DNA of 64,000 bases. Origin: Halorussus rarus. Lineage in GTDB: Archaea; Halobacteriota; Halobacteria; Halobacteriales; Haladaptataceae. Shown in pieces: positions 1 through 64,000 of this stretch. The notes beneath the pieces are model-generated. The model ran no database searches and had not been told where the DNA came from. It saw only the letters and a program-made list of their open reading frames with translations. The stretch spans positions 372,001 through 436,000 of the forward strand of contig NZ_QPMJ01000003.1 in assembly GCF_003369835.1 (NCBI RefSeq), in the 5' to 3' direction. Position 1 is the first letter of the stretch, and every line of letters begins with the position of its first letter. The translations under genes and the position numbers were made by a program.

Positions 1-1236
1 CGCCATCGCTGTCTTGGTGTTGCCCGCGCCGCGGTACGCGCCGAGCATCACCTGGAGCACCGCCATGAAGGTGAACTCGACCGAGCGAATCCGGAGGTAG
101 GTCGCGCCGTGCCGGACCGTCTCGCGGGCGGCCTCGGTCCCGGTCGCCATGAACACCGCGACGATGGGCTCTGGAACAAGCGCGGCGACGATGGCGACCG
201 CGAACATCACCGCCGCGCCCACCTTCGCGGCGATCCAGACCGCGCGCTCGGCCCGGTCGGCCTTGCCCGCTCCGAGGTTCTGGCCCACCATCGTGTTGGT
301 CGCCCGACCCAGCCCCATCGCCGGGAGGAACACGAGCGACGCGAGGCGGTTGCCCAGGCCGTAAGCCGAGACCACCGGCGGCGCGAACTGAACCACCATC
401 GCGGTCAGGGTGATCATCGCCAGCGCGCTCATCGACTGCTCGAGCGTCGAGGGGACGCCGATGCGGACGATGTCCCAGATGTAGCTCGCGTCGGGGACGA
501 GGTACGCCGTCTGGACGTCCGGGCCGGCCCGCGCGACGAACAGGACGTAGAACCCCAGCGCGCTCGCGACGCCCCGGGAGATGATGGTCGCCAGCGCCGC
601 GCCCTCGATCTCCATCGCCGGGATCACCGCCGACTCGATGCCCAGTGCCGGAACCGGGCCGACGCCGAAGATGAGCAGCGGGTCGAGCACGACGTTGAGC
701 GCGACCGAGACGATCATCACCCGCATCGGCGTCCGGGTGTCGCCGTACCCCCGCATCAGCGACGTGAACACGAAGAAGCCGAACAGGAACGGGAGGCCGA
801 GGAAGAACACCTTCATGTACTCGGCCGCGAGCGGGACGACCTGCTCGGTGGTCGCGCCCTGACTCGGGAGCGCCCCGAGCATCGCGTCGGTCGAGAGGAA
901 GCCCACCAGGCTCAACACGAGCGCCAGCGCGGTGACGAACGTCAGGATCTGGCCGGCGACCTTCCCCGCCGACCCCTCGCTGGCGGCGCCGGTGTACTGG
1001 GCGACCAGGATGGAGCCGGCGGTGGTGAACCCGCCCGCGATGGAGATGAGCAGGAAGATGAGCGGAAAGGCGAGGCTCATCGCGCCCACGGCGTCGGCCG
1101 ACAGCCGCCCGAGCCAGAACGTGTCGGCGATGTTGTAGGTGACCTGCAGCAGCTGGATGACCACGATGGGCCACGCCAGCTTGAACATCGGGCCGAGGAG
1201 TCCGCCCTCGGTGATCGTGTCGTCCGCGTGATTCAT
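1..1236 (-). CDS. MATE family efflux transporter, C-terminus cut by window edge
   Basis: This is a multi-pass inner-membrane drug/sodium antiporter of the MATE family, presumably exporting organic cations or toxic metabolites. The reading frame runs leftward from an ATG at 1236 and has no stop before base 1, so the last helices are missing. The N-terminus (MNHADDTITEGG) is followed by a run of hydrophobic helices and the MATE-typical segments ending in QLLQVTYNIADTFWLGR and VAQYTGAASEGSAGK; RGYGDTRTPMR and MVGQNLGAGKADRAE repeat the same two-fold pattern. It is clearly paralogous to the complete MATE gene at 12244-13704, with the same order of motifs and a similar DNA sequence. The two genes point the same way and flank an A+T-richer block. 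Substrate cannot be told from sequence. Confidence 0.93.
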   Translation of the reverse strand, partial: MNHADDTITEGGLLGPMFKLAWPIVVIQLLQVTYNIADTFWLGRLSADAVGAMSLAFPLIFLLISIAGGFTTAGSILVAQYTGAASEGSAGKVAGQILTFVTALALVLSLVGFLSTDAMLGALPSQGATTEQVVPLAAEYMKVFFLGLPFLFGFFVFTSLMRGYGDTRTPMRVMIVSVALNVVLDPLLIFGVGPVPALGIESAVIPAMEIEGAALATIISRGVASALGFYVLFVARAGPDVQTAYLVPDASYIWDIVRIGVPSTLEQSMSALAMITLTAMVVQFAPPVVSAYGLGNRLASLVFLPAMGLGRATNTMVGQNLGAGKADRAERAVWIAAKVGAAVMFAVAIVAALVPEPIVAVFMATGTEAARETVRHGATYLRIRSVEFTFMAVLQVMLGAYRGAGNTKTAMA

Positions 1237-1326
1237 TGAATTTCGAAACGAAAGGGTAAGATTTGAAGGTTGCGAGTCGGTCGTCGGTCCGCCGGAGCTT
1301 CGGTCTGCCGACACTACTCGCGGGGC

Positions 1327-1583
1327 TTATAAATGAATTTGCGAGAAATGATACCGATTGGCGCAGTTGCTCTGCGAAAGGCCCAGCTCCGAGAGTTGTA
1401 CTTCGTCGATCCACAGGAGTATCCCGACGAACCCGAGAACCGCCGCGTATTTGCCGATTTCGGTCGCCAACTGACCCACGCCGAGAGTTCTGAGACTGCA
1501 GCGGTGAGTGGAACCCAGATAGCAGTCACAACTGCATATGCAACTGCGAATCCGAGGACCGTCCGCCAACCGCCTTGGAACAC
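1327..1583 (-). pseudogene. remnant of a CPBP (Rce1-like) membrane protease gene, frameshifted and truncated
   Basis: Two overlapping minus-strand frames together read like the N-terminal part of a CPBP intramembrane protease. The first frame starts with GTG at 1583 and gives a WRTVLGFAVAYAVVTA transmembrane stretch up to LSAWV. A one-base frame change near 1480 is needed to continue as GQLATEIGKYAAVLGF and then LSELGLSQ, the short loop that precedes the catalytic helices in this family. After that the frame ends, so the EExxxR and HxxxN active-site motifs are absent. It lies 10 bases downstream of the P450 stop codon on the same strand. Calling it a remnant is inference from the helix and loop pattern; it could also be an unrelated membrane ORF with a sequencing error. 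Confidence 0.5.
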
Positions 1584-1593
1584 GATGCGGTTC

Positions 1594-2946
1594 TCAATTA
1601 TGACTCACGCCGTTGGATGATCCGCGTTCATCCAGCCGAATCTTGACTGGTTCCCCGGGCTTGAGGTTCGAACTGGCGATTAGATCCGGACGTGAACTCG
1701 AAACGAGGTCGAACGTGTAGTTATTGAATATCGTGGCGAGCACGGTCTTCATCTCCATGCGCGCAAATCGCATGCCGATGCAGTGACGGGGCCCGCCACC
1801 GAAGGGGAAGTACGCGTACTCGGGGCGGTCCGATTCCCCAGCGAATCGGCCCGGGCGAAACGTCTCGGGGTCATCCCACCACGCCGGGTCGCGGTGGACG
1901 ACCCACTGGGGCAGTACTAGCGTCGTTCCTTCGGGGACGTCGTACCCTGCCAGCTCGACATCCTGCGTTGCTTCGCGGAAGAACATGTAGACGGGCGGGT
2001 AGAGGCGCAGTGCCTCGTCGATTACCCGTTCCGTGTGTTCGAGTTCGGGGAGGTCGTCAGCGGTCACGTGTCCGCCACAGACGGCGTCGATTTCCGCACA
2101 GAGCCGCTCCTGTTCCTCCGGGTTTTGAGCGAGACAGAGGAGCGTGTATGTGAGACCGAGCGCCGTAGTCTCGTGACCGGCGAAGAGGAACGTGACCATG
2201 TTGTCTCGGAACTCCTCCTGCGTCATGTCGCTCGCTTCGACGAACTCGACGAGTATCGACAGCAGGTCGTCGCCCCGGTTCTCCGGCGATTGGTCCCGGC
2301 GCTCAGTTGCCAAGTCATCGATGAAGGTCCGAAGGCGTTCGAGTTCCCGTCTGTATCGCCGATTGGTCGGCGTCGGAATTGAATCAGGGAGGAACGACCA
2401 GAACCGGCTGGTGTCGAAGCGCGCGAGAATGGCGTCCGACGCCTCAGCCACGACGGGTTCGTCCGTAACGTCCACACCGAACAGCGTCCGTCCGAGGACG
2501 TCCATCGTCGTCTCCGTCATCGCCTCGTTCGCTTCGACGACTGATCCGTCGCGCCACTGCTCGACCATTTCAGCTGCCGTAGCACGCATCTCCGGGACGT
2601 ACGTGTTGAGCCGTTGCCGATAGAACGCCGGCTGGACGTTCGTCCGTTGCTCCTGCCACTGGTCGCCTTCAGTCAGGAACAATCCCTCCCCCATGGCGTC
2701 GTTCAGATTTCGGGTGACGACCTCACCTTTCTCGAACTTATCGTGGTCGTCGAGGAGGATCTTCTGGATTGCGTCGGGATGGGCGACCATGCAGGCGTCC
2801 ATCCCGAACACCTGGTAGCTTGCTATCTGGCCGTACTCGTCGCGTAACTGCTCGTAGAACTCGAAGATATCGCGGCTCAGATCGACCGTGTTACCGACGA
2901 CGGGTAGCCCGTTCGGTCCGGGCGGGTAGCTCGTTCCAGTGCTCAT
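1594..2946 (-). CDS. cytochrome P450
   Basis: This is a 450-residue soluble heme-thiolate monooxygenase. It has the PPGP proline-rich hinge at the N-terminus (about residues 8-11), the I-helix oxygen-activation motif AGHETT (256-261), the K-helix ExxR (EALR, 311-314) and the heme-binding loop FGGGPRHCIG (382-391) with Cys389 as the axial ligand. There is no membrane anchor, so it is expected in the cytoplasm, receiving electrons from a ferredoxin. Halobacteria carry a small set of such enzymes (the CYP174 group is the best known); substrates are unknown. It is divergent from an HTH_10 regulator at 3032-3727, with only 85 bases between the two start codons, which suggests that the regulator controls it. 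Its codon use is more A+T-rich than that of the core genes to the right. Confidence 0.95.
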   Translation of the reverse strand: MSTGTSYPPGPNGLPVVGNTVDLSRDIFEFYEQLRDEYGQIASYQVFGMDACMVAHPDAIQKILLDDHDKFEKGEVVTRNLNDAMGEGLFLTEGDQWQEQRTNVQPAFYRQRLNTYVPEMRATAAEMVEQWRDGSVVEANEAMTETTMDVLGRTLFGVDVTDEPVVAEASDAILARFDTSRFWSFLPDSIPTPTNRRYRRELERLRTFIDDLATERRDQSPENRGDDLLSILVEFVEASDMTQEEFRDNMVTFLFAGHETTALGLTYTLLCLAQNPEEQERLCAEIDAVCGGHVTADDLPELEHTERVIDEALRLYPPVYMFFREATQDVELAGYDVPEGTTLVLPQWVVHRDPAWWDDPETFRPGRFAGESDRPEYAYFPFGGGPRHCIGMRFARMEMKTVLATIFNNYTFDLVSSSRPDLIASSNLKPGEPVKIRLDERGSSNGVSHN

Positions 2947-2997
2947 GTAAGTCCATTTCGATTACTCGACCAACGATGTTCTGTCGGACACGTCCAC

Positions 2998-3007
2998 CTT
3001 TTTAAGT
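2998..3007 (+). promoter_or_regulatory. TATA box for the P450-linked HTH_10 regulator
   Basis: A CTTTTTAAGT stretch is centred near 3003. Archaeal transcription starts about 25-28 bases downstream, which would be at about 3030, immediately before the ATG at 3032. This favours the ATG at 3032 over the in-frame ATG at 3014, which lies too close to the box to be on the transcript. Confidence 0.55.
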
Positions 3008-3031
3008 GACTCGATGGTACACTGTCAGGTG

Positions 3032-3727
3032 ATGCGGTACCTCCAGCTGGAGATTCGATTTCCCGCCGGAACGCGCCACCCGATGCATCAGTTCCTCGTC
3101 GAACAGGAACCGATTCGGCGGGCGTATCTTCGACACTGGAACTTCTCGAACCCCGAGCACGTCACCTCCCTGTTCCATATCGTCGGTGACATCGAGGAAG
3201 GGCGCGAGGAGTACCTTGCCGCACTTGAGTCCGTCAGTACAATCGAGGAATACGATACGACGCCGGTTGACGACCGCAGCTTCTACGTCTACGTCCGGGA
3301 GGCCGCTGACGAACACGCGCGACGCTTCCGCGAACTCTTGGAGGATACGGACCTGCTCGTCGTGCCACCAATCGAGTACGGGACCGACGGTGAGATGGTC
3401 CTCGAAGTCGCCGGCGAATCGGAGGAACTGCAATCGATAGTCGCCGGTCTCCCTGATTACCTTTCTATCTCGGTGAATCGACTCGGTGACTACGACGCAA
3501 ATCGAGAGACGCAAGTAAGCACGCTGACCGGCAGACAGAAGGAGGTACTCGAAGTGGCCCGGGAGTGCGGGTACTACGAAGTCCCTCGACAGACAAGCGT
3601 CCGTGAGGTAGCAGACCGGCTGGACTGTTCGAAGAGCACTGTTGCGAACCATCTCCGAAAGGCGGAGGCCCGGTTAGTGGCGCTCTATGGGGACCGTTCC
3701 ACGGCCGACGAGTCGGAATCTGCTTAG
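3032..3727 (+). CDS. Bat-type HTH_10 transcriptional regulator
   Basis: This 231-residue protein belongs to the bacterio-opsin-activator family. The N-terminal part (MRYLQLEIRFP onward, about residues 1-150) matches the ligand/assembly domain of these haloarchaeal regulators, and the last about 60 residues form the HTH_10 DNA-binding domain, beginning at LTGRQKEVLEVARECGYYEVPR and ending in a recognition helix with CSKSTVANHLRKAEARL. An ATG 18 bases upstream is also in frame, but the TATA box position makes 3032 the better start of a leaderless transcript. It is transcribed away from the P450 gene and is the obvious candidate for its control. The signal it senses cannot be read from the sequence. 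Confidence 0.88.
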   Translation: MRYLQLEIRFPAGTRHPMHQFLVEQEPIRRAYLRHWNFSNPEHVTSLFHIVGDIEEGREEYLAALESVSTIEEYDTTPVDDRSFYVYVREAADEHARRFRELLEDTDLLVVPPIEYGTDGEMVLEVAGESEELQSIVAGLPDYLSISVNRLGDYDANRETQVSTLTGRQKEVLEVARECGYYEVPRQTSVREVADRLDCSKSTVANHLRKAEARLVALYGDRSTADESESA

Positions 3728-3816
3728 AGTGCGCTCGCATTCTTGTCGCGGGTACCGGAATTCTACACCCGGGTCGCCGAACACTGCTCGCTGTACTCTA
3801 CTTCGAGCCCAACTGT

Positions 3817-4935
3817 TCAGACCTCGATAGTCGAGTTCTTGATGAGGGACGTCTGTTCTCGGTGCCATTCCACGTCGTTCCACATCCCCCGGAACTGCGG
3901 TCCACAGAAGTTGCTCGTCGAGATGGCTGCCCAGCGCCCGGTTTCAGCCGCCTTTCGGGTGCCGACAGCGCAAAGGTCTTTTATCCAGTCCCAATCCAGT
4001 CCGGGCCAGTCCTTGTAGTGGATGACCGCCCACGATTCGGTGGTCGCCAGCGGGAGCCCGACGTTTCGAGACCACTCAGCGGCCGCGTCTATTTCGGCTT
4101 CGAGTTCTGACTGCCAGTGGTTCGGGTCATCCCGGTATCGGTGTTGCCCGTCCGCGGCGAGCCACTCGTAGTGGTCTGCGGAATCGATATCGTGCGACCA
4201 GTCGAAGAAGTCGGTGGTGTTCATCAGCCAGAGATGGGTATCTATGAGATCCATCCCCGGTTCTGGCTCACGTCCCCATGACTTCCCAGGGCCAGCAGTC
4301 TCGGAGAAGCAGTACACGTGTCCGGGATAGGCGTCACGGACGGTCTCGATTGACTCGGTTATCCAGCGGCGAGCTGCGGGAGAACGACGTCGAATCCGGT
4401 GGCTGTCGTCGGGATCGTTGAAATAAGGTGCCCAATCGGAATGGGGGAACTCGTTACAGAGGTCGACCCACGCGATAGTGTCGAGCAATCCAGCGGCTTC
4501 GATTTCGTCCAGCGTGTCAATCCAGACCGACGCGAGGTCGGCCGGGGTCCGGATTCCCAGTCGTGCGTCCGTCGTGTCTTCCCGGAACCACGACGAGAGT
4601 GCGACAGCGACGTCTCGCTCTGCACACTCCGCTATGAACTCGGTGAGTGCTGGCAATACCTCCACGCGGCAGGTCGCGGGCGCGCCCCAGTCGCTCGCGT
4701 CGAATGCCGGCGGAAGCGTCCACTCGCGGTTCGCGTTCGCCGACACGAGGTGCGGATACGCGTCGATGCGAACGGCGTCGTAGCCTCGTCGAGTGAGTTC
4801 GTCGAGGGCACGGTCCCAGTCACTGTATCCGCCGCCTTCGTAGCGACGTTCGAGCCACGAAAAGTCCCACATGGCAATCGCGTAGGGGACGTCTCGGTCT
4901 GTTACATTCATGTCGGGAGGTCTGTTGTTCGCCAC
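3817..4935 (-). CDS. cellulase-like glycoside hydrolase (TIM-barrel, GH-A type)
   Basis: This 372-residue protein has no signal peptide and reads as a single beta/alpha barrel. The GH-A clan pattern is present: an Asn-Glu pair (CNEFP, residues 160-164) fits the acid/base after strand 4, and a Glu in ATTESWAV (Glu300) fits the nucleophile after strand 7. Other aromatic-rich stretches (DTHLWLMNTTDFFDW, GRWAAISTSNFCGPQ) fit a sugar-binding cleft. It resembles the sugar-binding cellulase-like family. The annotated start is a GTG; an in-frame ATG at 4911 is equally possible. It is convergent with the HTH_10 gene and lies upstream of nothing obviously co-transcribed. The substrate is unknown, and with no secretion signal an intracellular oligosaccharide or glycoside is more likely than a polymer. 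Confidence 0.75.
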   Translation of the reverse strand: MANNRPPDMNVTDRDVPYAIAMWDFSWLERRYEGGGYSDWDRALDELTRRGYDAVRIDAYPHLVSANANREWTLPPAFDASDWGAPATCRVEVLPALTEFIAECAERDVAVALSSWFREDTTDARLGIRTPADLASVWIDTLDEIEAAGLLDTIAWVDLCNEFPHSDWAPYFNDPDDSHRIRRRSPAARRWITESIETVRDAYPGHVYCFSETAGPGKSWGREPEPGMDLIDTHLWLMNTTDFFDWSHDIDSADHYEWLAADGQHRYRDDPNHWQSELEAEIDAAAEWSRNVGLPLATTESWAVIHYKDWPGLDWDWIKDLCAVGTRKAAETGRWAAISTSNFCGPQFRGMWNDVEWHREQTSLIKNSTIEV

Positions 4936-5067
4936 TTAGTGATTCTCGTGGTGTGGTACTCTACATCGAGATCGCAAATCTACCGTGGAAGTCCCGAGGT
5001 ACGAAAAGTATGGGGTATCTCACATCTCTGGGGTGGGCTTGGAATTTGAGGGTGAGCCTTTCGTCCC

Positions 5068-5883
5068 TTATAGCACCGAATCAGCTGTCTCTTTCTCTTC
5101 GATGAAGGCCCGGACTTCGGCAGTGACTTGGTCTGGTGCTTCTGTGGGCCCACCGTGACCGACACCCTCGAACTCGACGAGGCGACTGTTCGGGAATGCG
5201 TCATGGACCTCGCGGACGCCGTCCCGGAGATGTGGCGGGCCCTCGGTCCCCGTCATCAGGAGCCCCGGTGAGTCCGCGTCCAGCGTGTCGGGAAGGCGGT
5301 ACTGTTCGATGACTCGGTTTATCCGAATGATGTTTTCCGCCAAGGCGACGATGTCCGGCCAGGGCGGCCACTCGGCGAGCCAAGCATCGAGGTCCTCGAT
5401 ATCTCCGCCGTGCATGACCTCCCGAACGTAGTACCTCATCGCCTCGCGTTGATCTCCTTCGGCAAGTCGGTCCTGCATCCGGGTCGCAAGATTCGCCTGC
5501 TCTCTGTACTCACCGACGAGAACCGCCGGTTCGTAGGCGACCAGTTTCTCGACGGGAGCCGTGCGGGCAGTTTCGACCGCCAGGAGGCCGCCGAAGGAGT
5601 GCCCGAACAGAACTGGATCGCCGTCTACCGCGTCGATGACCGCACAGACGTCCTCGACGCCTCGTTCAAGGCTGTACTCGTCACTATCTCCGCTCTTCCC
5701 GACTCCGCGTCGATGTGGCACGATGACCGTGTAGTCGTCGGAGAAGCGGGGAACAATCGGCTTCCAGTACTGGGGACTCGATCCGCCGTGGAGAAGGATA
5801 AGCGGCGGCCCTTCCCCGTGTCGTTCGTAAGCGATGCGAGTGCCATCTGCCGACGTGACTGCCTGCATTGTTGCGTCTCTCAT
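5068..5883 (-). CDS. alpha/beta-fold hydrolase
   Basis: This is a single-domain alpha/beta hydrolase of about 271 residues. It has the oxyanion-loop motif LLHGG, the nucleophile elbow GHSFGG with the catalytic Ser, and the terminal VGHGG His; the acid is probably the Glu/Asp near MTGTEGP or the preceding loop. It looks like a small-molecule esterase or lyase of the proline-iminopeptidase/MhpC kind. The longest frame starts at 5928, but that ATG overlaps the TATA box, so the start is taken at 5883 (MRDATMQAV); the ATG at 5868 is also possible. It is followed downstream on the same strand by the glycosidase gene and preceded by an HTH_10 regulator on the same strand. The substrate is unknown. 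Confidence 0.87.
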   Translation of the reverse strand: MRDATMQAVTSADGTRIAYERHGEGPPLILLHGGSSPQYWKPIVPRFSDDYTVIVPHRRGVGKSGDSDEYSLERGVEDVCAVIDAVDGDPVLFGHSFGGLLAVETARTAPVEKLVAYEPAVLVGEYREQANLATRMQDRLAEGDQREAMRYYVREVMHGGDIEDLDAWLAEWPPWPDIVALAENIIRINRVIEQYRLPDTLDADSPGLLMTGTEGPPHLRDGVREVHDAFPNSRLVEFEGVGHGGPTEAPDQVTAEVRAFIEEKETADSVL

Positions 5884-5924
5884 TAGAGGACTAACCGAAG
5901 AATGGCTATCTCTCAGCCGTCCGG

Positions 5925-5934
5925 CCATTTAAGT
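5925..5934 (-). promoter_or_regulatory. TATA box of the alpha/beta hydrolase gene (ACTTAAATGG)
   Basis: The minus strand reads ACTTAAATGG. Initiation about 26 bases downstream would fall near 5902, leaving a leader of about 20 bases before the ATG at 5883. The same 10-mer occurs at 35825-35834 and 50607-50616. Confidence 0.5.
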
Positions 5935-5953
5935 GGGGGTCGAAATGAGTTTC

Positions 5954-6640
5954 TCAGTCGGGTAGCGGCGGCCACGTCGGTGCGACCGTCTCTTGGATGA
6001 GTTGGGTCTGAGCGCGCCGGAGACGCTCGGATACCGAGGACGAAGAGATATCGAGTTCATCGGCCACGTCTTCGAGAGTCGCTCGACGTGGAATGTCGAA
6101 ATAGCCCAGTTCGTACGCCGTCCGGAGCGCTTCTTGTTGGTGATCAGTCAACCCATCACCTGGTGGTTCAGATTCGCCATCTCGGGTGAGCCGGCACAGT
6201 CGGAACCCAGCGTTGTTCTGCCAGAACGACGAAAACCTGCCGAACGCTTGCCGGTCGGCGAACCAGCCTGTCTGTCGCCACCCGTCTGGTATGACCTCGA
6301 TTCGCTCGATGATAGCGTCAGCCGTGGCAAGGGCCTCAAGTTCCGCAAGGTCGTCGAGGTGGTCCCCGAGTTGTTCTTCGAAGCTGAGAGCGGGGAGCGC
6401 CTGATAGCGCCTGGTCTCGCCGGCTTGGCCGACCAAGGTACACTCCCCGATGTCATAGGCCTCGGTGAAGGCGCTCTCGACCGCGGTTCGTGACCCACCG
6501 GTAACAGTGACGAGGAAGACCGGCCGGTTCCCGTGGTTAAACTGTAGTTCGAGGATCAGCGTCGCATCCGGCACGGCCGCTGCTACCCCTGTGAGTGGGA
6601 GCGCCTCGCAGTCTATCTCGAACTCGGCGACCAGTCCCAT
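5954..6640 (-). CDS. Bat-type HTH_10 transcriptional regulator
   Basis: This 228-residue regulator has the bacterio-opsin-activator layout. The N-terminal about 150 residues (MGLVAEFEIDCEALPLTG onward) form the sensor-like domain, and the C-terminal HTH_10 domain begins at LTDHQQEALRTAYELGYFDIPR and contains the recognition helix ISSSSVSERLRRAQTQL. It is the second member of this family in the A+T-richer block and is about one gene length from the P450-linked one. It lies directly upstream of the alpha/beta hydrolase on the same strand, with about 70 bases between them; the hydrolase has its own TATA box. Likely targets are neighbouring genes, but this is inference. Confidence 0.88.
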   Translation of the reverse strand: MGLVAEFEIDCEALPLTGVAAAVPDATLILELQFNHGNRPVFLVTVTGGSRTAVESAFTEAYDIGECTLVGQAGETRRYQALPALSFEEQLGDHLDDLAELEALATADAIIERIEVIPDGWRQTGWFADRQAFGRFSSFWQNNAGFRLCRLTRDGESEPPGDGLTDHQQEALRTAYELGYFDIPRRATLEDVADELDISSSSVSERLRRAQTQLIQETVAPTWPPLPD

Positions 6641-6877
6641 ACGTCACAATTCCCGTTGGTGCTAATGGGAGTGTTGAAATATCCAATCGAATCAGAACGG
6701 TCTGGGAACGGTGAGCTCATCCGTCCTCTAGCTACGTCTCAGTCATCTGTACAGCCGATATCTACAGTCGATCCGCCCTGATTTCCCGTTCTCGCCAGCG
6801 CAAACGAGTTCTACGACCTCTCCCTCACTCGGAAACCTATCTTACTGGTCGGTCTGATGGACCGAGTTCAATCTGCT

Positions 6878-7285
6878 CTACAACACGAGGAACCCGAGGG
6901 TAGCGAGTTGCCAAGTGAAACCGAGTCCCAGAAGCGCCAGTATTGTCTGGTGAAGACGGGCTCTTCGTGACCAGTACCGGTTCCACCAACCGAGTACGGC
7001 ACCGACAGTCGTGGCGACCGTCAGGACCGCAATTGCATTCGGGAGTACGAGCGCGATTCGCACTGGGAGTGGTCGTGTGATGAGGCTGACTTCGCCGCTC
7101 CGTCCGATAACGAACAGGAGCAGCAGAACGAATCCCACGGAGACGATACTCAGCCCGATTCCCGCCGCGCGAGCGAGCCAAGCAGGACTCGTGCTACGGC
7201 GTTTGCGGCTGCAGATAGCCGTCGTGCGACTATCCGTATCCTGTGGTCGTGACGAACGCTGTTGTGACTCGGTAGTATCTCTCAT
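6878..7285 (-). CDS. small multi-pass membrane protein, probably the detached C-terminal membrane domain of the preceding serine hydrolase
   Basis: This 135-residue protein has a charged N-terminus (about 35 residues) and three to four hydrophobic helices (WLARAAGIGLSIVSVGFVLLLL, VLPNAIAVLTVATTVGAVLG, ILALLGLGFTWQLATLGFL). The motif W-x-R-Y-W-S-x-x-x-R-L-H before the last helix is what I know from the membrane tail of long serine hydrolases of the beta-lactamase/PBP class. Its ATG overlaps the stop codon of the hydrolase gene in an ATGA (7282-7285), so translation is almost certainly coupled. It may be a natural split of one two-domain protein into two polypeptides or the result of a frameshift. 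Confidence 0.75.
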   Translation of the reverse strand: MRDTTESQQRSSRPQDTDSRTTAICSRKRRSTSPAWLARAAGIGLSIVSVGFVLLLLFVIGRSGEVSLITRPLPVRIALVLPNAIAVLTVATTVGAVLGWWNRYWSRRARLHQTILALLGLGFTWQLATLGFLVL

Positions 7286-8982
7286 CTGGTTTCCTCCGCA
7301 GTATTTTCGCTCCTACCGCCGTAGTCTGTCCATCGATGCCACGCACCAAGGAGTCCCCTCCCGGCGAGCGAAAGCCCGAACCCGGCTATGGAACCCCCTA
7401 CGACACCGGCGGTGACGGACTGGCGTTCTTGGAACGAGACTGGTTGGTAGACGCCCGTTGGTTCGCTGCTCATGTTCATCGCTGTAACTTCGCCATTTTC
7501 GACCTCGAAGGCGAGAACGTCGTGGCTCTCCGTCTCTCGATACACGTACGGCTCGGTTTCGATCCATCGCCGCGTATCACCGGAGACTCGCTTCGTGAAT
7601 AGCTGTCCGTTGTCGGTCGCTTCGACGGAGACGTGCTCCATGAGGTCTACCACGTGAAGTGGGCCGCTATCCGGGAGATAGGTAGCGCTGTACTCGCCGG
7701 CCACTGTTTCAGCACGCTTTTGACTACCCGGTCTCGGCGACGGATTCGGTGACGGGGGTGACGGTTGCAGGTCGAGCTCGGCGATGATTTCATCGACGAC
7801 CGCTGCAGGCGACTCGCTGGGATTCGTGTTGTAGTTCACGAAGATGCCCACGTTGTGGTCGGGAGCCAGAACGAGCTGGCTTGCGAAGTGGATTGTCGCT
7901 CCCGAATGGCCGATGAGGTTGGCATCCGGAACCCCGTACTCGTGGAACCCGTATCGCCAGTTGGTGACCGACGGATGGCGGACGTGGTGCGCCTCATGCA
8001 TCGTCTCGGCCGTTTTCGCAGGCAGCATTCTCGCGTCGCCGACCGCTCCACCACCGAGGTGAGCGCTCATGAACGCCGCCATGTCCGTGGCCGTCGCACT
8101 CAGCGACCCCGCGGGGCGCATGTTGATGAATACCCTCTCGGCGGTCGTGAACGTCTCACCGTCTCGGGAGTGTCCCGAAGCGAGCTCGCCCGGATGATCG
8201 TCTGGAACGGGCTGTGCGAACGTACTGTGGGCCATGTCGAGGGGATCGAAGATCTCCGACTGGACGTACTCCTCGAACGACGTATCGTTGACTTCGGCGA
8301 CGATGTGCCCCGCGAGTGCGGCCCCGTAATTAGAGTACCCGACCACCGTTCCCGGTGGGCGCACGCGGGCCGGCTGCTGGTCGGCGAGGAGCGTCTCCAC
8401 CGACATGATGTCATCGGGGCTGGCAACAACTTCCGGGTCGAGTGCCGACTCGAAACCGGCTGTGTGGGTTCCGAGGTGGCGCAGTGTCACCGGCTCGTCG
8501 TACGTGTCCGGGATCGTGACGTCCGAGTCGTCGAGGTACGCATTGACGTCCTCGTCGAGATCGAGTACGCCTCGTTCGACGTTCTGCATGACCGCAGTCC
8601 ACGTCACGAGTTTGCCGACCGATCCGACCCGCAACGGAGTCTCGTCGGCCCGTACCGGCACACCGGCCTCCACATTCGCGGAGCCGTATCCCTTGGTGAG
8701 GACGGGTGTGTCACCCTCGACGATAGCCACACTCGCTCCGGGCGTCACGTCACCGATTCGTTGCCCGACTCGCTCATCTACGAACGCTTCGAGCTCATCG
8801 AGGCCGGCAAGAGGGCTACTACTCACTGGTGAGCGGACCAGGGCCGAGTCGGAGCTGGCGCTCGCTCGACCGCTTGCGATTCCGAGACCGGCGATGCCGA
8901 GACTCCCGATACCAGCGAGGAACCTCCGTCTGGTCGTGCGCTCTCGATTGCGGCCTACGTTGGTAGGTCTTTCTTGCGTCAT
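7282..8982 (-). CDS. secreted serine hydrolase, class C beta-lactamase/PBP-like, Tat-exported
   Basis: This 566-residue protein starts at MTQERPTNVG. It carries a Tat signal (TRRRFLAGIGSLGIAG) followed by a beta-lactamase-related catalytic domain (about residues 60-390). The SxxK nucleophile/base is SVGK, the YxN motif is YSN in GYSNYG, and the third-box equivalent is HSG in IGHSGATIHF. A second, mostly beta domain follows (about 400-520), and the C-terminus has one hydrophobic segment. It probably acts outside the membrane as an esterase or peptidase. A much longer frame running up to 9894 is an artefact: that part overlaps the CPBP gene antiframe and is Arg-rich. The start ATG shares one base with the TAA stop of the CPBP gene, and the stop overlaps the start of the next gene, so the three form one operon. 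Confidence 0.9.
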   Translation of the reverse strand: MTQERPTNVGRNRERTTRRRFLAGIGSLGIAGLGIASGRASASSDSALVRSPVSSSPLAGLDELEAFVDERVGQRIGDVTPGASVAIVEGDTPVLTKGYGSANVEAGVPVRADETPLRVGSVGKLVTWTAVMQNVERGVLDLDEDVNAYLDDSDVTIPDTYDEPVTLRHLGTHTAGFESALDPEVVASPDDIMSVETLLADQQPARVRPPGTVVGYSNYGAALAGHIVAEVNDTSFEEYVQSEIFDPLDMAHSTFAQPVPDDHPGELASGHSRDGETFTTAERVFINMRPAGSLSATATDMAAFMSAHLGGGAVGDARMLPAKTAETMHEAHHVRHPSVTNWRYGFHEYGVPDANLIGHSGATIHFASQLVLAPDHNVGIFVNYNTNPSESPAAVVDEIIAELDLQPSPPSPNPSPRPGSQKRAETVAGEYSATYLPDSGPLHVVDLMEHVSVEATDNGQLFTKRVSGDTRRWIETEPYVYRETESHDVLAFEVENGEVTAMNMSSEPTGVYQPVSFQERQSVTAGVVGGSIAGFGLSLAGRGLLGAWHRWTDYGGRSENTAEETR

Positions 8983-9929
8983 TAGTCCGACGTACTGGGT
9001 GACGCCGTCTTCTCTGACCGTGTGGTTCGATACGAGTTCCGCCACTGGGTCCACGCGATGACGAAGCAGTACCCGACGAGAATCGACACAAGGAGTGGAA
9101 TGCCGCGGGCCGGACTCCACACGCCTGTCGCGGTGTGTTCGACCGTCAGGAGCGTCGGAACACCGGGCGTTCCGTGAGCACCGATGCCGAAGACGTTCAT
9201 CAGCGCGTAATTCACGCCGAGATGCAGGCCCATCGGGAACGCGAGTTCGTCGGTGCGGAGGTAGGCGACGCCGAACAGGCCACCGAGCAGGCCCGTCTTC
9301 AGCACGACGAGGGCGAGATTCGCGTCTGCGACAATCGCGCTGGGAACGTGGATAAGGGCGAACGCCAGCGTGCTTGCGAGCAACGCGACGGTCGTTGCCG
9401 CGCCGCGAGTAACGCCGCGAGCGACGAGCCCCTCGACCGCGTTCGTGATGAACGAACCGCGGTAGATGAACTCCTCGTAGAAGGCGACGCCGGCAAACGC
9501 AGCGAGGAATACCAGCAGCCACGCGAGAGAGGTTGCGTCCGGGAGAGACGCAGTACCGGTGACTCGCAGGGAGCCGGTGCGACGCGCGATGAGGAACGTC
9601 ATCCCGACGATCAGGGTACCGATACCGGTTCCGACGACGAGGTCGAGCCACCAGTTCCGCGACAGACGATATCCGTACTCTCTCACCGGCCGGTGGTCGA
9701 GATACCGGGCCGAGATTCCGAGTACGACCGCCATGACGAGGGTCGTCCCGGCGAAGCCGGCCAGCATCATTCGGCCGCGAGTTAGATCGAGCGTGAGCGC
9801 TGCCGCGCCCGCGACTTGCAGTGTAAAGAAGCCAGCGAAGACGGGGACGAGAACGCGCCAGACGGAACGGACGCGGTTGCTCTGCTGGCTCCAAACGAGC
9901 GACCGAAGGCGGGAGCGAACACTAGACAT
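8982..9929 (-). CDS. CPBP family intramembrane metalloprotease (Rce1-like)
   Basis: This 315-residue protein has about eight hydrophobic segments and the three CPBP motifs in order: EEFIYRG (the Glu-Glu-x-x-x-Arg motif), FALIH, and HLGVNYALMNVF (HxxxN). These form the active site of CAAX-prenyl-type and bacteriocin-processing proteases in the membrane. Archaea lack CAAX prenylation, so the substrate is unknown. It is the first gene of a three-gene operon: its stop codon and the ATG of the serine hydrolase share base 8982. Coupling a membrane protease to a secreted hydrolase suggests that they act together at the cell surface. A decayed homologous N-terminus lies at 1327-1583. Confidence 0.92.
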   Translation of the reverse strand: MSSVRSRLRSLVWSQQSNRVRSVWRVLVPVFAGFFTLQVAGAAALTLDLTRGRMMLAGFAGTTLVMAVVLGISARYLDHRPVREYGYRLSRNWWLDLVVGTGIGTLIVGMTFLIARRTGSLRVTGTASLPDATSLAWLLVFLAAFAGVAFYEEFIYRGSFITNAVEGLVARGVTRGAATTVALLASTLAFALIHVPSAIVADANLALVVLKTGLLGGLFGVAYLRTDELAFPMGLHLGVNYALMNVFGIGAHGTPGVPTLLTVEHTATGVWSPARGIPLLVSILVGYCFVIAWTQWRNSYRTTRSEKTASPSTSD

Positions 9930-10085
9930 ACGCCACCTCCGGCGTGCCGGTCGGACTCGGACGCAACGTTTCGTTCTGGTGGTTTTTCCGTTGTATTGGG
10001 TGAGCCGTGTACATTGTCGGTCTGTGCGTTGTGGAATAGTGGTTGTCGAACCGATGCGTGAGCGATTGCTGGGTCGTGTGCGTGT

Positions 10086-10796
10086 TCATTGACGATCACT
10101 CGGGGTTGCGTCGATGGTGGTCACGAGGCCGAGGAACTCGGTCGAGGCGTTCTCGACTGGGAGTCCAGCCTGCTCGACAGTCGCCAGCGGGTCGTGGTTC
10201 AACCGGCAACCGTTCTTCTCGTAGTGTGACTCGGCACGCCAGTCCTGCAGCCAGGCCAACGGCGCGACGTCGCTCCGACTGTGTTCGAGCAGCAGAATCT
10301 CGCCGTCGGGAGTGCAGACCCGCTCCATCTCGTGGAGCGCCGCAATCGGGTCGGGGAACGTGCACGTGGAGAACGACGAGATGACCGTGTCGAAGCTGTC
10401 GTCGGGAAAGTCGAGTGCCTGGGCGTCCATCTGGCAGACGGTGCCGTCCAAATCGAGTCTGTCGAGTTCGTCACCGGCGTGTGCGAGCATGTCGGTGCTG
10501 ATGTCGATACCGACGAGGTCGACTGACGGTGAGAGATACTGGAAGTTTCTCCCGGTGCCGCACGCGATGTCGAGTACTCGCCCGTTAGCGTGTTCGAACT
10601 GGCGGCGACGATACCGACCAGCGAATAACCGGTCGAGTTGCCGCCACCGTGCGAGTTTGTCAGCGACGTCTGCGTACGCGTCGGCAATCTCTTCGGCTGT
10701 CATCGAAGGTCTCTGCACCGACTGGTCTCGCTCGGGGCTTTCACTGGTCGTGTGTTTCTGCGTATCTCCCTGTTCGCCGGTATTGCTCGATTGCAT
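10086..10796 (-). CDS. class I SAM-dependent methyltransferase
   Basis: This 236-residue protein contains a Rossmann-type methyltransferase core. Motif I is LDIACGTGRNFQYL, the acidic end of strand 2 is VGIDIS, and QMDAQALDFPDDSFDTV covers motifs II-III; ISSFSTCTFPDP and HEMERVC complete a Methyltransf_11/UbiE-like domain. The first about 31 residues are polar and may be absent if translation begins at the ATG for MTAEEIADAYADVADK. A TATA-like CTTTATTGA at about 10843-10853 would place the transcript start near 10821 and so supports the longer form. The substrate is unknown; quinone, lipid or small-molecule methylation are all possible. It stands alone, 156 bases upstream of the CPBP operon on the same strand. 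Confidence 0.9.
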   Translation of the reverse strand: MQSSNTGEQGDTQKHTTSESPERDQSVQRPSMTAEEIADAYADVADKLARWRQLDRLFAGRYRRRQFEHANGRVLDIACGTGRNFQYLSPSVDLVGIDISTDMLAHAGDELDRLDLDGTVCQMDAQALDFPDDSFDTVISSFSTCTFPDPIAALHEMERVCTPDGEILLLEHSRSDVAPLAWLQDWRAESHYEKNGCRLNHDPLATVEQAGLPVENASTEFLGLVTTIDATPSDRQ

Positions 10797-11005
10797 GGGT
10801 TCGGGCCTCCGTTGACCTCGACTGCGATACGAGCCACCGACATCAATAAAGATATCGAATATTTGATAATTTATCGAGTTCGTTTCAAAACTCAGGTTGA
10901 CCCGTCGGTCGCCAGGTTACGTATCTCACTCGCCTATTGAGGACAACTCCGAACGAACGACGGTTTTCGGTAAACGACGATTTCGTAATTACCCTGTCAG
11001 GTACG

Positions 11006-11920
11006 CTAAAATTCGCCGCGCTCGCGTCGCACGCGCTCGGTCCGCGTGACCGTCGCAGACGGATCGAGGTGGAGTCGAATCGCGTCGTCCCCGTGGCGTA
11101 ACACCACCTCGTACTCGTCGGGGTCGGATGCGACTTGCCTGGACGTCCAGCGACCGTCGTAGACGCGGTCGTGGAACTCCCAGATTCCCCTCGATGTCAC
11201 GTCGATGCCGTGATCCCAGTGGAACGCAATTGATGCGGGGTGGTGGACGACGGTGTACGTCAACGGACTGTTGTACTCTCGGAGACACTCCTCACAGCTA
11301 CTCGTCACGACAAACGAATCGGAATCAGGTAACGGGCTCTCGGGTATCTCGATTATCTCGGTGGAAAGATGAGCACCGCACTCAGGACACATCCCCCGCC
11401 GGATCTGCCGGTAGTCCTCCGCACTTCGGAGCTGGACGCTTCGGATCAAATCGTCATTGTCTCTTGTCCTGGCCTGAGCAGGCGTTATCGGTTGCCCCAT
11501 GACCTGCTGGTCACATCTCGTACAATCGATCCGGAAGAACTGATGCGAAAGCCGTGCTTCGAGCGAGTCTTCGCCGCAGAAGATGCACGTCCCTGGAATC
11601 GGTTCAGGGCCGAACGAGTCCGGTTGCTCGTAATTGCCCGACAGAATGAATCGAACGATACGCTCGCCGGCATGCGAAAGTGAGTACCCGTCGTCGCTTT
11701 TCCGAAGGTAGGTGCCGGTGAGTTCTCCGAGGTGGTACGACAGCTTCGAGGTGTTCTCCACCTCGACGTAGTCGTAGATCTCCGAGAACGCGAGTTGGGC
11801 AGCCCCGGATCCGACTTGTTCGAGTTCGTACTGTGCGACGGCGACGGCTCGAAGAATATCGACGCGGGTATCGTCGGAGAGAAGACGAAAGATATCCGTA
11901 GCCGGACGTTCCTCTGTCAT
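11006..11920 (-). CDS. ArsR-type winged-helix regulator with zinc-ribbon domains
   Basis: This protein of about 304 residues begins with a winged helix (MTEERPATDIFRLLSDDTRVDILRAV is the family's usual opening), in which the AFSEIYDYVEVENTSKLSYHL segment carries the recognition helix. It continues with paired Cys motifs that look like zinc ribbons: CIFC with CTRC, then CPEC with CEEC. The C-terminal part is a beta-rich domain. This layout is common among haloarchaeal ArsR-like regulators of unknown signal. The track start at 11938 is six codons upstream; a TATA-like TTCAATAG about 30 bases upstream of 11920 favours MTEERPATD as the start. It faces the tRNA-Arg gene across about 200 bases of A+T-rich DNA. 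Confidence 0.85.
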   Translation of the reverse strand: MTEERPATDIFRLLSDDTRVDILRAVAVAQYELEQVGSGAAQLAFSEIYDYVEVENTSKLSYHLGELTGTYLRKSDDGYSLSHAGERIVRFILSGNYEQPDSFGPEPIPGTCIFCGEDSLEARLSHQFFRIDCTRCDQQVMGQPITPAQARTRDNDDLIRSVQLRSAEDYRQIRRGMCPECGAHLSTEIIEIPESPLPDSDSFVVTSSCEECLREYNSPLTYTVVHHPASIAFHWDHGIDVTSRGIWEFHDRVYDGRWTSRQVASDPDEYEVVLRHGDDAIRLHLDPSATVTRTERVRRERGEF

Positions 11921-12121
11921 TGTCCTGTACCTACGCAATGAGTCGCTACTATTGAAACCCTAGTTCCTTGCTAAATCGTTCAGAGAGACTAGAAGGCGTA
12001 AACCTGCGTCCTATGATAGAAGTGCTTTCGTTCGACAGTCGAACAGAAAGGGAACTTGCTAAAATCCCTATTCCACGTTTTGGATCCTTGAAACAGGCGA
12101 AATTAGCCGATAAGGGTGCGA
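11921..12121. other. A+T-rich intergenic segment next to tRNA-Arg
   Basis: About 200 bases with clearly more A+T than the flanks. It contains the promoter of the ArsR-like gene at its left end. Two short ORFs that run through it into the tRNA are not credible. It touches the 3' end of the tRNA, the side where integrating elements recombine, but I find no integrase and no second copy of the tRNA end at the other edge of the block. Confidence 0.5.
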
Positions 12122-12194
12122 CGGGCGGCATGGGATTTGAACCCATGACCTCTTGGTCCGGAACCAAGCGTTCTGTCCGCTGAACTAGCCGCCC
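12122..12194 (-). tRNA. tRNA-Arg(CCG)
   Basis: The minus strand folds as a complete cloverleaf: acceptor GGGCGGC with GCCGCCC, D-stem GTTC/GAAC, anticodon stem CTTGG/CCAAG with loop TTCCGGA (anticodon CCG), a five-base variable loop, and a T-arm ATGGG-TTCAAAT-CCCAT. The discriminator is G and CCA is not encoded. There is no intron. Confidence 0.96.
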
Positions 12195-12243
12195 TCACTC
12201 GGAATTACGCTGCCGGGGGCTTAACCGTTTTGAAAGCCGCGCC

Positions 12244-13704
12244 TCAGTCCTCGGGAACCGCGGGCTCGGCGTCGACCGCCGCGCCGCCGCGGTCGATGAC
12301 GGTCTCTTTCCACGTCCCGCGGGTGAACCAGAGGCCGGCCGCGACGGCGCCGACGACGTGGCCGAGCGCGACGCCGATCCAGATGCCGGTCGGACCCAGC
12401 GACGTCTCGAACGCGAGGAGGTAGACCGCAGGTACGCGGACGAGCCAGAGCGTGACCATCGAGAACGCTATCGCGGTCTTGGTGTTTCCCGCGCCGCGGT
12501 ACGCGCCGACCAGCGCGTGGAAGACGCCGATGAACGCGAACTCGACCGTCCGGATCCGGAGGTACTCCGCGGCGTACGCGACGGTCCTGGCCGCCCGCTC
12601 GGTCTCGGTCGCCATGAACACCGAGACGATGGGTTCCGGGACGAGCGCCGCCACGATCGCCAGCGCGAACATCACGACCGCGCCGACGCTCGCCGCGAGC
12701 CTGACCGCGCGCTCGGCCCGGTCGGCCTTGCCGGCGCCGAGGTTCTGTCCCACCATCGTGTTGGTCGCCTTGCCGAGCCCGACCGCGGGGAGGAACACCA
12801 GCGAGATGAGCCGGTTGCCCAGGCCGTAGGCCGCGATGACCGCCGGCTCGAACGTCACGATCATCACGGTCAGCGTCAGCATCGCGAGCGACCCGGCCGA
12901 CTCCTCGAGCGCCGCCGGCACGCCGATGCGGACCAACTCCTCGATGTACCCGAACTCCGGGACGAGGTGGCCGAGGTCGACGTCCGGCCCCGCGTCGGTG
13001 AAGAACAGCACGTACGCGCCGACGACGCCGCCGAGGGCGCGCGCGACGACCGTGGCGACCGCGGCGCCCTCGATACCCATCGCGGGAATCACCGTCGAGT
13101 CGACGCCAAGCGCCGGAATCGGCCCGACGCCGAAGATGAGCAGCGGGTCGAGCACGACGTTGAGCGCGACCGAGACCACCATCACCCGCATCGGCGTCCG
13201 GGTGTTGCCGTACCCCCGCATCAGCGCCGAGAACGCCATGAACCCGAACATGAAGGGGAGCCCGAGGAAGAACACCTCCATGTACCGGGCGGCCAGCGGG
13301 ACGACCGCGTCGGCGGTGGCCGCGCTGCTGGGGTACAGCGCGAGCATGGGGCCGGCGCCGAAGTGCCCGACGAGGCTCAGCGCGACGCCGACGACGGTCA
13401 CGAACCCGAGCGTCTGGCCGGCGACCTTCCCCGCCGACCCCTCGCTGGCCGCGCCGGTGTACTGGGCGACCAGCGTGCTCCCGGCGACGTTGAACCCGCC
13501 GCCGAACGCGATGAGGAAGAAGATGACGGGGTAGGCCAGACTGAGGGCGCCGACAGCGTCGGCCGAGTCCCGACCGAGCCAGAACGCGTCGGCGACGTTG
13601 TAGGCGACCTGCAGCAGTTGCGTGACCATGATCGGCCACGCGAGGTGGAACAGCGGACGGACCAGGCCGCCCGCCGTGATGCCGTCGGATCGCGTCGATG
13701 CCAC
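12244..13704 (-). CDS. MATE family efflux transporter
   Basis: This 486-residue membrane protein has about 12 hydrophobic helices in two homologous halves. The paired signature segments are QLLQVAYNVADAFWLGR / RLISLVFLPAVGLGKATN and VAQYTGAASEGSAGK / MVGQNLGAGKADRAE, with RGYGNTRTPMR and YRGAGNTKTA at the ends of each half. It is expected to export cationic drugs or metabolites in exchange for Na+ or H+. It is a close paralogue of the gene at 1-1236, in the same orientation. It starts with ATG at 13704, and the tRNA-Arg gene lies 49 bases after its stop codon. Confidence 0.94.
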   Translation of the reverse strand: MASTRSDGITAGGLVRPLFHLAWPIMVTQLLQVAYNVADAFWLGRDSADAVGALSLAYPVIFFLIAFGGGFNVAGSTLVAQYTGAASEGSAGKVAGQTLGFVTVVGVALSLVGHFGAGPMLALYPSSAATADAVVPLAARYMEVFFLGLPFMFGFMAFSALMRGYGNTRTPMRVMVVSVALNVVLDPLLIFGVGPIPALGVDSTVIPAMGIEGAAVATVVARALGGVVGAYVLFFTDAGPDVDLGHLVPEFGYIEELVRIGVPAALEESAGSLAMLTLTVMIVTFEPAVIAAYGLGNRLISLVFLPAVGLGKATNTMVGQNLGAGKADRAERAVRLAASVGAVVMFALAIVAALVPEPIVSVFMATETERAARTVAYAAEYLRIRTVEFAFIGVFHALVGAYRGAGNTKTAIAFSMVTLWLVRVPAVYLLAFETSLGPTGIWIGVALGHVVGAVAAGLWFTRGTWKETVIDRGGAAVDAEPAVPED

Positions 13705-13807
13705 TGTTCTCCTTCAGAACTCCTTGGGTTTTCAATGCTTCGGGTTGAAATTGTGTCTCGAAACGGAGAAAAGATAAGCGGCGTCCCGGCGGCGGTTCGC
13801 CCCGCCG

Positions 13808-14383
13808 TCAGGGCGTCTCGTTCGTCTCGAGCGCGAAGTCGTCGGTCGGGTACGCGGTGCAGGTGAGCACGTACCCCTTCTCGACCTCGTCGTCGCCGAG
13901 CGTCTCGTTGTTACTGTGCTGGACGTAGTCGTGAGCGTCGCCGTCCTGGACCTTGCCGCCGCACGAGAGACACTGTCCCTGCCGGCAGGCGTAGGGCAGG
14001 TCCCAGCCCTCGTCCTCGCCGGCCTCGAGCAGGTTCTCGTTGTTGGCGACCTCGACGGTCTCGCCCTCGTTGACGTACTCGATCTCGAAGTACTCCACCT
14101 CGTCGTCGGGGATGGCGGCCGGGTCGAACCCTTCCTCTTCCTCCTCGTCGCCCTGGAGTTCGCCCTCGGCGCCGCCGCCGACCGCGACCGCGCCGCCACC
14201 GCCGCCGATGGAGCGGTTCATCGGCTCGGGGAAGTCGGTCTCCGGCACGGTCTCGGCCCGGCGTTCGAGCACCTCTTGGGAGATGTCGTCGGGGGTTCGC
14301 CACTCGGTACCCTCCGAGTAGTGGAGCGCCACTACGACGAGGACGAGCGTGAGCCCGAGTCCCAGACCCAGTGCGTCTACCAT
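13808..14383 (-). CDS. membrane-anchored plant-type [2Fe-2S] ferredoxin
   Basis: This protein of 191 residues begins with a single N-terminal membrane helix (LGLGLGLTLVLVVVALH), continues with a Gly-rich then Glu-rich linker (about residues 60-85), and ends in a ferredoxin domain. The cluster ligands are in the classic spacing C-x4-C-x2-C (CRQGQCLSC), with a fourth Cys in LTCTAYP. The domain is probably held on the cytoplasmic face of the membrane, where it could pass electrons between a soluble reductase and a membrane oxidase or P450. The long frame up to 15001 is not supported; the ATG at 14383 begins exactly at the membrane helix. It is divergent from the DJ-1 gene. Confidence 0.9.
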   Translation of the reverse strand: MVDALGLGLGLTLVLVVVALHYSEGTEWRTPDDISQEVLERRAETVPETDFPEPMNRSIGGGGGAVAVGGGAEGELQGDEEEEEGFDPAAIPDDEVEYFEIEYVNEGETVEVANNENLLEAGEDEGWDLPYACRQGQCLSCGGKVQDGDAHDYVQHSNNETLGDDEVEKGYVLTCTAYPTDDFALETNETP

Positions 14384-14473
14384 GCGCGGGACTACGGAAG
14401 GGTGGTTTAACAGCATTGTGATTGGCATCCGAGCGGAGTACAGGCTTTTGGTGCCGACGCGCGACCGACGAGT

Positions 14474-15100
14474 ATGGACAACGCCGACGACATCGACGAC
14501 ATCGCGGTCGTGGTCTACGACGGCTTCGACGAACTCGACGCGGTCGGACCGTACGAGGTCTTCCGCAACGCCGCCGATTACGGCCGGGACGTCCCGGTCG
14601 ACCTCGTGACGCTCGCCCCCCGAGAGCGAGTCACCGCGAGCCACGGCCTCGCGGTCGAACCCGACGGGGCACTGGGCGACGACCCGGACCTCCTCGTCGT
14701 CCCGGGCGGCGGCTGGAACGACGGCGGAGACGTCGGGGCGCGCGGGGAGGCAGAGCGCGGCGACCTGCCCGATGCGCTCCGCGAGCGCGCCGACCGGGGA
14801 AGCGCGATCGCCGCGGTCTGCACCGGCGGGATGCTGCTCGCCGAGGCGGGACTGCTCGACGGCCGGCCCGCGGTCACCCACGCCGGCGCGCTCGACGACC
14901 TCCGCGCGACCGGGGCGCGGGTCGTCGACGCCCGCGTCGTCGACGACGGCGACGTGCTCACGGCGGGCGGCGTCACGTCGGGGCTCGACCTCGCGTTCCA
15001 CGTCGTCGGGCAGGTCTGGGACGGGGACGTCGCCGAGCGCGTCGCAACGGAGATGGAGTACGAGCCTCGCGGGGACGTGTACGCGCCCGACGATACCTGA
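14474..15100 (+). CDS. DJ-1/PfpI family protein
   Basis: This 208-residue protein has the flavodoxin-like class I glutamine amidotransferase fold. The opening VVVYDGFDELDAVGPYEVF is typical of the isonitrile-hydratase/ThiJ branch. The nucleophile elbow is AVCTGGMLLAEAG, with Cys as the candidate catalytic residue. LLVVPGGG marks the oxyanion-hole strand. Members act as hydratases, deglycases or chaperones, and many are one-domain relatives of AraC-type regulators; this one has no DNA-binding domain. It lies 66 bases before the iron-type binding-protein gene but ends before that gene's promoter. Confidence 0.87.
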   Translation: MDNADDIDDIAVVVYDGFDELDAVGPYEVFRNAADYGRDVPVDLVTLAPRERVTASHGLAVEPDGALGDDPDLLVVPGGGWNDGGDVGARGEAERGDLPDALRERADRGSAIAAVCTGGMLLAEAGLLDGRPAVTHAGALDDLRATGARVVDARVVDDGDVLTAGGVTSGLDLAFHVVGQVWDGDVAERVATEMEYEPRGDVYAPDDT

Positions 15101-15110
15101 CGCGATTCCT

Positions 15111-15124
15111 TTTGGCCTGCCTAA
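15111..15124. promoter_or_regulatory. iron-box-like operator, upstream copy (one mismatch)
   Basis: The sequence TTTGG-CCTG-CCTAA has the same 5-4-5 layout as the perfect palindrome at 15147-15160, differing by one base in the left arm. It lies just upstream of the TATA box of the binding-protein gene. Confidence 0.5.
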
Positions 15125-15134
15125 AAATCGAAGG

Positions 15135-15142
15135 CCTTAACA
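15135..15142 (+). promoter_or_regulatory. TATA box of the iron-type binding-protein gene
   Basis: CCTTAACA lies about 27 bases upstream of the ATG at 15167, so the transcript should be essentially leaderless. It sits between the two iron-box-like operators. Confidence 0.5.
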
Positions 15143-15146
15143 GGGA

Positions 15147-15160
15147 TTAGGCAGACCTAA
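15147..15160. promoter_or_regulatory. iron-box-like operator TTAGG-N4-CCTAA
   Basis: A perfect inverted repeat with arms TTAGG and CCTAA and spacer CAGA lies between the TATA box and the start codon. DtxR/IdeR-type regulators, which haloarchaea possess, bind palindromes with TTAGG/CCTAA arms. A protein bound here would block initiation, so iron-dependent repression is the likely logic. Confidence 0.6.
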
Positions 15161-15166
15161 AATCTA

Positions 15167-16369
15167 ATGTCAGACGACGAGTCGCCTCAGACGACGCGAC
15201 GCAAGTACCTCACCGCCGCCGGCGCGCTGGCCGCGTCCGGCCTCATCGCCGGCTGTACCGGCGGTTCGGGGACACAGGAGACGACCACGGCCGCGGATAC
15301 GGAGACGACGACCGCCGAGACGACCACCGCCGCCGAGACGACGACCGAGGAGCAGGAGACGACGACGTCCGGCGAGTCCTACTCCGTCTCGATGCCGCCG
15401 GTCGGTGAAGTGGCGTTCGACGGCGTCCCCGAGACGTGGGTCGCGAACAACGGGAGCTGGGCCGACATGGGCGTCGCGCTCGGCGTCGAGCCGCCGAAGG
15501 CGGTCTGGCTCACGGGCCGGTACCACACCCAGTACTACGACGGGATCGACGGCGTCTCCGTCGACAAGAGCGACATGGTGAGCCTCTACCAGGACGGCGT
15601 CAGCAAGGAGCTGTTCTACGAGCTCGACGGCGACGTCCACGTCATCGACCCCAACTTCCTGATGAACCGATTCAAGGGCTGGGAGCAGCAGGACGTCGAC
15701 GAGGTCGAGGGGAACATCGGGCCGTTCTTCGGCAACAGCATCTTCTCGACCGGCTACCAGTGGCACGAGGGCTACCCGTACCTCTCGCTGTACGATGCGT
15801 TCGGCAAGCTCGCGCAGGCGTTCCAGCGGACCGACCGCTACGATGCCTTCAGCGCGCTCCACGACGAGTTCCAGACGAAAGTGAGCGACGTCGTGCCGTC
15901 CGCGGAGTCCGAGCGCCCGCAGGTCGCCATCATGTGGGCCAGCGGCGACGAGCCCGAGTCGTTCTCGCCGTACCTCATCGGCGACGGGACGAGCTTCAAG
16001 CAGTGGCGCGACCTGCGGGTCCGCGACGCGTTCGCCGAGACGGACGTCAGGGACTTCCACAGCACCCGGGGCGAGGTCGACTACGAGACCCTGCTCAAGA
16101 TCGACCCCGACGTCCTGCTGCTTCGCGGCCAGGAGGCCAAGACCGCCGAGGAGTTCCGGAACACGGTGGTCTCGTTCATGAAGGACCACTCGGTCGCGAG
16201 CAGCCTGACGGCCGTGAAGAACGGCGACGTCTACCGCGGCGGCCCGCTCTACCAGGGCCCCATCACGAACCTCGTGCTCACCGAGCGCGCCGCCCGGCAG
16301 GTGTACGGCGTCGACGAGCAACTGTTCGACCGGAAGCGCGTCGCCGATATCGTCAACGGCAACCTCTGA
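15167..16369 (+). CDS. Tat-exported lipoprotein, iron-siderophore-type ABC substrate-binding protein
   Basis: This 400-residue protein has a twin-arginine signal with lipobox (TRRKYLTAAGALAASG then LIAGC), so it is exported folded and anchored by lipid on the outer face. A Thr/Glu-rich linker (about residues 35-65) leads to a two-lobed periplasmic-binding-type domain of the Fe3+-siderophore/cobalamin class; ETLLKIDPDVLLLRG is the usual 'path to the metal' segment. It presumably captures a ferric complex. No permease or ATPase gene adjoins it in this window. Two palindromes with TTAGG/CCTAA arms around its TATA box suggest iron repression. Confidence 0.85.
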   Translation: MSDDESPQTTRRKYLTAAGALAASGLIAGCTGGSGTQETTTAADTETTTAETTTAAETTTEEQETTTSGESYSVSMPPVGEVAFDGVPETWVANNGSWADMGVALGVEPPKAVWLTGRYHTQYYDGIDGVSVDKSDMVSLYQDGVSKELFYELDGDVHVIDPNFLMNRFKGWEQQDVDEVEGNIGPFFGNSIFSTGYQWHEGYPYLSLYDAFGKLAQAFQRTDRYDAFSALHDEFQTKVSDVVPSAESERPQVAIMWASGDEPESFSPYLIGDGTSFKQWRDLRVRDAFAETDVRDFHSTRGEVDYETLLKIDPDVLLLRGQEAKTAEEFRNTVVSFMKDHSVASSLTAVKNGDVYRGGPLYQGPITNLVLTERAARQVYGVDEQLFDRKRVADIVNGNL

Positions 16370-16492
16370 ACCGCCCTCGGTCCGCTGCGCCATCGGCCCT
16401 CGGTAGCTCACGGTCGCTCGCAGGCCGTCCGGACGCTTTTTCGGGTTTCTCGCGGACTGTTCGCGGTTCCGAATCGACGCCATAAGTTACGC

Positions 16493-16530
16493 GTAGCTAT
16501 GCTACATTATATCTCAGTAATTATATATCC
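16493..16530 (+). promoter_or_regulatory. DoxX gene promoter with upstream palindrome
   Basis: A perfect inverted repeat GTAGC-TAT-GCTAC (16493-16505) is followed by A+T-rich DNA and a TATA box TTATATATCC (16521-16530). Initiation would fall near 16552, about 20 bases before the ATG at 16573. The palindrome sits where a regulator would contact the upstream promoter region. Confidence 0.5.
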
Positions 16531-16572
16531 GTAGCCTGCGTTGTTCAGCGTAGGAGTACTTCTCCGCCGATC

Positions 16573-17148
16573 ATGACTGCCAACACCGTCACACCCGAAT
16601 CCAGCAACACCTTCTCGAGCACCATCCGCGGCTACACCGTCCGCGGAAAGGCCCACAGCCTGAGCGCGTGGTTCGTCCTCTCGCTCCGGCTCATGATGGG
16701 CTACGCCTTCGCCTACTCCGGGTTCACGAAGCTCGCCGCCGCGGAACCGTTCGCCGCCGGCGGCTACCTCGCGAACGTCGCGGCGACCAACGGCAACCCC
16801 CTCGCGGACCTGTTCGCGTGGATGGGCTCGACCCCGTGGTTCGTCGAGTTCGCGAACGTCGCGGTCCCGTGGGGCGAGCTGTTCATCGGCCTCGGACTGC
16901 TCGTCGGCGCGTTCACCCGTCTGGCGGCGTTCTTCGGCGCGCTCATGATGCTGATGTTCTACTTCGGCAACTGGGACATCGCCCACGGTCTCATCAACGG
17001 CGACTTCGCGTACATGCTGGTGTTCCTCGCGGTCGCGGCGTTCGGCGCGGGCCGCATCCTCGGGCTGGACGCCCTCATCGAGCGGTACGAGGTCGACGGC
17101 CGACCGCTCGTCGAGAAGTACCCCGCGCTGGAGTACATCCTCGGATAG
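16573..17148 (+). CDS. DoxX family membrane protein
   Basis: This 191-residue protein has four membrane helices. The DoxX pattern is clear: LRLMMGYAFAYSGFTKL in helix 1, WGELFIGLGLLVGAFTRLAA in helix 3, and a final YMLVFLAVAAFGAGRILGLD helix. DoxX proteins take part in thiosulfate:quinone oxidoreductase or in redox and oxidative-stress complexes; the precise role in haloarchaea is unsettled. It is single and has its own strong promoter with an upstream palindrome. It is followed by a convergent gene. Confidence 0.88.
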   Translation: MTANTVTPESSNTFSSTIRGYTVRGKAHSLSAWFVLSLRLMMGYAFAYSGFTKLAAAEPFAAGGYLANVAATNGNPLADLFAWMGSTPWFVEFANVAVPWGELFIGLGLLVGAFTRLAAFFGALMMLMFYFGNWDIAHGLINGDFAYMLVFLAVAAFGAGRILGLDALIERYEVDGRPLVEKYPALEYILG

Positions 17149-17243
17149 CACGCGAACGTCCGCGTCTCCTTTCTCCCGAAGTTATCGACCCCACCGCGAG
17201 CGGTCGCTCGACCACTCGACGCCGACCGCGGTCGCGGCGCACC

Positions 17244-19145
17244 TCACCCGTCGAGCGACTGGACCGCCTGGAACGCCGCGACCTGGACCCCCTTGTGCTC
17301 GTCCTCGTCCGCGAGGCGGTCGAGCGCCCCGGTGGCCTCGGTCGCCTCGACCGCCTCGAGGACGCGGCACGCGGCGGTCCGGATCTTCGGGCTCTCGTCG
17401 TCGAGCCGGTCGACGCAGGCGTCAGTGGCCGCCGCGGCCGCGTCCGGCCGGTTCTTCGCCAGCCCCCGGAGCGTCCCCATCGCCGCCTCCCGGAGCTCCT
17501 GGTCGTCCTCGTCGAGCAGCGCCGCGAGGTCCGACACCGACCTGGCGACCGGGTCCGGGTACGCCGACACCGACTCCCGGAGCCCGGCGGCCGCGGCCAG
17601 CCGCTCGTCCGCGGCCGGCGCGTCGAGGAACTCGGTCAGCCGCACCACGCGGTCGCGCGACGCCGACTCCCGGACCGCGGCCGAGAGTTCCGCGGCGCTG
17701 TCCCACGATTCGGGTTCGTCGGTCGCGTCGTCGCCGTCCGACTCGTCCGTCCCGGCGTCGGTCGCGCTCTCGCCCCCTGATTCGCCGAACACCTTGTCGG
17801 CGATGCTCGACGAGGACGACCCGCCGGACGCGTCGTCGTCGGTCGTCGAACCTGCGTCTGAAGTCGCACTGCCGGCGTCTGCCTGCGCAGTGTCGGCGTC
17901 CGCGACCGTCCGGTCGTCCTCCCCGTCCGGAGCCGAGTCGGGCGCGCGTGACGACGCGGCGGTCGAGCCGTCGCCGGTCGGCGGGGTCGGAGACGGCTCG
18001 ACGTCGCCGAACGCGACGTCCGCGTCGGTCACCGAGACCTGAATCTCGGCGGAGTCCTCCTCGCGGAGGTCGAACCGCTTGCCGGCGGTGGGGCCGTCCC
18101 TGACGATGACCGCGACCTCGAACCGGATCGCCTCGGTGAACGACTCCCACTCGGCGGTCTCGCCGGGCGCCAGGCGGACGTCGTCGGCCAGTTCCTCCTC
18201 GCCGTCCGCCCGACAGCCCACCCGGACCGACTCGGCGTCGACCCCGTCGTTCCGGACCGCGAGCGTGGGGTCGTCGGGCGTCTCGGCCAGCCAATCGGTC
18301 GAGACGGCGCCGTCGTCGGCTTCCGCGACCGCCGACCCGGCGTCGGTCCCGGGGGCCGCCCGTCCCGTCTCGTCGCCCGCCCGGGCGGTGCCGTCGCTCG
18401 CTCCATCGCTGGCTGTCGGCGTCCCCGACGCTCCCCCACCGGGCGCGGCCGACTCGCTCGCAGGTGCCGCCCCGCGTGCGCCCGCCGCCCCACCGGCGGG
18501 CGTCCGCGTCGCTGCGGGCGCGCTCGGTTCCTGGGGCCGCCGGGCGGCGCGGCGGGCGTCGCGCATCTTCTGCTGGAGGTCGGATTTCACCTCGTCGATG
18601 CCGGCGGTGTCGCGGCCGCGTATGTGCTCGGTGTCGCCGCTCGACAGCGAGATCTGGAGTTCGGCGTAGTTCTTGTAGTCCTCCGACTGGACGTTGGAGA
18701 TCTGGTCGTAGAACACCTCCTGCTGTTTGCCGCCCTTGCGCTGGGTCCGCTCCTTCATGTCGAACTCGTACTGGCGGTTCACGACGATCGACGTGTCACC
18801 GAACAGCAGATGGGCCGTCCGGTAGGTCCGGGCGGGTTCGATGAGCGCGGGCGAGTCGCCGCTCGCGCTGACGAACGTGTGGGCCGACGACACCTCCATC
18901 CCGCCGGTCTCGCGCTCGATCTGCCGGCGGCTCCCGTCGCGGAAGTCCTCCAGCAGCGACAGGTACTTCGAGTTGACCTCGCTCCGACCCCAGAGCCACG
19001 TCCCCACGCCCGCGAGCAGGCCGACGAACGCGAACGCGCCGACCGCTTCGGCCATCGCGCCCACCACGACCCCGCCTATCAGGAAGCCGACGATGACCTG
19101 CTTGGGACTCCACCCGATCGTCCACCGCGTGCCGTTTATCGTCAT
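17244..19145 (-). CDS. mosaic membrane protein: two helices, PH-like domain, beta-domain, HEAT repeats
   Basis: This 633-residue protein has no name that I recognise. It has two adjacent N-terminal helices (VIVGFLIGGVVVGAMAEAV and FAFVGLLAGVGTWLW), then a basic beta-rich region (about residues 60-200) that resembles a bacterial PH-like domain, with RTAHLLFGDTSIVVNRQYEFD and ISNVQSEDYKNYAELQIS. An Ala/Pro linker follows, then a beta-sandwich-like stretch (LAVRNDGVDAESVRVGCRADG, about 285-380) of the CARDB kind, an acidic Ser/Asp linker, and four or five HEAT-like helical repeats at the C-terminus (about 490-633). Everything after the helices is probably cytoplasmic. It may be an adaptor or scaffold; function is not known. 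Confidence 0.8.
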   Translation of the reverse strand: MTINGTRWTIGWSPKQVIVGFLIGGVVVGAMAEAVGAFAFVGLLAGVGTWLWGRSEVNSKYLSLLEDFRDGSRRQIERETGGMEVSSAHTFVSASGDSPALIEPARTYRTAHLLFGDTSIVVNRQYEFDMKERTQRKGGKQQEVFYDQISNVQSEDYKNYAELQISLSSGDTEHIRGRDTAGIDEVKSDLQQKMRDARRAARRPQEPSAPAATRTPAGGAAGARGAAPASESAAPGGGASGTPTASDGASDGTARAGDETGRAAPGTDAGSAVAEADDGAVSTDWLAETPDDPTLAVRNDGVDAESVRVGCRADGEEELADDVRLAPGETAEWESFTEAIRFEVAVIVRDGPTAGKRFDLREEDSAEIQVSVTDADVAFGDVEPSPTPPTGDGSTAASSRAPDSAPDGEDDRTVADADTAQADAGSATSDAGSTTDDDASGGSSSSSIADKVFGESGGESATDAGTDESDGDDATDEPESWDSAAELSAAVRESASRDRVVRLTEFLDAPAADERLAAAAGLRESVSAYPDPVARSVSDLAALLDEDDQELREAAMGTLRGLAKNRPDAAAAATDACVDRLDDESPKIRTAACRVLEAVEATEATGALDRLADEDEHKGVQVAAFQAVQSLDG

Positions 19146-19282
19146 ACCGTGGACACGGGGGTAGTATCACATATTTGTTTTGTCGGCGTTATTCCACGTT
19201 GTACCCGGAACGGCACCGCGATGGTCGCTCGTCGGGCGCTCGCTTCGCTCGCGGGACTTCTACCCCGCGACTCGGACCTCGA

Positions 19283-20188
19283 CTACTCCTCGCGGCGCGC
19301 GACCTCGTGGCGACCGAACCCGTACCGCAGCCGGTTGGCCAGCCGGCGGGAGAACCGACCGTCCTCGCGGGCCCGGGAGCCGAACCGCTCGCCGAGCGCC
19401 TGGTAGATGAGCGGGACGGGCACCTCGCGTTCCAGCGCCTCCTGGACGGTCCACGTCCCGGTCGACCCGCCGGCGACGTAGTCGTCGACGTCGCCGAGGT
19501 CGGCGCCCTCCTCGCGGAACGCCTCCTCGCAGAGTTCGAGCAGCCACGACCGGATGACCGCGCCGTTGTTCCACGTCCGGGCGACCGTCTCGAGGTCGAG
19601 GTCGTACCGGCCCTCCGCGAGCAGCTCGAACCCCTCTCCGTAGGCCTGCATCAGCGCGTACTCGACGCCGTTGTGGACCATCTTGACGTAGTGCCCCGAC
19701 CCCGCCGGCCCCATCCGGTCGTGGCCCATCGGGCCGGTGGCCACCGCGTCGAAGACGGGAGTCAGCTCCTCGTAGGCCCACTCGGGCCCGCCGACCATCA
19801 GCGAGAAGCCCAGTTCCGCGCCCGCGGGCCCGCCGGAGGTGCCGCAGTCGAGGTACGCCGCCGGGGTCGACTCGGCCCGGCGCACCGAGTCCTCGAAGTG
19901 GGAGTTGCCGCCGTCGACGACGACGTCCTCGTCGGTCAGGCGCGGCTCGAGGTCGTCGAGCGCGGCGTCGACCGCCTCTCCGGCGGGCACCATCAGCCAG
20001 ATGCGCTTCTCGTCGCCCAGTCGCTCGGCGAGGTCGACCACCGAGTCTGCGGGGGTCGCGCCCGCCTCGGCGGCCGACGCGACGGCCTCCTCGTCGAGGT
20101 CGAAGGCCACCACGTCGTGGCCCGCGTCGAGCACCCGGTCGACGACGATGCGGCCCATCCGGCCCAGTCCGATGACGCCCAGTTGCAT
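19283..20188 (-). CDS. gnd: 6-phosphogluconate dehydrogenase, decarboxylating
   Basis: This 301-residue enzyme oxidises 6-phosphogluconate to ribulose 5-phosphate and CO2, the last oxidative step of the pentose phosphate route, which some haloarchaea use to make pentoses. It has the N-terminal Rossmann motif GVIGLGRMG, the substrate loop CGTSGGPAGAELGFSLMVGG, and the catalytic segment GHYVKMVHNGVEYALMQAYGEG with the Lys and Asn of the active site. At about 300 residues it belongs to the short (YqeC/GntZ-like) form rather than the 470-residue enteric form. It starts with ATG at 20188. It is 40 bases downstream of the zinc-ribbon membrane protein gene on the same strand. Confidence 0.95.
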   Translation of the reverse strand: MQLGVIGLGRMGRIVVDRVLDAGHDVVAFDLDEEAVASAAEAGATPADSVVDLAERLGDEKRIWLMVPAGEAVDAALDDLEPRLTDEDVVVDGGNSHFEDSVRRAESTPAAYLDCGTSGGPAGAELGFSLMVGGPEWAYEELTPVFDAVATGPMGHDRMGPAGSGHYVKMVHNGVEYALMQAYGEGFELLAEGRYDLDLETVARTWNNGAVIRSWLLELCEEAFREEGADLGDVDDYVAGGSTGTWTVQEALEREVPVPLIYQALGERFGSRAREDGRFSRRLANRLRYGFGRHEVARREE

Positions 20189-20228
20189 GGGGGAGCATCG
20201 AAGAGCGGGGGAGGTAGGGGTTGCGGTT

Positions 20229-20654
20229 CTACTCGCCCGGCTCCGCCGGTCGCGTCTCGTCGGGCAGGTAGTGCTCGTGCTGGCTGTAGACGTACCAGAC
20301 GAGGACGACTCCGATGGCGGCGCCGACGACCGCCCGGCGGTTGCCGGTGACCGCTCGCAGCAGGTCCGCGAGGACGCCGAGCCCGTACAGTATCAGCGCG
20401 ACGCCCCACGACCACGTCTCGAGGGTCCAGAGCCCGTAGAGTACCGTTAACTGCCCGATACTGAGTCCGGTGACGACGAGTCCGACCAGGGGCGCCGGGC
20501 CGAGCAGGCGGAGTCCGACGAGGAGCAGGAACAGGCCGGACAGTGCCCCGAGCGCGCAGATGATCTTGATACCGGTCGGTGCGGGGTCGGCCGCGCAGTC
20601 CCGGCAGAGTTCGGCCCCCTCGCGAGTGCTCGCGCCGCACTCCTTGCAGGGCAT
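20229..20654 (-). CDS. zinc-ribbon membrane protein
   Basis: This 141-residue protein begins with a short zinc ribbon (CKEC at residues 3-6 and CRDC near 17-20) followed by four hydrophobic helices and a short charged tail. Such proteins are common in haloarchaea and have no known activity. It is divergent from the valS leader, about 100 bases away, and on the same strand as gnd, so the two may be co-transcribed. The start ATG at 20654 places the first Cys pair at the very N-terminus, as in its relatives. Confidence 0.8.
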   Translation of the reverse strand: MPCKECGASTREGAELCRDCAADPAPTGIKIICALGALSGLFLLLVGLRLLGPAPLVGLVVTGLSIGQLTVLYGLWTLETWSWGVALILYGLGVLADLLRAVTGNRRAVVGAAIGVVLVWYVYSQHEHYLPDETRPAEPGE

Positions 20655-20720
20655 GAACAGTTCAACGACGCGATACGACTTCAGGTTACGGGGTGCAAAC
20701 CGCTCCCCGCGCAGACGAGA

Positions 20721-20730
20721 ACCTTTATCA
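20721..20730 (+). promoter_or_regulatory. TATA box of the valS transcript
   Basis: ACCTTTATCA preceded by a GAGAA purine stretch is a typical haloarchaeal BRE/TATA pair. Initiation 26-27 bases downstream falls at 20753-20754, exactly at the first base of a short leader ORF and about 100 bases before valS. Confidence 0.6.
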
Positions 20731-20753
20731 GTACCCGTCCGTTCCTTCCTCGT

Positions 20754-20783
20754 ATGAGGCTGACTGCGTCGGTAGTACGTTGA
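20754..20783 (+). CDS. possible leader peptide upstream of valS (nine codons, two adjacent GTA Val codons)
   Basis: A nine-codon ORF, MRLTASVVR, begins where transcription is predicted to start, so it would be read as a leaderless message. Codons 7 and 8 are both GTA, a Val codon that I did not meet in the valS stretches I read, where GTC and GTG dominate. The stop codon is 69 bases before the valS start. Consecutive rare codons for the cognate amino acid just before a stop are the hallmark of attenuation leaders. That this peptide is made and regulates valS is inference; the ORF is short enough to occur by chance. Confidence 0.4.
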   Translation: MRLTASVVR

Positions 20784-20840
20784 ACTGTCCAGCGCTGCGG
20801 CGCGTCTTTCTCACAGAACTACCCTTCCGACAGAGTCAGC
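20759..20840 (+). promoter_or_regulatory. base-pairing segments in the valS leader
   Basis: GCTGACT (20759-20765, inside the leader ORF) is perfectly complementary to AGTCAGC (20834-20840), close to the valS start. CTGTC (20785-20789) is complementary to GACAG (20829-20833), adjoining it. The two helices can stack, so a ribosome paused at the GTA codons would cover or free the first arm. No U-tract terminator is obvious. Confidence 0.35.
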
Positions 20841-20852
20841 TCTAACGACATT

Positions 20853-23486
20853 ATGACGGACGTTCCCGACAGCTACGACCCGGAGCGAGTCGAACCGAAG
20901 TGGCAGGAGGAGTGGCAGGGCTCCGAGATATACCACCCCGAGGGCGAGCCCGACTACGTCGTCGACACCCCGCCGCCGTACCCGACCGGCAAGCTCCACC
21001 TCGGCCACGCGCTGGGCTGGAGCTACATGGACTTCGCCGCCCGGTTCCACCGGCTGGTCGGCGACGAGGTGCTGTTCCCGCAGGGGTGGGACTGCCACGG
21101 GCTCCCGACCGAGGTGAAGGTCGAGGAGGAGCACGACATCCACCGCACCGAGATCTCCCGCGAGGAGTTCCGCGACCTCTGCGTCGACCTCTCGGAGCGC
21201 CGCATCGACAGCATGAAGGAGACGATGCGGTCGCTCGGGTTCTCCCAGGACTGGGAGGCCGAGTACCGAACGATGGACACTGACTACTGGGAGAAGACCC
21301 AGCGGTCGTTCGTCGAGATGGCGCAGGGCGACGAGGAGGAGAGTTACGTCTACCGCGACGAGCACCCCGTCAACTGGTGCCCGCGCTGCGAGACCGCCAT
21401 CGCCGACGCCGAGGTCGAGAACATCGACCGCGAGGGGACGCTCCACTACGTCACCTTCCCCGGGGTCGACAACGACGACATCGAGATCGCCACGACGCGT
21501 CCCGAACTGCTGGCGGCCTGCGTCGGCATGGCGGTCGACCCCGACGACGAGCGCTACGCCGACCGGGTCGGCGAGACGTTCGAGGTCCCGCTGTTCGGCC
21601 AGGAGGTCGAACTCGTGGCCGACGACGACGTCGACGGCGACTTCGGGACCGGGGCGGTGATGATCTGCACGTTCGGCGACAAGCAGGACGTCGACTGGTG
21701 GGCCGAGCACGACCTCGACCTCCGGCCGGTGTTCACCGAGGACGGCCGGCTCAACGACCTCGCGGGCGAGTACGAGGGTCTGACCGTCGAGGAAGCGAAG
21801 GGAATCATCGCCGACGACCTCGAGGAGGAGGGCTACCTCGAGGACACCGAGCCCACCGAGCAGTCGGTCGGCGCCTGCTGGCGCTGCGACACGCCCATCG
21901 AGATCCTGAGCAAGGAGCAGTGGTTCGTCGAGGTCCGCCAGGACGAGATCTTAGAGAAGGCCCGGGAGGTCGAGTGGATCCCCGAGCACATGTACGACCG
22001 CCTGGAGGACTGGACCGAGGGGATGGAGTGGGACTGGGTCATCTCCCGCCAGCGCGTGTTCGCCACGCCCATCCCGGCGTGGTTCTGCGCGAACGACGAC
22101 TGCGAGCACGTCCACGTCGCGAGCGTCGACGAACTGCCGCTCGACCCCACCGAGCGGGACCCGCAGGTCGGCGAGTGCCCCGAGTGCGGCGGGACCGACT
22201 GGGAGGGCGAGACCGACGTGATGGACACCTGGATGGACTCCTCGATCTCGCCGATGCACGTCCAGGGGTGGCCCGACGGGGAGTTTGCGCCGACGACGCT
22301 CCGCCAGCAGGGCCACGACATCATCCGGACGTGGGCGTTCTACACGCTCCTGCGGGTCACCGCGCTCGAGGACGAGATCCCGTGGGAGCAGGCGCTGGTC
22401 AACGGCATGGTGTTCGGCGAGGACGGCCACAAGATGAGCAAGTCCCGGGGCAACGCGGTCGGCCCCGAGGAGGCCATCGAGGAGTACAGCGCCGACTCGG
22501 TCCGGCAGGCGCTGGCGCTGGGCGGCCAGCCCGGCAGCGACATCCAGTTCCAGTGGAAGGAGGTCACCTCGGCGTCGCGGTTCCTCACCAAGTTCTGGAA
22601 CATCTTCCAGTTCTCGGTCGAGCACTTCGACGAGGACACTCCCGACGTCGAGGCGCCGGCGTACCGCGACGCCGACAGGTGGATCCTCTCGAAGCTCTCG
22701 CGGACCGTCGACGCGGTCGAGGCCGACATGCGCGAGTACCGCTTCGACGCCGCGCTGCGAACCCTCAGGCAGTTCGTCTGGGAGGACCTGGCCGACGACT
22801 ACCTCGAACTCGTGAAGGGTCGGCTCTACGAGGGTCGGCCCGGCGAGCGCAACGCCGCCCGCCACGCCCTCTACACCGCGGTCTCGGCGTCGGTCCGGAT
22901 GCTCGCGCCGTTCTCGCCCCACTTCGCCGACGAGGTGTACAGCTACCTCCCCGGCACCGACGGGAGCGTCCACGCCGCCGCGTGGCCCGACGTCGCGTTC
23001 GAGGGCGACGAGGAGGCCGAGCGCAAGGGCGACCTCATCGCGGCGGTCGCCAGCGAGATCCGGGCCTGGAAGTCCGACGCCGGGATGGCGCTCAACGCCG
23101 ACCTCGACCGCGTCGAGGTGTACTCCGACCAGGGCCGCGGGTGGGACACCTACGACCTGAGCGAGGCGGTCAACGCTCCGGTCTACCCCGAGGAGGGCCG
23201 ACCGAGCGTCGAACTCGTCCCGGTGGGCGTCGACCCCGACCACAGCGTCATCGGCCCGCAGTTCCGCGACAGAGCGGGACAGGTCGTCGCCGCGTTAGAG
23301 TCGGCGGACTTCAACACGCTCAAGAACCAGAAGGAGATCGAGGGCGAGATCACGCTCGAGGTCGACGGCGAGGAGGTCGCCATCGACGGCGACGCCGTCG
23401 AGATCGAGGAGGAGTACCGCGCCGAGAGCGGCGAGGAGGTCGAGGTGCTGGAGACCGACGACGCGACGGTGCTCGTCTTCCCGTAG
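20853..23486 (+). CDS. valS: valyl-tRNA synthetase
   Basis: This 877-residue class Ia synthetase charges tRNA-Val. It has the HIGH motif as HLGH (about residue 49-52, after PPPYPTGKL), the Rossmann core, the CP1 editing domain ([10 protein letters not shown] to KGIIADDL, with the threonine-rich TTRPE segment) and the KMSKS loop in full ([10 protein letters not shown]). Zinc-type Cys pairs occur at CPRC, CWRC and CPEC. The anticodon-binding helical domain follows ([11 protein letters not shown] onward), and the C-terminus lacks the long coiled-coil arm of bacterial enzymes, as usual in archaea. It is preceded by a short ORF and base-pairing segments that may regulate it. Confidence 0.98.
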
Positions 23487-23842
23487 CGTCGCCGGTCGGT
23501 CACGGCCTGCTGTCGCCCCGGCGCAGCGCCGAATTCAGATACGGCGGGAGTTCGATGTCGTTTCGTTTCCGGGGGTGCGACGTCACGGTCCGTTCGTCCG
23601 GCACCGTCGAATCCGAACGGTGCGACGGCAGCGATGCGGAGCGAAACCGCGAGTAGGGATAGCGGAACCTGGGTCGACGATGGCTCCCCCGCCGTTCGTC
23701 TTTCTGCCGACGCAGTACCCGTGGTCCACTCGCGCTCCGTGTCGGCCAGTTCGCGGAAACGATTGGTTCACTCGGTTAATCAATACCCGGGCGGGCGTGA
23801 AAATCTCGTAAGGGTTTCCGTGTCCGGAGGTAAGTACACATC
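23487..23842. other. intergenic stretch with a hairpin and a promoter
   Basis: About 350 bases without a credible gene. It contains a 7 bp inverted repeat GCACCGT/ACGGTGC (23601-23607 and 23617-23623). Near the right end, GGAGGT stands 11 bases before the ATG at 23843 and may serve as a ribosome binding site. Short ORFs here lack protein-like composition. Confidence 0.5.
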
Positions 23843-24208
23843 ATGTCTGACGCTGATTCCGGAGTCGGTGGAAACGAACGCAACGCCGGACCGAACTTCG
23901 ATGCGGCGGACGACTGCACGCTGAACCGGGCGTTCGACCTCCTTCGCGATCAACGGCGGCGCCACGCCCTGAAGACGCTGTACGCGACCGACGAGACGGT
24001 GCTGTCGATCGACGGTCTCGCCGACCGGGTGCTCGACCGGGACCCCGACGCCGTCGACCGCGACACCGTGCTGGTCGGACTCCACCACGACACCCTTCCG
24101 CGATTGGCGGACGCCGGCGTCGTCGACTTCGACTCGCGGACCGAGACCGTCCGGTATCGCGGAAGCGAACTGCTCGACGACGTTCTGACCGTCCTCGACG
24201 AGGAATGA
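23843..24208 (+). CDS. DUF7344-type winged-helix protein
   Basis: This 121-residue protein matches the haloarchaeal domain that begins NRAFDLLRDQRRRHALKTLY (about residues 29-48), a winged-helix-like fold found alone or in larger regulators. The second half (VLVGLHHDTLPRLADAGVVDFDS) fits the wing and its following helix. It has no membrane segment or Cys motif and is probably a small cytoplasmic regulator. Its stop overlaps the ATG of a short downstream frame in an ATGA. DNA-binding is inferred from the fold. Confidence 0.75.
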   Translation: MSDADSGVGGNERNAGPNFDAADDCTLNRAFDLLRDQRRRHALKTLYATDETVLSIDGLADRVLDRDPDAVDRDTVLVGLHHDTLPRLADAGVVDFDSRTETVRYRGSELLDDVLTVLDEE

Positions 24209-24512
24209 CACCGCAGACCGCGTTCGAGACCGACCTCCGGTTCGACCGCCCGTTCTGCGACGCGGAACTGCGGTCGGGAACGGCCGGGGCCTGAAGGAAG
24301 ACGGACGCCGCCATCTCAGCGGTCACGACTTCCGGGAGCTCTCGGCGGCGTTCGCCGAGACGTACGGCGGCCGCGAGTGCCGGAACGACTACGGGTACGT
24401 CCACCCGGTCGACGCCGAGCAGAACGGCGGGTTCCGGCGTCCGAACTGCGGGTTCGACCACCGGCGCGCGTTCGCGAAGCGGTTCCTGTACTGGCGCATC
24501 GAGTTCCGGTGA
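24205..24512 (+). pseudogene. possible decayed zinc-ribbon gene coupled to the DUF7344 gene
   Basis: An ATG at 24205 overlaps the preceding stop and opens a frame that ends after 29 codons (24294). A shifted frame then continues to 24512 with HLSGHDFRELSAAFAETYGG, a Cys-containing segment CRNDYGYVHP and a second single Cys in RRPNCGFDH, closing in AFAKRFLYWRIEFR. This looks like a small zinc-ribbon protein in which one Cys of each pair and the frame have been lost. The alternative is that both pieces are chance ORFs in G+C-rich DNA. Confidence 0.35.
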
Positions 24513-24609
24513 ACGCCCGCTCCCCGCGCCGTCGTCGCTCCGCGCCCTGTGCCGCCCCGGTCGTTCCGGAACCGTCGCAATTTTCACCGCGACGCGCCAC
24601 CCGAGTAGC

Positions 24610-25707
24610 ATGGACCAGCGAATCCACGAGCACGCCGCGGTGCTCGTCGACTGGAGCGCCCGCATCGAGGCCGGCGACGACGTGGTGCTGCGCGTCGACG
24701 AGGGCGCCCACGACCTCGCGGTCGCCGTGGCCGAGAAGTTGGGCGAGCGGGGCGCGAACTACCTCGCGACCTACGTCTCCGACGAGGTGGAGGCGGCGTT
24801 CGTGGGGAGCCACGAAGGCGACTTCGAACAGGACCCCGACTTCGAGGTGGCGATGCTCGAGCGCGCCGACGCGGTGCTGTCGCTCCGCGGGCAGACCAAC
24901 ACCGCCGCGAAGGCCGCCGCGCCGGGCGAACGCCGCTCGGCGTACAAGAAGTCCCGGACCCGCATCAAGGAGCTCCGGATGGACACCGACTGGGTCTCGA
25001 CCGTCCATCCGACCCGCGCCCACGCCCAGGACGCCGGCATGGGCTACGAGGAGTACCGGGACTTCGTCTACGACGCCGTCCTGCGCGACTGGGAGAGCCT
25101 CGCCGACGAGATGGCTAACATGAAGGACCTGCTCGACGCGGGCAGCGAGGTCCGCCTGGTCAAGGAGGACACCGACCTCTCCATGTCCATCGCGGACCGG
25201 ACGGCGGTCAACAGCGCCGCGTCGGTCGCCTACGACTCGCACAACCTCCCGAGCGGTGAGGTGTTCACCGCGCCGTACGACCCCGAGGGCGAGGTGTACT
25301 TCGACGTGCCGATGACCCACGACGGCGCCCGCATCCGGGACGTCCGCCTCACGTTCGAGGACGGCGAGGTCGTCGACTGGTCGGCGGAGGTCGGCGAGCA
25401 GGCCCTCGACGACGTCTTCGCCACCGACGAGGGCGCCCGCCGGCTCGGCGAACTCGGCATCGGGATGAACCGCGGCATCGACCGGTTCACCGACAGCATC
25501 CTCTTCGACGAGAAGATGGGCGACACGGTCCACCTCGCGGTCGGTCGGGCCTACTCGTCGTGTCTGCCCGAGGGCGAGGAGGGCAACCAGAGCGCGGTCC
25601 ACGTCGACATGATCACGGACGTGAGCGAGGACTCGCGACTGGAGATCGACGGCGAGGTCGTCCAGCGGAACGGCCGGTTCCGGTGGGAGGACGGTTTCGA
25701 GGGCTAG
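24610..25707 (+). CDS. M29 family metallo-aminopeptidase
   Basis: This 365-residue enzyme belongs to the thermophilic aminopeptidase T/AmpS family, which removes N-terminal residues using two metal ions. Recognisable segments are the N-terminal VLVDWSARIEAGDDVVLRVD, the metal-site motif NLPSGEVFTAP with Glu, IGMNRGIDRFTDSILFDEKMG, and the late HLAVGRAYSSC and HVDMI motifs supplying the His ligands. It is cytoplasmic. It starts with ATG at 24610. The last 52 bases of the gene are repeated exactly at 25793-25844, downstream of the stop. Confidence 0.92.
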   Translation: MDQRIHEHAAVLVDWSARIEAGDDVVLRVDEGAHDLAVAVAEKLGERGANYLATYVSDEVEAAFVGSHEGDFEQDPDFEVAMLERADAVLSLRGQTNTAAKAAAPGERRSAYKKSRTRIKELRMDTDWVSTVHPTRAHAQDAGMGYEEYRDFVYDAVLRDWESLADEMANMKDLLDAGSEVRLVKEDTDLSMSIADRTAVNSAASVAYDSHNLPSGEVFTAPYDPEGEVYFDVPMTHDGARIRDVRLTFEDGEVVDWSAEVGEQALDDVFATDEGARRLGELGIGMNRGIDRFTDSILFDEKMGDTVHLAVGRAYSSCLPEGEEGNQSAVHVDMITDVSEDSRLEIDGEVVQRNGRFRWEDGFEG

Positions 25708-25844
25708 CTATCCGCCTTTTGGTCCAGATTTTGCGAGTGAGCGAGGCGGGGGCGAAGCCCCGAGCCGAGCGAACGAGACAAAAGGTGGGTGCAGGTCGTC
25801 CAGCGGAACGGCCGGTTCCGGTGGGAGGACGGTTTCGAGGGCTA
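25655..25844 (+). repeat. 52 bp exact direct repeat of the aminopeptidase gene end, flanking a repeat-like insert
   Basis: Bases 25655-25706 (the last codons of the M29 gene up to the first two bases of the stop) recur exactly at 25793-25844. The 86 bases between contain complementary ends (CCTTTTGG near 25712 and AAAAGGTGG near 25780) and a G+A-rich core with GCGAAGCCCCGAG. That core looks like the intergenic repeat elements scattered in haloarchaeal genomes. The structure fits a duplication caused by insertion or strand slippage. Confidence 0.85.
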
Positions 25845-25871
25845 ACGAGCGGACGGCTTCCGGGCTGATTC

Positions 25872-26295
25872 TCAGTCGGACGTCTCGTCGGTCAGGTCTC
25901 TGAGTCGCGCCACGCGCTTCTCGACCGGCGGATGGGTCGCGAGCGCGCGCTTCCGGAGACCGACCAGCGACGGACCGGTCGACCCGACCCGGTACTCCTC
26001 GTCGTCCGCGACGCTCGGCGTCGGTCGGGTCGCGGGCGTCGAACCGCCGGGTCACCAGCGAGTCCGCGCGCCGGAGCTCCCGGACCGAGAGCGCGAGGAA
26101 GCCGACGACGCCGAGGCAGCTGCCGACCAGCAGGCTGACCATCCAGGGGTTTGCGACGTCGGCCGCCGGCCGCGCGACGAACGTCGCGACCAGCACCACC
26201 CCGGTGACGACGGCCACGCAGAGCAGTCCGACCCCGACCGCCAGCAGGCCGAGTACGGCGGCGAGCATCCGGAACTGGAGGGCGAGACGCTGCAC
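25872..26295 (-). pseudogene. remnant of an M48 (HtpX-like) membrane peptidase
   Basis: From the ATG at 26295 the minus strand encodes two hydrophobic helices (LGLLAVGVGLLCVAVVTGVVLVA split by a short loop, then WMVSLLVGSCLGVVGFLAL) up to RRFDARDPTD. A frame change near 26020 is then needed to reach SVADDEEYRVGSTGPSLVG and LATHPPVEKRVARLRDL. The latter is the characteristic C-terminus of M48 peptidases. The HExxH zinc motif is missing altogether. An internal deletion plus frameshift explains this; it should not make an active protease. Confidence 0.55.
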
Positions 26296-26388
26296 TGTCG
26301 TCGCAGCGTTGACACGCGGCCGGCCTAACGGCTCGTCTCTCGGGGTGGCGACCGTCCGGCCACGTCCCGTCGTCCGGCCGACCGTCCG

Positions 26389-26568
26389 TCAGTCGCCGCG
26401 GAGGGTGAACGCCACCGCGGCGGCGACGCAGACCAGCGCGAGGGCGAGCGCGACCGGGTCCGAGTCGCCGCCGAACCGCCACCCAAAGCCGACGTAGCCG
26501 ACGACCGCGACGACCGCGGCGAGCGCGCCCAGCAGCGTGGCGGGCTTCGATTGGTTTCGCACGTCCAT
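26389..26568 (-). CDS. small two-helix membrane protein
   Basis: This 59-residue ORF starts with MDVRNQSKPATLLGAL at an ATG at 26568 and ends TLRGD. It contains two hydrophobic helices separated by a short charged loop with RFGGDSD. Its codon pattern (G/C in third positions) fits a real gene, and it fills an otherwise empty gap. There is no functional clue. Confidence 0.6.
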   Translation of the reverse strand: MDVRNQSKPATLLGALAAVVAVVGYVGFGWRFGGDSDPVALALALVCVAAAVAFTLRGD

Positions 26569-26609
26569 ACGTCGACGTTCGGTTGGGGTTCTGAAAAGTC
26601 TGTGGTGCG

Positions 26610-27107
26610 ATGGCGGTACTTTACCGTCTCGGGCGCCAACGCTCCGACGTGGACAGAGACGCCATCCTGGTCGGCGCGGGCGCGGACGCCGCCCTCGCCG
26701 CGCTCGCCGCGGCCGTGGAGCTCCCCGAGGGGGTACGCTGGCCCGCCTTCGCCGGCGTCCTGGCGGGCGGGTTCGTCGGCGGCTACCTCGCCGGCCGACT
26801 CGCCGCGGGACCGTGGCGGCGCCGAGTGGGTCACGGCCTGCTCGCCGGCCTCCTGGGCGGCGCGGCGCTGGCCGTCGCGGTCCGGTGGTCGTTCGAGCCC
26901 GGCGCTCCGTCGGGCGCGCTCTGGCCCGCCAACTACGTGCTGGCGACCGGCGCGCGGTGGCTCCCGCCGGGGGTCGCCGGCCGGTACGACGCGCTCATCG
27001 GGGCCGCGGCCGCGCTCGCCTACGGGGTCCTGTACGCGGCGGAGGGCGCGCTCGCGGCCGGGGCCGCGCCGGGCGGCGACGCGTCGACGGCCGCGGTCCG
27101 GGAGTGA
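26610..27107 (+). CDS. multi-helix membrane protein (DUF5518-like)
   Basis: This 165-residue protein is Ala/Gly-rich with four or five hydrophobic helices. The Gly-zipper segment FAGVLAGGFVGGYLAGRLA followed by a short basic loop and GLLAGLLGGAALAVAV resembles the DUF5518 haloarchaeal membrane proteins. A GTG at 26649 is a possible shorter start, as the first 13 residues are basic and not obviously part of the domain. Its stop codon is immediately followed by the convergent metzincin stop. No function known. Confidence 0.65.
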   Translation: MAVLYRLGRQRSDVDRDAILVGAGADAALAALAAAVELPEGVRWPAFAGVLAGGFVGGYLAGRLAAGPWRRRVGHGLLAGLLGGAALAVAVRWSFEPGAPSGALWPANYVLATGARWLPPGVAGRYDALIGAAAALAYGVLYAAEGALAAGAAPGGDASTAAVRE

Positions 27108-28127
27108 CTACGAGTCCCACCAGTCGCTCCGCCGCTCGTCGTAGGTCGCGCCCCGGAGCGGCGCGGGCCACTCCGAATCCTCCTGGAAGCCGAAGCCGTA
27201 GCCCAGCCAGTAGGCGACGTGCCAGCCCACCGCATCGGTGTCGATGCCGCCCACCGTGATGCGGAGGGTGTCGTAGCGCTCTAGCGCGCCGTCGCCGTCC
27301 GGGTCGACGCCCCGGACCCGGCCGCACGAGCCCGTGTCGCCGGTCCGGCAGGGCAGGTCGTCGTCGAGCGTCACCACCACCTCGGCGGCGCTCCGGTCGT
27401 CGACGAACTCGAACGAGACGTTCGCGGGGACGGTCCCGTCGGCGCCCCCGGCGTAGTAGTCGAGGGCGTGGCGGACCTGGGCGCGGGCCGCCGCCGCGTC
27501 TTCAGCCTCGCTCGCGTCGAGGTACACCGAGAAGTTGGCGTCCTCCCACGGCAGCCGACGCTCGGTGGCGTTGGGCCGCGGCAGCGAGGTCAGCGCCGAC
27601 GAGGGCGCCATCACCGACCGGGGCTCGCTGGAGTGGTTCAGCCCGAGCGTGTGGCCGAGCTCGTGCTTCAGGATGAGCAGCGTCGACTCGTTGGAGTACG
27701 ACCCCCGAACCTCGACGGACACCGGCCGGGAGATCTGCCCGCGGTGGGTGACGTACGGCGCGCAGCCCGCCGGGTCGGTGACGTTGGCGCACGACTCGAT
27801 GCCGTCGACGAACTCGACGACCAGGTCGGGGTCCGACGCGTTGGGGTCGAGTTCGTAGTCGAGGGGGAACCCGGCGTAGCGCGTGCTGTTGTTCGCCCAG
27901 AAGTCGAGCGCGCGCTGCACGAGCGGCCGGAAGTTCCGCGACTCGTTGGCGGTGTTGTTGATCGCGACCGTCAGCTCCCGCTCCCCCCACGGATTCGGCC
28001 GATCCGGCGTCTCCCCCGGCGCGAACGCCCGCCGGTCCACCGAACCCCCGTCCGCCCCGTCGCGGGGCGCCACGGTGGCGCACCCCGCGAGCACGAGGAG
28101 GGCAGCGACGAACAGTGTTCGCCACAT
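27108..28127 (-). CDS. secreted metzincin-type zinc protease lipoprotein (matrixin-like)
   Basis: This 339-residue protein starts with a Sec lipoprotein signal (TLFVAALLVLAGC), so it should be anchored outside the cell. The catalytic zinc motif HELGHTLGLNH fits HExxHxxGxxH exactly, and SVMAPSS supplies the Met-turn that defines metzincins. The first half resembles the archaemetzincin/matrixin fold. The C-terminal half has a second, related-looking segment (ALDYYAGGADG to WHVAYWLGYGFGF) without a zinc motif. Cys pairs suggest disulfides. It is convergent with the membrane protein gene. The natural substrate is unknown. Confidence 0.88.
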   Translation of the reverse strand: MWRTLFVAALLVLAGCATVAPRDGADGGSVDRRAFAPGETPDRPNPWGERELTVAINNTANESRNFRPLVQRALDFWANNSTRYAGFPLDYELDPNASDPDLVVEFVDGIESCANVTDPAGCAPYVTHRGQISRPVSVEVRGSYSNESTLLILKHELGHTLGLNHSSEPRSVMAPSSALTSLPRPNATERRLPWEDANFSVYLDASEAEDAAAARAQVRHALDYYAGGADGTVPANVSFEFVDDRSAAEVVVTLDDDLPCRTGDTGSCGRVRGVDPDGDGALERYDTLRITVGGIDTDAVGWHVAYWLGYGFGFQEDSEWPAPLRGATYDERRSDWWDS

Positions 28128-28441
28128 CGAAATCCACCACGACGTCGCGCCGTATCAAGGTTGGCGTCGGTTTCGTCGGGGTCGAGCGCCGGCGTCTCGC
28201 CGTAGGATTCGGTTAGCGATATAGGCTCCCGTAGCCGCTGCGGAACGCGCATCTTATCTCGAACTGACATCCGCTAAGGGGCCCCGACCGGTGCACACCC
28301 CCGGCTACGGAAGCCGTACGCGCTCTTAGCCCTCCACTACGCGGCCCAGCAGCCCTTGCTTTACGCCCGCTGCCGGTCCGACGACGACCCGGTGCGGGCG
28401 TCGGTCGGTCGGGCCCCGGTCGCGGCTGCGGTCGGAGCGGG
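28128..28441. other. intergenic stretch
   Basis: About 310 bases between two minus-strand genes. The left part should hold the promoter of the metzincin gene. ORFs here are Arg-rich shadows and I see no convincing gene, RNA or strong repeat. Confidence 0.5.
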
Positions 28442-29854
28442 TCACGGCCGGGGGTCGAAGTAGCCGGCGAGTTCGGCGCCGAACTCGCCCGCGAGCCCCG
28501 CGACCTCGTCGCCGACCAGCACGTCGTAGCCGTCTTCCAGCGCCGACTCGACCCTGACCCCCAGCGCCACGTCGCGGAGGGCGTCGCTCCGGAGGAAGTC
28601 CTCGGCGGTCTCGAACTCCCGGGCGCGCTCGACGACGTACCGGTCGCCGTCGACGAAGGGGCCGTACGCTTTCGGGCCGTCTGCGTCCTGCGACCGCGTC
28701 GCGGGGCTCGATGAGCCCCGCTCGTCGGCGTACTTCCCGTAGAACCCCTCGGCGTGCTGCCGGACGTGGACCGGCGGCCCCTCGTGGCGCTCGACCGCGG
28801 GGCGCTCGGCGACCTCGAGCTCGGCGAACAGGACCGCCGACTCGTCGGCGAAGGTCGTCGCGCGGAGCACGTCGAACCCCCGGCGGTCGAGTCCGTCCCA
28901 AATCCCGGCCAGCGACTTCCGGAGCTGGGGGTAGAGCTGGTCTTCCACGACGTCGGGGGCCTCGAACCGGACCGCGACCGGCGTCGTCCCGCGGGCTTCG
29001 ACCTCTTCGCGCACCTCGTTCGCGGAGAGCGGCTCGGTCGGGTCGGGGAAGAACAGCTTCTCCCGCGGTTCCTCGAGCAGCTCGCGGGCGTAGTGCTGGA
29101 GGCGCGCGACGTTCTCGGCGGCGCAGACCGCCGCCACGTTGCGCTCGGGGTCGGTCGGGTCGACGACCACGAGGGGGTCGTCGAACTCGACCCGGCCGTG
29201 GTCCTCGGGGTCGAACCGGACCGGCGGGTGCCAGTCGTCGGCCGCGGCCGCGAGTACGTCCCGGACGCTACCGTACTCCAGGACCAGCAGTTCGGTCAGG
29301 TAGCCCGAGAACCCCCGGGTCCGGAGGTCGCTGCCGTACGCGCCGATGCCCTTGAGGAACTGTTTGAACAGCCGGACGTCGCCGGCGAGCTCGTCGTCCA
29401 GCCTGGCCGCGAGGTACTCGTTGTGGAACGGCGTCCGGTCGACCGCAGACCGGATGTCGGTCGCGGCGTCGAGCCGGTAGCACGGCACGAGGTCGACGTC
29501 GAAGCCGTCGTACTCGCCGGTAACGTAGGGGTGCTCGGCGTACTCCTCGCGGCCGCCCGGCAGGACGGCGTGGCCCACCGCCAGCCCGTAGGACTCCAGC
29601 TCCTCGCGGTCGACGTCGGCGGGGAACCGGACGAAGAGGTCGACGTCGCGGTCGCCGCTGATCCACGTCCCGCGGGCGGTGCTGCCGACCTGGATCGCGT
29701 CGGCGTCCACCGGCAGGTCCGCGACGGCCTCCTCGGCGCGCTCGGTCAGCGCCGCCGCGACTTCGCGCATCCGGGCGCGCTCGCGCTCGTCGGGGTCGAT
29801 TCGCTCGCGCACCGCGGCCACCACCTCCTCGAACTCGTCGTCCTCGCCGGTCAT
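28442..29854 (-). CDS. cca: archaeal class I CCA-adding tRNA nucleotidyltransferase
   Basis: This 470-residue enzyme adds CCA to tRNA 3' ends, which is essential here since the three tRNA genes in the window lack encoded CCA. The polymerase-beta-type catalytic motif is GSTARGTWISGDRDVDLFVRF, with the paired Asp residues; the third carboxylate follows in DGFDVDLVPCY. The rest (FKQFLKGIGAYGSDLRTRGFSGYL and RFDPEDHGRVEFDDPLVVVDPTDP) is the archaeal class I layout. The start is the ATG at 29854 (MTGEDDEFEEVV); the upstream extension is Arg-rich and improbable. The gene is divergent from tRNA-Asn. Confidence 0.96.
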   Translation of the reverse strand: MTGEDDEFEEVVAAVRERIDPDERERARMREVAAALTERAEEAVADLPVDADAIQVGSTARGTWISGDRDVDLFVRFPADVDREELESYGLAVGHAVLPGGREEYAEHPYVTGEYDGFDVDLVPCYRLDAATDIRSAVDRTPFHNEYLAARLDDELAGDVRLFKQFLKGIGAYGSDLRTRGFSGYLTELLVLEYGSVRDVLAAAADDWHPPVRFDPEDHGRVEFDDPLVVVDPTDPERNVAAVCAAENVARLQHYARELLEEPREKLFFPDPTEPLSANEVREEVEARGTTPVAVRFEAPDVVEDQLYPQLRKSLAGIWDGLDRRGFDVLRATTFADESAVLFAELEVAERPAVERHEGPPVHVRQHAEGFYGKYADERGSSSPATRSQDADGPKAYGPFVDGDRYVVERAREFETAEDFLRSDALRDVALGVRVESALEDGYDVLVGDEVAGLAGEFGAELAGYFDPRP

Positions 29855-30062
29855 CGACCGGAGATTCTCGGCCCTCGGCCGAAAACGTGTCGTCTCGCCC
29901 GCCGGGCGGAGTCCGGCCCTGCGCCGACCGGTGAGCATCGAGCCTCCGGCGGTCGCCGGCGACGCGAATCGCCCGCCCGCACCGTGGGAACGCATCACGG
30001 CGTCCGGTCCAAAGCGAAAGCCCTATCAAATGACTCTCGCATATGCACGAATGCAGCGGGAT

Positions 30063-30114
<52 letters not shown>

Positions 30115-30135
<21 letters not shown>

Positions 30136-30345
30136 CTTTCTCTCGGCGAGCAACGACGACGAGTGGAACGGGTCGTCCGCGACCCGTGTGAACGCAACCT
30201 CGCCAGACTCGGGTAGGCCAGTCGCACGCCCGGGAAGCGAACGCAGTGAGCGACCCGGACCGTCTGGACGTTCGCAGGTGAGCAGCGCGAACCTGCGAGC
30301 AGGGAGGTGCTTTGCTCCGACCGCGTGTTCGAGTCCTGGCGACGG
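30115..30345 (+). repeat. 19 bp direct repeat of the tRNA-Asn 3' end (att-like scar)
   Basis: Bases 30115-30133 inside tRNA-Asn recur exactly at 30327-30345. Between them lie about 190 bases without a gene. Duplicated tRNA 3' ends are the usual footprint of tyrosine-recombinase integration, so this may be what remains of an integrated element that later lost its cargo. Confidence 0.6.
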
Positions 30346-30370
30346 TCGAAAATCGCGAAGCGATTTTCGA
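30346..30370. repeat. perfect 11 bp inverted repeat beside the tRNA-end copy
   Basis: TCGAAAATCGC and GCGATTTTCGA are separated by GAA, giving an 11 bp stem with a 3-base loop. It directly adjoins the second copy of the tRNA-Asn end. No T-tract follows, so it is not a simple terminator; it could mark the end of an element or a recombinase binding site. Confidence 0.6.
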
Positions 30371-30465
30371 GCCAATCGGAACGGTCCGCGTTCTGAGGAC
30401 GTCGCTTACTCTTGGGGAACTCACCGTATAATGAAGCGACGATTCCACTATCCCGCAAAACGATA

Positions 30466-30474
30466 GGCTAAAAG
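30466..30474 (+). promoter_or_regulatory. TATA box of tRNA-Met
   Basis: GGCTAAAAG lies about 27-30 bases upstream of the first tRNA base at 30501. Confidence 0.5.
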
Positions 30475-30500
30475 GGCGGGACGGGAAACGTCTTGGTGTC

Positions 30501-30575
30501 GGGCCCTTAGCTCAGTCTGGTGAGAGCGCTCGGCTCATAACCGAGTGGTCGATGGTTCGAATCCGTCAGGGCCCA
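30501..30575 (+). tRNA. tRNA-Met(CAT)
   Basis: Cloverleaf with acceptor GGGCCCT/AGGGCCC, anticodon stem CTCGG/CCGAG and loop CTCATAA (anticodon CAT), T-arm GATGG-TTCGAAT-CCGTC including one G-T pair, and discriminator A. There is no encoded CCA and no intron. A CAT anticodon may mean elongator Met, initiator Met or Ile2 (modified C34). The perfect acceptor G-C start argues against the usual archaeal initiator, and elongator Met is the most likely reading. Confidence 0.88.
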
Positions 30576-30635
30576 CTTCTACCGACACGACCGACGAGCG
30601 GTGCGTTCTTTGAAACAGCGGTCCACTCCTCTACC

Positions 30636-31514
30636 ATGAGACGAAACGCCGCCCTGAAACTCCTCGGCGCGCTCGGCGCCGGGGCCGCCGCGGTTCGCGT
30701 CGCCGAGTTCCGCCGCGACCGAACGGTAGCTCGCCGGGTGGACGACCTGCTCTCGGCCGCCGACCGCCGCTCCGGGGAAACCTTCTCCGCGGACGACCTC
30801 GACGGACTCCCCGACCCCGTCCGGCGGTACTTCGAGACCGTCCTCGACGAGGGCCAGCCGTCCGTCCGGTCGGTCCGGTTGGAGCAGCGCGGCGAGTTCC
30901 GCCTCGGCGGCGCGACGGGGTCGTGGAAACCGCTCGCGGCCACCCAGCACTTCACCGTCGACCCGCCGGGGTTCGTCTGGGACGCCGAGATCGAGCTGTT
31001 CCCGCTGGTCTCGACCCGGGTCGTCGACGCCTACGCCGCCGGCGAAGGGTCGCTGCGGGCCACCGTGCTCGGGGCGATTCCGGTCGCCGAGGCCGAGCCG
31101 AGTCCCGCACTGAACGAGGGCGAACTGCTTCGGTATCTGGCCGAGGCGGTCTGGTTCCCGACGGCCCTGCTGCCGGGGCGGGGCGTGACCTGGGAGGCCG
31201 TCGACGACCGGTCGGCCAGGGCGACAGTTACCGACCGCGGGACGACCGCGTCGCTGGTCTTCCGCTTCGACGACCGAAATCGGGTCGAGCGCGTCCACGC
31301 GGAGGGGCGCTACCGGGCGGAGGACGACGCCTTCGTCCCGTGGACCGGCTACTTCCGCGACTACCGGGAGCGCAACGGGATGGAGATTCCGACCGCCGCC
31401 GAGGTGGAGTGGAACCTGCCCGAGGGCGATTCGAGCTACTGGCGCGCGAGCGTGACCGAAATCGACCACCGGACCGGTCGCGGGGACGCCGATTTCGACG
31501 GCGACCGCGAGTGA
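30636..31514 (+). CDS. DUF6544-type protein
   Basis: This 292-residue protein begins with a short hydrophobic N-terminal segment (LKLLGALGAGAAAVRVAEF) that could anchor it to the membrane, followed by a helical region (DDLDGLPDPVRRYFETVL) and a beta-rich domain (RLEQRGEFRLG, ATQHFTVDPPGFVWDAEIEL, WFPTALLPGRGVTWEAVDD, AEVEWNLPEGDSSYWRASV). The pattern PxPVRRYF and the WxPxA segment are those I associate with the DUF6544 family, which has no known activity. The longer frame from 30552 overlaps the tRNA, so the ATG at 30636 is chosen. Confidence 0.75.
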   Translation: MRRNAALKLLGALGAGAAAVRVAEFRRDRTVARRVDDLLSAADRRSGETFSADDLDGLPDPVRRYFETVLDEGQPSVRSVRLEQRGEFRLGGATGSWKPLAATQHFTVDPPGFVWDAEIELFPLVSTRVVDAYAAGEGSLRATVLGAIPVAEAEPSPALNEGELLRYLAEAVWFPTALLPGRGVTWEAVDDRSARATVTDRGTTASLVFRFDDRNRVERVHAEGRYRAEDDAFVPWTGYFRDYRERNGMEIPTAAEVEWNLPEGDSSYWRASVTEIDHRTGRGDADFDGDRE

Positions 31515-31520
31515 CCGACC

Positions 31521-34500
31521 TCACTCCTCGACCACGTCGACGTCCGTGAACTCGAACCGCGCGCCGCCCGACTCGCTCTCGGTGATTTCGCAGTCCCAGC
31601 CGTGGGCCCGCACCAGCTGCTCGACCACCGCGAGGCCGAACCCGATGCCGACGTTGCTGGTCGAGTAACCCGGCTCGAACACCTCCTCGCGTTCGTCCTC
31701 GGGGATGCCCGGGCCGTCGTCCTCGACGTAGAACCCGCCTTCCAGGTCGCCGATTCGGACCGTGACGCCGGGGCCGCCGTGCTCCGCCGAGTTCCGGTAG
31801 AGGTTCTCGAGGAGCTGGCGGAGCCGGGAGGGGTCGGTCCGGAGCCGGCGGTCGGTCTCGACGACGAGGCTGCCGTCGGGGTCGAGGTCGTCCCACCACT
31901 CGCGGGCCTTCTCGCCGAGGTCGACGACCTCCGTGCCGTCGACCGACGCGCCCCGGCGGGTGACCACCAGCAGGGTCTCTATCATCTCCTCGATGCGGTC
32001 GAGCGCCCGCTCGACCTCCTCGAACGCCGACCCGTCGTCGTCCTCGTCGACCGCCGCCGTCACGCCCATGTCGAGGTATATCTGGGCGATCTCCAGCGGA
32101 TTGCGGAGCTCGTGGGCCAGCATGCTGGCGAACGCGTCGAGGCGCTCGTTCTGGGCCTCGAGCCTGCGCTCGTGCTCGCGGCGCTCCTGTTCGCGCTCGA
32201 CACGGTCGAGCGCGGCCTCGGCGGTCGCGGCCAGCAGGTCGGCCAGCTCCTGCTCCCGGGCTCCGAACGCGTCGACCGCCTCGGAGACGACCGCCAGCAC
32301 GCCGTGGTCGCCCAGCGGGATCCAGACGCCGCTCCGGAGCGGGGTGTCGTCGCGGTACGGGGCGTCGGTCTCCGCGACGTCGTCGTAGGCGACGGTCTCG
32401 CCGTCGGCGAACGCCCGCCACGTGATGGCGTCGTCGCCCGGTCCGAACGTCGGCATCTCGCCGAAGATGTCGGCGACGTGGTCCGAGACCGCGGCCGGTT
32501 CGAGCGCCTCGGCCTCGCCGTCGTAGAGGTAGATGCCTGCGCCGGAGATGCCCAGCACGTCGGTCGTGGTCCGGAGCACCGACTCGGCGACCGCGTCGGC
32601 GGTCTCGAGCCCGAGCAGCTCGCGGCTCGACTCGTGGAGCGCGGTCAGCGTCTGCTCGAATCGCTTGCGCTCGGTGACGTCCCGGACGACGCCGGTCCGG
32701 GCGACCGACTCGTCGTCGTACCGGTACGGCCCGAACCGGGTCTCGACCGGAACGATGCCGCCGTCCTTCGTCCGGAGATCGAACTCTATCGCCGCGCTTC
32801 CGAGGTCGTCGGCGACCGACTCGCTCATTTCGGCGGCCCGCTCGTTTATCTCGTCGCTGTGGACGGCCGACGCGTGCTCGCCAAGCAGCTCCTCGCGGTC
32901 CCAGCCGGTCAGCTCGCACAACGAGTCGTTGACCATCACGAACCGCTCGTCGGGGTCGAGCGCGTACACGCCGTCCTCGACCGTCTCGACGATGGTCTCG
33001 TACTGTTCGAGCTGGTGCTGGCGCCGCCGCCGGCGGACCGCGGTGTAGAGGATGTGGGCGATGCTCTGGACGAACTGGACCTCGTAGTCGGCGTACTCCC
33101 GGCGCTCGGTCGCGTGGGTCTCGATGATGCCCCACGGGTCGGCGGGCGAGCCGATGATGCTGCTGACGCCGCTTATCATCCCGCGCTCGGCCTTCAGGTC
33201 GGGGTAGGCGAACCGGTCCTCGCTCTCGAAATCCTCGACCACGACCGGCTCGGCCGACAGCAGGGTGTAGCCGGCCTGCGAGCCCCGCTCGGTGTCGAAC
33301 GCGACCTCGCCGACCACATCGTCGTCCCAGCCGTACCCCGCCCGGAGCAGCAGGTCGTCGGCGTCGCGCCGCAGCTCCAGCACCTTGCCGTACTCCTGGT
33401 CGAGCGTCTCGGCCACCAGCTCGGCCGCCTCGTCCATCAGGTCGTCGAGCGGTCGGTCCTCGAGCGCGTGACGCGAGAATTTCGAGACCGCCTCCTGCTG
33501 GTCGATGCGGTCGCGGAGCTCGGTCTCGCGGCGCTTCTGGTCGGTCACGTCCCGGACCACGCCGATGTGCTCGCGACCGCCGTCGGTCGGTCTGGTGACG
33601 AACCGGGCCTCCGCCGGGAACGTCTCCCCGTCGGCGGTCAGCACGTCGACCTCGACGGTGGTCGACGTCCGGTCGCCCGCGACCTGCTCCTCGATGAGTT
33701 CGTCGACGTCGCTCCGGAGCTCCTCGCGGTCGTCGACGACCTCCCACACCGACCGGCCGAGGAGGTCCTCGCGCGCGTAGCCCAGCATGTCGGCCAGCGC
33801 GGAGTTGGCCATCGTGAACTGCATCTCGTCGTCGAGGATGTAGATGCCGTCGTCGGTCGTCTCGACGATGGTCTCGTAGCGTTCGAGCTGCTGCTGGCGG
33901 GCCCTGCGCTCGGTCACGTCCCGGAAGTACACCGACAGGCCGCTCTCGGAGGGGTAGGCCCGTACCTCGAACCACGTCGACAGCGGCGGGTAGTACTCCA
34001 CGAACGAGACCGGCTCCTGGGTCTCCATCGCCCGCTCGTACTCGCGCTGGAACGTGGTGCCGACCGCCTCGGAGAACACGTCCCAGATGCTATCGCCGAC
34101 GATCTCGGACTCGTCGAGCCGGAGGAGCTCCCCGGCCTCCTCGTTGACGTAGGTGACGTTCCAGTCGTCGTCGAGCGCGAAGAAGGCGTCGGCGATGCGG
34201 GTGAACACCTCCGAGAGCTCGGTCTCGAGCTCCTCGCGGCGGCGCTCGAGCGCGTGCTGGCTCTCCTTGAGCTCGGTGACGTCCTCGGCCGCGGTGACGA
34301 CCCGCTCGACCTCGCCGTCGGTCTCGACCGGGGTCGCGCTGACCGAGAGGTGGACCCGCCGCCCCGACGGTCGCTCGACGACGAACTCCTCGTTGTAGAC
34401 GGGCTCGCCGGTCTCGACGACGCGGCCGACCGGCATCTCGTCCTTCGAGAGGCGCTCGCCGTCGGCGTCGTAGACCCGCGACTCTCCGGCGTCGTCGTCC

Positions 34501-35201
34501 GCGTCGGTCGCGTCGTAGGGCAGTCGGTCGGCGCCGACTCCGAGCTGTTCGGTCGCCCGCTCGTTGGCCCGGAGCAGTTCGCCGTCGGCGTCCCGGACCG
34601 CGAGCGCGATGGGACTGGTGTCGAATATCTCCTCGATCAGCGCCCCGTCCTCCTCGCGGCGGCGCGCGCCCGACCCGTCGCGGTCGCTCGACTCGTCACC
34701 GTCGGGCGCCTCGCGCAGGAAGGCGGTGAACAGCGACCGGCCGTCGCTCCCGTGGGCCGCTCCGGAGACCGCGACCCGCTTCTCCGAGCCGTCGGCGGTC
34801 AGCACCGTCATCTCGCGGTCCGCGTCGGCGGTCGCCGTCTCGTCGGCCGGCGGGCGCTCGCCGTCGGTCGCCATCTCGTCGGGCGGGCGTTCGCCGGCGC
34901 TCCGCGCCCCGTCGGGCCGGGCGCCGCCCTCGGCGCGAGCGCGGCCGACGAACCACTCGCGGTACCGGTCGCGGTGGCGCTCGGGCGCGACCGCCTCGAC
35001 GGGTCGGCCCCGGAGCGTCGCCGGGTCGTAGCCCAGCAGGTCCGCGACCGCCGGGTTGGCGTAGACGACGGTCCCGTCGGCGTCGACGGTGAGGACCGCG
35101 TCGCTCGCGGCCGCGACCATTCCCTCGAAGAACTGCTCGCCGACGTCTGCGCTCGGGGACTCCCGGTCGCCGCCGGACGGCTGTCCGCTGTGGCCTCTCA
35201 T
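31521..35201 (-). CDS. large multi-PAS/GAF sensor histidine kinase
   Basis: This 1226-residue cytoplasmic kinase has no membrane segment. In order I read: PAS (about 20-165, interrupted by a 40-residue charged insert), PAS (190-310), PAS (330-440), PAS (450-570), GAF (595-745), PAS (755-875), GAF (885-1020), then the HisKA helix with the phospho-acceptor box MLAHELRNPLEIAQ, and HATPase with N-box LLENLYRNSAEHGG, G1 DDGPGIP and G2 GIGFGLAVVEQL. Such kinases sense redox, light or small ligands and signal to unlinked partners. No response regulator adjoins it. The closest neighbour upstream on the same strand is a FlaD/E-domain protein, so a link to motility is possible but unproven. Confidence 0.95.
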   Translation of the reverse strand: MRGHSGQPSGGDRESPSADVGEQFFEGMVAAASDAVLTVDADGTVVYANPAVADLLGYDPATLRGRPVEAVAPERHRDRYREWFVGRARAEGGARPDGARSAGERPPDEMATDGERPPADETATADADREMTVLTADGSEKRVAVSGAAHGSDGRSLFTAFLREAPDGDESSDRDGSGARRREEDGALIEEIFDTSPIALAVRDADGELLRANERATEQLGVGADRLPYDATDADDDAGESRVYDADGERLSKDEMPVGRVVETGEPVYNEEFVVERPSGRRVHLSVSATPVETDGEVERVVTAAEDVTELKESQHALERRREELETELSEVFTRIADAFFALDDDWNVTYVNEEAGELLRLDESEIVGDSIWDVFSEAVGTTFQREYERAMETQEPVSFVEYYPPLSTWFEVRAYPSESGLSVYFRDVTERRARQQQLERYETIVETTDDGIYILDDEMQFTMANSALADMLGYAREDLLGRSVWEVVDDREELRSDVDELIEEQVAGDRTSTTVEVDVLTADGETFPAEARFVTRPTDGGREHIGVVRDVTDQKRRETELRDRIDQQEAVSKFSRHALEDRPLDDLMDEAAELVAETLDQEYGKVLELRRDADDLLLRAGYGWDDDVVGEVAFDTERGSQAGYTLLSAEPVVVEDFESEDRFAYPDLKAERGMISGVSSIIGSPADPWGIIETHATERREYADYEVQFVQSIAHILYTAVRRRRRQHQLEQYETIVETVEDGVYALDPDERFVMVNDSLCELTGWDREELLGEHASAVHSDEINERAAEMSESVADDLGSAAIEFDLRTKDGGIVPVETRFGPYRYDDESVARTGVVRDVTERKRFEQTLTALHESSRELLGLETADAVAESVLRTTTDVLGISGAGIYLYDGEAEALEPAAVSDHVADIFGEMPTFGPGDDAITWRAFADGETVAYDDVAETDAPYRDDTPLRSGVWIPLGDHGVLAVVSEAVDAFGAREQELADLLAATAEAALDRVEREQERREHERRLEAQNERLDAFASMLAHELRNPLEIAQIYLDMGVTAAVDEDDDGSAFEEVERALDRIEEMIETLLVVTRRGASVDGTEVVDLGEKAREWWDDLDPDGSLVVETDRRLRTDPSRLRQLLENLYRNSAEHGGPGVTVRIGDLEGGFYVEDDGPGIPEDEREEVFEPGYSTSNVGIGFGLAVVEQLVRAHGWDCEITESESGGARFEFTDVDVVEE

Positions 35202-35312
35202 ACCCAGTCTCTCGTTTCCGTTGCCCGTTCTACAGACTGCCGGAACAATAGTGTCACGCTTGGAATCGGGCGGTGATTAGACTGTCGACGCGCGGCGTCG
35301 GGACCGCTCGGC

Positions 35313-35792
35313 TCACACCGAGGCCAGCCGCGCGACGTACACCAGGCTCAGGACGTGGTCGTCGACGTCGAGGTCGGCCGGGCCGGGCTTGTCGGGGTCG
35401 AAGCTCTCGACCTCGGAGAACCCCCGCATGTACTCCCGGAGGTCGTCGCGGACCCGCTCGGTGATCCAGCCGACCTCCTCGTAGTACGCCAGGGCGTTGC
35501 CGGTGTTCTCGAAGCCGGCCTTGTTGATGAGCAGGTCGAGCCACTCGAAGACGACGACCTCCGTGCTGTACCGGTCGGGCAGCGCCTCCAGGTAGGGCTT
35601 CTCGGGCAGCGCGCCCGCGGCCGAGAACTGGCTCTGGAGCCGGACGAGCTCGTCGCGCTCGCTGTGGCGCAACACCTCCTCGGGCGACGCGGGCAGGTCC
35701 GCGCCGTCGTCGAACACCGCGGGGGTCTCGCGGTCCGGGTCCGCGAGGCGACGCAGGTCGCTCAGGTCGTAATTTTCGGTCGTCGTCGGCAT
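35313..35792 (-). CDS. stand-alone FlaD/FlaE-domain (archaellum-related) protein
   Basis: This 159-residue protein has a polar N-terminal half and a C-terminal domain with KPYLEALPDRYSTEVVVFEW, then LLINKAGFENTGNALAYYEEVGWI and REYMRGF. That is the signature of the FlaD/FlaE (ArlD/E) domain, which connects chemotaxis signalling to the archaellum motor. Here it is outside a fla/che locus, next to a large PAS kinase. ATG at 35792 lies about 11 bases after a predicted transcription start. It may be an accessory switch protein or have been recruited to another function. Confidence 0.75.
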   Translation of the reverse strand: MPTTTENYDLSDLRRLADPDRETPAVFDDGADLPASPEEVLRHSERDELVRLQSQFSAAGALPEKPYLEALPDRYSTEVVVFEWLDLLINKAGFENTGNALAYYEEVGWITERVRDDLREYMRGFSEVESFDPDKPGPADLDVDDHVLSLVYVARLASV

Positions 35793-36265
35793 GGTACTCA
35801 GTTACTTCGCTTAACTCACACCGACCATTTAAGTTTTCTTGCCAGTCGGACGACGCCGCGACAGTTCCGAAATCCCTCGTTCGTCGGCATTTTGGGCGAA
35901 ATCGTCGGATCACGTGTCGGGAAAGGGACCGGTGGACTGGCGAGGGCGAGACGGTAGTTTCCGGTCCGGCGCGCACTGGCGCGGCGCTCTTGTGCGCCGC
36001 GCCCATGCGTGCGAGGTCTTCGGGAACGAAGTGACCGAAGGCTCGTCGGAGCTTGCTTCCGACGGTGGACGAGGAGCGCAGGCCACAGGCCGAGCACCGC
36101 AGGAGGCTGGGGAGGAACGAGGCTCTCGCGGTCGCTGTGCGGGGCGGTAGTCACAGGTGACGGCAGTAGCTAGCTCCCTGGTAGTAACAGATTCAGTGGC
36201 GGCGGCTCACCAAGCAGCATCGAAGAGAGCCCGAATCACCACCGGAAAACGGCGAAGAAAACGCT
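35793..36265. other. non-coding stretch with a perfect GC hairpin and repeat-like purine-rich DNA
   Basis: About 470 bases without a credible gene. At 35978-36003 there is a perfect 10 bp inverted repeat GGCGCGGCGC-N6-GCGCCGCGCC. To its right comes a purine-biased segment containing GAGGCTGGGGAGGAACGAGG that resembles intergenic repeat elements of haloarchaea. The left end holds the FlaD/E gene promoter. ORFs crossing it are Arg/Ser-rich shadows. Confidence 0.55.
35825..35834 (-). promoter_or_regulatory. TATA box of the FlaD/E-domain gene (ACTTAAATGG)
   Basis: The minus strand reads ACTTAAATGG; initiation near 35803 leaves about 11 bases before the ATG at 35792. Identical 10-mers precede the hydrolase gene at 5883 and acs at 50580. 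Confidence 0.5.
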
Positions 36266-36667
36266 TCAGCTCCGGCGCTTCCGGACGACCGCCACGAGGC
36301 TGACCACCGCGGTCGCCAGCCCCAGCGCGCTGGCGACCTTGCGCTTGGCGCCGCCGCTCTCGTCGCCGCCGATCTCGGGTTCGGGGCCGTGGTCGTACTC
36401 CTCGTCGCTCTCGAACTCGTCGAAGTCGGTCTGCTCGCTCCCGCCGCTCTTGAGCTTCCAGGCGAGCAGGGCGACGCCGGCTGCGACCGCGAGCAGGCCG
36501 ACCAGCTTGCCCTTGCCGCCGCCCGACGACGCCGATTCGTCTGCCGACGTCGACCCCTCGCTCGACGTCGACTCGTCGGCCGACTGCGTGCCGGCCGGGG
36601 TCCGGTCCGGGTACTGGTACTCCTCGACGAGCGCGGGCTTCTCCAGATTTATCTCCAGGATTGCCAT
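36266..36667 (-). CDS. small membrane protein with Ser/acid-rich linkers
   Basis: This 133-residue protein starts MAILEINLEKPALVEEYQYP. A Ser/Glu-rich stretch (about residues 27-50) leads to a first hydrophobic helix (LVGLLAVAAGVALLAWKL), an acidic Gly-rich segment with DEFESDEEYDHGPEPE, and a second helix near the C-terminus (ASALGLATAVVSLVAVV) ending in KRRS. The charge pattern puts both termini and linkers on the same or opposite faces depending on the helices. I do not recognise a family. Confidence 0.65.
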   Translation of the reverse strand: MAILEINLEKPALVEEYQYPDRTPAGTQSADESTSSEGSTSADESASSGGGKGKLVGLLAVAAGVALLAWKLKSGGSEQTDFDEFESDEEYDHGPEPEIGGDESGGAKRKVASALGLATAVVSLVAVVRKRRS

Positions 36668-36800
36668 AACATGACGTTCGGCGCACAGCTACGAATAGGT
36701 TGCGGCTGGCTCCCCCGCTGTATCTTTCTCGCGCGGAGCGCTCGAACCGCCGCCGTCCCCGGCCCCAATCCTTTCGACGCGGGTCGACGTACCCCCGGCG

Positions 36801-36974
36801 ATGGCACAGTGCGCGGTCTGCGGCGCCGACGTCGAGAAGGCCAATCCCGGGGAGAGCGACTACCGCGACGAGGCGTTCGCGGCGGCCCAGGTCGAGTACG
36901 AGGGCGAGACCTACCAGTTCTGCAGCGAGGAGCACCGCCGGGCGTTCGAGGACGACCCCGACGAGTACGCCTGA
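36801..36974 (+). CDS. YHS/TRASH-domain metal-binding protein
   Basis: This 57-residue protein has a CxxC near the N-terminus (CAVC, residues 4-7) and a second half site CSEEH, the arrangement of YHS/TRASH domains that bind zinc, copper or other soft metals. Between them is YEGETYQF, the usual beta-hairpin. It is too short for many gene finders but has good codon use. It may be a metal chaperone or sensor; the metal is not defined by sequence. Confidence 0.8.
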   Translation: MAQCAVCGADVEKANPGESDYRDEAFAAAQVEYEGETYQFCSEEHRRAFEDDPDEYA

Positions 36975-37025
36975 GCCACCGCGGTTCGGGTCGTCGACCG
37001 CGCCGCGACCGGGCGGCGCGGACCG

Positions 37026-38042
37026 CTACTCGCCGATCTTCACGAACCCCATGTCGACGACCGCCTGACCGGCAGCGACGTACGGGCCGTCGTCCTCGCC
37101 GCCGCTCTCGACGAAGTCGTACTCCTCGTTCCCGTCCGTGTCCCGGTGGGGCATCGGCACGAGCGGCGGCGCGGGCGGGAACTCGACGCCCGCGACCGCG
37201 CTCGGGTCGTCGAGTTCGACCTCGACCGCGTCGTGTGCCCCCGGCTCGAGGTACTCCGAGACGCCGACGACGCTCTCCAGGGCCTCGCCCCGGAGCAGGC
37301 GGACGTCGTGGAGCGCGACGAACCCGCCGTCAGAGAGCACGACGTCCTCGACGGTGACCGCGTCGTCCTCGACGGCCTGGTTCTCGAAGTCCAGCGCTGC
37401 GAACGGCGCCGCGCCTCCGTCCGACGCCTCGCCGACGGTCGCGAACCCGAGGTCGACGACCGGGAGTTCGGCGCGCAGGTACTGCGGGTCCTGCTCGGCC
37501 TCGCTCGTGACGAACTCGTACTGCTGATTGTCGTTCGTGTCGCGGTGGGGCATCGCGATGAGCGGCGTGGTTCCCTCGAGCTGCGACCGCTCGAACGACC
37601 GGCCGGGCACGTCGAACAGCGTCGCCGGCACCTCCCGGTGGATGCCGGGCTCGAGGTATTCCGAGATGCCCACCACGCTCTCCAGCGGTTTCGCCTCGAA
37701 GAGGCTGGTGTCGTGGAACGTCACCCATCCGCCCGCGGAGACCGTCGTCGAGCCGACCGTGACGTCGGTCCCGTCGGTGTACTGGTTCCCGAACTCGACG
37801 GTCGCGAACGCCTCGGCGTCGCTCGACTGCCGGTCGCCCCCGTCGCCCGTGGCTGCGGCGCTCGCGCCCGGCACGCCGAGCGCGCCCGCGACGAACGACG
37901 CCGCGAGGAACTGTCGGCGCGAGGGCGCGGACCGGAGGCCGCTGGTTTCGGTGTCGGAGTCGCAACTTCCGGTGGCGGCGTCGCCACCGGCGGTGTCGGT
38001 TCCGGAGCCTGTGCGTCGGTCGGTCGCGCGTCGTTTTACCAT
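37026..38042 (-). CDS. Tat-exported protein with two DUF7282 repeats
   Basis: This 338-residue protein has a long polar N-terminal stretch, a Tat signal (SRRQFLAASFVAGALGVPG) and two copies of a roughly 110-residue beta-rich unit. Each unit has a VALHDVRLL/VTFHDTSLF-type motif, ESVVG(I/V)SEYLEPG and PHRDT(N/D). These are DUF7282 repeats, found on haloarchaeal surface or secreted proteins. The start at 38042 (MVKRR) is chosen because a TATA-like GAAATACG at about 38079-38088 would start transcription near 38056, after the alternative start at 38078. Function unknown, probably cell-surface. Confidence 0.82.
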   Translation of the reverse strand: MVKRRATDRRTGSGTDTAGGDAATGSCDSDTETSGLRSAPSRRQFLAASFVAGALGVPGASAAATGDGGDRQSSDAEAFATVEFGNQYTDGTDVTVGSTTVSAGGWVTFHDTSLFEAKPLESVVGISEYLEPGIHREVPATLFDVPGRSFERSQLEGTTPLIAMPHRDTNDNQQYEFVTSEAEQDPQYLRAELPVVDLGFATVGEASDGGAAPFAALDFENQAVEDDAVTVEDVVLSDGGFVALHDVRLLRGEALESVVGVSEYLEPGAHDAVEVELDDPSAVAGVEFPPAPPLVPMPHRDTDGNEEYDFVESGGEDDGPYVAAGQAVVDMGFVKIGE

Positions 38043-38110
38043 TCCCACTCCCCCCGTAGAGTGGCGACCCGCGAGCACGTATTTCCGGGGCCGAACGCGT
38101 TCGGGGCGGA

Positions 38111-39523
38111 CTACTCCAGTTCGGCCGTCGCCTCCCGGAACAGCCCGTCCAGAATCTCCGGCGTCGTCGGGTGGAACGCCCGGTCGGGCACGTCGCGCAC
38201 GTCCATCCCGGTCTCGACGACGACCTGCATCGTCTTGGCCATCACGTCGGCGTGGTAGTGCAGCCCCTGATAGCCAAGGACCGTCCCGTCGTCGGCGTCG
38301 ACGACCAGCTTCGCCAGCCCGCCGGGCACCGCCTTGGTCGCGAACACGCCGTCGCTGCTCGCCTCGCGGACGACCGCCACGTAGTCGCGGTCCTCGGCCG
38401 CCAGCGCCGACTCGGAGGCGCCGACGCGGGCGTAGGGGTAGACCCCGAGCCCCGAGAACACGACGTGGTGGTGGACGTTGCGGTAGGGTTCGAGCTCCTC
38501 GCCGTCGCGGTGCCGGAGCACGTTCTCGGCCGCGAGCGCGCCCTGCTCCTTGGCGACGTGGAGGATGGGTTCGCGGCCGTTAGCGTCGCCCGCCACGAAG
38601 ACGCGCTCGGCGCCGCGGGCCCGCATCGTGTCCCGGACCCACGCCCGACCCGGGTCGAGCGACGTGTTCTCGAGTCCGAGGTCGTCGACCGCGGGTCGGC
38701 GTCCGGTGAACAGGAACAGCTCGTCGGCCTCGACGGTCTCGCGCCGCCCGCCGGGCGCTCCGCCGCGCTTCACGTGGAGGCGCACGCCGCCCTCGCCAGT
38801 CGCCTCGACCGACTGCTCGCGGGTGTTCGTCAGCACGTCGACGTCGAACTCCTCGCGGTAGATGTCGAGCAGCGCCGCCCGGAACACATCGTCGGCCTCG
38901 TCCAGCGGGTAGTCGTCGTGCTCGACGACGGTGACGTCCATCTCGGCGGCCTCGCTGAGGTACGGCACCAGTTCGAGGCCGACGTAGCCGAACCCCATCA
39001 CGACCCCCGAGTCGGGGAACTCGGTCGCGTCGAGCACCTCGTCGCTCGTCGAGTAGTCGACCTCTCCCAGACCGGGCAGGTCGGGCACGGTGACGGTCGA
39101 CCCGGTCGCGACGACGACGTAGTCGGCCTCGATCTCGCGGTCGCCGACCGCCACGGTGGTGTCGTCGACGAACCGGGCGCGCCGCCGGACCAGCTCGACG
39201 CCGTCGCGGTCGGCCAGCTTCCGGACCGCCGCCCGGCGGTGCTCCGCGAAGTTCTCGACGTGGTCGTCCTTGGTCGCCACGACCGCCTCGAGGTCCACGT
39301 CCGGGACGCCCTCGACCCGGCGGTCGTGGCGGGCCTGGAACCGGTGCTCGCCGGCCGAGAGCACCTCCTTCGAGGGCATGCACCCCCGGAGGATGCAGAG
39401 CCCGCCGCCGGGCTCGCCGTCGTCGACGAGCGTCAGCCTCACGTCCGGCTCGTCGACCAGCTCTCGCGCCGCCGCGACGCCGGCGCTGCCGTAGGCTCCG
39501 ATGACAACGACGTGCGTGGTCAT
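38111..39523 (-). CDS. FAD-dependent pyridine nucleotide-disulfide oxidoreductase
   Basis: This enzyme of about 470 residues belongs to the dihydrolipoamide dehydrogenase/mercuric reductase group. It has an N-terminal dinucleotide fold (VVVIGAYGSAGVAAAREL), the redox-active Cys pair in CILRGCMPSKE (C-x4-C), a second NAD(P) fold (VVMGFGYVGLELVPYL), the FAD phosphate motif ERVFVAGDANG and the dimer-interface HPTTPE with the catalytic His. The GAYGSAG variant of GxGxxG is a little unusual. The start at 39523 (MTTHVVVIG) leaves no leader peptide; the longer frame is not supported. The physiological disulfide substrate is unknown. Confidence 0.92.
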   Translation of the reverse strand: MTTHVVVIGAYGSAGVAAARELVDEPDVRLTLVDDGEPGGGLCILRGCMPSKEVLSAGEHRFQARHDRRVEGVPDVDLEAVVATKDDHVENFAEHRRAAVRKLADRDGVELVRRRARFVDDTTVAVGDREIEADYVVVATGSTVTVPDLPGLGEVDYSTSDEVLDATEFPDSGVVMGFGYVGLELVPYLSEAAEMDVTVVEHDDYPLDEADDVFRAALLDIYREEFDVDVLTNTREQSVEATGEGGVRLHVKRGGAPGGRRETVEADELFLFTGRRPAVDDLGLENTSLDPGRAWVRDTMRARGAERVFVAGDANGREPILHVAKEQGALAAENVLRHRDGEELEPYRNVHHHVVFSGLGVYPYARVGASESALAAEDRDYVAVVREASSDGVFATKAVPGGLAKLVVDADDGTVLGYQGLHYHADVMAKTMQVVVETGMDVRDVPDRAFHPTTPEILDGLFREATAELE

Positions 39524-39615
39524 GACAGGACAGAGCACGCCCGGCGGACTTAGTCGTTCGCCCCGGGGCACGCCCGGCCGCGAGAAGAAGCGGCGGTCGT
39601 CGGAACGGCTCTCGG

Positions 39616-40944
39616 CTACCGAAGCCGCGCCAGCAGGGCCGCCCCGACCAGCGCGACGACGGCGGCCGTCGCGGTGAAGCCGGGCACGCCCGCGCCGTTG
39701 TCGGCCGTCTCGTCGGCGGCGGTCGTGGTGGTCGTTTCACCGGTCGCGCCGTCGCCGTTGGTCGACTCATCGGCGGGGGTCGTGGTCTCCGCGCCGGTAC
39801 CGTCACCGGTCGTCGTCTCTGCAGTCGTCGACGTCCCGTCGTCGCCGGCGTCGGTCGTCGTCTCGTCCTCCGAGGCCGACTGCATCGAGACCGTGCGCTC
39901 GGAGAAGTGGTTGACCGCGACCAGCACGTCGGCGCTGGCGTCCGCGCCGCCCGCGCTCTCGACCACGTAGCGCGACCGGTCGCTGCCGACCGCGCTCTCG
40001 AGTTGGGTGTAGGTCCGGGCCTCGACCGCGGCCTCGCCGTCGACCCTGACCTCGAGGTCCTCGGTGGCGTTCAGCGCCCGCTCGGAGACGCTGGTGACCA
40101 GGACGGTCCCCTCGTGGGTCGTCCGGTTCACGGTGAGCGCGACCGTCCCTTCGGCGGTCTCGGCGGCTTCGACGGTGGTGTTCGCGCCGTAGCTCACGGT
40201 GTCGACGACGACCTGTCCGGTCTCGTCGGCGTCGTCGCTCGCGCTCTCGACCATCACGTGGGCCTCGGCCCTCGCCTCCCCTTCGGCGATGAGGGTCTCC
40301 TGCTTCTCGTCGCCGTCGTCCCTGCCGTCGGGGTACGCCCGGAAGACGAGTCGGCCGTTCTCGCCGAGATCCGCGGACACGTCGCCGTCGTCGTTGACGG
40401 TGACGTTGCCCTCGCCGACGACGAGGAAGGTGCCCTCGGTCCCGTTCGCGGTGGTCACCTCGACCCGCGCGTCGCTCTCGGCCGACGCCTCGGCGTCCGC
40501 CGAGAGGTTGGCGACCGCGTAGTCGGACTCGTCGCCCGCGGCGACCACGAGGACGCCGTTCCCGTTGTCGTGGGCGGTGATTGTCGCGCCGGCGTCGCCC
40601 TCGGCGCCGGCCCGGACGCGGGCCTCGGTCGCGGTCGTCGCGCCGAGGCTGAGCCCGGCGCCCTCGATGCGGGTCACGGCCGACAGCGAGGCTCCGAGGT
40701 CGACGAGGCCGCCGCTCCCGGTCTCGCTCGCGGACTGGACCTTCAGGGAGGTCAGCATCGTCTCGCCGTCGACAGCGTAGTCGGTCACGGCGCGCTCCCC
40801 GGCGTCGAACGAGACGTGGGTCCCGGCGTACGCTTCGCCGGACGCCTGTTCCGCGGTTTCGGCGGCGATTCCGGCTGTGGCGGTCGCCGGAGAGACACTC
40901 GCTGTTACCACGAGCATCAGTAGGGCGGTAGCTACTCGTTTCAT
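39616..40944 (-). CDS. PGF-CTERM surface protein
   Basis: This 442-residue protein has an N-terminal Sec signal (ALLMLVVTASVSPATATA), a long beta-rich acidic region, a Thr/Asp/Glu-rich stalk that could be O-glycosylated, and a C-terminal tripartite sorting signal: VPGF, hydrophobic helix, and R at the end (LLARLR). PGF-CTERM proteins are cut by archaeosortase A and attached to membrane lipid. Family members include the S-layer glycoprotein. It is thus a lipid-anchored surface protein of unknown partner. It starts with ATG at 40944. Confidence 0.88.
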   Translation of the reverse strand: MKRVATALLMLVVTASVSPATATAGIAAETAEQASGEAYAGTHVSFDAGERAVTDYAVDGETMLTSLKVQSASETGSGGLVDLGASLSAVTRIEGAGLSLGATTATEARVRAGAEGDAGATITAHDNGNGVLVVAAGDESDYAVANLSADAEASAESDARVEVTTANGTEGTFLVVGEGNVTVNDDGDVSADLGENGRLVFRAYPDGRDDGDEKQETLIAEGEARAEAHVMVESASDDADETGQVVVDTVSYGANTTVEAAETAEGTVALTVNRTTHEGTVLVTSVSERALNATEDLEVRVDGEAAVEARTYTQLESAVGSDRSRYVVESAGGADASADVLVAVNHFSERTVSMQSASEDETTTDAGDDGTSTTAETTTGDGTGAETTTPADESTNGDGATGETTTTTAADETADNGAGVPGFTATAAVVALVGAALLARLR

Positions 40945-41075
40945 GGCACTCGGCGCTGATTCAGGGCTCCGTTATACGTCTTCTGGCCTCCTCGAAATCG
41001 CCCGACAGGACGCCGAACGTTCGGTCAGCCGAGTGGTGCTCGGACGGCGGCGTCGCCCGCCGCCCGCTTCTCCCG

Positions 41076-42029
41076 TCACCGCGATATCTCGCCGCCCTCC
41101 TCGGCCAGCACGGCCTCGACCTCCTCGCGGGTGACGACCGCCACGTCGCCCGGAATCGTGCGCTTGAGCGCGGCGGTCGCCGACCCGTACTCCAGCGCGG
41201 CCGCCACGCCGTCGCCCGCGAGCCGGCGGGCGAGGAACGCCCCGAGGAAGGCGTCGCCGGTGCCGATGGGGTCGAGCGTGTCGGTCTCGATGGCGGGTTG
41301 CTCGTACGTCTCGCCGTCGTGGCGGGCCAGCGCGCCGTCCTCGCCGCGGGTCACGACGACCGTCTCGAAGTCGAACTCTTCGGCTAGCCCCGCGGCGATC
41401 TCCCCGGCGTCGCCCTCGCGGCCCAGCACCTTCCGGGCGTCGCGCTCGGCGACCATCAGCAGGTCCACGTCGGGGAACAGCGCCTCCAGGGTCTCGCGGG
41501 CCTCCGCTGGCTCCCAGAGCTTCGACCGGTAGTTCACGTCGAAGCTGGTCGCGGTGCCCGCGTCTCCGGCGGCCGCGAGCAGGTCGGCCGTGGTCGACTC
41601 CAGGGTCGGAGAAAGGGCGGGCGTGATGCCCGACGTGTGGAACGCCTCGGCCTCCCGGATGCGGTCGACGGGCAGTTCGTCGGTCTCGGCGGTCGTGACC
41701 GCCGCGCCCGTCCGGTCGTAGATGACGTTGGTCCCGCGGGGCTTCCCGCCGTACTCCAGGTAGTAGGTGCCCTGGCGGCCCTCGTCGCTCCACGCCACGT
41801 CGGTCTCGACACCGTGGCGCCGCAGTCCCGACACCACGCGCCGGCCCAGCGGCGAGTCGGGCAGCTTCGAGGTCCAGGCCGCGTCCGCGCCGAGCCGGGC
41901 GGCCGCGACCGCGACGTTGCTCTCGGCGCCCGCCGCCCGGAACTCCAGGTCGTGGGCGGTCTCGAGCCGCTCGCCGTCGGGCGGCGAGAGCCGCAGCATC
42001 GTCTCGCCGAAGGTCACGAGGTCGGTCAT
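41076..42029 (-). CDS. kdgK: 2-keto-3-deoxygluconate kinase (PfkB family)
   Basis: This 317-residue enzyme phosphorylates 2-keto-3-deoxygluconate to KDPG in the semi-phosphorylative Entner-Doudoroff pathway, the main glucose route in haloarchaea. It opens with [19 protein letters not shown], has the PfkB signature [14 protein letters not shown], and the catalytic [13 protein letters not shown] loop with the general base Asp. GTYYLEYGG and [10 protein letters not shown] fit sugar-acid kinases. The start at 42029 avoids an Ala/Arg tail in the longer frame. It is divergent from the membrane protein at 42185. Confidence 0.93.
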
Positions 42030-42184
42030 ACGTCGTCCGTCGCGGGCGCGGGCCATAATTTACTCGATTCCGGAGACGATTTTCGTGCGGGACCCCGCCG
42101 CGCCCGGTTCTACGACCCCGTACCGCGTCGCCGACACGTCGAACCGACGAGGCCTTTTCAGGCGGCGCGGCGTATCCCGGAACG

Positions 42185-42832
42185 ATGGCCTCGGGCCGCT
42201 CCTCGCAGTCGTCACTCGCGACCCTCGGCGCGTACGTCAACCACGACGACCCGCTGGTCCGGTTCGCCTCGCTGTGGGCGATCTGCACCGTTCTGTTCGC
42301 CGCGGCGTGGACCCTCTCGTACTCCTTCCTTCCCGCGGGGCTGCTCCGGGGCACGAGCGCCGCGAGCGCGCTCCCGGAGTACGCCGGGTCCGTCCGGGCC
42401 GAGTTCCTCACCATCTTCGCGTGGAACCTCGGCGTCTGCGCCCTCGTCGTCGCCGCGAACACCTTCCGGTCGGTCGGGACGCCGCTGGGCTACCTGGTCG
42501 TGGTCGTCAACTGGGTCCAGGGCGCGGTGGTGTGGGGCACCGGGTCGCTCCTCGTCGAGGCGCCACGGTTCGCGCCCTCGCTGTCGGTCGCGCTCTCCCG
42601 GAGCGGCGTCTACGAACTCACCGCCTACGTCGCGGTCGCGGTCGCGACCCGCGGCGTGATGGTCTGGCACCAGCGGTCCGGGCCCCGGTGGCGCGAGGAG
42701 TTCGAGCGCGTCCGGTCGCCCCGCGACTGGACCGTCTCCCGCCGGGAGGCCGGCGTCCTGCTCGGCGGCCTGGCGCTGCTCGCGGCCGCCAACTACCGCG
42801 AGGCCCTGCTGATCGCGGAGGCGGTCGGATAG
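42185..42832 (+). CDS. multi-pass membrane protein, weakly SpoIIM-like
   Basis: This 215-residue protein has five hydrophobic helices, including FLTIFAWNLGVCALVVAANTF and GYLVVVVNWVQGAVVWGTGSLL. The I/F-x-W-N-L-G pattern and spacing resemble the SpoIIM-type domain, but the match is weak. The C-terminus carries a short basic loop and another helix. It overlaps no gene and is 30 bases before the sirtuin gene, so the two could be co-transcribed. Function unknown. Confidence 0.6.
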   Translation: MASGRSSQSSLATLGAYVNHDDPLVRFASLWAICTVLFAAAWTLSYSFLPAGLLRGTSAASALPEYAGSVRAEFLTIFAWNLGVCALVVAANTFRSVGTPLGYLVVVVNWVQGAVVWGTGSLLVEAPRFAPSLSVALSRSGVYELTAYVAVAVATRGVMVWHQRSGPRWREEFERVRSPRDWTVSRREAGVLLGGLALLAAANYREALLIAEAVG

Positions 42833-42861
42833 CTTTTGTCCGCCCGACCGCAATCGCCGAC

Positions 42862-43653
42862 ATGGACCACATCGAGGCCGCCGCCCGCGACCTCCGCGAG
42901 GTCGAGACCGCGGTCGCGCTCACCGGCGCGGGCGTGAGCGTCCCCTCGGGCGTCCCGCCGTTCCGGGGCGAGGGCGGCGTCTGGAACGAGTACGACCCCG
43001 ACGCCTTCGACGTCCACCGGTTCCGGCGCGAGCCCGGCGACTTCTGGGCCGACTGGCTCGACCTCCGGGCGGACCTGCTCGACGCCGACCTCGAACCCAA
43101 CGTCGCCCACGACGCGCTCGCCGACCTCACGGCCGCCGGCCACCTCGACGCCGTCGTCACGCAGAACATCGACGGGCTCCACGACGCGGCGCTCCTCGAC
43201 GGCGAAGGCGACGGGAAGCGCGCCGGGGCCGCCGAATCTGACTCGGTCGTCGAACTCCACGGCAACGCCCGCCGGTCGGTCTGTCAGCAGTGCGGCCGGG
43301 CGGTACCCGCCGCCGAGGTCCGCGAGCGCGCCGCGTCGGGCGACCTGCCGCCGCGGTGCGAGAACTGCGACGGCGTGCTGAAGCCCGACGCCGTGCTGTT
43401 CGGCGAGCAGTTGCCGACGGCCGCGCTCGCTCGGGCTCAGCGACTCGCGGCCGACAGCGACGCGGTGCTGGTCGCGGGGTCGTCGCTCACGGTCGAACCG
43501 GCGGCGTCGCTGCCCGCGCGGGCCGCCGACCGCGGCGCGACCCTGATCCTGGTCAACCTCGACGAGACGCCGCTGGACGCCCGGGCCGACTACGTCTTCC
43601 GCGAGGACGTGACCGACGCGCTGCCCGCGATTCGGGACGCGGTCGGCGACTGA
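42862..43653 (+). CDS. sirtuin family NAD-dependent protein deacylase
   Basis: This 263-residue enzyme removes acyl groups from protein lysines using NAD+. It has GAGVSVPSGVPPFRG (NAD binding), TQNIDGLHDAA, the catalytic His in VELHGNARRSVC, a zinc-binding Cys4 (CQQC and CENC), and PDAVLFGEQLP. VLVAGSSLTVEPAASLP is the usual C-terminal NAD pocket. A short insert (LDGEGDGKRAGAAESDS) lies before the catalytic His. The start at 42862 fits the family's length. In haloarchaea, sirtuins act on acetyl-CoA synthetases in some taxa, and two such genes lie about 6 and 10 kb away, but a functional link is only inference. Confidence 0.94.
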   Translation: MDHIEAAARDLREVETAVALTGAGVSVPSGVPPFRGEGGVWNEYDPDAFDVHRFRREPGDFWADWLDLRADLLDADLEPNVAHDALADLTAAGHLDAVVTQNIDGLHDAALLDGEGDGKRAGAAESDSVVELHGNARRSVCQQCGRAVPAAEVRERAASGDLPPRCENCDGVLKPDAVLFGEQLPTAALARAQRLAADSDAVLVAGSSLTVEPAASLPARAADRGATLILVNLDETPLDARADYVFREDVTDALPAIRDAVGD

Positions 43654-43757
43654 CCGAGGGGCTCTCTGCCCCGATTTTGCCGGAATCCCGTCGTCCGAGC
43701 AGAAGTTGCAGACATCCCCCGACCTAAAGCCGCGGGCCTGCGTCTGTCCGACCGGAC

Positions 43758-45044
43758 ATGACCGACGACGACCGCAGCTTCAACACCGACAGCGTCCACG
43801 CCGGACAGGAACCGGACTCGGCCACCGGGGCGCGAGCGCCGCCCATCTACCAGACCACCTCGTACGTCTTCGACGACGCCGAGCACGCCGCGTCGCTGTT
43901 CGCGCTGGAGGAGCCGGGCAACATCTACAGCCGCATCATGAACCCGACCAACGCTACCCTCGAGGAGCGACTCGCGACCCTCGAAGGCGGCGTGGCGGCC
44001 CTCGCGACGTCGAGCGGGATGGCCGCGCTCAACCTCGCGACGTTCGTGCTGGCCGAGCGCGGCGACAACGTGGTCACGGCGTCGTCGCTGTACGGCGGCA
44101 CCTACACCTACTTCACCCACACCGCGCCCCGGCGCGGGGTCGAGGCGAAGTTCGTCGACACGCTCGACTACGAGGCCTACGACGAGGCCATCGACGACGA
44201 CACCGCGTACGTCCACCTCGAGACCATCGGCAACCCCGCGCTGGTGACCCCGGACATCGAGCGCATCGCCGACATCGCCCACGACCACGACGTCCCCCTG
44301 CTGGTCGACAACACGTTCGCGACGCCGTACCTCTGCAATCCCATCGAGCACGGCGCCGACCTCGTCTGGCACTCCACGACCAAGTGGATCCACGGCAGCG
44401 GATCGACCATCGGCGGGGCGCTAATCGACGGCGGCACCTTCCCCTGGGAGGAGGGCGACTACCCCGAGATCGCCGAGGACAACCCCGCGTACCACGGCGT
44501 CAACTTCCGCGAGCGGTTCGGCGACGCCGCGTTCGCCTACGCCGCCCGGACCCGCGGGCTCCGGGACCTGGGCAACCAGCAGTCGCCGTTCGACGCCTGG
44601 GTCACCCTCCAGAAGCTCGAGAGCCTGCCCCTGCGGATGGACCGCCACTGCGAGAACGCGCTGGACGTCGCGGAGTACCTCGAGGACCACGACGAGGTCG
44701 CGTGGGTCAACTACCCCGGCCTCGAGAGCCACGAGACCCACGAGGAGGCCACCGAGTACCTCGACGGCGGCTACGGCGGCATGATAACGTTCGGCCTGGA
44801 GGACGGCTACGAGGCCGGCCGCGCGGTCACCGAGGAGACCGAACTCGCCAGCCTGCTGGCCAACGTCGGCGACGCCAAGACGCTCATCATCCACCCCGCG
44901 AGCACGACCCACCAGCAGCTCACCGAGGAGGAGCAGCTCGAGAGCGGCACCACGCCCGACCTGGTGCGGCTGTCGGTCGGCATCGAGGACGTCGACGACA
45001 TCGTCGCGGACCTCGACCAGGCCATCGCGGCGGCGACCGAGTAG
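43758..45044 (+). CDS. metY: O-acetylhomoserine sulfhydrylase/cystathionine-gamma-synthase family
   Basis: This 428-residue PLP enzyme makes homocysteine (or cystathionine) from activated homoserine. It has the family opening FNTDSVHAGQEPDSATGARA, TSSGMAALNLA, the PLP Lys in HSTTKWIHGSG, and the C-terminal THQQLTEEEQ and LVRLSVGIED motifs. The long N-terminal and THQQLTEEEQ segments favour the O-acetylhomoserine aminocarboxypropyltransferase (MetY) branch over MetB. The usual haloarchaeal partner metX, homoserine acetyltransferase, is not beside it; the next gene is mutL on the opposite strand. Confidence 0.9.
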   Translation: MTDDDRSFNTDSVHAGQEPDSATGARAPPIYQTTSYVFDDAEHAASLFALEEPGNIYSRIMNPTNATLEERLATLEGGVAALATSSGMAALNLATFVLAERGDNVVTASSLYGGTYTYFTHTAPRRGVEAKFVDTLDYEAYDEAIDDDTAYVHLETIGNPALVTPDIERIADIAHDHDVPLLVDNTFATPYLCNPIEHGADLVWHSTTKWIHGSGSTIGGALIDGGTFPWEEGDYPEIAEDNPAYHGVNFRERFGDAAFAYAARTRGLRDLGNQQSPFDAWVTLQKLESLPLRMDRHCENALDVAEYLEDHDEVAWVNYPGLESHETHEEATEYLDGGYGGMITFGLEDGYEAGRAVTEETELASLLANVGDAKTLIIHPASTTHQQLTEEEQLESGTTPDLVRLSVGIEDVDDIVADLDQAIAAATE

Positions 45045-45079
45045 TCTCCGACCTACGACGCTGCGCGGCCGCCACCCGG

Positions 45080-47347
45080 CTACGATTCCTCTCGCCGCCC
45101 CACGTGGCCGGGGTAGTCGCGCTCGAACCGGTCTTCTATCTCCCCCTCGCCGAACTCGATTATCACGGGCCGTCCGTGCGGGCAGGCGTAGGGGTTCTCG
45201 CAGTCGTCCAGCGCCGACAGCAGTTCGACAACCGACCCCTCCCGGAGCGAGGTGTTGCCCGTGATCGAGGGGTAGCACGCGAGGTCCGCCAGCAGGTCGT
45301 CGGCGACCGCCTCGACGGTGTCGCCGCGGTCGTCGGGGTCGGTCGAGACGAACTCGCCCAGCGCGTCCCGGAGCAGCGCGGGGTCGAGCGTCTCGTCCAG
45401 GACGGTCGGCGCGGTCCGGACGACGACGGTGCGCTGGCTCTCGTCCTCGTCGTCACGCTCCTCCGCGCGCTCGGCCCGGAAGCCGAGTCGCTCCAGCGCC
45501 TCGCGGTACTCCTCGAACACCGCGGCCTCGCCCGGGGTGAGTTCGAGTTCGACCGGTTGGGCCAGCATCTGGGTGGTCGCGTCGTCGTCGAACTCGGTCT
45601 GAAGTCGCTCGTAGTTGACCCGCTCGTCGGCGGCGTGCTGGTCGACCAGCACCAGCCCCTCGGGCGTCTCGGCCGCGACGTAGGTGTCGTGGACCTGGCC
45701 GAGAACCCGCATCCGGGGGAGGCTTTCGAACGCCGGGTCGTCGGTCGTGCCGCCGTCGAGCGTCCCGGACTCGGTGGGCGCCGCGAACTTCCGGTGGGCG
45801 TCGGCGGACCCGTCGCGGTCGGCCGTGGGGGTTTCTGGCGACGGGGAATCGTCCTCCGTCTCGGCGGCTGCGCTCGCGGTATCCGCGGTCGACTCCGGGT
45901 CGGGACCGCTCTGACCCGCCGGCGTTCGAGCGCGAGCGGACGACCCGGAGGTGGTGTCGCGGGTGGCTGCCGGACTGGTGTCCTCCGGCGTCTCTCCGGC
46001 GGACGACGCGTTGCTCGGTGACGACGAGGCGGCGGTCGGGCTCGACCCTGCGTCGCGACGACCCGGAATCGTCGCACCTGACTCCCGACTCGCCGAAGAC
46101 GCTGTATTCGTCTCGGTACTCTCCGAGGCGTCGAGGGTCGACTGTTCAGGCTCCGCGTCCTCGTCGGTTCCGGGTGTCAGTTCGGCCTGTTCGCTTTCAC
46201 CGTCGTCCTCGGGGCGTTCGGGCTGGACGCTGGCCTCGTCGGGCGCGCTCCGGCCGCGGGGCGCCGACGACCGGACCAGCCCGTGGTCGAGCAGCGCGTC
46301 CTCGACCGCGGTCTCGACCACCTCGCCGACGGCCTGCTCGTCGCCCCACCGGACCTCCATCTTCCGGGGGTGGACGTTGACGTCGACCTCGTCGGGCGCG
46401 ACTTCCAGGAAGAGGACCGCGAAGGGGTAGCGCTCGGCCGAGAGCTGGCCGCCGTAGGCGTCGAGGAGCGCCTCGCGGACGACCGGCGCGCGAACGTACC
46501 GGCCGTTGACGTAGGTCGAGACGTACTCGCGGGTGCTCCGCGTGGTCTCGGGGTCGCTGACGTAGCCCGACACCGAGACGCCGCCCGTGTTGTCCCCATC
46601 GCTCTCTGCTCGCGGCGTTGCCGCTCGCTGTTCCGAGGCGTGCTGCGCCTCGCCGACTTCGATCATCGACGTCGCGACCTCCCGGCCGTACACCGACAGC
46701 AGCGCCGACCGGAGGTCGCCCCGGCCCGAGGTGGCGAACACCTCGCGGTCGTCGTGGGTCAGCGACACCGCCACGTCGGGGTTGGCCAGCGCGTACCGGG
46801 TGACGACCGTGTTGACGTGCGAGAACTCGGTGGTCGTGGTCTTGAGGTACTTCCGGCGCGCCGGGGTGTTGTAGAACAGGTCCGCGACCTCGACGGTCGT
46901 CCCCGCGGGCCGGCCCGCGGGACTCACCGATTCGACCTCGCCGCCCGCCAGTCGGAGTTCGGTCGCGCGCCGACTTCCCTCGTCGCCGTCCCCCCGCGGC
47001 TTCGTGGTGATGGTCGTCCGCGAGACCGCGCCGATGGTGTGCAGCGCCTCCCCGCGGAAGCCCAGCGTGGTCACGCCGGCTTCGAGGTCGTCGATGTCGT
47101 CGATCTTGCTGGTGGTGTGCTCGCGGACCGCGGCGCGAACGTCGTTCTCGCTCATCCCCACGCCGTCGTCGCTGACGACGATGCGCTCGGTGCCGCCGTC
47201 CTCGACGGACACGTCGATGCGGTCGGCGTCGGCGTCGAGGCTGTTCTCGACCAGTTCCTTGACGACCGAGGCGGGGCGCTCGACCACCTCGCCCGCGGCG
47301 ATCTGGCGGACGGTCGCGTCGTCTAGTTCGGTGATTCTGTCGCTCAC
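45080..47347 (-). CDS. mutL: DNA mismatch repair protein MutL
   Basis: This 755-residue protein has the GHKL ATPase N-terminus (VERPASVVKELVENSLDADA, DDGVGM, TTLGFRGEAL) and, after a long, low-complexity acidic linker (about residues 365-540), the C-terminal dimerisation domain with the endonuclease motif DQHAADERVNYE (DQHAx2Ex4E) and the ACPHGRP motif. It can therefore nick DNA, as in organisms lacking MutH. It coordinates MutS-directed repair. mutS is on the same strand but about 7.6 kb upstream, with unrelated acetate genes between. It starts with ATG at 47347. Confidence 0.96.
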   Translation of the reverse strand: MSDRITELDDATVRQIAAGEVVERPASVVKELVENSLDADADRIDVSVEDGGTERIVVSDDGVGMSENDVRAAVREHTTSKIDDIDDLEAGVTTLGFRGEALHTIGAVSRTTITTKPRGDGDEGSRRATELRLAGGEVESVSPAGRPAGTTVEVADLFYNTPARRKYLKTTTTEFSHVNTVVTRYALANPDVAVSLTHDDREVFATSGRGDLRSALLSVYGREVATSMIEVGEAQHASEQRAATPRAESDGDNTGGVSVSGYVSDPETTRSTREYVSTYVNGRYVRAPVVREALLDAYGGQLSAERYPFAVLFLEVAPDEVDVNVHPRKMEVRWGDEQAVGEVVETAVEDALLDHGLVRSSAPRGRSAPDEASVQPERPEDDGESEQAELTPGTDEDAEPEQSTLDASESTETNTASSASRESGATIPGRRDAGSSPTAASSSPSNASSAGETPEDTSPAATRDTTSGSSARARTPAGQSGPDPESTADTASAAAETEDDSPSPETPTADRDGSADAHRKFAAPTESGTLDGGTTDDPAFESLPRMRVLGQVHDTYVAAETPEGLVLVDQHAADERVNYERLQTEFDDDATTQMLAQPVELELTPGEAAVFEEYREALERLGFRAERAEERDDEDESQRTVVVRTAPTVLDETLDPALLRDALGEFVSTDPDDRGDTVEAVADDLLADLACYPSITGNTSLREGSVVELLSALDDCENPYACPHGRPVIIEFGEGEIEDRFERDYPGHVGRREES

Positions 47348-47482
47348 GGTCGCTCTCCTCCCGGCGGAGACTCGGGTCGTGGTTGTGTCATTGCTGTTGG
47401 TACCTGTCGCAGCGATTCGTAAAAAGTTCGGTCGTCGTTCGGCCGCGGAACCGGATATTCCCGAGTCGCCGTTCGGCCGCGC

Positions 47483-48493
47483 TCAGAGCCCGGCGTACGG
47501 CCCGCCCTTCGCCTCGGCGAGGCGCTGGACCTGGTCGTCCGAGAGGTCGATCTCCGACGCCGCGAGGTTCTCCTCGAGCTGGTCGACGGTGCGGGCGCCG
47601 ACGATGGGCGCGGTGACGCCCTCGCGGTGCATCAGCCACGCCAGCGAGGTCTGGGCCGGCGTGGCGCCGACTTCCTCGGCCACCGCGTCGAGTTCGTCGT
47701 GGACGTCGAAGTTCGCCTCGGTGAGGTACGACTCCTCGAACCGGCTCGACTCGGCGGCCCGCGACTCGCCGGTCAGCCCGTCCTCGCGGGAGTACTTCCC
47801 GGTCAGGAAGCCCTGGCCCAGCGGGCTCCACGGGCAGACCGCGAGGTTCTCGCGGCGAGCCATCTCGAGGTAGTCGCCCTCGATCTCGCGGTCGACCAGG
47901 TTGTACCGGGGCTGGAGCACGGTGAACGGCTCCCAGCCCTCGGCGCGGGCGATCTCGTTGGCCTTCGCGACCTTCCAGGCGTTGGGGCGCAGCGTCGACG
48001 CGCCGAGGTAGAGGACCTTCCCCTCCTCGACCAGGCCGTTCAGCGTCTTCATCAGCTCGCGGGCCGACGTCTGGTCGTCCCAGCGGTGGATGTAGAGCAC
48101 GTCGACGTAGTCGGTGTCGAGGCGGTCGAGGATCTGGTCGACCCGGTGGCGGAGGTTCTTCCGGTTGTTCCCCCGACTGTTGGGGTCGCCCTCTCGGATC
48201 TGCCAGTATATCTTCGAGGCGACGGTGTACCGCTCGCGGTCGCGGTCGGCCAGCCAGTTGCCGATCCACTGCTCGGCCTTCCCGCCGCCGTACACGTCGG
48301 CGGTGTCGATGTACCGTCCGCCGGCCGCCGCGTAGGCGTCGAGCAGCTCGAACGCCCGGTCCTCGTCGATCTCGACGTTGCCCTGCTCGGTCTCCTTGCC
48401 GAACCGCCATGTGCCGAACTGCAGTTCGCTCGTCTGGATACCGGTGCCGCCCAACTGGACGTAGTCGAGGTCGAGTTCCTCCGAGTCGGTCAT
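47483..48493 (-). CDS. aldo/keto reductase
   Basis: This 336-residue TIM-barrel oxidoreductase has the catalytic tetrad in context: Asp in YIDTADVYG with the Tyr, Lys in ASKIYW and His in YIHRWDDQ. The NAD(P) phosphate-binding end is PIVGARTVDQLEENL. It belongs to the general stress/K+-channel beta-type group of AKRs. The start is taken at 48493 (MTDSEELDLDYVQLGGTG), since the core begins there. It could reduce aldehydes; the natural substrate is unknown. It is 96 bases downstream of acs on the same strand. Confidence 0.9.
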   Translation of the reverse strand: MTDSEELDLDYVQLGGTGIQTSELQFGTWRFGKETEQGNVEIDEDRAFELLDAYAAAGGRYIDTADVYGGGKAEQWIGNWLADRDRERYTVASKIYWQIREGDPNSRGNNRKNLRHRVDQILDRLDTDYVDVLYIHRWDDQTSARELMKTLNGLVEEGKVLYLGASTLRPNAWKVAKANEIARAEGWEPFTVLQPRYNLVDREIEGDYLEMARRENLAVCPWSPLGQGFLTGKYSREDGLTGESRAAESSRFEESYLTEANFDVHDELDAVAEEVGATPAQTSLAWLMHREGVTAPIVGARTVDQLEENLAASEIDLSDDQVQRLAEAKGGPYAGL

Positions 48494-48588
48494 GACGTGC
48501 GGGCGTACGAACGTCGCGCTCAAAAGGGTTCAGCAACCGGCAGGCGCGGGGGTGTACGCGAGGCTCGCTGCCGAGAGCGGAGTCGTCC

Positions 48589-50580
<1,992 letters not shown>

Positions 50581-50606
50581 GGGTCACGTTCACAGTCTAA
50601 CGACTA

Positions 50607-50616
50607 CCATTTAAGT
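50607..50616 (-). promoter_or_regulatory. TATA box of acs (ACTTAAATGG)
   Basis: ACTTAAATGG on the minus strand is centred 27 bases upstream of a predicted start at about 50585, leaving only about 5 bases before the ATG at 50580. The flanks carry repeated TAGT/GTTAG bits (50588-50640) where a regulator could bind. Confidence 0.55.
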
Positions 50617-50740
50617 GAGGGGACTAACTATCACAAACGCCCCGATTCGTCCGATTCGAGGCCTGTCGGACCCGATGGTAAATTTTTCCGGCGACGGGCG
50701 ACTCGTACCTCCGACCGCGCTCGGCTGCGACGCTAAACAG

Positions 50741-52618
50741 TTAGTGTTCCTCGGGGGGCACGGCCTGGCGGTCCGGTCCGTCGAAGACGGCGTCGAACAC
50801 CTTCTGCTGGGCCTTCCGGAGGTGGTTGTGCAGCGTCGGCGACGACACCCCCATCGAGGCCGCCAGCTCTTCGGCGGTGCTCCCCCGTGGCCACTCGAAG
50901 TAGCCCGAGAGGTAGGCCGCCCGGAGCACGGTCCGCTGGCGGTCGGTGACGCGGTCGTGGACCGCCCGCCGGACGTCGGCCGCGCTCCGGACCGGTTCCT
51001 CGACCTCGCGCTTCGACCGGAGGTTCGTCTCCGGGAACGCCGCCTCGACCGCCTCGACGACCCGCCGGACGTCGACCCGCCGGGAGAACACCCCCGTCAC
51101 GTCGGCGACGCCCGCCTCGACCGAGAGCTCCCGGACCGTGCCGCCGCGCTCGACCAGTATCGACGCGACCGACTCGCCCGAGACCGCGAACTCCAGCAGC
51201 GCGCCGTCGCCGTAGTCCCGGATGAGCCGGGCCTCGTCGACTGGCTCGGCGTCAGCCACCCGTTCGAGCACGTCCCCGACCGCTGCCCCGCGGACCGTGA
51301 CGAAGTACAGCAGCGAGTGGTCCTCGACCGGGACCACGCCCTCGAGTTCGAACTCGCAGTCGAGGTCGGCCGAGGCCGCGACCAGGAACGCGCCGCGGTC
51401 GGTGGTCCGCAGCGAGAGTTCGACGCCGGTGTCGGCCAGCAGCAGCTGCTTGCGCGCGATGGCGGTGAGCGTCCGGCCGACCCGCCGGCCCGCGTCCGCG
51501 AGGAAGGTCCGGTCGGCCGGCGACACGGTCTCCCGGGCGACGCAGAACAGGCCGTGGACGGTCTCGTTCGACCGGAGCGGCGCGACGGCGAGCGAACACC
51601 CCGCCAGCGGACCGCCGGCGTCTGCTTCGCCGCCGACTGCGTCGATGTCCGCCTCGCCGCCGGTCACTTCGACGACTGTCACGTCGGGGCCGTCGTCAGT
51701 TAGCGGTCCGGACGCGGCGCTATCGTCCAGCACTCCGGCGGTGTCGAGCGCGTCGGCCGGCGCGTCGTCGGTCCCCTCCGGGGCGGCGCTGGTCCGGGTC
51801 CGGCCGCGGTCGTCGCAGATCCAGACCGCGCGGTAAGCATCGGCGAGGCAGTCGCAGGCGGCCCGCTCGACGTCCTCGCTGGTGGACGCGTCGGCGAGCG
51901 CCTCGCCCAGCGCGCCGGCCCGCGAGAGGAGGTCGCGGCTCCGGTCGTCGACGGCGCGAGGTCGGCGGTCGCGTCGCGCGGTCGAATCAGGTCGGTGAGA
52001 CGCGATCGAACCGGGTCGCCGTCCGGCGGACTCCGGATGTTCGGGGGACCCTCGACGGTCGATGCGGCCCGCGCGGTCGGCGAAGGCGGCCAGGACGTCC
52101 TCGGTGGCGGGGTCGTCGAGGTACGGCGCGAGGCTCCGGAGGCTGGCCCACCCGCCGACGGCCTGAACGACCCGGGGCGCGACGCCCTCCTCGACCAGGA
52201 GCCGCCGGGCGAAGTGCTGGCGGAGGTCCCGGCAGGTCACGTCCCGGAGGTCGTCGGTCCGGTCGGCCACCTCGCCGACCAGCATCTGGACGCGCCGGGT
52301 CGACACGTCGACCACCGAGTCGCGGCGGCCGACGTCGTTGACGGTGGCGAACTTCCGGAGGTCGTGGGCGACCCGCGGCGGGACGTACGCCTCGCGGGTC
52401 TCGCCGTCGCCCTCGGGGACGGTGACCAGGTAGTGGACCTCGCCCCGGTACTCGCGCTCGCGGAGGTCCGCGGGTCGGACGCGGGCGATCTCCGACGCCC
52501 GGAGGCCGACGCGCCCGGCCAGCGCCACCACGAGGTCCTCGCGGTAGGTCTCGGTCCGCCGCCGGAGTCGCTCGAACTCCGCGGTCGTCAGGTAGTCGCC
52601 GCGCGACTCGCCGCTCAT
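50741..52618 (-). CDS. integrase-like/GAF/HTH_10 transcriptional regulator of the acetate locus
   Basis: This 625-residue protein joins an N-terminal domain like the catalytic domain of tyrosine recombinases (about residues 10-175), a disordered acidic/basic linker, a GAF domain (about 225-395), the Bat-associated domain (about 400-540) and a C-terminal HTH_10 (563-615, TDRQRTVLRAAYLSGYFEWP). In the recombinase part, GLRASE gives the first Arg, DLRQHF the second Arg and SLAPYLDD a Tyr at the nucleophile position. The first box His is replaced, and the usual LGH is GGW. It is thus probably a DNA-binding relic and not an active integrase. It sits between two acetyl-CoA synthetase genes on the same strand and probably controls them. 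Confidence 0.88.
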   Translation of the reverse strand: MSGESRGDYLTTAEFERLRRRTETYREDLVVALAGRVGLRASEIARVRPADLREREYRGEVHYLVTVPEGDGETREAYVPPRVAHDLRKFATVNDVGRRDSVVDVSTRRVQMLVGEVADRTDDLRDVTCRDLRQHFARRLLVEEGVAPRVVQAVGGWASLRSLAPYLDDPATEDVLAAFADRAGRIDRRGSPEHPESAGRRPGSIASHRPDSTARRDRRPRAVDDRSRDLLSRAGALGEALADASTSEDVERAACDCLADAYRAVWICDDRGRTRTSAAPEGTDDAPADALDTAGVLDDSAASGPLTDDGPDVTVVEVTGGEADIDAVGGEADAGGPLAGCSLAVAPLRSNETVHGLFCVARETVSPADRTFLADAGRRVGRTLTAIARKQLLLADTGVELSLRTTDRGAFLVAASADLDCEFELEGVVPVEDHSLLYFVTVRGAAVGDVLERVADAEPVDEARLIRDYGDGALLEFAVSGESVASILVERGGTVRELSVEAGVADVTGVFSRRVDVRRVVEAVEAAFPETNLRSKREVEEPVRSAADVRRAVHDRVTDRQRTVLRAAYLSGYFEWPRGSTAEELAASMGVSSPTLHNHLRKAQQKVFDAVFDGPDRQAVPPEEH

Positions 52619-52921
52619 CTCGTTTCGCGTTCTCTCGGGAATCCGAATAAATGTTCCGCGACGGAGTCGAAGTCGGATTGATAGATCTTCTCCCCGTTTC
52701 CGGGTGGCTGCGGTCTTTCGAGTCGGCTTACTGCTATCGGTGGGGATACGATGGGAGTCGTGTTCTCGGGTAGGTGCAGGGCTGGTCTCCGGAGGCCACG
52801 TCTCCCGGTTCGAATAAACGCCGGAAAATGACGTAAATGGGCGTGTTCCTCCTCGATACCGGAACGTCGTCCGCTGCGGCCAGAATTTCGTATTCTCAAA
52901 GAAAGACGAAATACGGGCGAG
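52619..52921. other. intergenic stretch with the regulator's promoter
   Basis: About 300 bases. A TATA-like CATTTATTCGG on the minus strand (about 52643-52653) is 27 bases before 52622, so the regulator message begins about 4 bases before its ATG. The right end is the 3' flank of the second acetyl-CoA synthetase gene, with an A+T-rich ATTCTCAAAGAAAGACG. No gene seen. Confidence 0.5.
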
Positions 52922-54892
<1,971 letters not shown>

Positions 54893-54998
54893 CCGTTTCG
54901 GCTTTCGCGTTATCCGGGAAAAATGGTTCGCCTCCGCGGGGGGTTGCGTCTCGGGGGACGGAGCGTGGTTGTCGAAATCGTTCGGCCGAGAAATCGGT

Positions 54999-57815
54999 TT
55001 ACTCCGACTCCTTCAGCTCCGACTTCCACTCCTGGATCTTCGACAGCGCCTCGACCGGCGTCAGGTCGTTGACCGTCGTGTCCAGCACGTCCGCCAGCAC
55101 CTCCTCCTGCTCGGGCGGCAGTTCCGGTCCCTCCTCCTCAGCCGACTCCCCCTCCGACTCGGACTCGCCCGACTCGAACTGCCCCGAGTCGAGGTCGAAC
55201 ACGACCTGCTGGGTCCCGCCCTCGCCACTCCCGCCGGTCTCTCCACCCCGCACGTCGACGGCCTTGTCCTCGCGCAGCCGCTGCAGCACGTCCCGCGAGC
55301 GCTCGACCACCGGCTCGGGTACCCCGGCGAGGTCCGCGACGTGGATGCCGTACGAGCGGTCGGTCGGCCCATCCTCGACCGTCCGGAGGAAGGTCACGTC
55401 GCCGTCCGACTCGTCGGCCGCGACGTGGACGTTCCGGACGCCCGGGAGCCGGTCGGCCAGTCCCGTGAGTTCGTGGTAGTGGGTCGCGAACAGCGTCTTG
55501 GCCTCGATCTGGTTGGCCAGGTACTCCGTGGCGGCCCACGCGATGGAGATGCCGTCGTAGGTCGCGGTGCCCCGGCCCACCTCGTCGAGGATGACCAGCG
55601 AGTCCTCGCTGGCGGAGTGGAGGATGTTGCTCAACTCCTGCATCTCCACCATGAACGTCGAGCGGCCCTGCGCGAGTTCGTCGAGCGCGCCGACCCGGGT
55701 GTAGATGCCGTCGACCAGGCCCACCTCCGCCGACGCGGCCGGGACGAAGCTGCCGACCTGCGCGAGCAGGGTGATGAGCGCCGCCTGGCGCATGTACGTC
55801 GACTTGCCCGACATGTTCGGCCCCGTGACCACCAGGAACCGCCGCTCGGCGTCCGCGTGCCCGCTGGCATTCTCCTGGTCCGGCGGCGAAGCTGCCCCGT
55901 CCATCCGGAGGTCGTTGGGCACGAACTCGGTGGTACGCTCGACCACGGGGTGGCGGCCCGCCTCGATGCGGAGGTCGCCCGACTCCCGGAGGTCCGGCCG
56001 TATCCAGTCGTTCTCGACGGCGTGGACCGCCAGCGAGCCCAGCGCGTCGAGCTCCGCGAGCGCCCGACCCACCGACTGGAGCAGGTCGGCGCTCGCAGCG
56101 ACTTGCTCCCGAAGCTCGGAGAACAGCTCGTACTCCAGCTCCCCGCGGCGCTCCTCCAGCCGGAAGATCTGGCGCTCGCGCTCGTCGAGCTCGTCGGTGG
56201 TGTACCGCTCGGAGTTCTTCAGGCTCTTGAGCCGGTCGTAGCGGTCTGGCACCTGCTCCGTCTGGGACTGGCCCACCTGGATGTAGTAGCCGTCGGTCTT
56301 GTTCCGGTCGACCTGGAGCCGGGAGATGCCGGTCTCGCGCTTCTCGCGCTCGTCGAGCGTGGCGAGCCACTCCTTGGCCTCCTCGTGTCGGTCGATGATC
56401 TCGTCGAGTTCCTCGTCGTGGCCCCGCCGAAACAGCCCGCCCTCGGTGACGGTGCCCGGCGGGTCCTCGACCAGCGCGTCGAGTTCCTCCCGGAGCGCAG
56501 CGGCCGCCTCGCGGTCGGGTCGCGTCGCGATGTCCGCGAGCGGCGAGTCCGAGAGGCGGGGGTCGCTGGCGACGGCGTCGGCGACCTCCGGCAGGAGTTC
56601 GAGGGTCTCGCGCACCCGGAGCAGGTCCCGGGCGTCGGCGCTGCCGTGGGCCGCCTTGCTCGCGAGGCGTTCGAGGTCGTAGGCCCCGCCCAGCGTCTCG
56701 CGGACCGTCTCGCGGGCCAGCGCCGAGTCGGCGAACGCGGCCACGCCGTCGGCCCGCTCCCGGAGGGTCGGCAGGTCGCGGCGCGGGCGCTGGAGCCACT
56801 CCTTCAGCAGGCGCTTGCCCGGGCTCGTGACGGTGTGGTCGAGCGTGGCGAACAGCGACCCCTCGCGATCGCCCTGCATCGTCTCGGTGAGCTCGAGATT
56901 GCGCTGGGTCGTCGCGTCGAGCGCCACGTGGTCGTCGCCCCGGTACGACTGCAGCCGGGTCATCGAGGCTTTCACGCCGGTCCCGGTCTCCTCGACGTAC
57001 GACAGCAGCGCGCCCGCGGCCTGGACCTGCGGGCTGTCGCCCCGTCGCTTGCCTCGTCCGCTACCCGACCCGCCGTCGTCGAGACCGATGCTGGCCAGCG
57101 CCTCCTCGCCGAACTGCTCCGTCGTCGCGTGGGTCGCCCGGCCCGGCGCGAACGCGTCCGCGCGGTGGAGCGTCAGCGCGGCGTCGGTGCGCTCGCGGAC
57201 CCGGTCGAGGAAGGCGTCGTCGTTGCGGACCTCCGGGCCGGGCAGCACCTCCGCGGGGTCGAACCGGTAGAGCTCGGTGAACACCGCGTCGGTGGCGGCG
57301 TCATCGGACTGCGTCCGATTGCTCGACGAGCTTCGCTCGTCGGCGTCCGCGTCCTCTCCCTCGACTTCCGTGACCATGAACCGGCCGGTGGTCACGTCGG
57401 CGAGCGCCAGCCCGTAGCGGTCGGAATCGGCCCGGACCACGCCGGCGAGGTACCGGGCCTCGGCGTCGGTCGTCTCCAGCAGCGTGCCGGGGGTCACGAC
57501 CCGCGTTATCTCGCGGGCGTGGCCGTCGGCGGTCTCGTGCTGGTCGGCGACCGCCACCCGATAGCCCCGCTCGACCAGCTGCTTGAGGTGGGGCGTGAGC
57601 TTGTCGACCGGGACGCCGGCCATCGCGTAGTTCGAGCCGTGGCTCGACTTTTGGGAGACCTTCAGGTCGAGCAGGTCGGCGACCTCCTGGGCGTCCTCGC
57701 CGAAGAACTCGTAGAAGTCGCCCACCTGCATCACGAGGTAGTCGGCGTCGGTCTCGGCCTTGAGCGAGAGGAACTCCCCGACGATTCCGGTCGCCTCGGC
57801 GTCAGCTTCGGGCAC
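54999..57815 (-). CDS. mutS: DNA mismatch repair protein MutS
   Basis: This 938-residue protein recognises mismatches. It has the Phe-x-Glu mismatch motif in VGDFYEFFGEDA, the lever and clamp domains, then the ATPase with Walker A GPNMSGKST, Walker B LVILDEVGRGT and the conserved HYHELTGL. The C-terminus carries an acidic linker and a helical dimerisation end. The frame opens at 57824, but the GTG at 57815 is preferred: GGAGGTG on the minus strand lies 6 bases upstream, a good Shine-Dalgarno site, and the resulting N-terminus (MPEADAEATGIVGEFLSLK) matches relatives. It is separated from mutL by the acetate genes. Confidence 0.95.
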   Translation of the reverse strand: MPEADAEATGIVGEFLSLKAETDADYLVMQVGDFYEFFGEDAQEVADLLDLKVSQKSSHGSNYAMAGVPVDKLTPHLKQLVERGYRVAVADQHETADGHAREITRVVTPGTLLETTDAEARYLAGVVRADSDRYGLALADVTTGRFMVTEVEGEDADADERSSSSNRTQSDDAATDAVFTELYRFDPAEVLPGPEVRNDDAFLDRVRERTDAALTLHRADAFAPGRATHATTEQFGEEALASIGLDDGGSGSGRGKRRGDSPQVQAAGALLSYVEETGTGVKASMTRLQSYRGDDHVALDATTQRNLELTETMQGDREGSLFATLDHTVTSPGKRLLKEWLQRPRRDLPTLRERADGVAAFADSALARETVRETLGGAYDLERLASKAAHGSADARDLLRVRETLELLPEVADAVASDPRLSDSPLADIATRPDREAAAALREELDALVEDPPGTVTEGGLFRRGHDEELDEIIDRHEEAKEWLATLDEREKRETGISRLQVDRNKTDGYYIQVGQSQTEQVPDRYDRLKSLKNSERYTTDELDERERQIFRLEERRGELEYELFSELREQVAASADLLQSVGRALAELDALGSLAVHAVENDWIRPDLRESGDLRIEAGRHPVVERTTEFVPNDLRMDGAASPPDQENASGHADAERRFLVVTGPNMSGKSTYMRQAALITLLAQVGSFVPAASAEVGLVDGIYTRVGALDELAQGRSTFMVEMQELSNILHSASEDSLVILDEVGRGTATYDGISIAWAATEYLANQIEAKTLFATHYHELTGLADRLPGVRNVHVAADESDGDVTFLRTVEDGPTDRSYGIHVADLAGVPEPVVERSRDVLQRLREDKAVDVRGGETGGSGEGGTQQVVFDLDSGQFESGESESEGESAEEEGPELPPEQEEVLADVLDTTVNDLTPVEALSKIQEWKSELKESE

Positions 57816-57966
57816 GGCGACCACCTCCCCGGAGGGACCGGCGCGAGAGCGGAGTCATAGTCGTGTCGGAGGGGCGACGGCGACAAAAACGGTGCGGGTT
57901 CGCGGTGAAAGTGAACGCCGGGGCGGTCGCCGACGCGGGACTCGGCCGTCGCGCCCCGGGACCTGC

Positions 57967-59556
57967 TCAGTCGTCGTCGGTCGCAGCCGACCCGGACTGC
58001 CGGGTGAGCAGCGTCCCGCTCCCCGCGTCGTCGGCCCCGCCCCGCTCGACGTGGTCGCGGGCGACGACGTAGCTGCCGTAGAGGATGACCAGGAGGAACA
58101 GCGAGAACGGAAGCGCCATCGTGACCGACAGCGACTCGACCGCGCCGAACTTCTCGAGCTCCAGCGACATCATCCCGAAGACCGCGAGCAGCCCGCCCCA
58201 CCACGCCCGGTTGCGCGGGTTGGGGTCCTCGTCACCGAGCGTGATGGCCGAGATCATGAACACCGCCGAGTCCAGCGACGTGACGATGTACCCCGCGATG
58301 ATGAGCACGAACAGCACAGCGAGCGCCGTCCCGTAGGGCGTTATCTGGAGCGCCTTCGCGATGGCAGCGGGCTTGCCGGCGGCGGCCATGGCCGCGGCGA
58401 CCGGTCGCTGGTAGCCGGGCGCGAGCACCCACCCGCCGATGAGCGCGTGCTGGATCCAGGTGAGGACCGTCGGCACCACCACGAGGACCGCGAACATCTC
58501 CCGGACGGTCCGGCCCTTCGAGACGCGGGCGACGAAGCTCCCGACGAAGATGCTCCACGCCGCCCACCAGGCCCACCAGAAACCGGTCCAGTTGGCCGCC
58601 CAGTTGCCCGCCGAGGTCGGGGCGGTGTACAGCGTCAGCCGCAGCATCTCGCTGAGCCAGACGCCCGTCGCGTCCAGCCCGAGCTCGAACATGAAGACGG
58701 TCGGTCCGGCGACCGCGAGCAGCGCCATCGCGGCGCCGATGAGCACCACGGTCCCGCGGGCGGCGTTCCGGATACCCTTGCGCAGGCCGAGCCAGACGTC
58801 GGCGAGGAAGACGACGCCGATGAGCGCGAACACCGCGTACGTCAGGACCGTCGCCTCGAGACCGAACACCCGGCCGAGGATGGCCGCCATCGTCTGGGCG
58901 CTGAAGCCCAGCGTCGTCGCGATGCCGCCGACGGTCGCGACGAGCGCGGCCAGGTCGACCAGCCAGTAGAGCCCGGGGACGCGGTCCTCGTCGACGACGC
59001 TCGCGAGCATCGAACTGATCTTGTAGTCGCCGACGCCGTGGGTATAGACGATGACCCCGAACGCCATCGCGACCGGGAGGTACCACATCGCGAGCCCGGG
59101 GAACACCTCGTGGACGAACATGAACGCCAGCGCCATCGATTCGACCGACGCGCCCTGCACGGGGTAGGGCTGTGGCGGCGGGTTCCGGACGATGGAGATC
59201 GGTTCCGCGACGCCCCAGATGAGGATGGAGGCGCCGAAACCGACGGTGAAGACCATCGACAGCCACGAGAACAGGTCGAACTCGGGTTCGGCGTCGGGGC
59301 CGCCGATGCGGAGCTCGCCGTACTCCGAGAACGTCAGCGCGAGCACGGCGACCAGCAGGACGAACCCGAGGAGGATGAACCACCACCCGAAGTAGGTGAG
59401 CACCCGCGTCTTGGCGGCGGTGAGCGCGGCGCTCAGCGCCGCCGGGCGGAGGAGCCCGAAGCCGCCGAGCGCGAGCATCACGGCCATCGCCACCGAGAAC
59501 AGCACCTTCTCCGACCGGTCGGCCTCGTCGAGGCCGAGGAGGTACCACGGTCGCAT
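57967..59556 (-). CDS. BCCT family transporter
   Basis: This 529-residue membrane protein has 12 expected helices and the BCCT signature NWTGFWWAWWAAWSIFVG followed by VARVSKGRTVREM, with ATVGGIATTLGF in helix 5. BCCT carriers take up betaine, choline, carnitine or similar trimethylammonium compounds using Na+ or H+ gradients; in halophiles this serves osmoprotection and nutrition. Exact substrate is not evident. It is the only transporter of this class here and stands between mutS and the copper group, all on the minus strand up to 59978. It starts with ATG at 59556. Confidence 0.93.
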   Translation of the reverse strand: MRPWYLLGLDEADRSEKVLFSVAMAVMLALGGFGLLRPAALSAALTAAKTRVLTYFGWWFILLGFVLLVAVLALTFSEYGELRIGGPDAEPEFDLFSWLSMVFTVGFGASILIWGVAEPISIVRNPPPQPYPVQGASVESMALAFMFVHEVFPGLAMWYLPVAMAFGVIVYTHGVGDYKISSMLASVVDEDRVPGLYWLVDLAALVATVGGIATTLGFSAQTMAAILGRVFGLEATVLTYAVFALIGVVFLADVWLGLRKGIRNAARGTVVLIGAAMALLAVAGPTVFMFELGLDATGVWLSEMLRLTLYTAPTSAGNWAANWTGFWWAWWAAWSIFVGSFVARVSKGRTVREMFAVLVVVPTVLTWIQHALIGGWVLAPGYQRPVAAAMAAAGKPAAIAKALQITPYGTALAVLFVLIIAGYIVTSLDSAVFMISAITLGDEDPNPRNRAWWGGLLAVFGMMSLELEKFGAVESLSVTMALPFSLFLLVILYGSYVVARDHVERGGADDAGSGTLLTRQSGSAATDDD

Positions 59557-59780
59557 CCGTTCACCCGCCGGCCGTGTCGGTCGCGTCGCAGTCGTTCGCC
59601 TGTGCCGCGTCGCTACCGCTCTCGGCGTTCCGAGTCACTGTCAGAGTACCCGCAGGCTATCCAGCGATTGCTGAAAAAAGTCGGTGTCTCGACCCGCGCC
59701 GGGGAGACGGTACCACGCCACGGGCGGCCGCCCCGGCGCCCCGCGGTTCGCCGCCGATCTTCCGTCCGCGCGGGGCGTCC

Positions 59781-59978
59781 TCAGACCTTCGGCGTGTAGC
59801 CGGCGTCCTCGACCGCGGTCGCGATGTCCTCGTCGCTGGCGTCGCCTTCGATGGTCACGCTGCTCGACTCGTTGTCGGCCTCGGCGTCGGTCACGCCCGG
59901 CAGGTCCCGGAGCGCGTTCTCGACGTTCTCCTCGCAGCCGCCGCAGCTCATGCCCTCGACGGTTATCTGTTTCGCCAT
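59781..59978 (-). CDS. HMA-domain (CopZ-like) copper chaperone
   Basis: This 65-residue protein is a single heavy-metal-associated domain. GMSCGGCEENVENAL has the M-x-C-x-x-C site that binds Cu(I), and the beta-alpha-beta-beta-alpha-beta fold can be followed to the end at AGYTPKV. It is cytoplasmic and would hand copper to an ATPase or a repressor. It is divergent from a DUF4396 membrane protein gene, and a DUF326 Cys-rich protein follows, so the three probably deal with copper together. No copper ATPase is present in the window. Confidence 0.9.
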   Translation of the reverse strand: MAKQITVEGMSCGGCEENVENALRDLPGVTDAEADNESSSVTIEGDASDEDIATAVEDAGYTPKV

Positions 59979-60116
59979 GTGGGCTAGTTGGGGTGCGTCC
60001 CTTTTCCGGGTTTCGCCTGTCGAACCGAACGCTGTCGCCGGTCTGACGTTGGAAAGTAAGGCGAGTTTCCGGAGGGTTGCCGCATCCCCCTGGAGCCCGA
60101 CGCACTCGCGGCGTTG

Positions 60117-60142
60117 GGGATTAGCCACAATCCCGTAAAACC
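60117..60142 (+). promoter_or_regulatory. DUF4396 promoter with palindrome
   Basis: A perfect inverted repeat GGGATT-N6-AATCCC (60117-60134) is directly followed by a TATA box CGTAAAACC (60134-60142), 25-27 bases before the ATG at 60163, giving a leaderless message. The palindrome is in the position for an activator or a repressor that competes with TFB. Confidence 0.55.
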
Positions 60143-60162
60143 TCAAGCACGTACGTTCGAAC

Positions 60163-60840
60163 ATGGGAATCCAACAGGCGTTGCAGAACGTCCTGACGAA
60201 CCCCACCTACCTCACGGCGTGGGGCGTCGTCGTCGCGGTCTCGCTCGCGGCCCTCGTCTGGGACCTCTGGCGGAACAACTCGGAGCTCAAGAGCCTGATG
60301 AAGTTCGTCTGGGGGTTCACGGTGCTGTACTCCGGGCCGCTCGGACTCCTGGGCTACTGGTACTCCGGTCGGACCCAGATCGACCACGACTCGTTCTGGC
60401 GCAAGGGGTTCCGGTCGGTCAGTCACTGCTACTCGGGCTGTGGCACCGGCGAGGTGCTCGGGGTCTCCATGGCAGTGGGTCTCTTCGCCTTCAAGACGAC
60501 CGGGACCGTGATCCTCACCTTCTCGTTGGCGTACTTCTTCGGCTACCTGCTGACGGTCGGGCCGCTGATGCAGGAGGGCGTCGGCCTCGGCGAGGCGCTG
60601 AAGGACGCCCTCTACTCCGAGACCGCGAGCATCACGGTGATGGAGGTCGTCGCCATCAGCACCGACATCTGGCTCGCCGGCGAGGCCGGACTGGGCGACG
60701 TGCTGTTCTGGACCTCGCTGGTGTTCTCGCTGACGCTGGGCTTGCTCGCGGCCTATCCGGTCAACCTCCTGCTCATCCACTTCGGCGTCAAGGAGGGGAT
60801 GATGAACCCCGCGAAGATGGGGGCCGAGATGGGCGCCTGA
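60163..60840 (+). CDS. DUF4396 membrane protein, probably copper-related
   Basis: This 225-residue protein has five or six hydrophobic helices. Its most conserved part is VSHCYSGCGTGEVLG (about residues 86-100), with two Cys and a His in a position to bind a metal within the membrane. DUF4396 proteins often stand next to heavy-metal chaperones and ATPases. The gene is divergent from an HMA chaperone gene and 110 bases upstream of a Cys-rich DUF326 protein gene, which has its own TATA box. A part in copper handling is inferred from context and residues. Confidence 0.85.
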   Translation: MGIQQALQNVLTNPTYLTAWGVVVAVSLAALVWDLWRNNSELKSLMKFVWGFTVLYSGPLGLLGYWYSGRTQIDHDSFWRKGFRSVSHCYSGCGTGEVLGVSMAVGLFAFKTTGTVILTFSLAYFFGYLLTVGPLMQEGVGLGEALKDALYSETASITVMEVVAISTDIWLAGEAGLGDVLFWTSLVFSLTLGLLAAYPVNLLLIHFGVKEGMMNPAKMGAEMGA

Positions 60841-60950
60841 CCGCGCTCGCTCGGCGACCGGATTGTCGGTGAACCCGCCCGGACCGCCGGGTACGCCTTG
60901 GAATCCTGGCCACCGAGTGTAAGGCCCCGGCTCCCCTGTTATCCTATGCT

Positions 60951-61301
60951 ATGGCGCTTTCAGAACTCGACCTGAGCGACACCGAGGAGGAGTGCATCGA
61001 CAACTGCTTCGAAGCCGTCCAGGCGTGCGAGTGGTGCGCCGACGAGTGTCTCGACGAGGACATGGACATGTCCCGGTGCATCCGGCTCTGCCGGGACGTC
61101 GCCGACCTCGCGAGCGACCACGCCCGGTTCATGGCGCGCAACTCCAACTACAGCGACCAGCTCGCCGAGGCCTGCGCCGGCGCCTGCGAGGAGTGCGCCG
61201 AGGAGTGTCGCCGCCACGACCACGACCACTGCCAGACCTGTGCCGAGGTCGTCGAGCGGTGCGCCGAGTCGTGCCGCGAGATGATGCAGCAGGCGTCCTG
61301 A
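60951..61301 (+). CDS. DUF326 four-helix Cys-rich protein, copper-storage (Csp)-like
   Basis: This 116-residue protein has 15 Cys arranged on helices as CxxxC pairs (ECIDNC, CEWCADEC, CIRLC, CAGACEECAEEC, CQTCAEVVERCAESC). It also has an HDHDHC segment. Copper storage proteins of the Csp type are four-helix bundles that bind many Cu(I) ions on inward-facing Cys, and DUF326 is their family domain. There is no signal peptide, so it resembles the cytosolic Csp3 type. A TATA box TGTAAGG at about 60918-60924 gives a leaderless start. It adjoins the DUF4396 and HMA genes. Confidence 0.88.
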   Translation: MALSELDLSDTEEECIDNCFEAVQACEWCADECLDEDMDMSRCIRLCRDVADLASDHARFMARNSNYSDQLAEACAGACEECAEECRRHDHDHCQTCAEVVERCAESCREMMQQAS

Positions 61302-61333
61302 CGACGGCCGTCGGCTCGTAACCGCGCTCCGGT

Positions 61334-61630
61334 TCACAACCGCGACTCGATTTCTTCGACCAGTTCGCGCGCCGCGACGACGCGCTCGTCGGCCGCCTCG
61401 CTGCCGGTCTCCTCGACGTTCGAGAGCAGCATCCGGACCTGGCCGACGCGCTTCTCGACGACCGCTTCGGGGACGTCTTGACCCGCGGCGTCCTCACAGA
61501 CGGCCTCGGCCTCGCCGAGCCACTGGCTCGCCCGCGCCTCGACCGGCAACTCCGCGGTGGCTTCGAGGTGGGCGTGGAGGTCCGCGACGAGCGACCGGAG
61601 GTCCTCGCTCTCGTCGTCAGAACTGGCCAT
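61334..61630 (-). CDS. small helical protein, unknown
   Basis: This 98-residue protein (MASSDDESEDLRSLVADLHAHL onward) is acidic and reads as three or four helices with regular Leu/Ala spacing, including WLGEAEAVCEDAAG and VAARELVEEIESRL. The single Cys and absence of hydrophobic runs suggest a soluble cytoplasmic protein. The ATG at 61630 is divergent from the next gene at 61689, leaving only 58 bases for both promoters. I do not recognise its family with certainty. Confidence 0.7.
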   Translation of the reverse strand: MASSDDESEDLRSLVADLHAHLEATAELPVEARASQWLGEAEAVCEDAAGQDVPEAVVEKRVGQVRMLLSNVEETGSEAADERVVAARELVEEIESRL

Positions 61631-61688
61631 GTCTCGGATTCGGGCCGAAGCCGCAAGGATGATGCGGTCGAAGCGAGCGCCTGCACGC

Positions 61689-62195
61689 ATGAGCGACGAG
61701 GACGCCGACGAAGCGAAACGGGACGACGGCGCCGACGACTCCGAGGCCGACGGCGCCGGCCACGACCACGGTCTCCCGCCCGAGCACCTCCAGTACCCCG
61801 AGTTCGCCTTCGAGGAGGGCGAGGTCGGAACCGACGGGAGCTTCGACCTCGCGGCCGACCTCGACCGCGACGAACTGCGCGAGTGGGTCGCGGACCTCGC
61901 GGGCGGCCTCGCCAGCCACGACGTCGCGGTCGAGTCGCCCGAGGGGTACGTCACTTTGGGGGTCGCGCCGGAGGGCGTCTCGATGTCGTTCGACCCGGAC
62001 GAGTCGGGCGTGGGCGAGTTCGAGTTCACCGTCGAGATGCGTGCGAAGGCGATGTTCGTCGCCGACGACCCCGACGGCGAGAAGGTGGGCGCGCGAGGCG
62101 GCAAGGGGTTCATCCCGATAGAGATGCTGACCGGCGAGGGCGAAGCCGAGGAGTTCCGGTGTTACAACTGGATGGACGATTCAAGCGACTCCTAA
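61689..62195 (+). CDS. amphi-Trp-like domain protein
   Basis: This 168-residue protein has an acidic disordered N-terminus (residues 1-30, with a short GHDHG) and a domain with LDRDELREWVADLAGGLASHD, then beta strands and FEFTVEMRAKAMF. That layout resembles the small amphi-Trp domain common in haloarchaea. A C-terminal extension (KGFIPIEML, CYNWMDD) is less usual. Its stop codon overlaps the stop of the convergent thiD gene by two bases. Function unknown. Confidence 0.65.
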   Translation: MSDEDADEAKRDDGADDSEADGAGHDHGLPPEHLQYPEFAFEEGEVGTDGSFDLAADLDRDELREWVADLAGGLASHDVAVESPEGYVTLGVAPEGVSMSFDPDESGVGEFEFTVEMRAKAMFVADDPDGEKVGARGGKGFIPIEMLTGEGEAEEFRCYNWMDDSSDS

Positions 62196-63676
62196 ACGGC
62201 GCCTCTCAACGTCAGTACTCGCTCGGTCAGTTGGTCCGCGTCCCTCGCAATCACCTTCGTCATCGCCTCTTTCCCCACCTCGCCGCGGTCGACGACCGCC
62301 ACGGGCGTCCCCTCCAGCGACTCGAACGCCTGCTTTGCACCCCACTGCATCGTACTCCCCTCCTCTTCTTTCACCCCGTCCGGCTCCGACTCCCGGTCGT
62401 ACGCCGCGACCGGCCAGCCCACCGACTCCAGCGCGGCCTCCACGTCCGCGTCGAACCGGCAGTTCGCCGCGAACCGGAGGCCGGGGTCGAACTCCCGGCA
62501 GGCGAGCAGGAAGCGCGCGACGTGGCTCGACGCGCCGAAGCGCACGCCGCGATTGGGTTTCACGCCCGAGAGCGTCCGGGTGATGCGGCCCTCCACAGCG
62601 GCGGTCTCCTCGACGCCTTCGGCGTAGGGCGTCGCGCCGACCACGTTCATCCCCACCTCCGGCACGAGGGCGGAGACGTCCGCGTCGACGAACTCCTGAA
62701 CGACCTCACGGACCTCTTCGGCCGTAGTTTCCCGGGCGGCCCGATTCCGCAGTTCCACCGAATGATGCACCGACCCCGGTCCCTCGCCCACGTCGAGGGG
62801 GTAGCGGACCGCCCGGGTCACGAAGTCCACGCCGGCCTCGACCGCTTCCCCGAGATCGTCGCCGAGGGCGAGTCGGGCCGCAATTGCGGCCGAGAGCGCG
62901 CATCCCGACCCGTGGGTCGCGTCGGTATCGATGCGGGGATGGCGGGTCGCGCGGGTCCGGTCGGGTGTCACCAGCACGTCCCGGACCGTCTCGCCGGGGA
63001 CGTGGCCCCCCTTCACGAGGGCGGCGTCGGCGCCCGTCGCGACCAGTTGCTCGCCCGCCGCGACCGCCGACTCGCGGTCGGTCACCGCCACGCCGGTCAG
63101 CACCTCGGCCTCGTCGGCGTTGGGCGTCACCAGCGCGGCCTCGGCGACCAGGTCCTCGTAAGCGTCCTCTGCCTCGCGGTCGAGCAGGCGGTCGCCCGCG
63201 GCGGCGACCATCACGGGGTCGACCACGACCGGGAAGTCCGCCCCGGCGGCGCGCTCGGCCACCAGTTCCACGATCTCCGCGGTGGCGAGCATCCCGGTCT
63301 TTGCCGCCCGCACGTCGAAGTCGCCGGTCACGGCGTCGACCTGTGTCGCGACCTCGCCGGCCGGCAGAACGTGGGTCGACTCGACGCCCCGCGTGTGCTG
63401 GGCCGTGACCGCGGTCACGGCGCTGGCCCCGAACGCGCCGTGGGCTTCGATGGTCTTGAGGTCGGCCTGCACGCCCGCGCCGCCGCCCGAGTCGCTGCCC
63501 GCCACCGTGAGCGCGACCGGCCTGTCGACCGGGGCCGCCTGGCGGGTGCCGGTTGTCGCGTCGTCGTCCCGTTCGGTCGTCACGTCGCCGTCTCGGTCGG
63601 TCGTCACGTCGCCGTCTCGGTCGGTCGTCACGTCGCCGTCTCGGTCGGTCGTCGCGTCGGTGTCCTCGCCATTCAT
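62192..63676 (-). CDS. thiD: bifunctional HMP/HMP-phosphate kinase ThiD fused to ThiN
   Basis: This 494-residue protein makes thiamine. ThiD (about residues 50-320) phosphorylates hydroxymethylpyrimidine and its phosphate: ALTVAGSDSGGGAGVQADLKT, VVDPVMVAAAG and THGSGCALSAAIAA are its motifs. ThiN (about 330-494) is an archaeal thiamine-phosphate synthase domain: VPEVGMNVVGATP, GVRFGASSHVARFLLA and MQWGAKQAFESL. The N-terminus carries an acidic extension built from a repeated eight-residue unit (TTDRDGDV). ATG at 63676 is next to an inferred transcription start. The upstream direct repeat probably provides thiamine regulation. Confidence 0.95.
   Translation of the reverse strand: MNGEDTDATTDRDGDVTTDRDGDVTTDRDGDVTTERDDDATTGTRQAAPVDRPVALTVAGSDSGGGAGVQADLKTIEAHGAFGASAVTAVTAQHTRGVESTHVLPAGEVATQVDAVTGDFDVRAAKTGMLATAEIVELVAERAAGADFPVVVDPVMVAAAGDRLLDREAEDAYEDLVAEAALVTPNADEAEVLTGVAVTDRESAVAAGEQLVATGADAALVKGGHVPGETVRDVLVTPDRTRATRHPRIDTDATHGSGCALSAAIAARLALGDDLGEAVEAGVDFVTRAVRYPLDVGEGPGSVHHSVELRNRAARETTAEEVREVVQEFVDADVSALVPEVGMNVVGATPYAEGVEETAAVEGRITRTLSGVKPNRGVRFGASSHVARFLLACREFDPGLRFAANCRFDADVEAALESVGWPVAAYDRESEPDGVKEEEGSTMQWGAKQAFESLEGTPVAVVDRGEVGKEAMTKVIARDADQLTERVLTLRGAV
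63576..63647 (-). repeat. three perfect 24 bp tandem repeats in the thiD N-terminus
   Basis: Three identical 24-base units (63576-63599, 63600-63623, 63624-63647), followed by a partial unit, encode the repeated TTDRDGDV of the acidic N-terminal extension. The array keeps the reading frame and can grow or shrink by slippage without damage. Confidence 0.9.
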
Positions 63677-63678
63677 TT

Positions 63679-63703
63679 ACCAGGTAGTACAACCAAGTGG
63701 TAC
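63679..63703. promoter_or_regulatory. direct-repeat operator of the thiD promoter
   Basis: ACCAGGTAGTAC (63679-63690) and ACCAAGTGGTAC (63692-63703) are 10/12 identical and separated by one base. The minus strand TATA CCTCTAAGTA (63701-63710) overlaps the second repeat, and transcription should begin near 63679, so a protein bound here would cover the initiation region. A thiamine-responsive repressor such as the archaeal ThiR is the natural candidate. Confidence 0.5.
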
Positions 63704-63810
63704 TTAGAGGTGGGTGGTCCGAGTCCCGCGTCGGGGTCTTCCGACCGTCTGCGGGCGCCGCCACGCTCGTATGGACGGCCTTTTAATCCCGCGAGACCGT
63801 ATCTACGTCC

Positions 63811-64000
63811 ATGATTTTCGAGAACCTGCCGACGACACCCACGTCGGAGGAGCTCATCGACAAGGCGTTCTCGCGGGCGTCGCGGGCCGGCCGTGCCAAG
63901 AGCGGCGCCGAGGCCCAGCAGTCGATGCTCCAGACCGCCTCCAACATCCTGAGCGACAACCTCCAGAACGTCGCGGCCGAGTGGCCCGACTTCGACGAGG
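63811..64000 (+). CDS. NOG1 family GTP-binding protein, 5' end only
   Basis: The frame opens at ATG 63811 with MIFENLPTTPTSEELIDKAF and continues SRASRAGRAKSGAEAQQSML to the edge of the window, where it is still open. This is the N-terminus of the archaeal NOG1-type GTPase that assists large ribosomal subunit assembly; the GTP-binding motifs lie beyond the window. It is divergent from thiD. A TTTTAAT box at about 63781-63787 is 25-28 bases upstream, giving a leaderless start. Confidence 0.85.
   Translation, partial: MIFENLPTTPTSEELIDKAFSRASRAGRAKSGAEAQQSMLQTASNILSDNLQNVAAEWPDFDE

Follow-up and report, generated by a model that had tools for sequence, protein, structure and literature searches.

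A conserved leader ORF with tandem GTA codons upstream of haloarchaeal valS, a probable sensor of aminoacyl-tRNA

A nine-codon uORF with two rare Val codons precedes valS in Halorussus rarus

The window, by which we mean the whole 64,000-nucleotide stretch of Halorussus rarus DNA analysed here, encodes on its + strand a valyl-tRNA synthetase (valS, 20853-23486) of the type labelled VRS1, which scores above cut-off against the NCBIfam models PRK13208 and TIGR00422 (valS) and has its nearest ValRS matches in the genus Halorussus. Upstream of it, on the same strand, lies a predicted leaderless leader-peptide ORF of nine codons (20754-20783; ATG AGG CTG ACT GCG TCG GTA GTA CGT TGA) with the product MRLTASVVR. 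Its seventh and eighth codons, the candidate sensor codons for Val7 (20772-20774, +) and Val8 (20775-20777, +), are both GTA, and a TATA-like box, CTTTATC (20723-20729, +), would set the start of transcription at about the uORF ATG. Re-reading of the sequence confirmed all coordinates of the initial annotation, as well as its description of the TATA box, the ATG at 20754, the ORF, the GTA codons and the valS gene that follows.

GTA had also been described there as rare, and the counts bear this out: it makes up 21 of the 1,384 Val codons (1.5%) in the 34 predicted genes of the window, and none of the 74 in valS. Among the tRNA loci examined (40 of 45), the genome has one gene for tRNA-Val(UAC), beside those for the GAC and CAC isoacceptors. 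Theory places the isoacceptor for a rare codon among the best reporters of starvation, and tRNA-Val(UAC) fits that description.

The uORF and its promoter are conserved across haloarchaea

valS loci were gathered from the GTDB species collection, the genus and the class, and yielded 110 distinct upstream sequences after duplicate removal. The initial annotation had proposed looking for the ORF in related haloarchaea, and had named its absence from close relatives as a refutation; instead, it and its Val codons are kept across the whole class, in 99 of the 110 distinct regions upstream of window-type valS. The 11 without it come from outlying lineages, namely marine Hikarchaeia-like genomes (L060-L063, L065) and genomes of the Halorutilus type (L072, L073, L077, L172), and from two species of Halorarius (L056, L080), whose lack of the element within the class counts against the attenuator reading given below. 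In the other classes of the phylum, readable ValRS loci have no GTAGTA leader, and the valS element therefore looks like something that arose in haloarchaea. A scan of 292 genomes for the pattern GTAGTACG followed by a stop-like triplet was discarded as too loose: it returned about 50 matches per genome, with no clear excess over a reversed control.

The second Val codon is GTA in all 99 leaders and the first in 98 (GCA in the remaining one). GTA is kept even where its neighbours have changed, as in GTAGTACAA (L054), GTAGTATAT (L133) and GTAGTAGGC (L150), and these variants point to the codons themselves as the conserved core. The preceding codon is NCN in 97 leaders, giving a small residue (S, A, P or T) before the two valines, and the following one is CGN, for Arg, in 96. 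Such flanking preferences are what one might see if the peptide itself acted, as an arrest peptide or a small protein, in place of tRNA charging. The remaining residues vary freely, however, and a signal carried by the peptide would tolerate GTC and GTG, yet GTA is nearly invariant.

The codon after GTA GTA is most often CGT, which is rare overall and yet present in 81 of the 99 leaders; this hints at an additional constraint at the nucleotide level. It would also suit a reading in which GTAGTACGT serves as a binding site in DNA or RNA and the ORF around it is there by chance. Against that reading, the ATG stands in frame in every case, six codons before GTA GTA in 82 leaders and five in 14 (18 or 15 nt, 96 of 99 in all), a stop codon follows soon after (TAG in 40, TAA in 30 and TGA in 29 of the leaders) and the spacing of the TATA element is fixed to the ATG: 98 of 99 leaders have the first T of the TATA core 28-31 nt ahead of it. 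A stricter TATA pattern precedes the uORF ATG in 86 of 99 leaders and the valS ATG in none. Because the TATA spacing suits the uORF ATG and not that of valS, transcription most likely starts at the uORF ATG, and one transcript, with its promoter upstream of the uORF, most likely carries both reading frames. In a Haloferax TSS map, 72% of coding transcripts are leaderless in this way (PMC4983044).

Covariation supports a long-range helix between the uORF and the valS start region

Within the uORF, GGCTGACTgcGTCGG (20758-20772, +) is predicted to pair with CCGACagAGTCAGCT (20827-20841, +), joining codons 2-7 to the bases just upstream of valS. The window duplex has an energy of -23.9 kcal/mol (z -3.2 against shuffles). 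Two shorter complementarities between these regions had been singled out in the initial annotation. Both exist, and both are weak in a single sequence: a match like the 7-bp one (20759-20765 with 20834-20840) occurs between the two ends in 5.9% of dinucleotide shuffles, and one like the 5-bp one (20785-20789 with 20829-20833) in 63%. The former is part of the covarying helix, and comparison between species lifts it, like the ORF and its GTA codons, far above chance. The latter found no support and was rejected, being at chance level and competing with the 3' strand of the conserved helix for bases 20829-20833.

The pairing is kept despite sequence change in Halorientalis (CTGATGtcGTCGGTAG/CTACCGACcCATCAG), Halarchaeum (CGTCGCTGTCG/CGACAGCGACG), Natronomonas (CGCG..CCGGTC/GACCGG..CGCG) and Halobacterium (CGTCG..CGCGGT/ACCGCG..CGACG). 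Since MAFFT misaligned the 3' strand across genera, cross-genus covariation was assessed by strand swapping: the energy of each leader's own 5' and 3' strands was compared with that of strands swapped between groups of related leaders, over 20,000 permutations. Own strands paired at -20.6 kcal/mol, against about -16.6 kcal/mol for swapped ones (17 independent groups), with z of about -5.4, -5.4 and -7.1 for 17, 38 and 57 groups; none of the 20,000 permutations reached the observed pairing. In control comparisons (reversed 3' strand, middle region, promoter and start of valS) nothing comparable appeared (z -2.4 to +0.2), and a second hairpin drawn from the codons after GTA GTA had no covariation (z -0.8 to 0.0). 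Each of the columns ahead of the first GTA (-15 to -1) holds two to five pair types across 38 groups. RNAalifold, applied within Halorussus only, recovers the helix from 18 leaders, with little variation within the genus. By these comparisons, the long-range helix is conserved by covariation across the class.

The 5' strand of this helix occupies codons 2-7, where a ribosome on the sensor codons would break it. Between the end of the 3' strand and the valS ATG the median gap is 9 nt, and in the window 11 nt; the AUG of valS is for the most part not included in the helix.

A T-rich tract follows the uORF

The window also has a T-rich pyrimidine tract, TCTTTCTC (20805-20812, +), that resembles haloarchaeal T-stretch terminators and is a weak example, its longest T run being 3. 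Of 38 groups, 32 have a T-rich pyrimidine run no more than 45 nt past the uORF, where shuffling predicts 4.2 +/- 1.8; the run typically sits 27 nt from GTAGTA (median; interquartile range 19-29). Many tracts have only three or four T, and several sit in hairpin loops and not after a stem; some, such as that of L014, are T5C. Haloferax ends transcription between genes mainly at stretches of T closed by a C; in a reporter assay, T5C terminated about 95% of transcripts (PMC7237163). U-tracts of this kind are bound by archaeal aCPSF1 (PMC8716108).

The tract and the helix each suggest a mechanism of their own. In a purely transcriptional one, the tract would be the terminator, a ribosome stalled at GTA GTA would abut RNA polymerase and block termination, and the helix would matter only in the finished mRNA. 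The excess of tracts over expectation and the T5C examples, which match an efficient Haloferax terminator, argue for this, as does the median spacing, which we judge to be about that of the leading edge of a ribosome plus the RNA held by RNA polymerase. It leaves the class-wide covariation of the helix unexplained, however, and the tracts in loops and those with few T fit it poorly. We consider it possible, with more doubt than confidence.

In a purely translational mechanism, similar to that of ermC, the helix would hide the valS start region and the stalled ribosome would open it, with the tract serving as an unstructured spacer or a protein site. The covariation of the helix, the closeness of its 3' strand to the valS ATG and the position of a helix strand where a ribosome at GTA GTA should cover it are consistent with this. 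Against it stand the conservation of the tract well beyond composition, the occurrence of similar GCTTTCTC tracts in trpS2 leaders (described below) and the position of the valS AUG, and we rate it a tentative possibility on a par with the transcriptional one. Because the tract precedes the 3' strand, the helix cannot govern termination at it, which calls for two layers of control or else another logic. The helix favours a translational layer and the tract a transcriptional one, and both can act.

Leaders of other synthetase genes carry cognate codons

Haloarchaea have two ValRS types, about 42% identical and almost mutually exclusive: the window type is found in 71 of 292 genomes and the other, ValRS2, in 222 of 292. 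The genome of the window is unusual in holding both. Its second, divergent ValRS (G000:C2:726002-728296; L124, L175) has a leader of its own, MTAADARPARALAVSPAVKVGGR followed by a stop, with three GTA codons and a GGGGGC/GCCCCC hairpin. In Natrialbaceae and some other families the ValRS2 uORF reads V-(F/R)-V(GTA)-G-A-x-stop. A hairpin comes directly after the last GTA in 31 of the 36 ValRS2 loci examined, and its arms covary (GGGGC/GCCCC, GGGGGC/GCCCCC, GGGCC/GGCCC, GGCCCC/GGGGCC and GCCCC/GGGGC). At two loci (L197, L201) the second ValRS is paired with a VVR-type leader. ValRS2 genes of the Haloferacaceae/Halorubrum type look leaderless and without the uORF.

Several families have pheS leaders whose last residues before the stop are GFGFFFA(R/A) or a close variant; in the window's genome they are GFGFFFAS. 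In a number of these leaders (L333, at G000:C2:1574000-1575100, and L227-L254) a downstream GGCGAAACCG element is complementary to the Phe-codon region. Leaders of trpS2, which encodes a second TrpRS, contain WRW or WRWW, as in MQSAPTCWRWRAPGADSLAFAA and MTTAPWRWWSPLSGADSPAVVVAAA, each followed by a stop, and have their Trp codons inside a hairpin with a GCTTTCTC-like tract downstream. In L281, L282, L325-L331 and L418-L420 these codons fall in the loop of a strong hairpin (for example GTCCGCTCTCCG...CGGAGAGCGGAC), again with a GCTTTCTC-like tract. Some trpS2 uORFs are 23 aa long, among them those of Haloferax mediterranei (MVSTSHANCWRWHAFREVDSIAV, then a stop), H. larsenii and Natronorubrum aibiense. 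At two plasmid trpS2 loci (L421, L422) the flanking hairpin (GTCCACTTCC...GGAAGTGGAC) and a T-rich tract are kept; neither has an ATG-initiated uORF with Trp codons that we could find, and the start may be GTG.

Some of these uORFs may have a counterpart in the H. volcanii TSS map, where Table 2 lists one of 26 aa before pheS and one of 23 aa before a trpS; the entries for these two genes mark no separate main-gene TSS (PMC4983044). The section of that paper on these uORFs gives no codon or regulatory interpretation, and valS is not in the table.

IleRS, LeuRS, MetRS, TyrRS and SerRS loci and most ThrRS loci have no cognate leader, and ProRS loci were resolved too poorly for a call. Two ThrRS loci of Natrialbaceae (L287, L293) share a conserved 13-aa uORF, MVGVRFTGAF(A/P)RF, that is not Thr-rich. 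Upstream of trpC there is no consistent Trp leader, with a W-containing short ORF at one of 14 loci (L374). A near-palindromic, operator-like TGTAC(A)...TGTAC sequence lies over the trpC promoter in many haloarchaea (L364-L377), which suggests a repressor rather than attenuation.

The codons thus match the synthetase at ValRS2 (GTA), PheRS (FGFFF) and TrpRS2 (WRW). Matching codons before every synthetase with a conserved leader, with the one ThrRS exception, would be hard to explain otherwise than by sensing of aminoacyl-tRNA. The same leaders bear on the two readings raised by the flanking codons. ValRS2 leaders keep GTA in contexts other than GTAGTACGT, and the leaders of pheS and trpS2 carry codons for Phe and Trp, leaving a binding motif very improbable. 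The ValRS2, PheRS and TrpRS2 leaders also differ in peptide while carrying cognate codons, and we regard action of the peptide itself as improbable, if a little less so.

A model for control of valS

We consider it highly probable, from comparative sequence evidence, that the valS leader is a ribosome-mediated leader-peptide attenuator that senses aminoacyl-tRNA. The conserved uORF, the covarying helix and the cognate-codon leaders before ValRS2, PheRS and TrpRS2 all support the attenuation-type reading of the initial annotation. Building on the elements that the comparison establishes (the uORF, its codons, the promoter spacing, the helix, the T-rich tract and the cognate leaders elsewhere), we infer stalling of the ribosome, induction by valine limitation, and the direction and level of control, be it transcription, translation or both.

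With the 5' end of the mRNA at the uORF ATG, a ribosome would start there directly. When charged tRNA-Val(UAC) is plentiful, it would clear the two rare GTA codons and leave at the stop; with the ribosome gone, RNA polymerase could terminate at the T-rich tract, and in RNA that is read through, the uORF would pair with the bases before valS and hinder its translation. If charged tRNA-Val(UAC) runs short, the ribosome would instead stall on GTA GTA, covering the 5' strand of the helix and presumably standing directly behind RNA polymerase at the tract. Both the helix and termination would then be suppressed, and valS expressed. Initiation in Haloferax reportedly does not use Shine-Dalgarno sequences, as the title of one paper has it, and any sequestration would therefore concern the stretch ahead of the AUG as a whole.

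More broadly, we think it likely that leaderless, codon-sensing leader peptides (for Val through rare GTA, for Phe and for Trp) form a regulon spanning the haloarchaeal class, in which synthetases are controlled by transcription termination combined with start-site sequestration. To our knowledge, this would be the first ribosome-mediated attenuation in archaea; the largely open-access literature searched on attenuation, leader peptides and uORFs in archaea yielded no such system. The candidates form an old, class-wide set whose specificity is built in: the codons upstream of both ValRS types are for Val, those upstream of PheRS for Phe and those upstream of TrpRS2 for Trp. With them, the coupling of transcription and translation in archaea, leaderless initiation and the charging of individual isoacceptors could be put to direct test in the genetically tractable haloarchaea Haloferax (pheS, trpS2) and Halobacterium (valS), and they may account for the uORFs that the Haloferax TSS map shows upstream of pheS and trpS.

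Comparison with known systems

Textbooks describe ribosome-mediated attenuation as a bacterial mechanism; it relies on the coupling of transcription and translation and is exemplified by E. coli pheST with its leader peptide PheM and by the trp, ilv, leu and thr leaders. The valS leader shares with these a short ORF with repeated cognate codons before a synthetase or biosynthetic gene, an alternative RNA pairing and a terminator-like element. It differs from them in being archaeal, in having a leaderless uORF at the 5' end of the mRNA, in sensing Val, as we propose, through the rare codon GTA, and in having valS as its target; its pairing is a long-range helix to the valS start region where trp has the standard alternative hairpins, and its terminator-like element is a T-rich archaeal one.

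ermC and cat are controlled by translational attenuation, with an antibiotic as the signal. As in those systems, a ribosome stalled on the leader ORF would free a sequestered downstream start region; unlike them, the signal for valS would be uncharged tRNA, no Shine-Dalgarno sequence would be needed and a T-rich tract is also present. T-box riboswitches likewise place synthetase genes under the control of tRNA charging, whereas sensing at valS would go through the codons of a translated uORF. An Rfam scan of 20000-24000 detected no T-box near valS, its one hit being a chance-level miRNA match. An archaeal parallel is found in the pheS and trpS uORFs reported for H. volcanii, which also lie in the 5'-UTRs of synthetase genes (PMC4983044, Table 2), the trpS one having the same 23-aa length as the trpS2 uORF of H. 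mediterranei.
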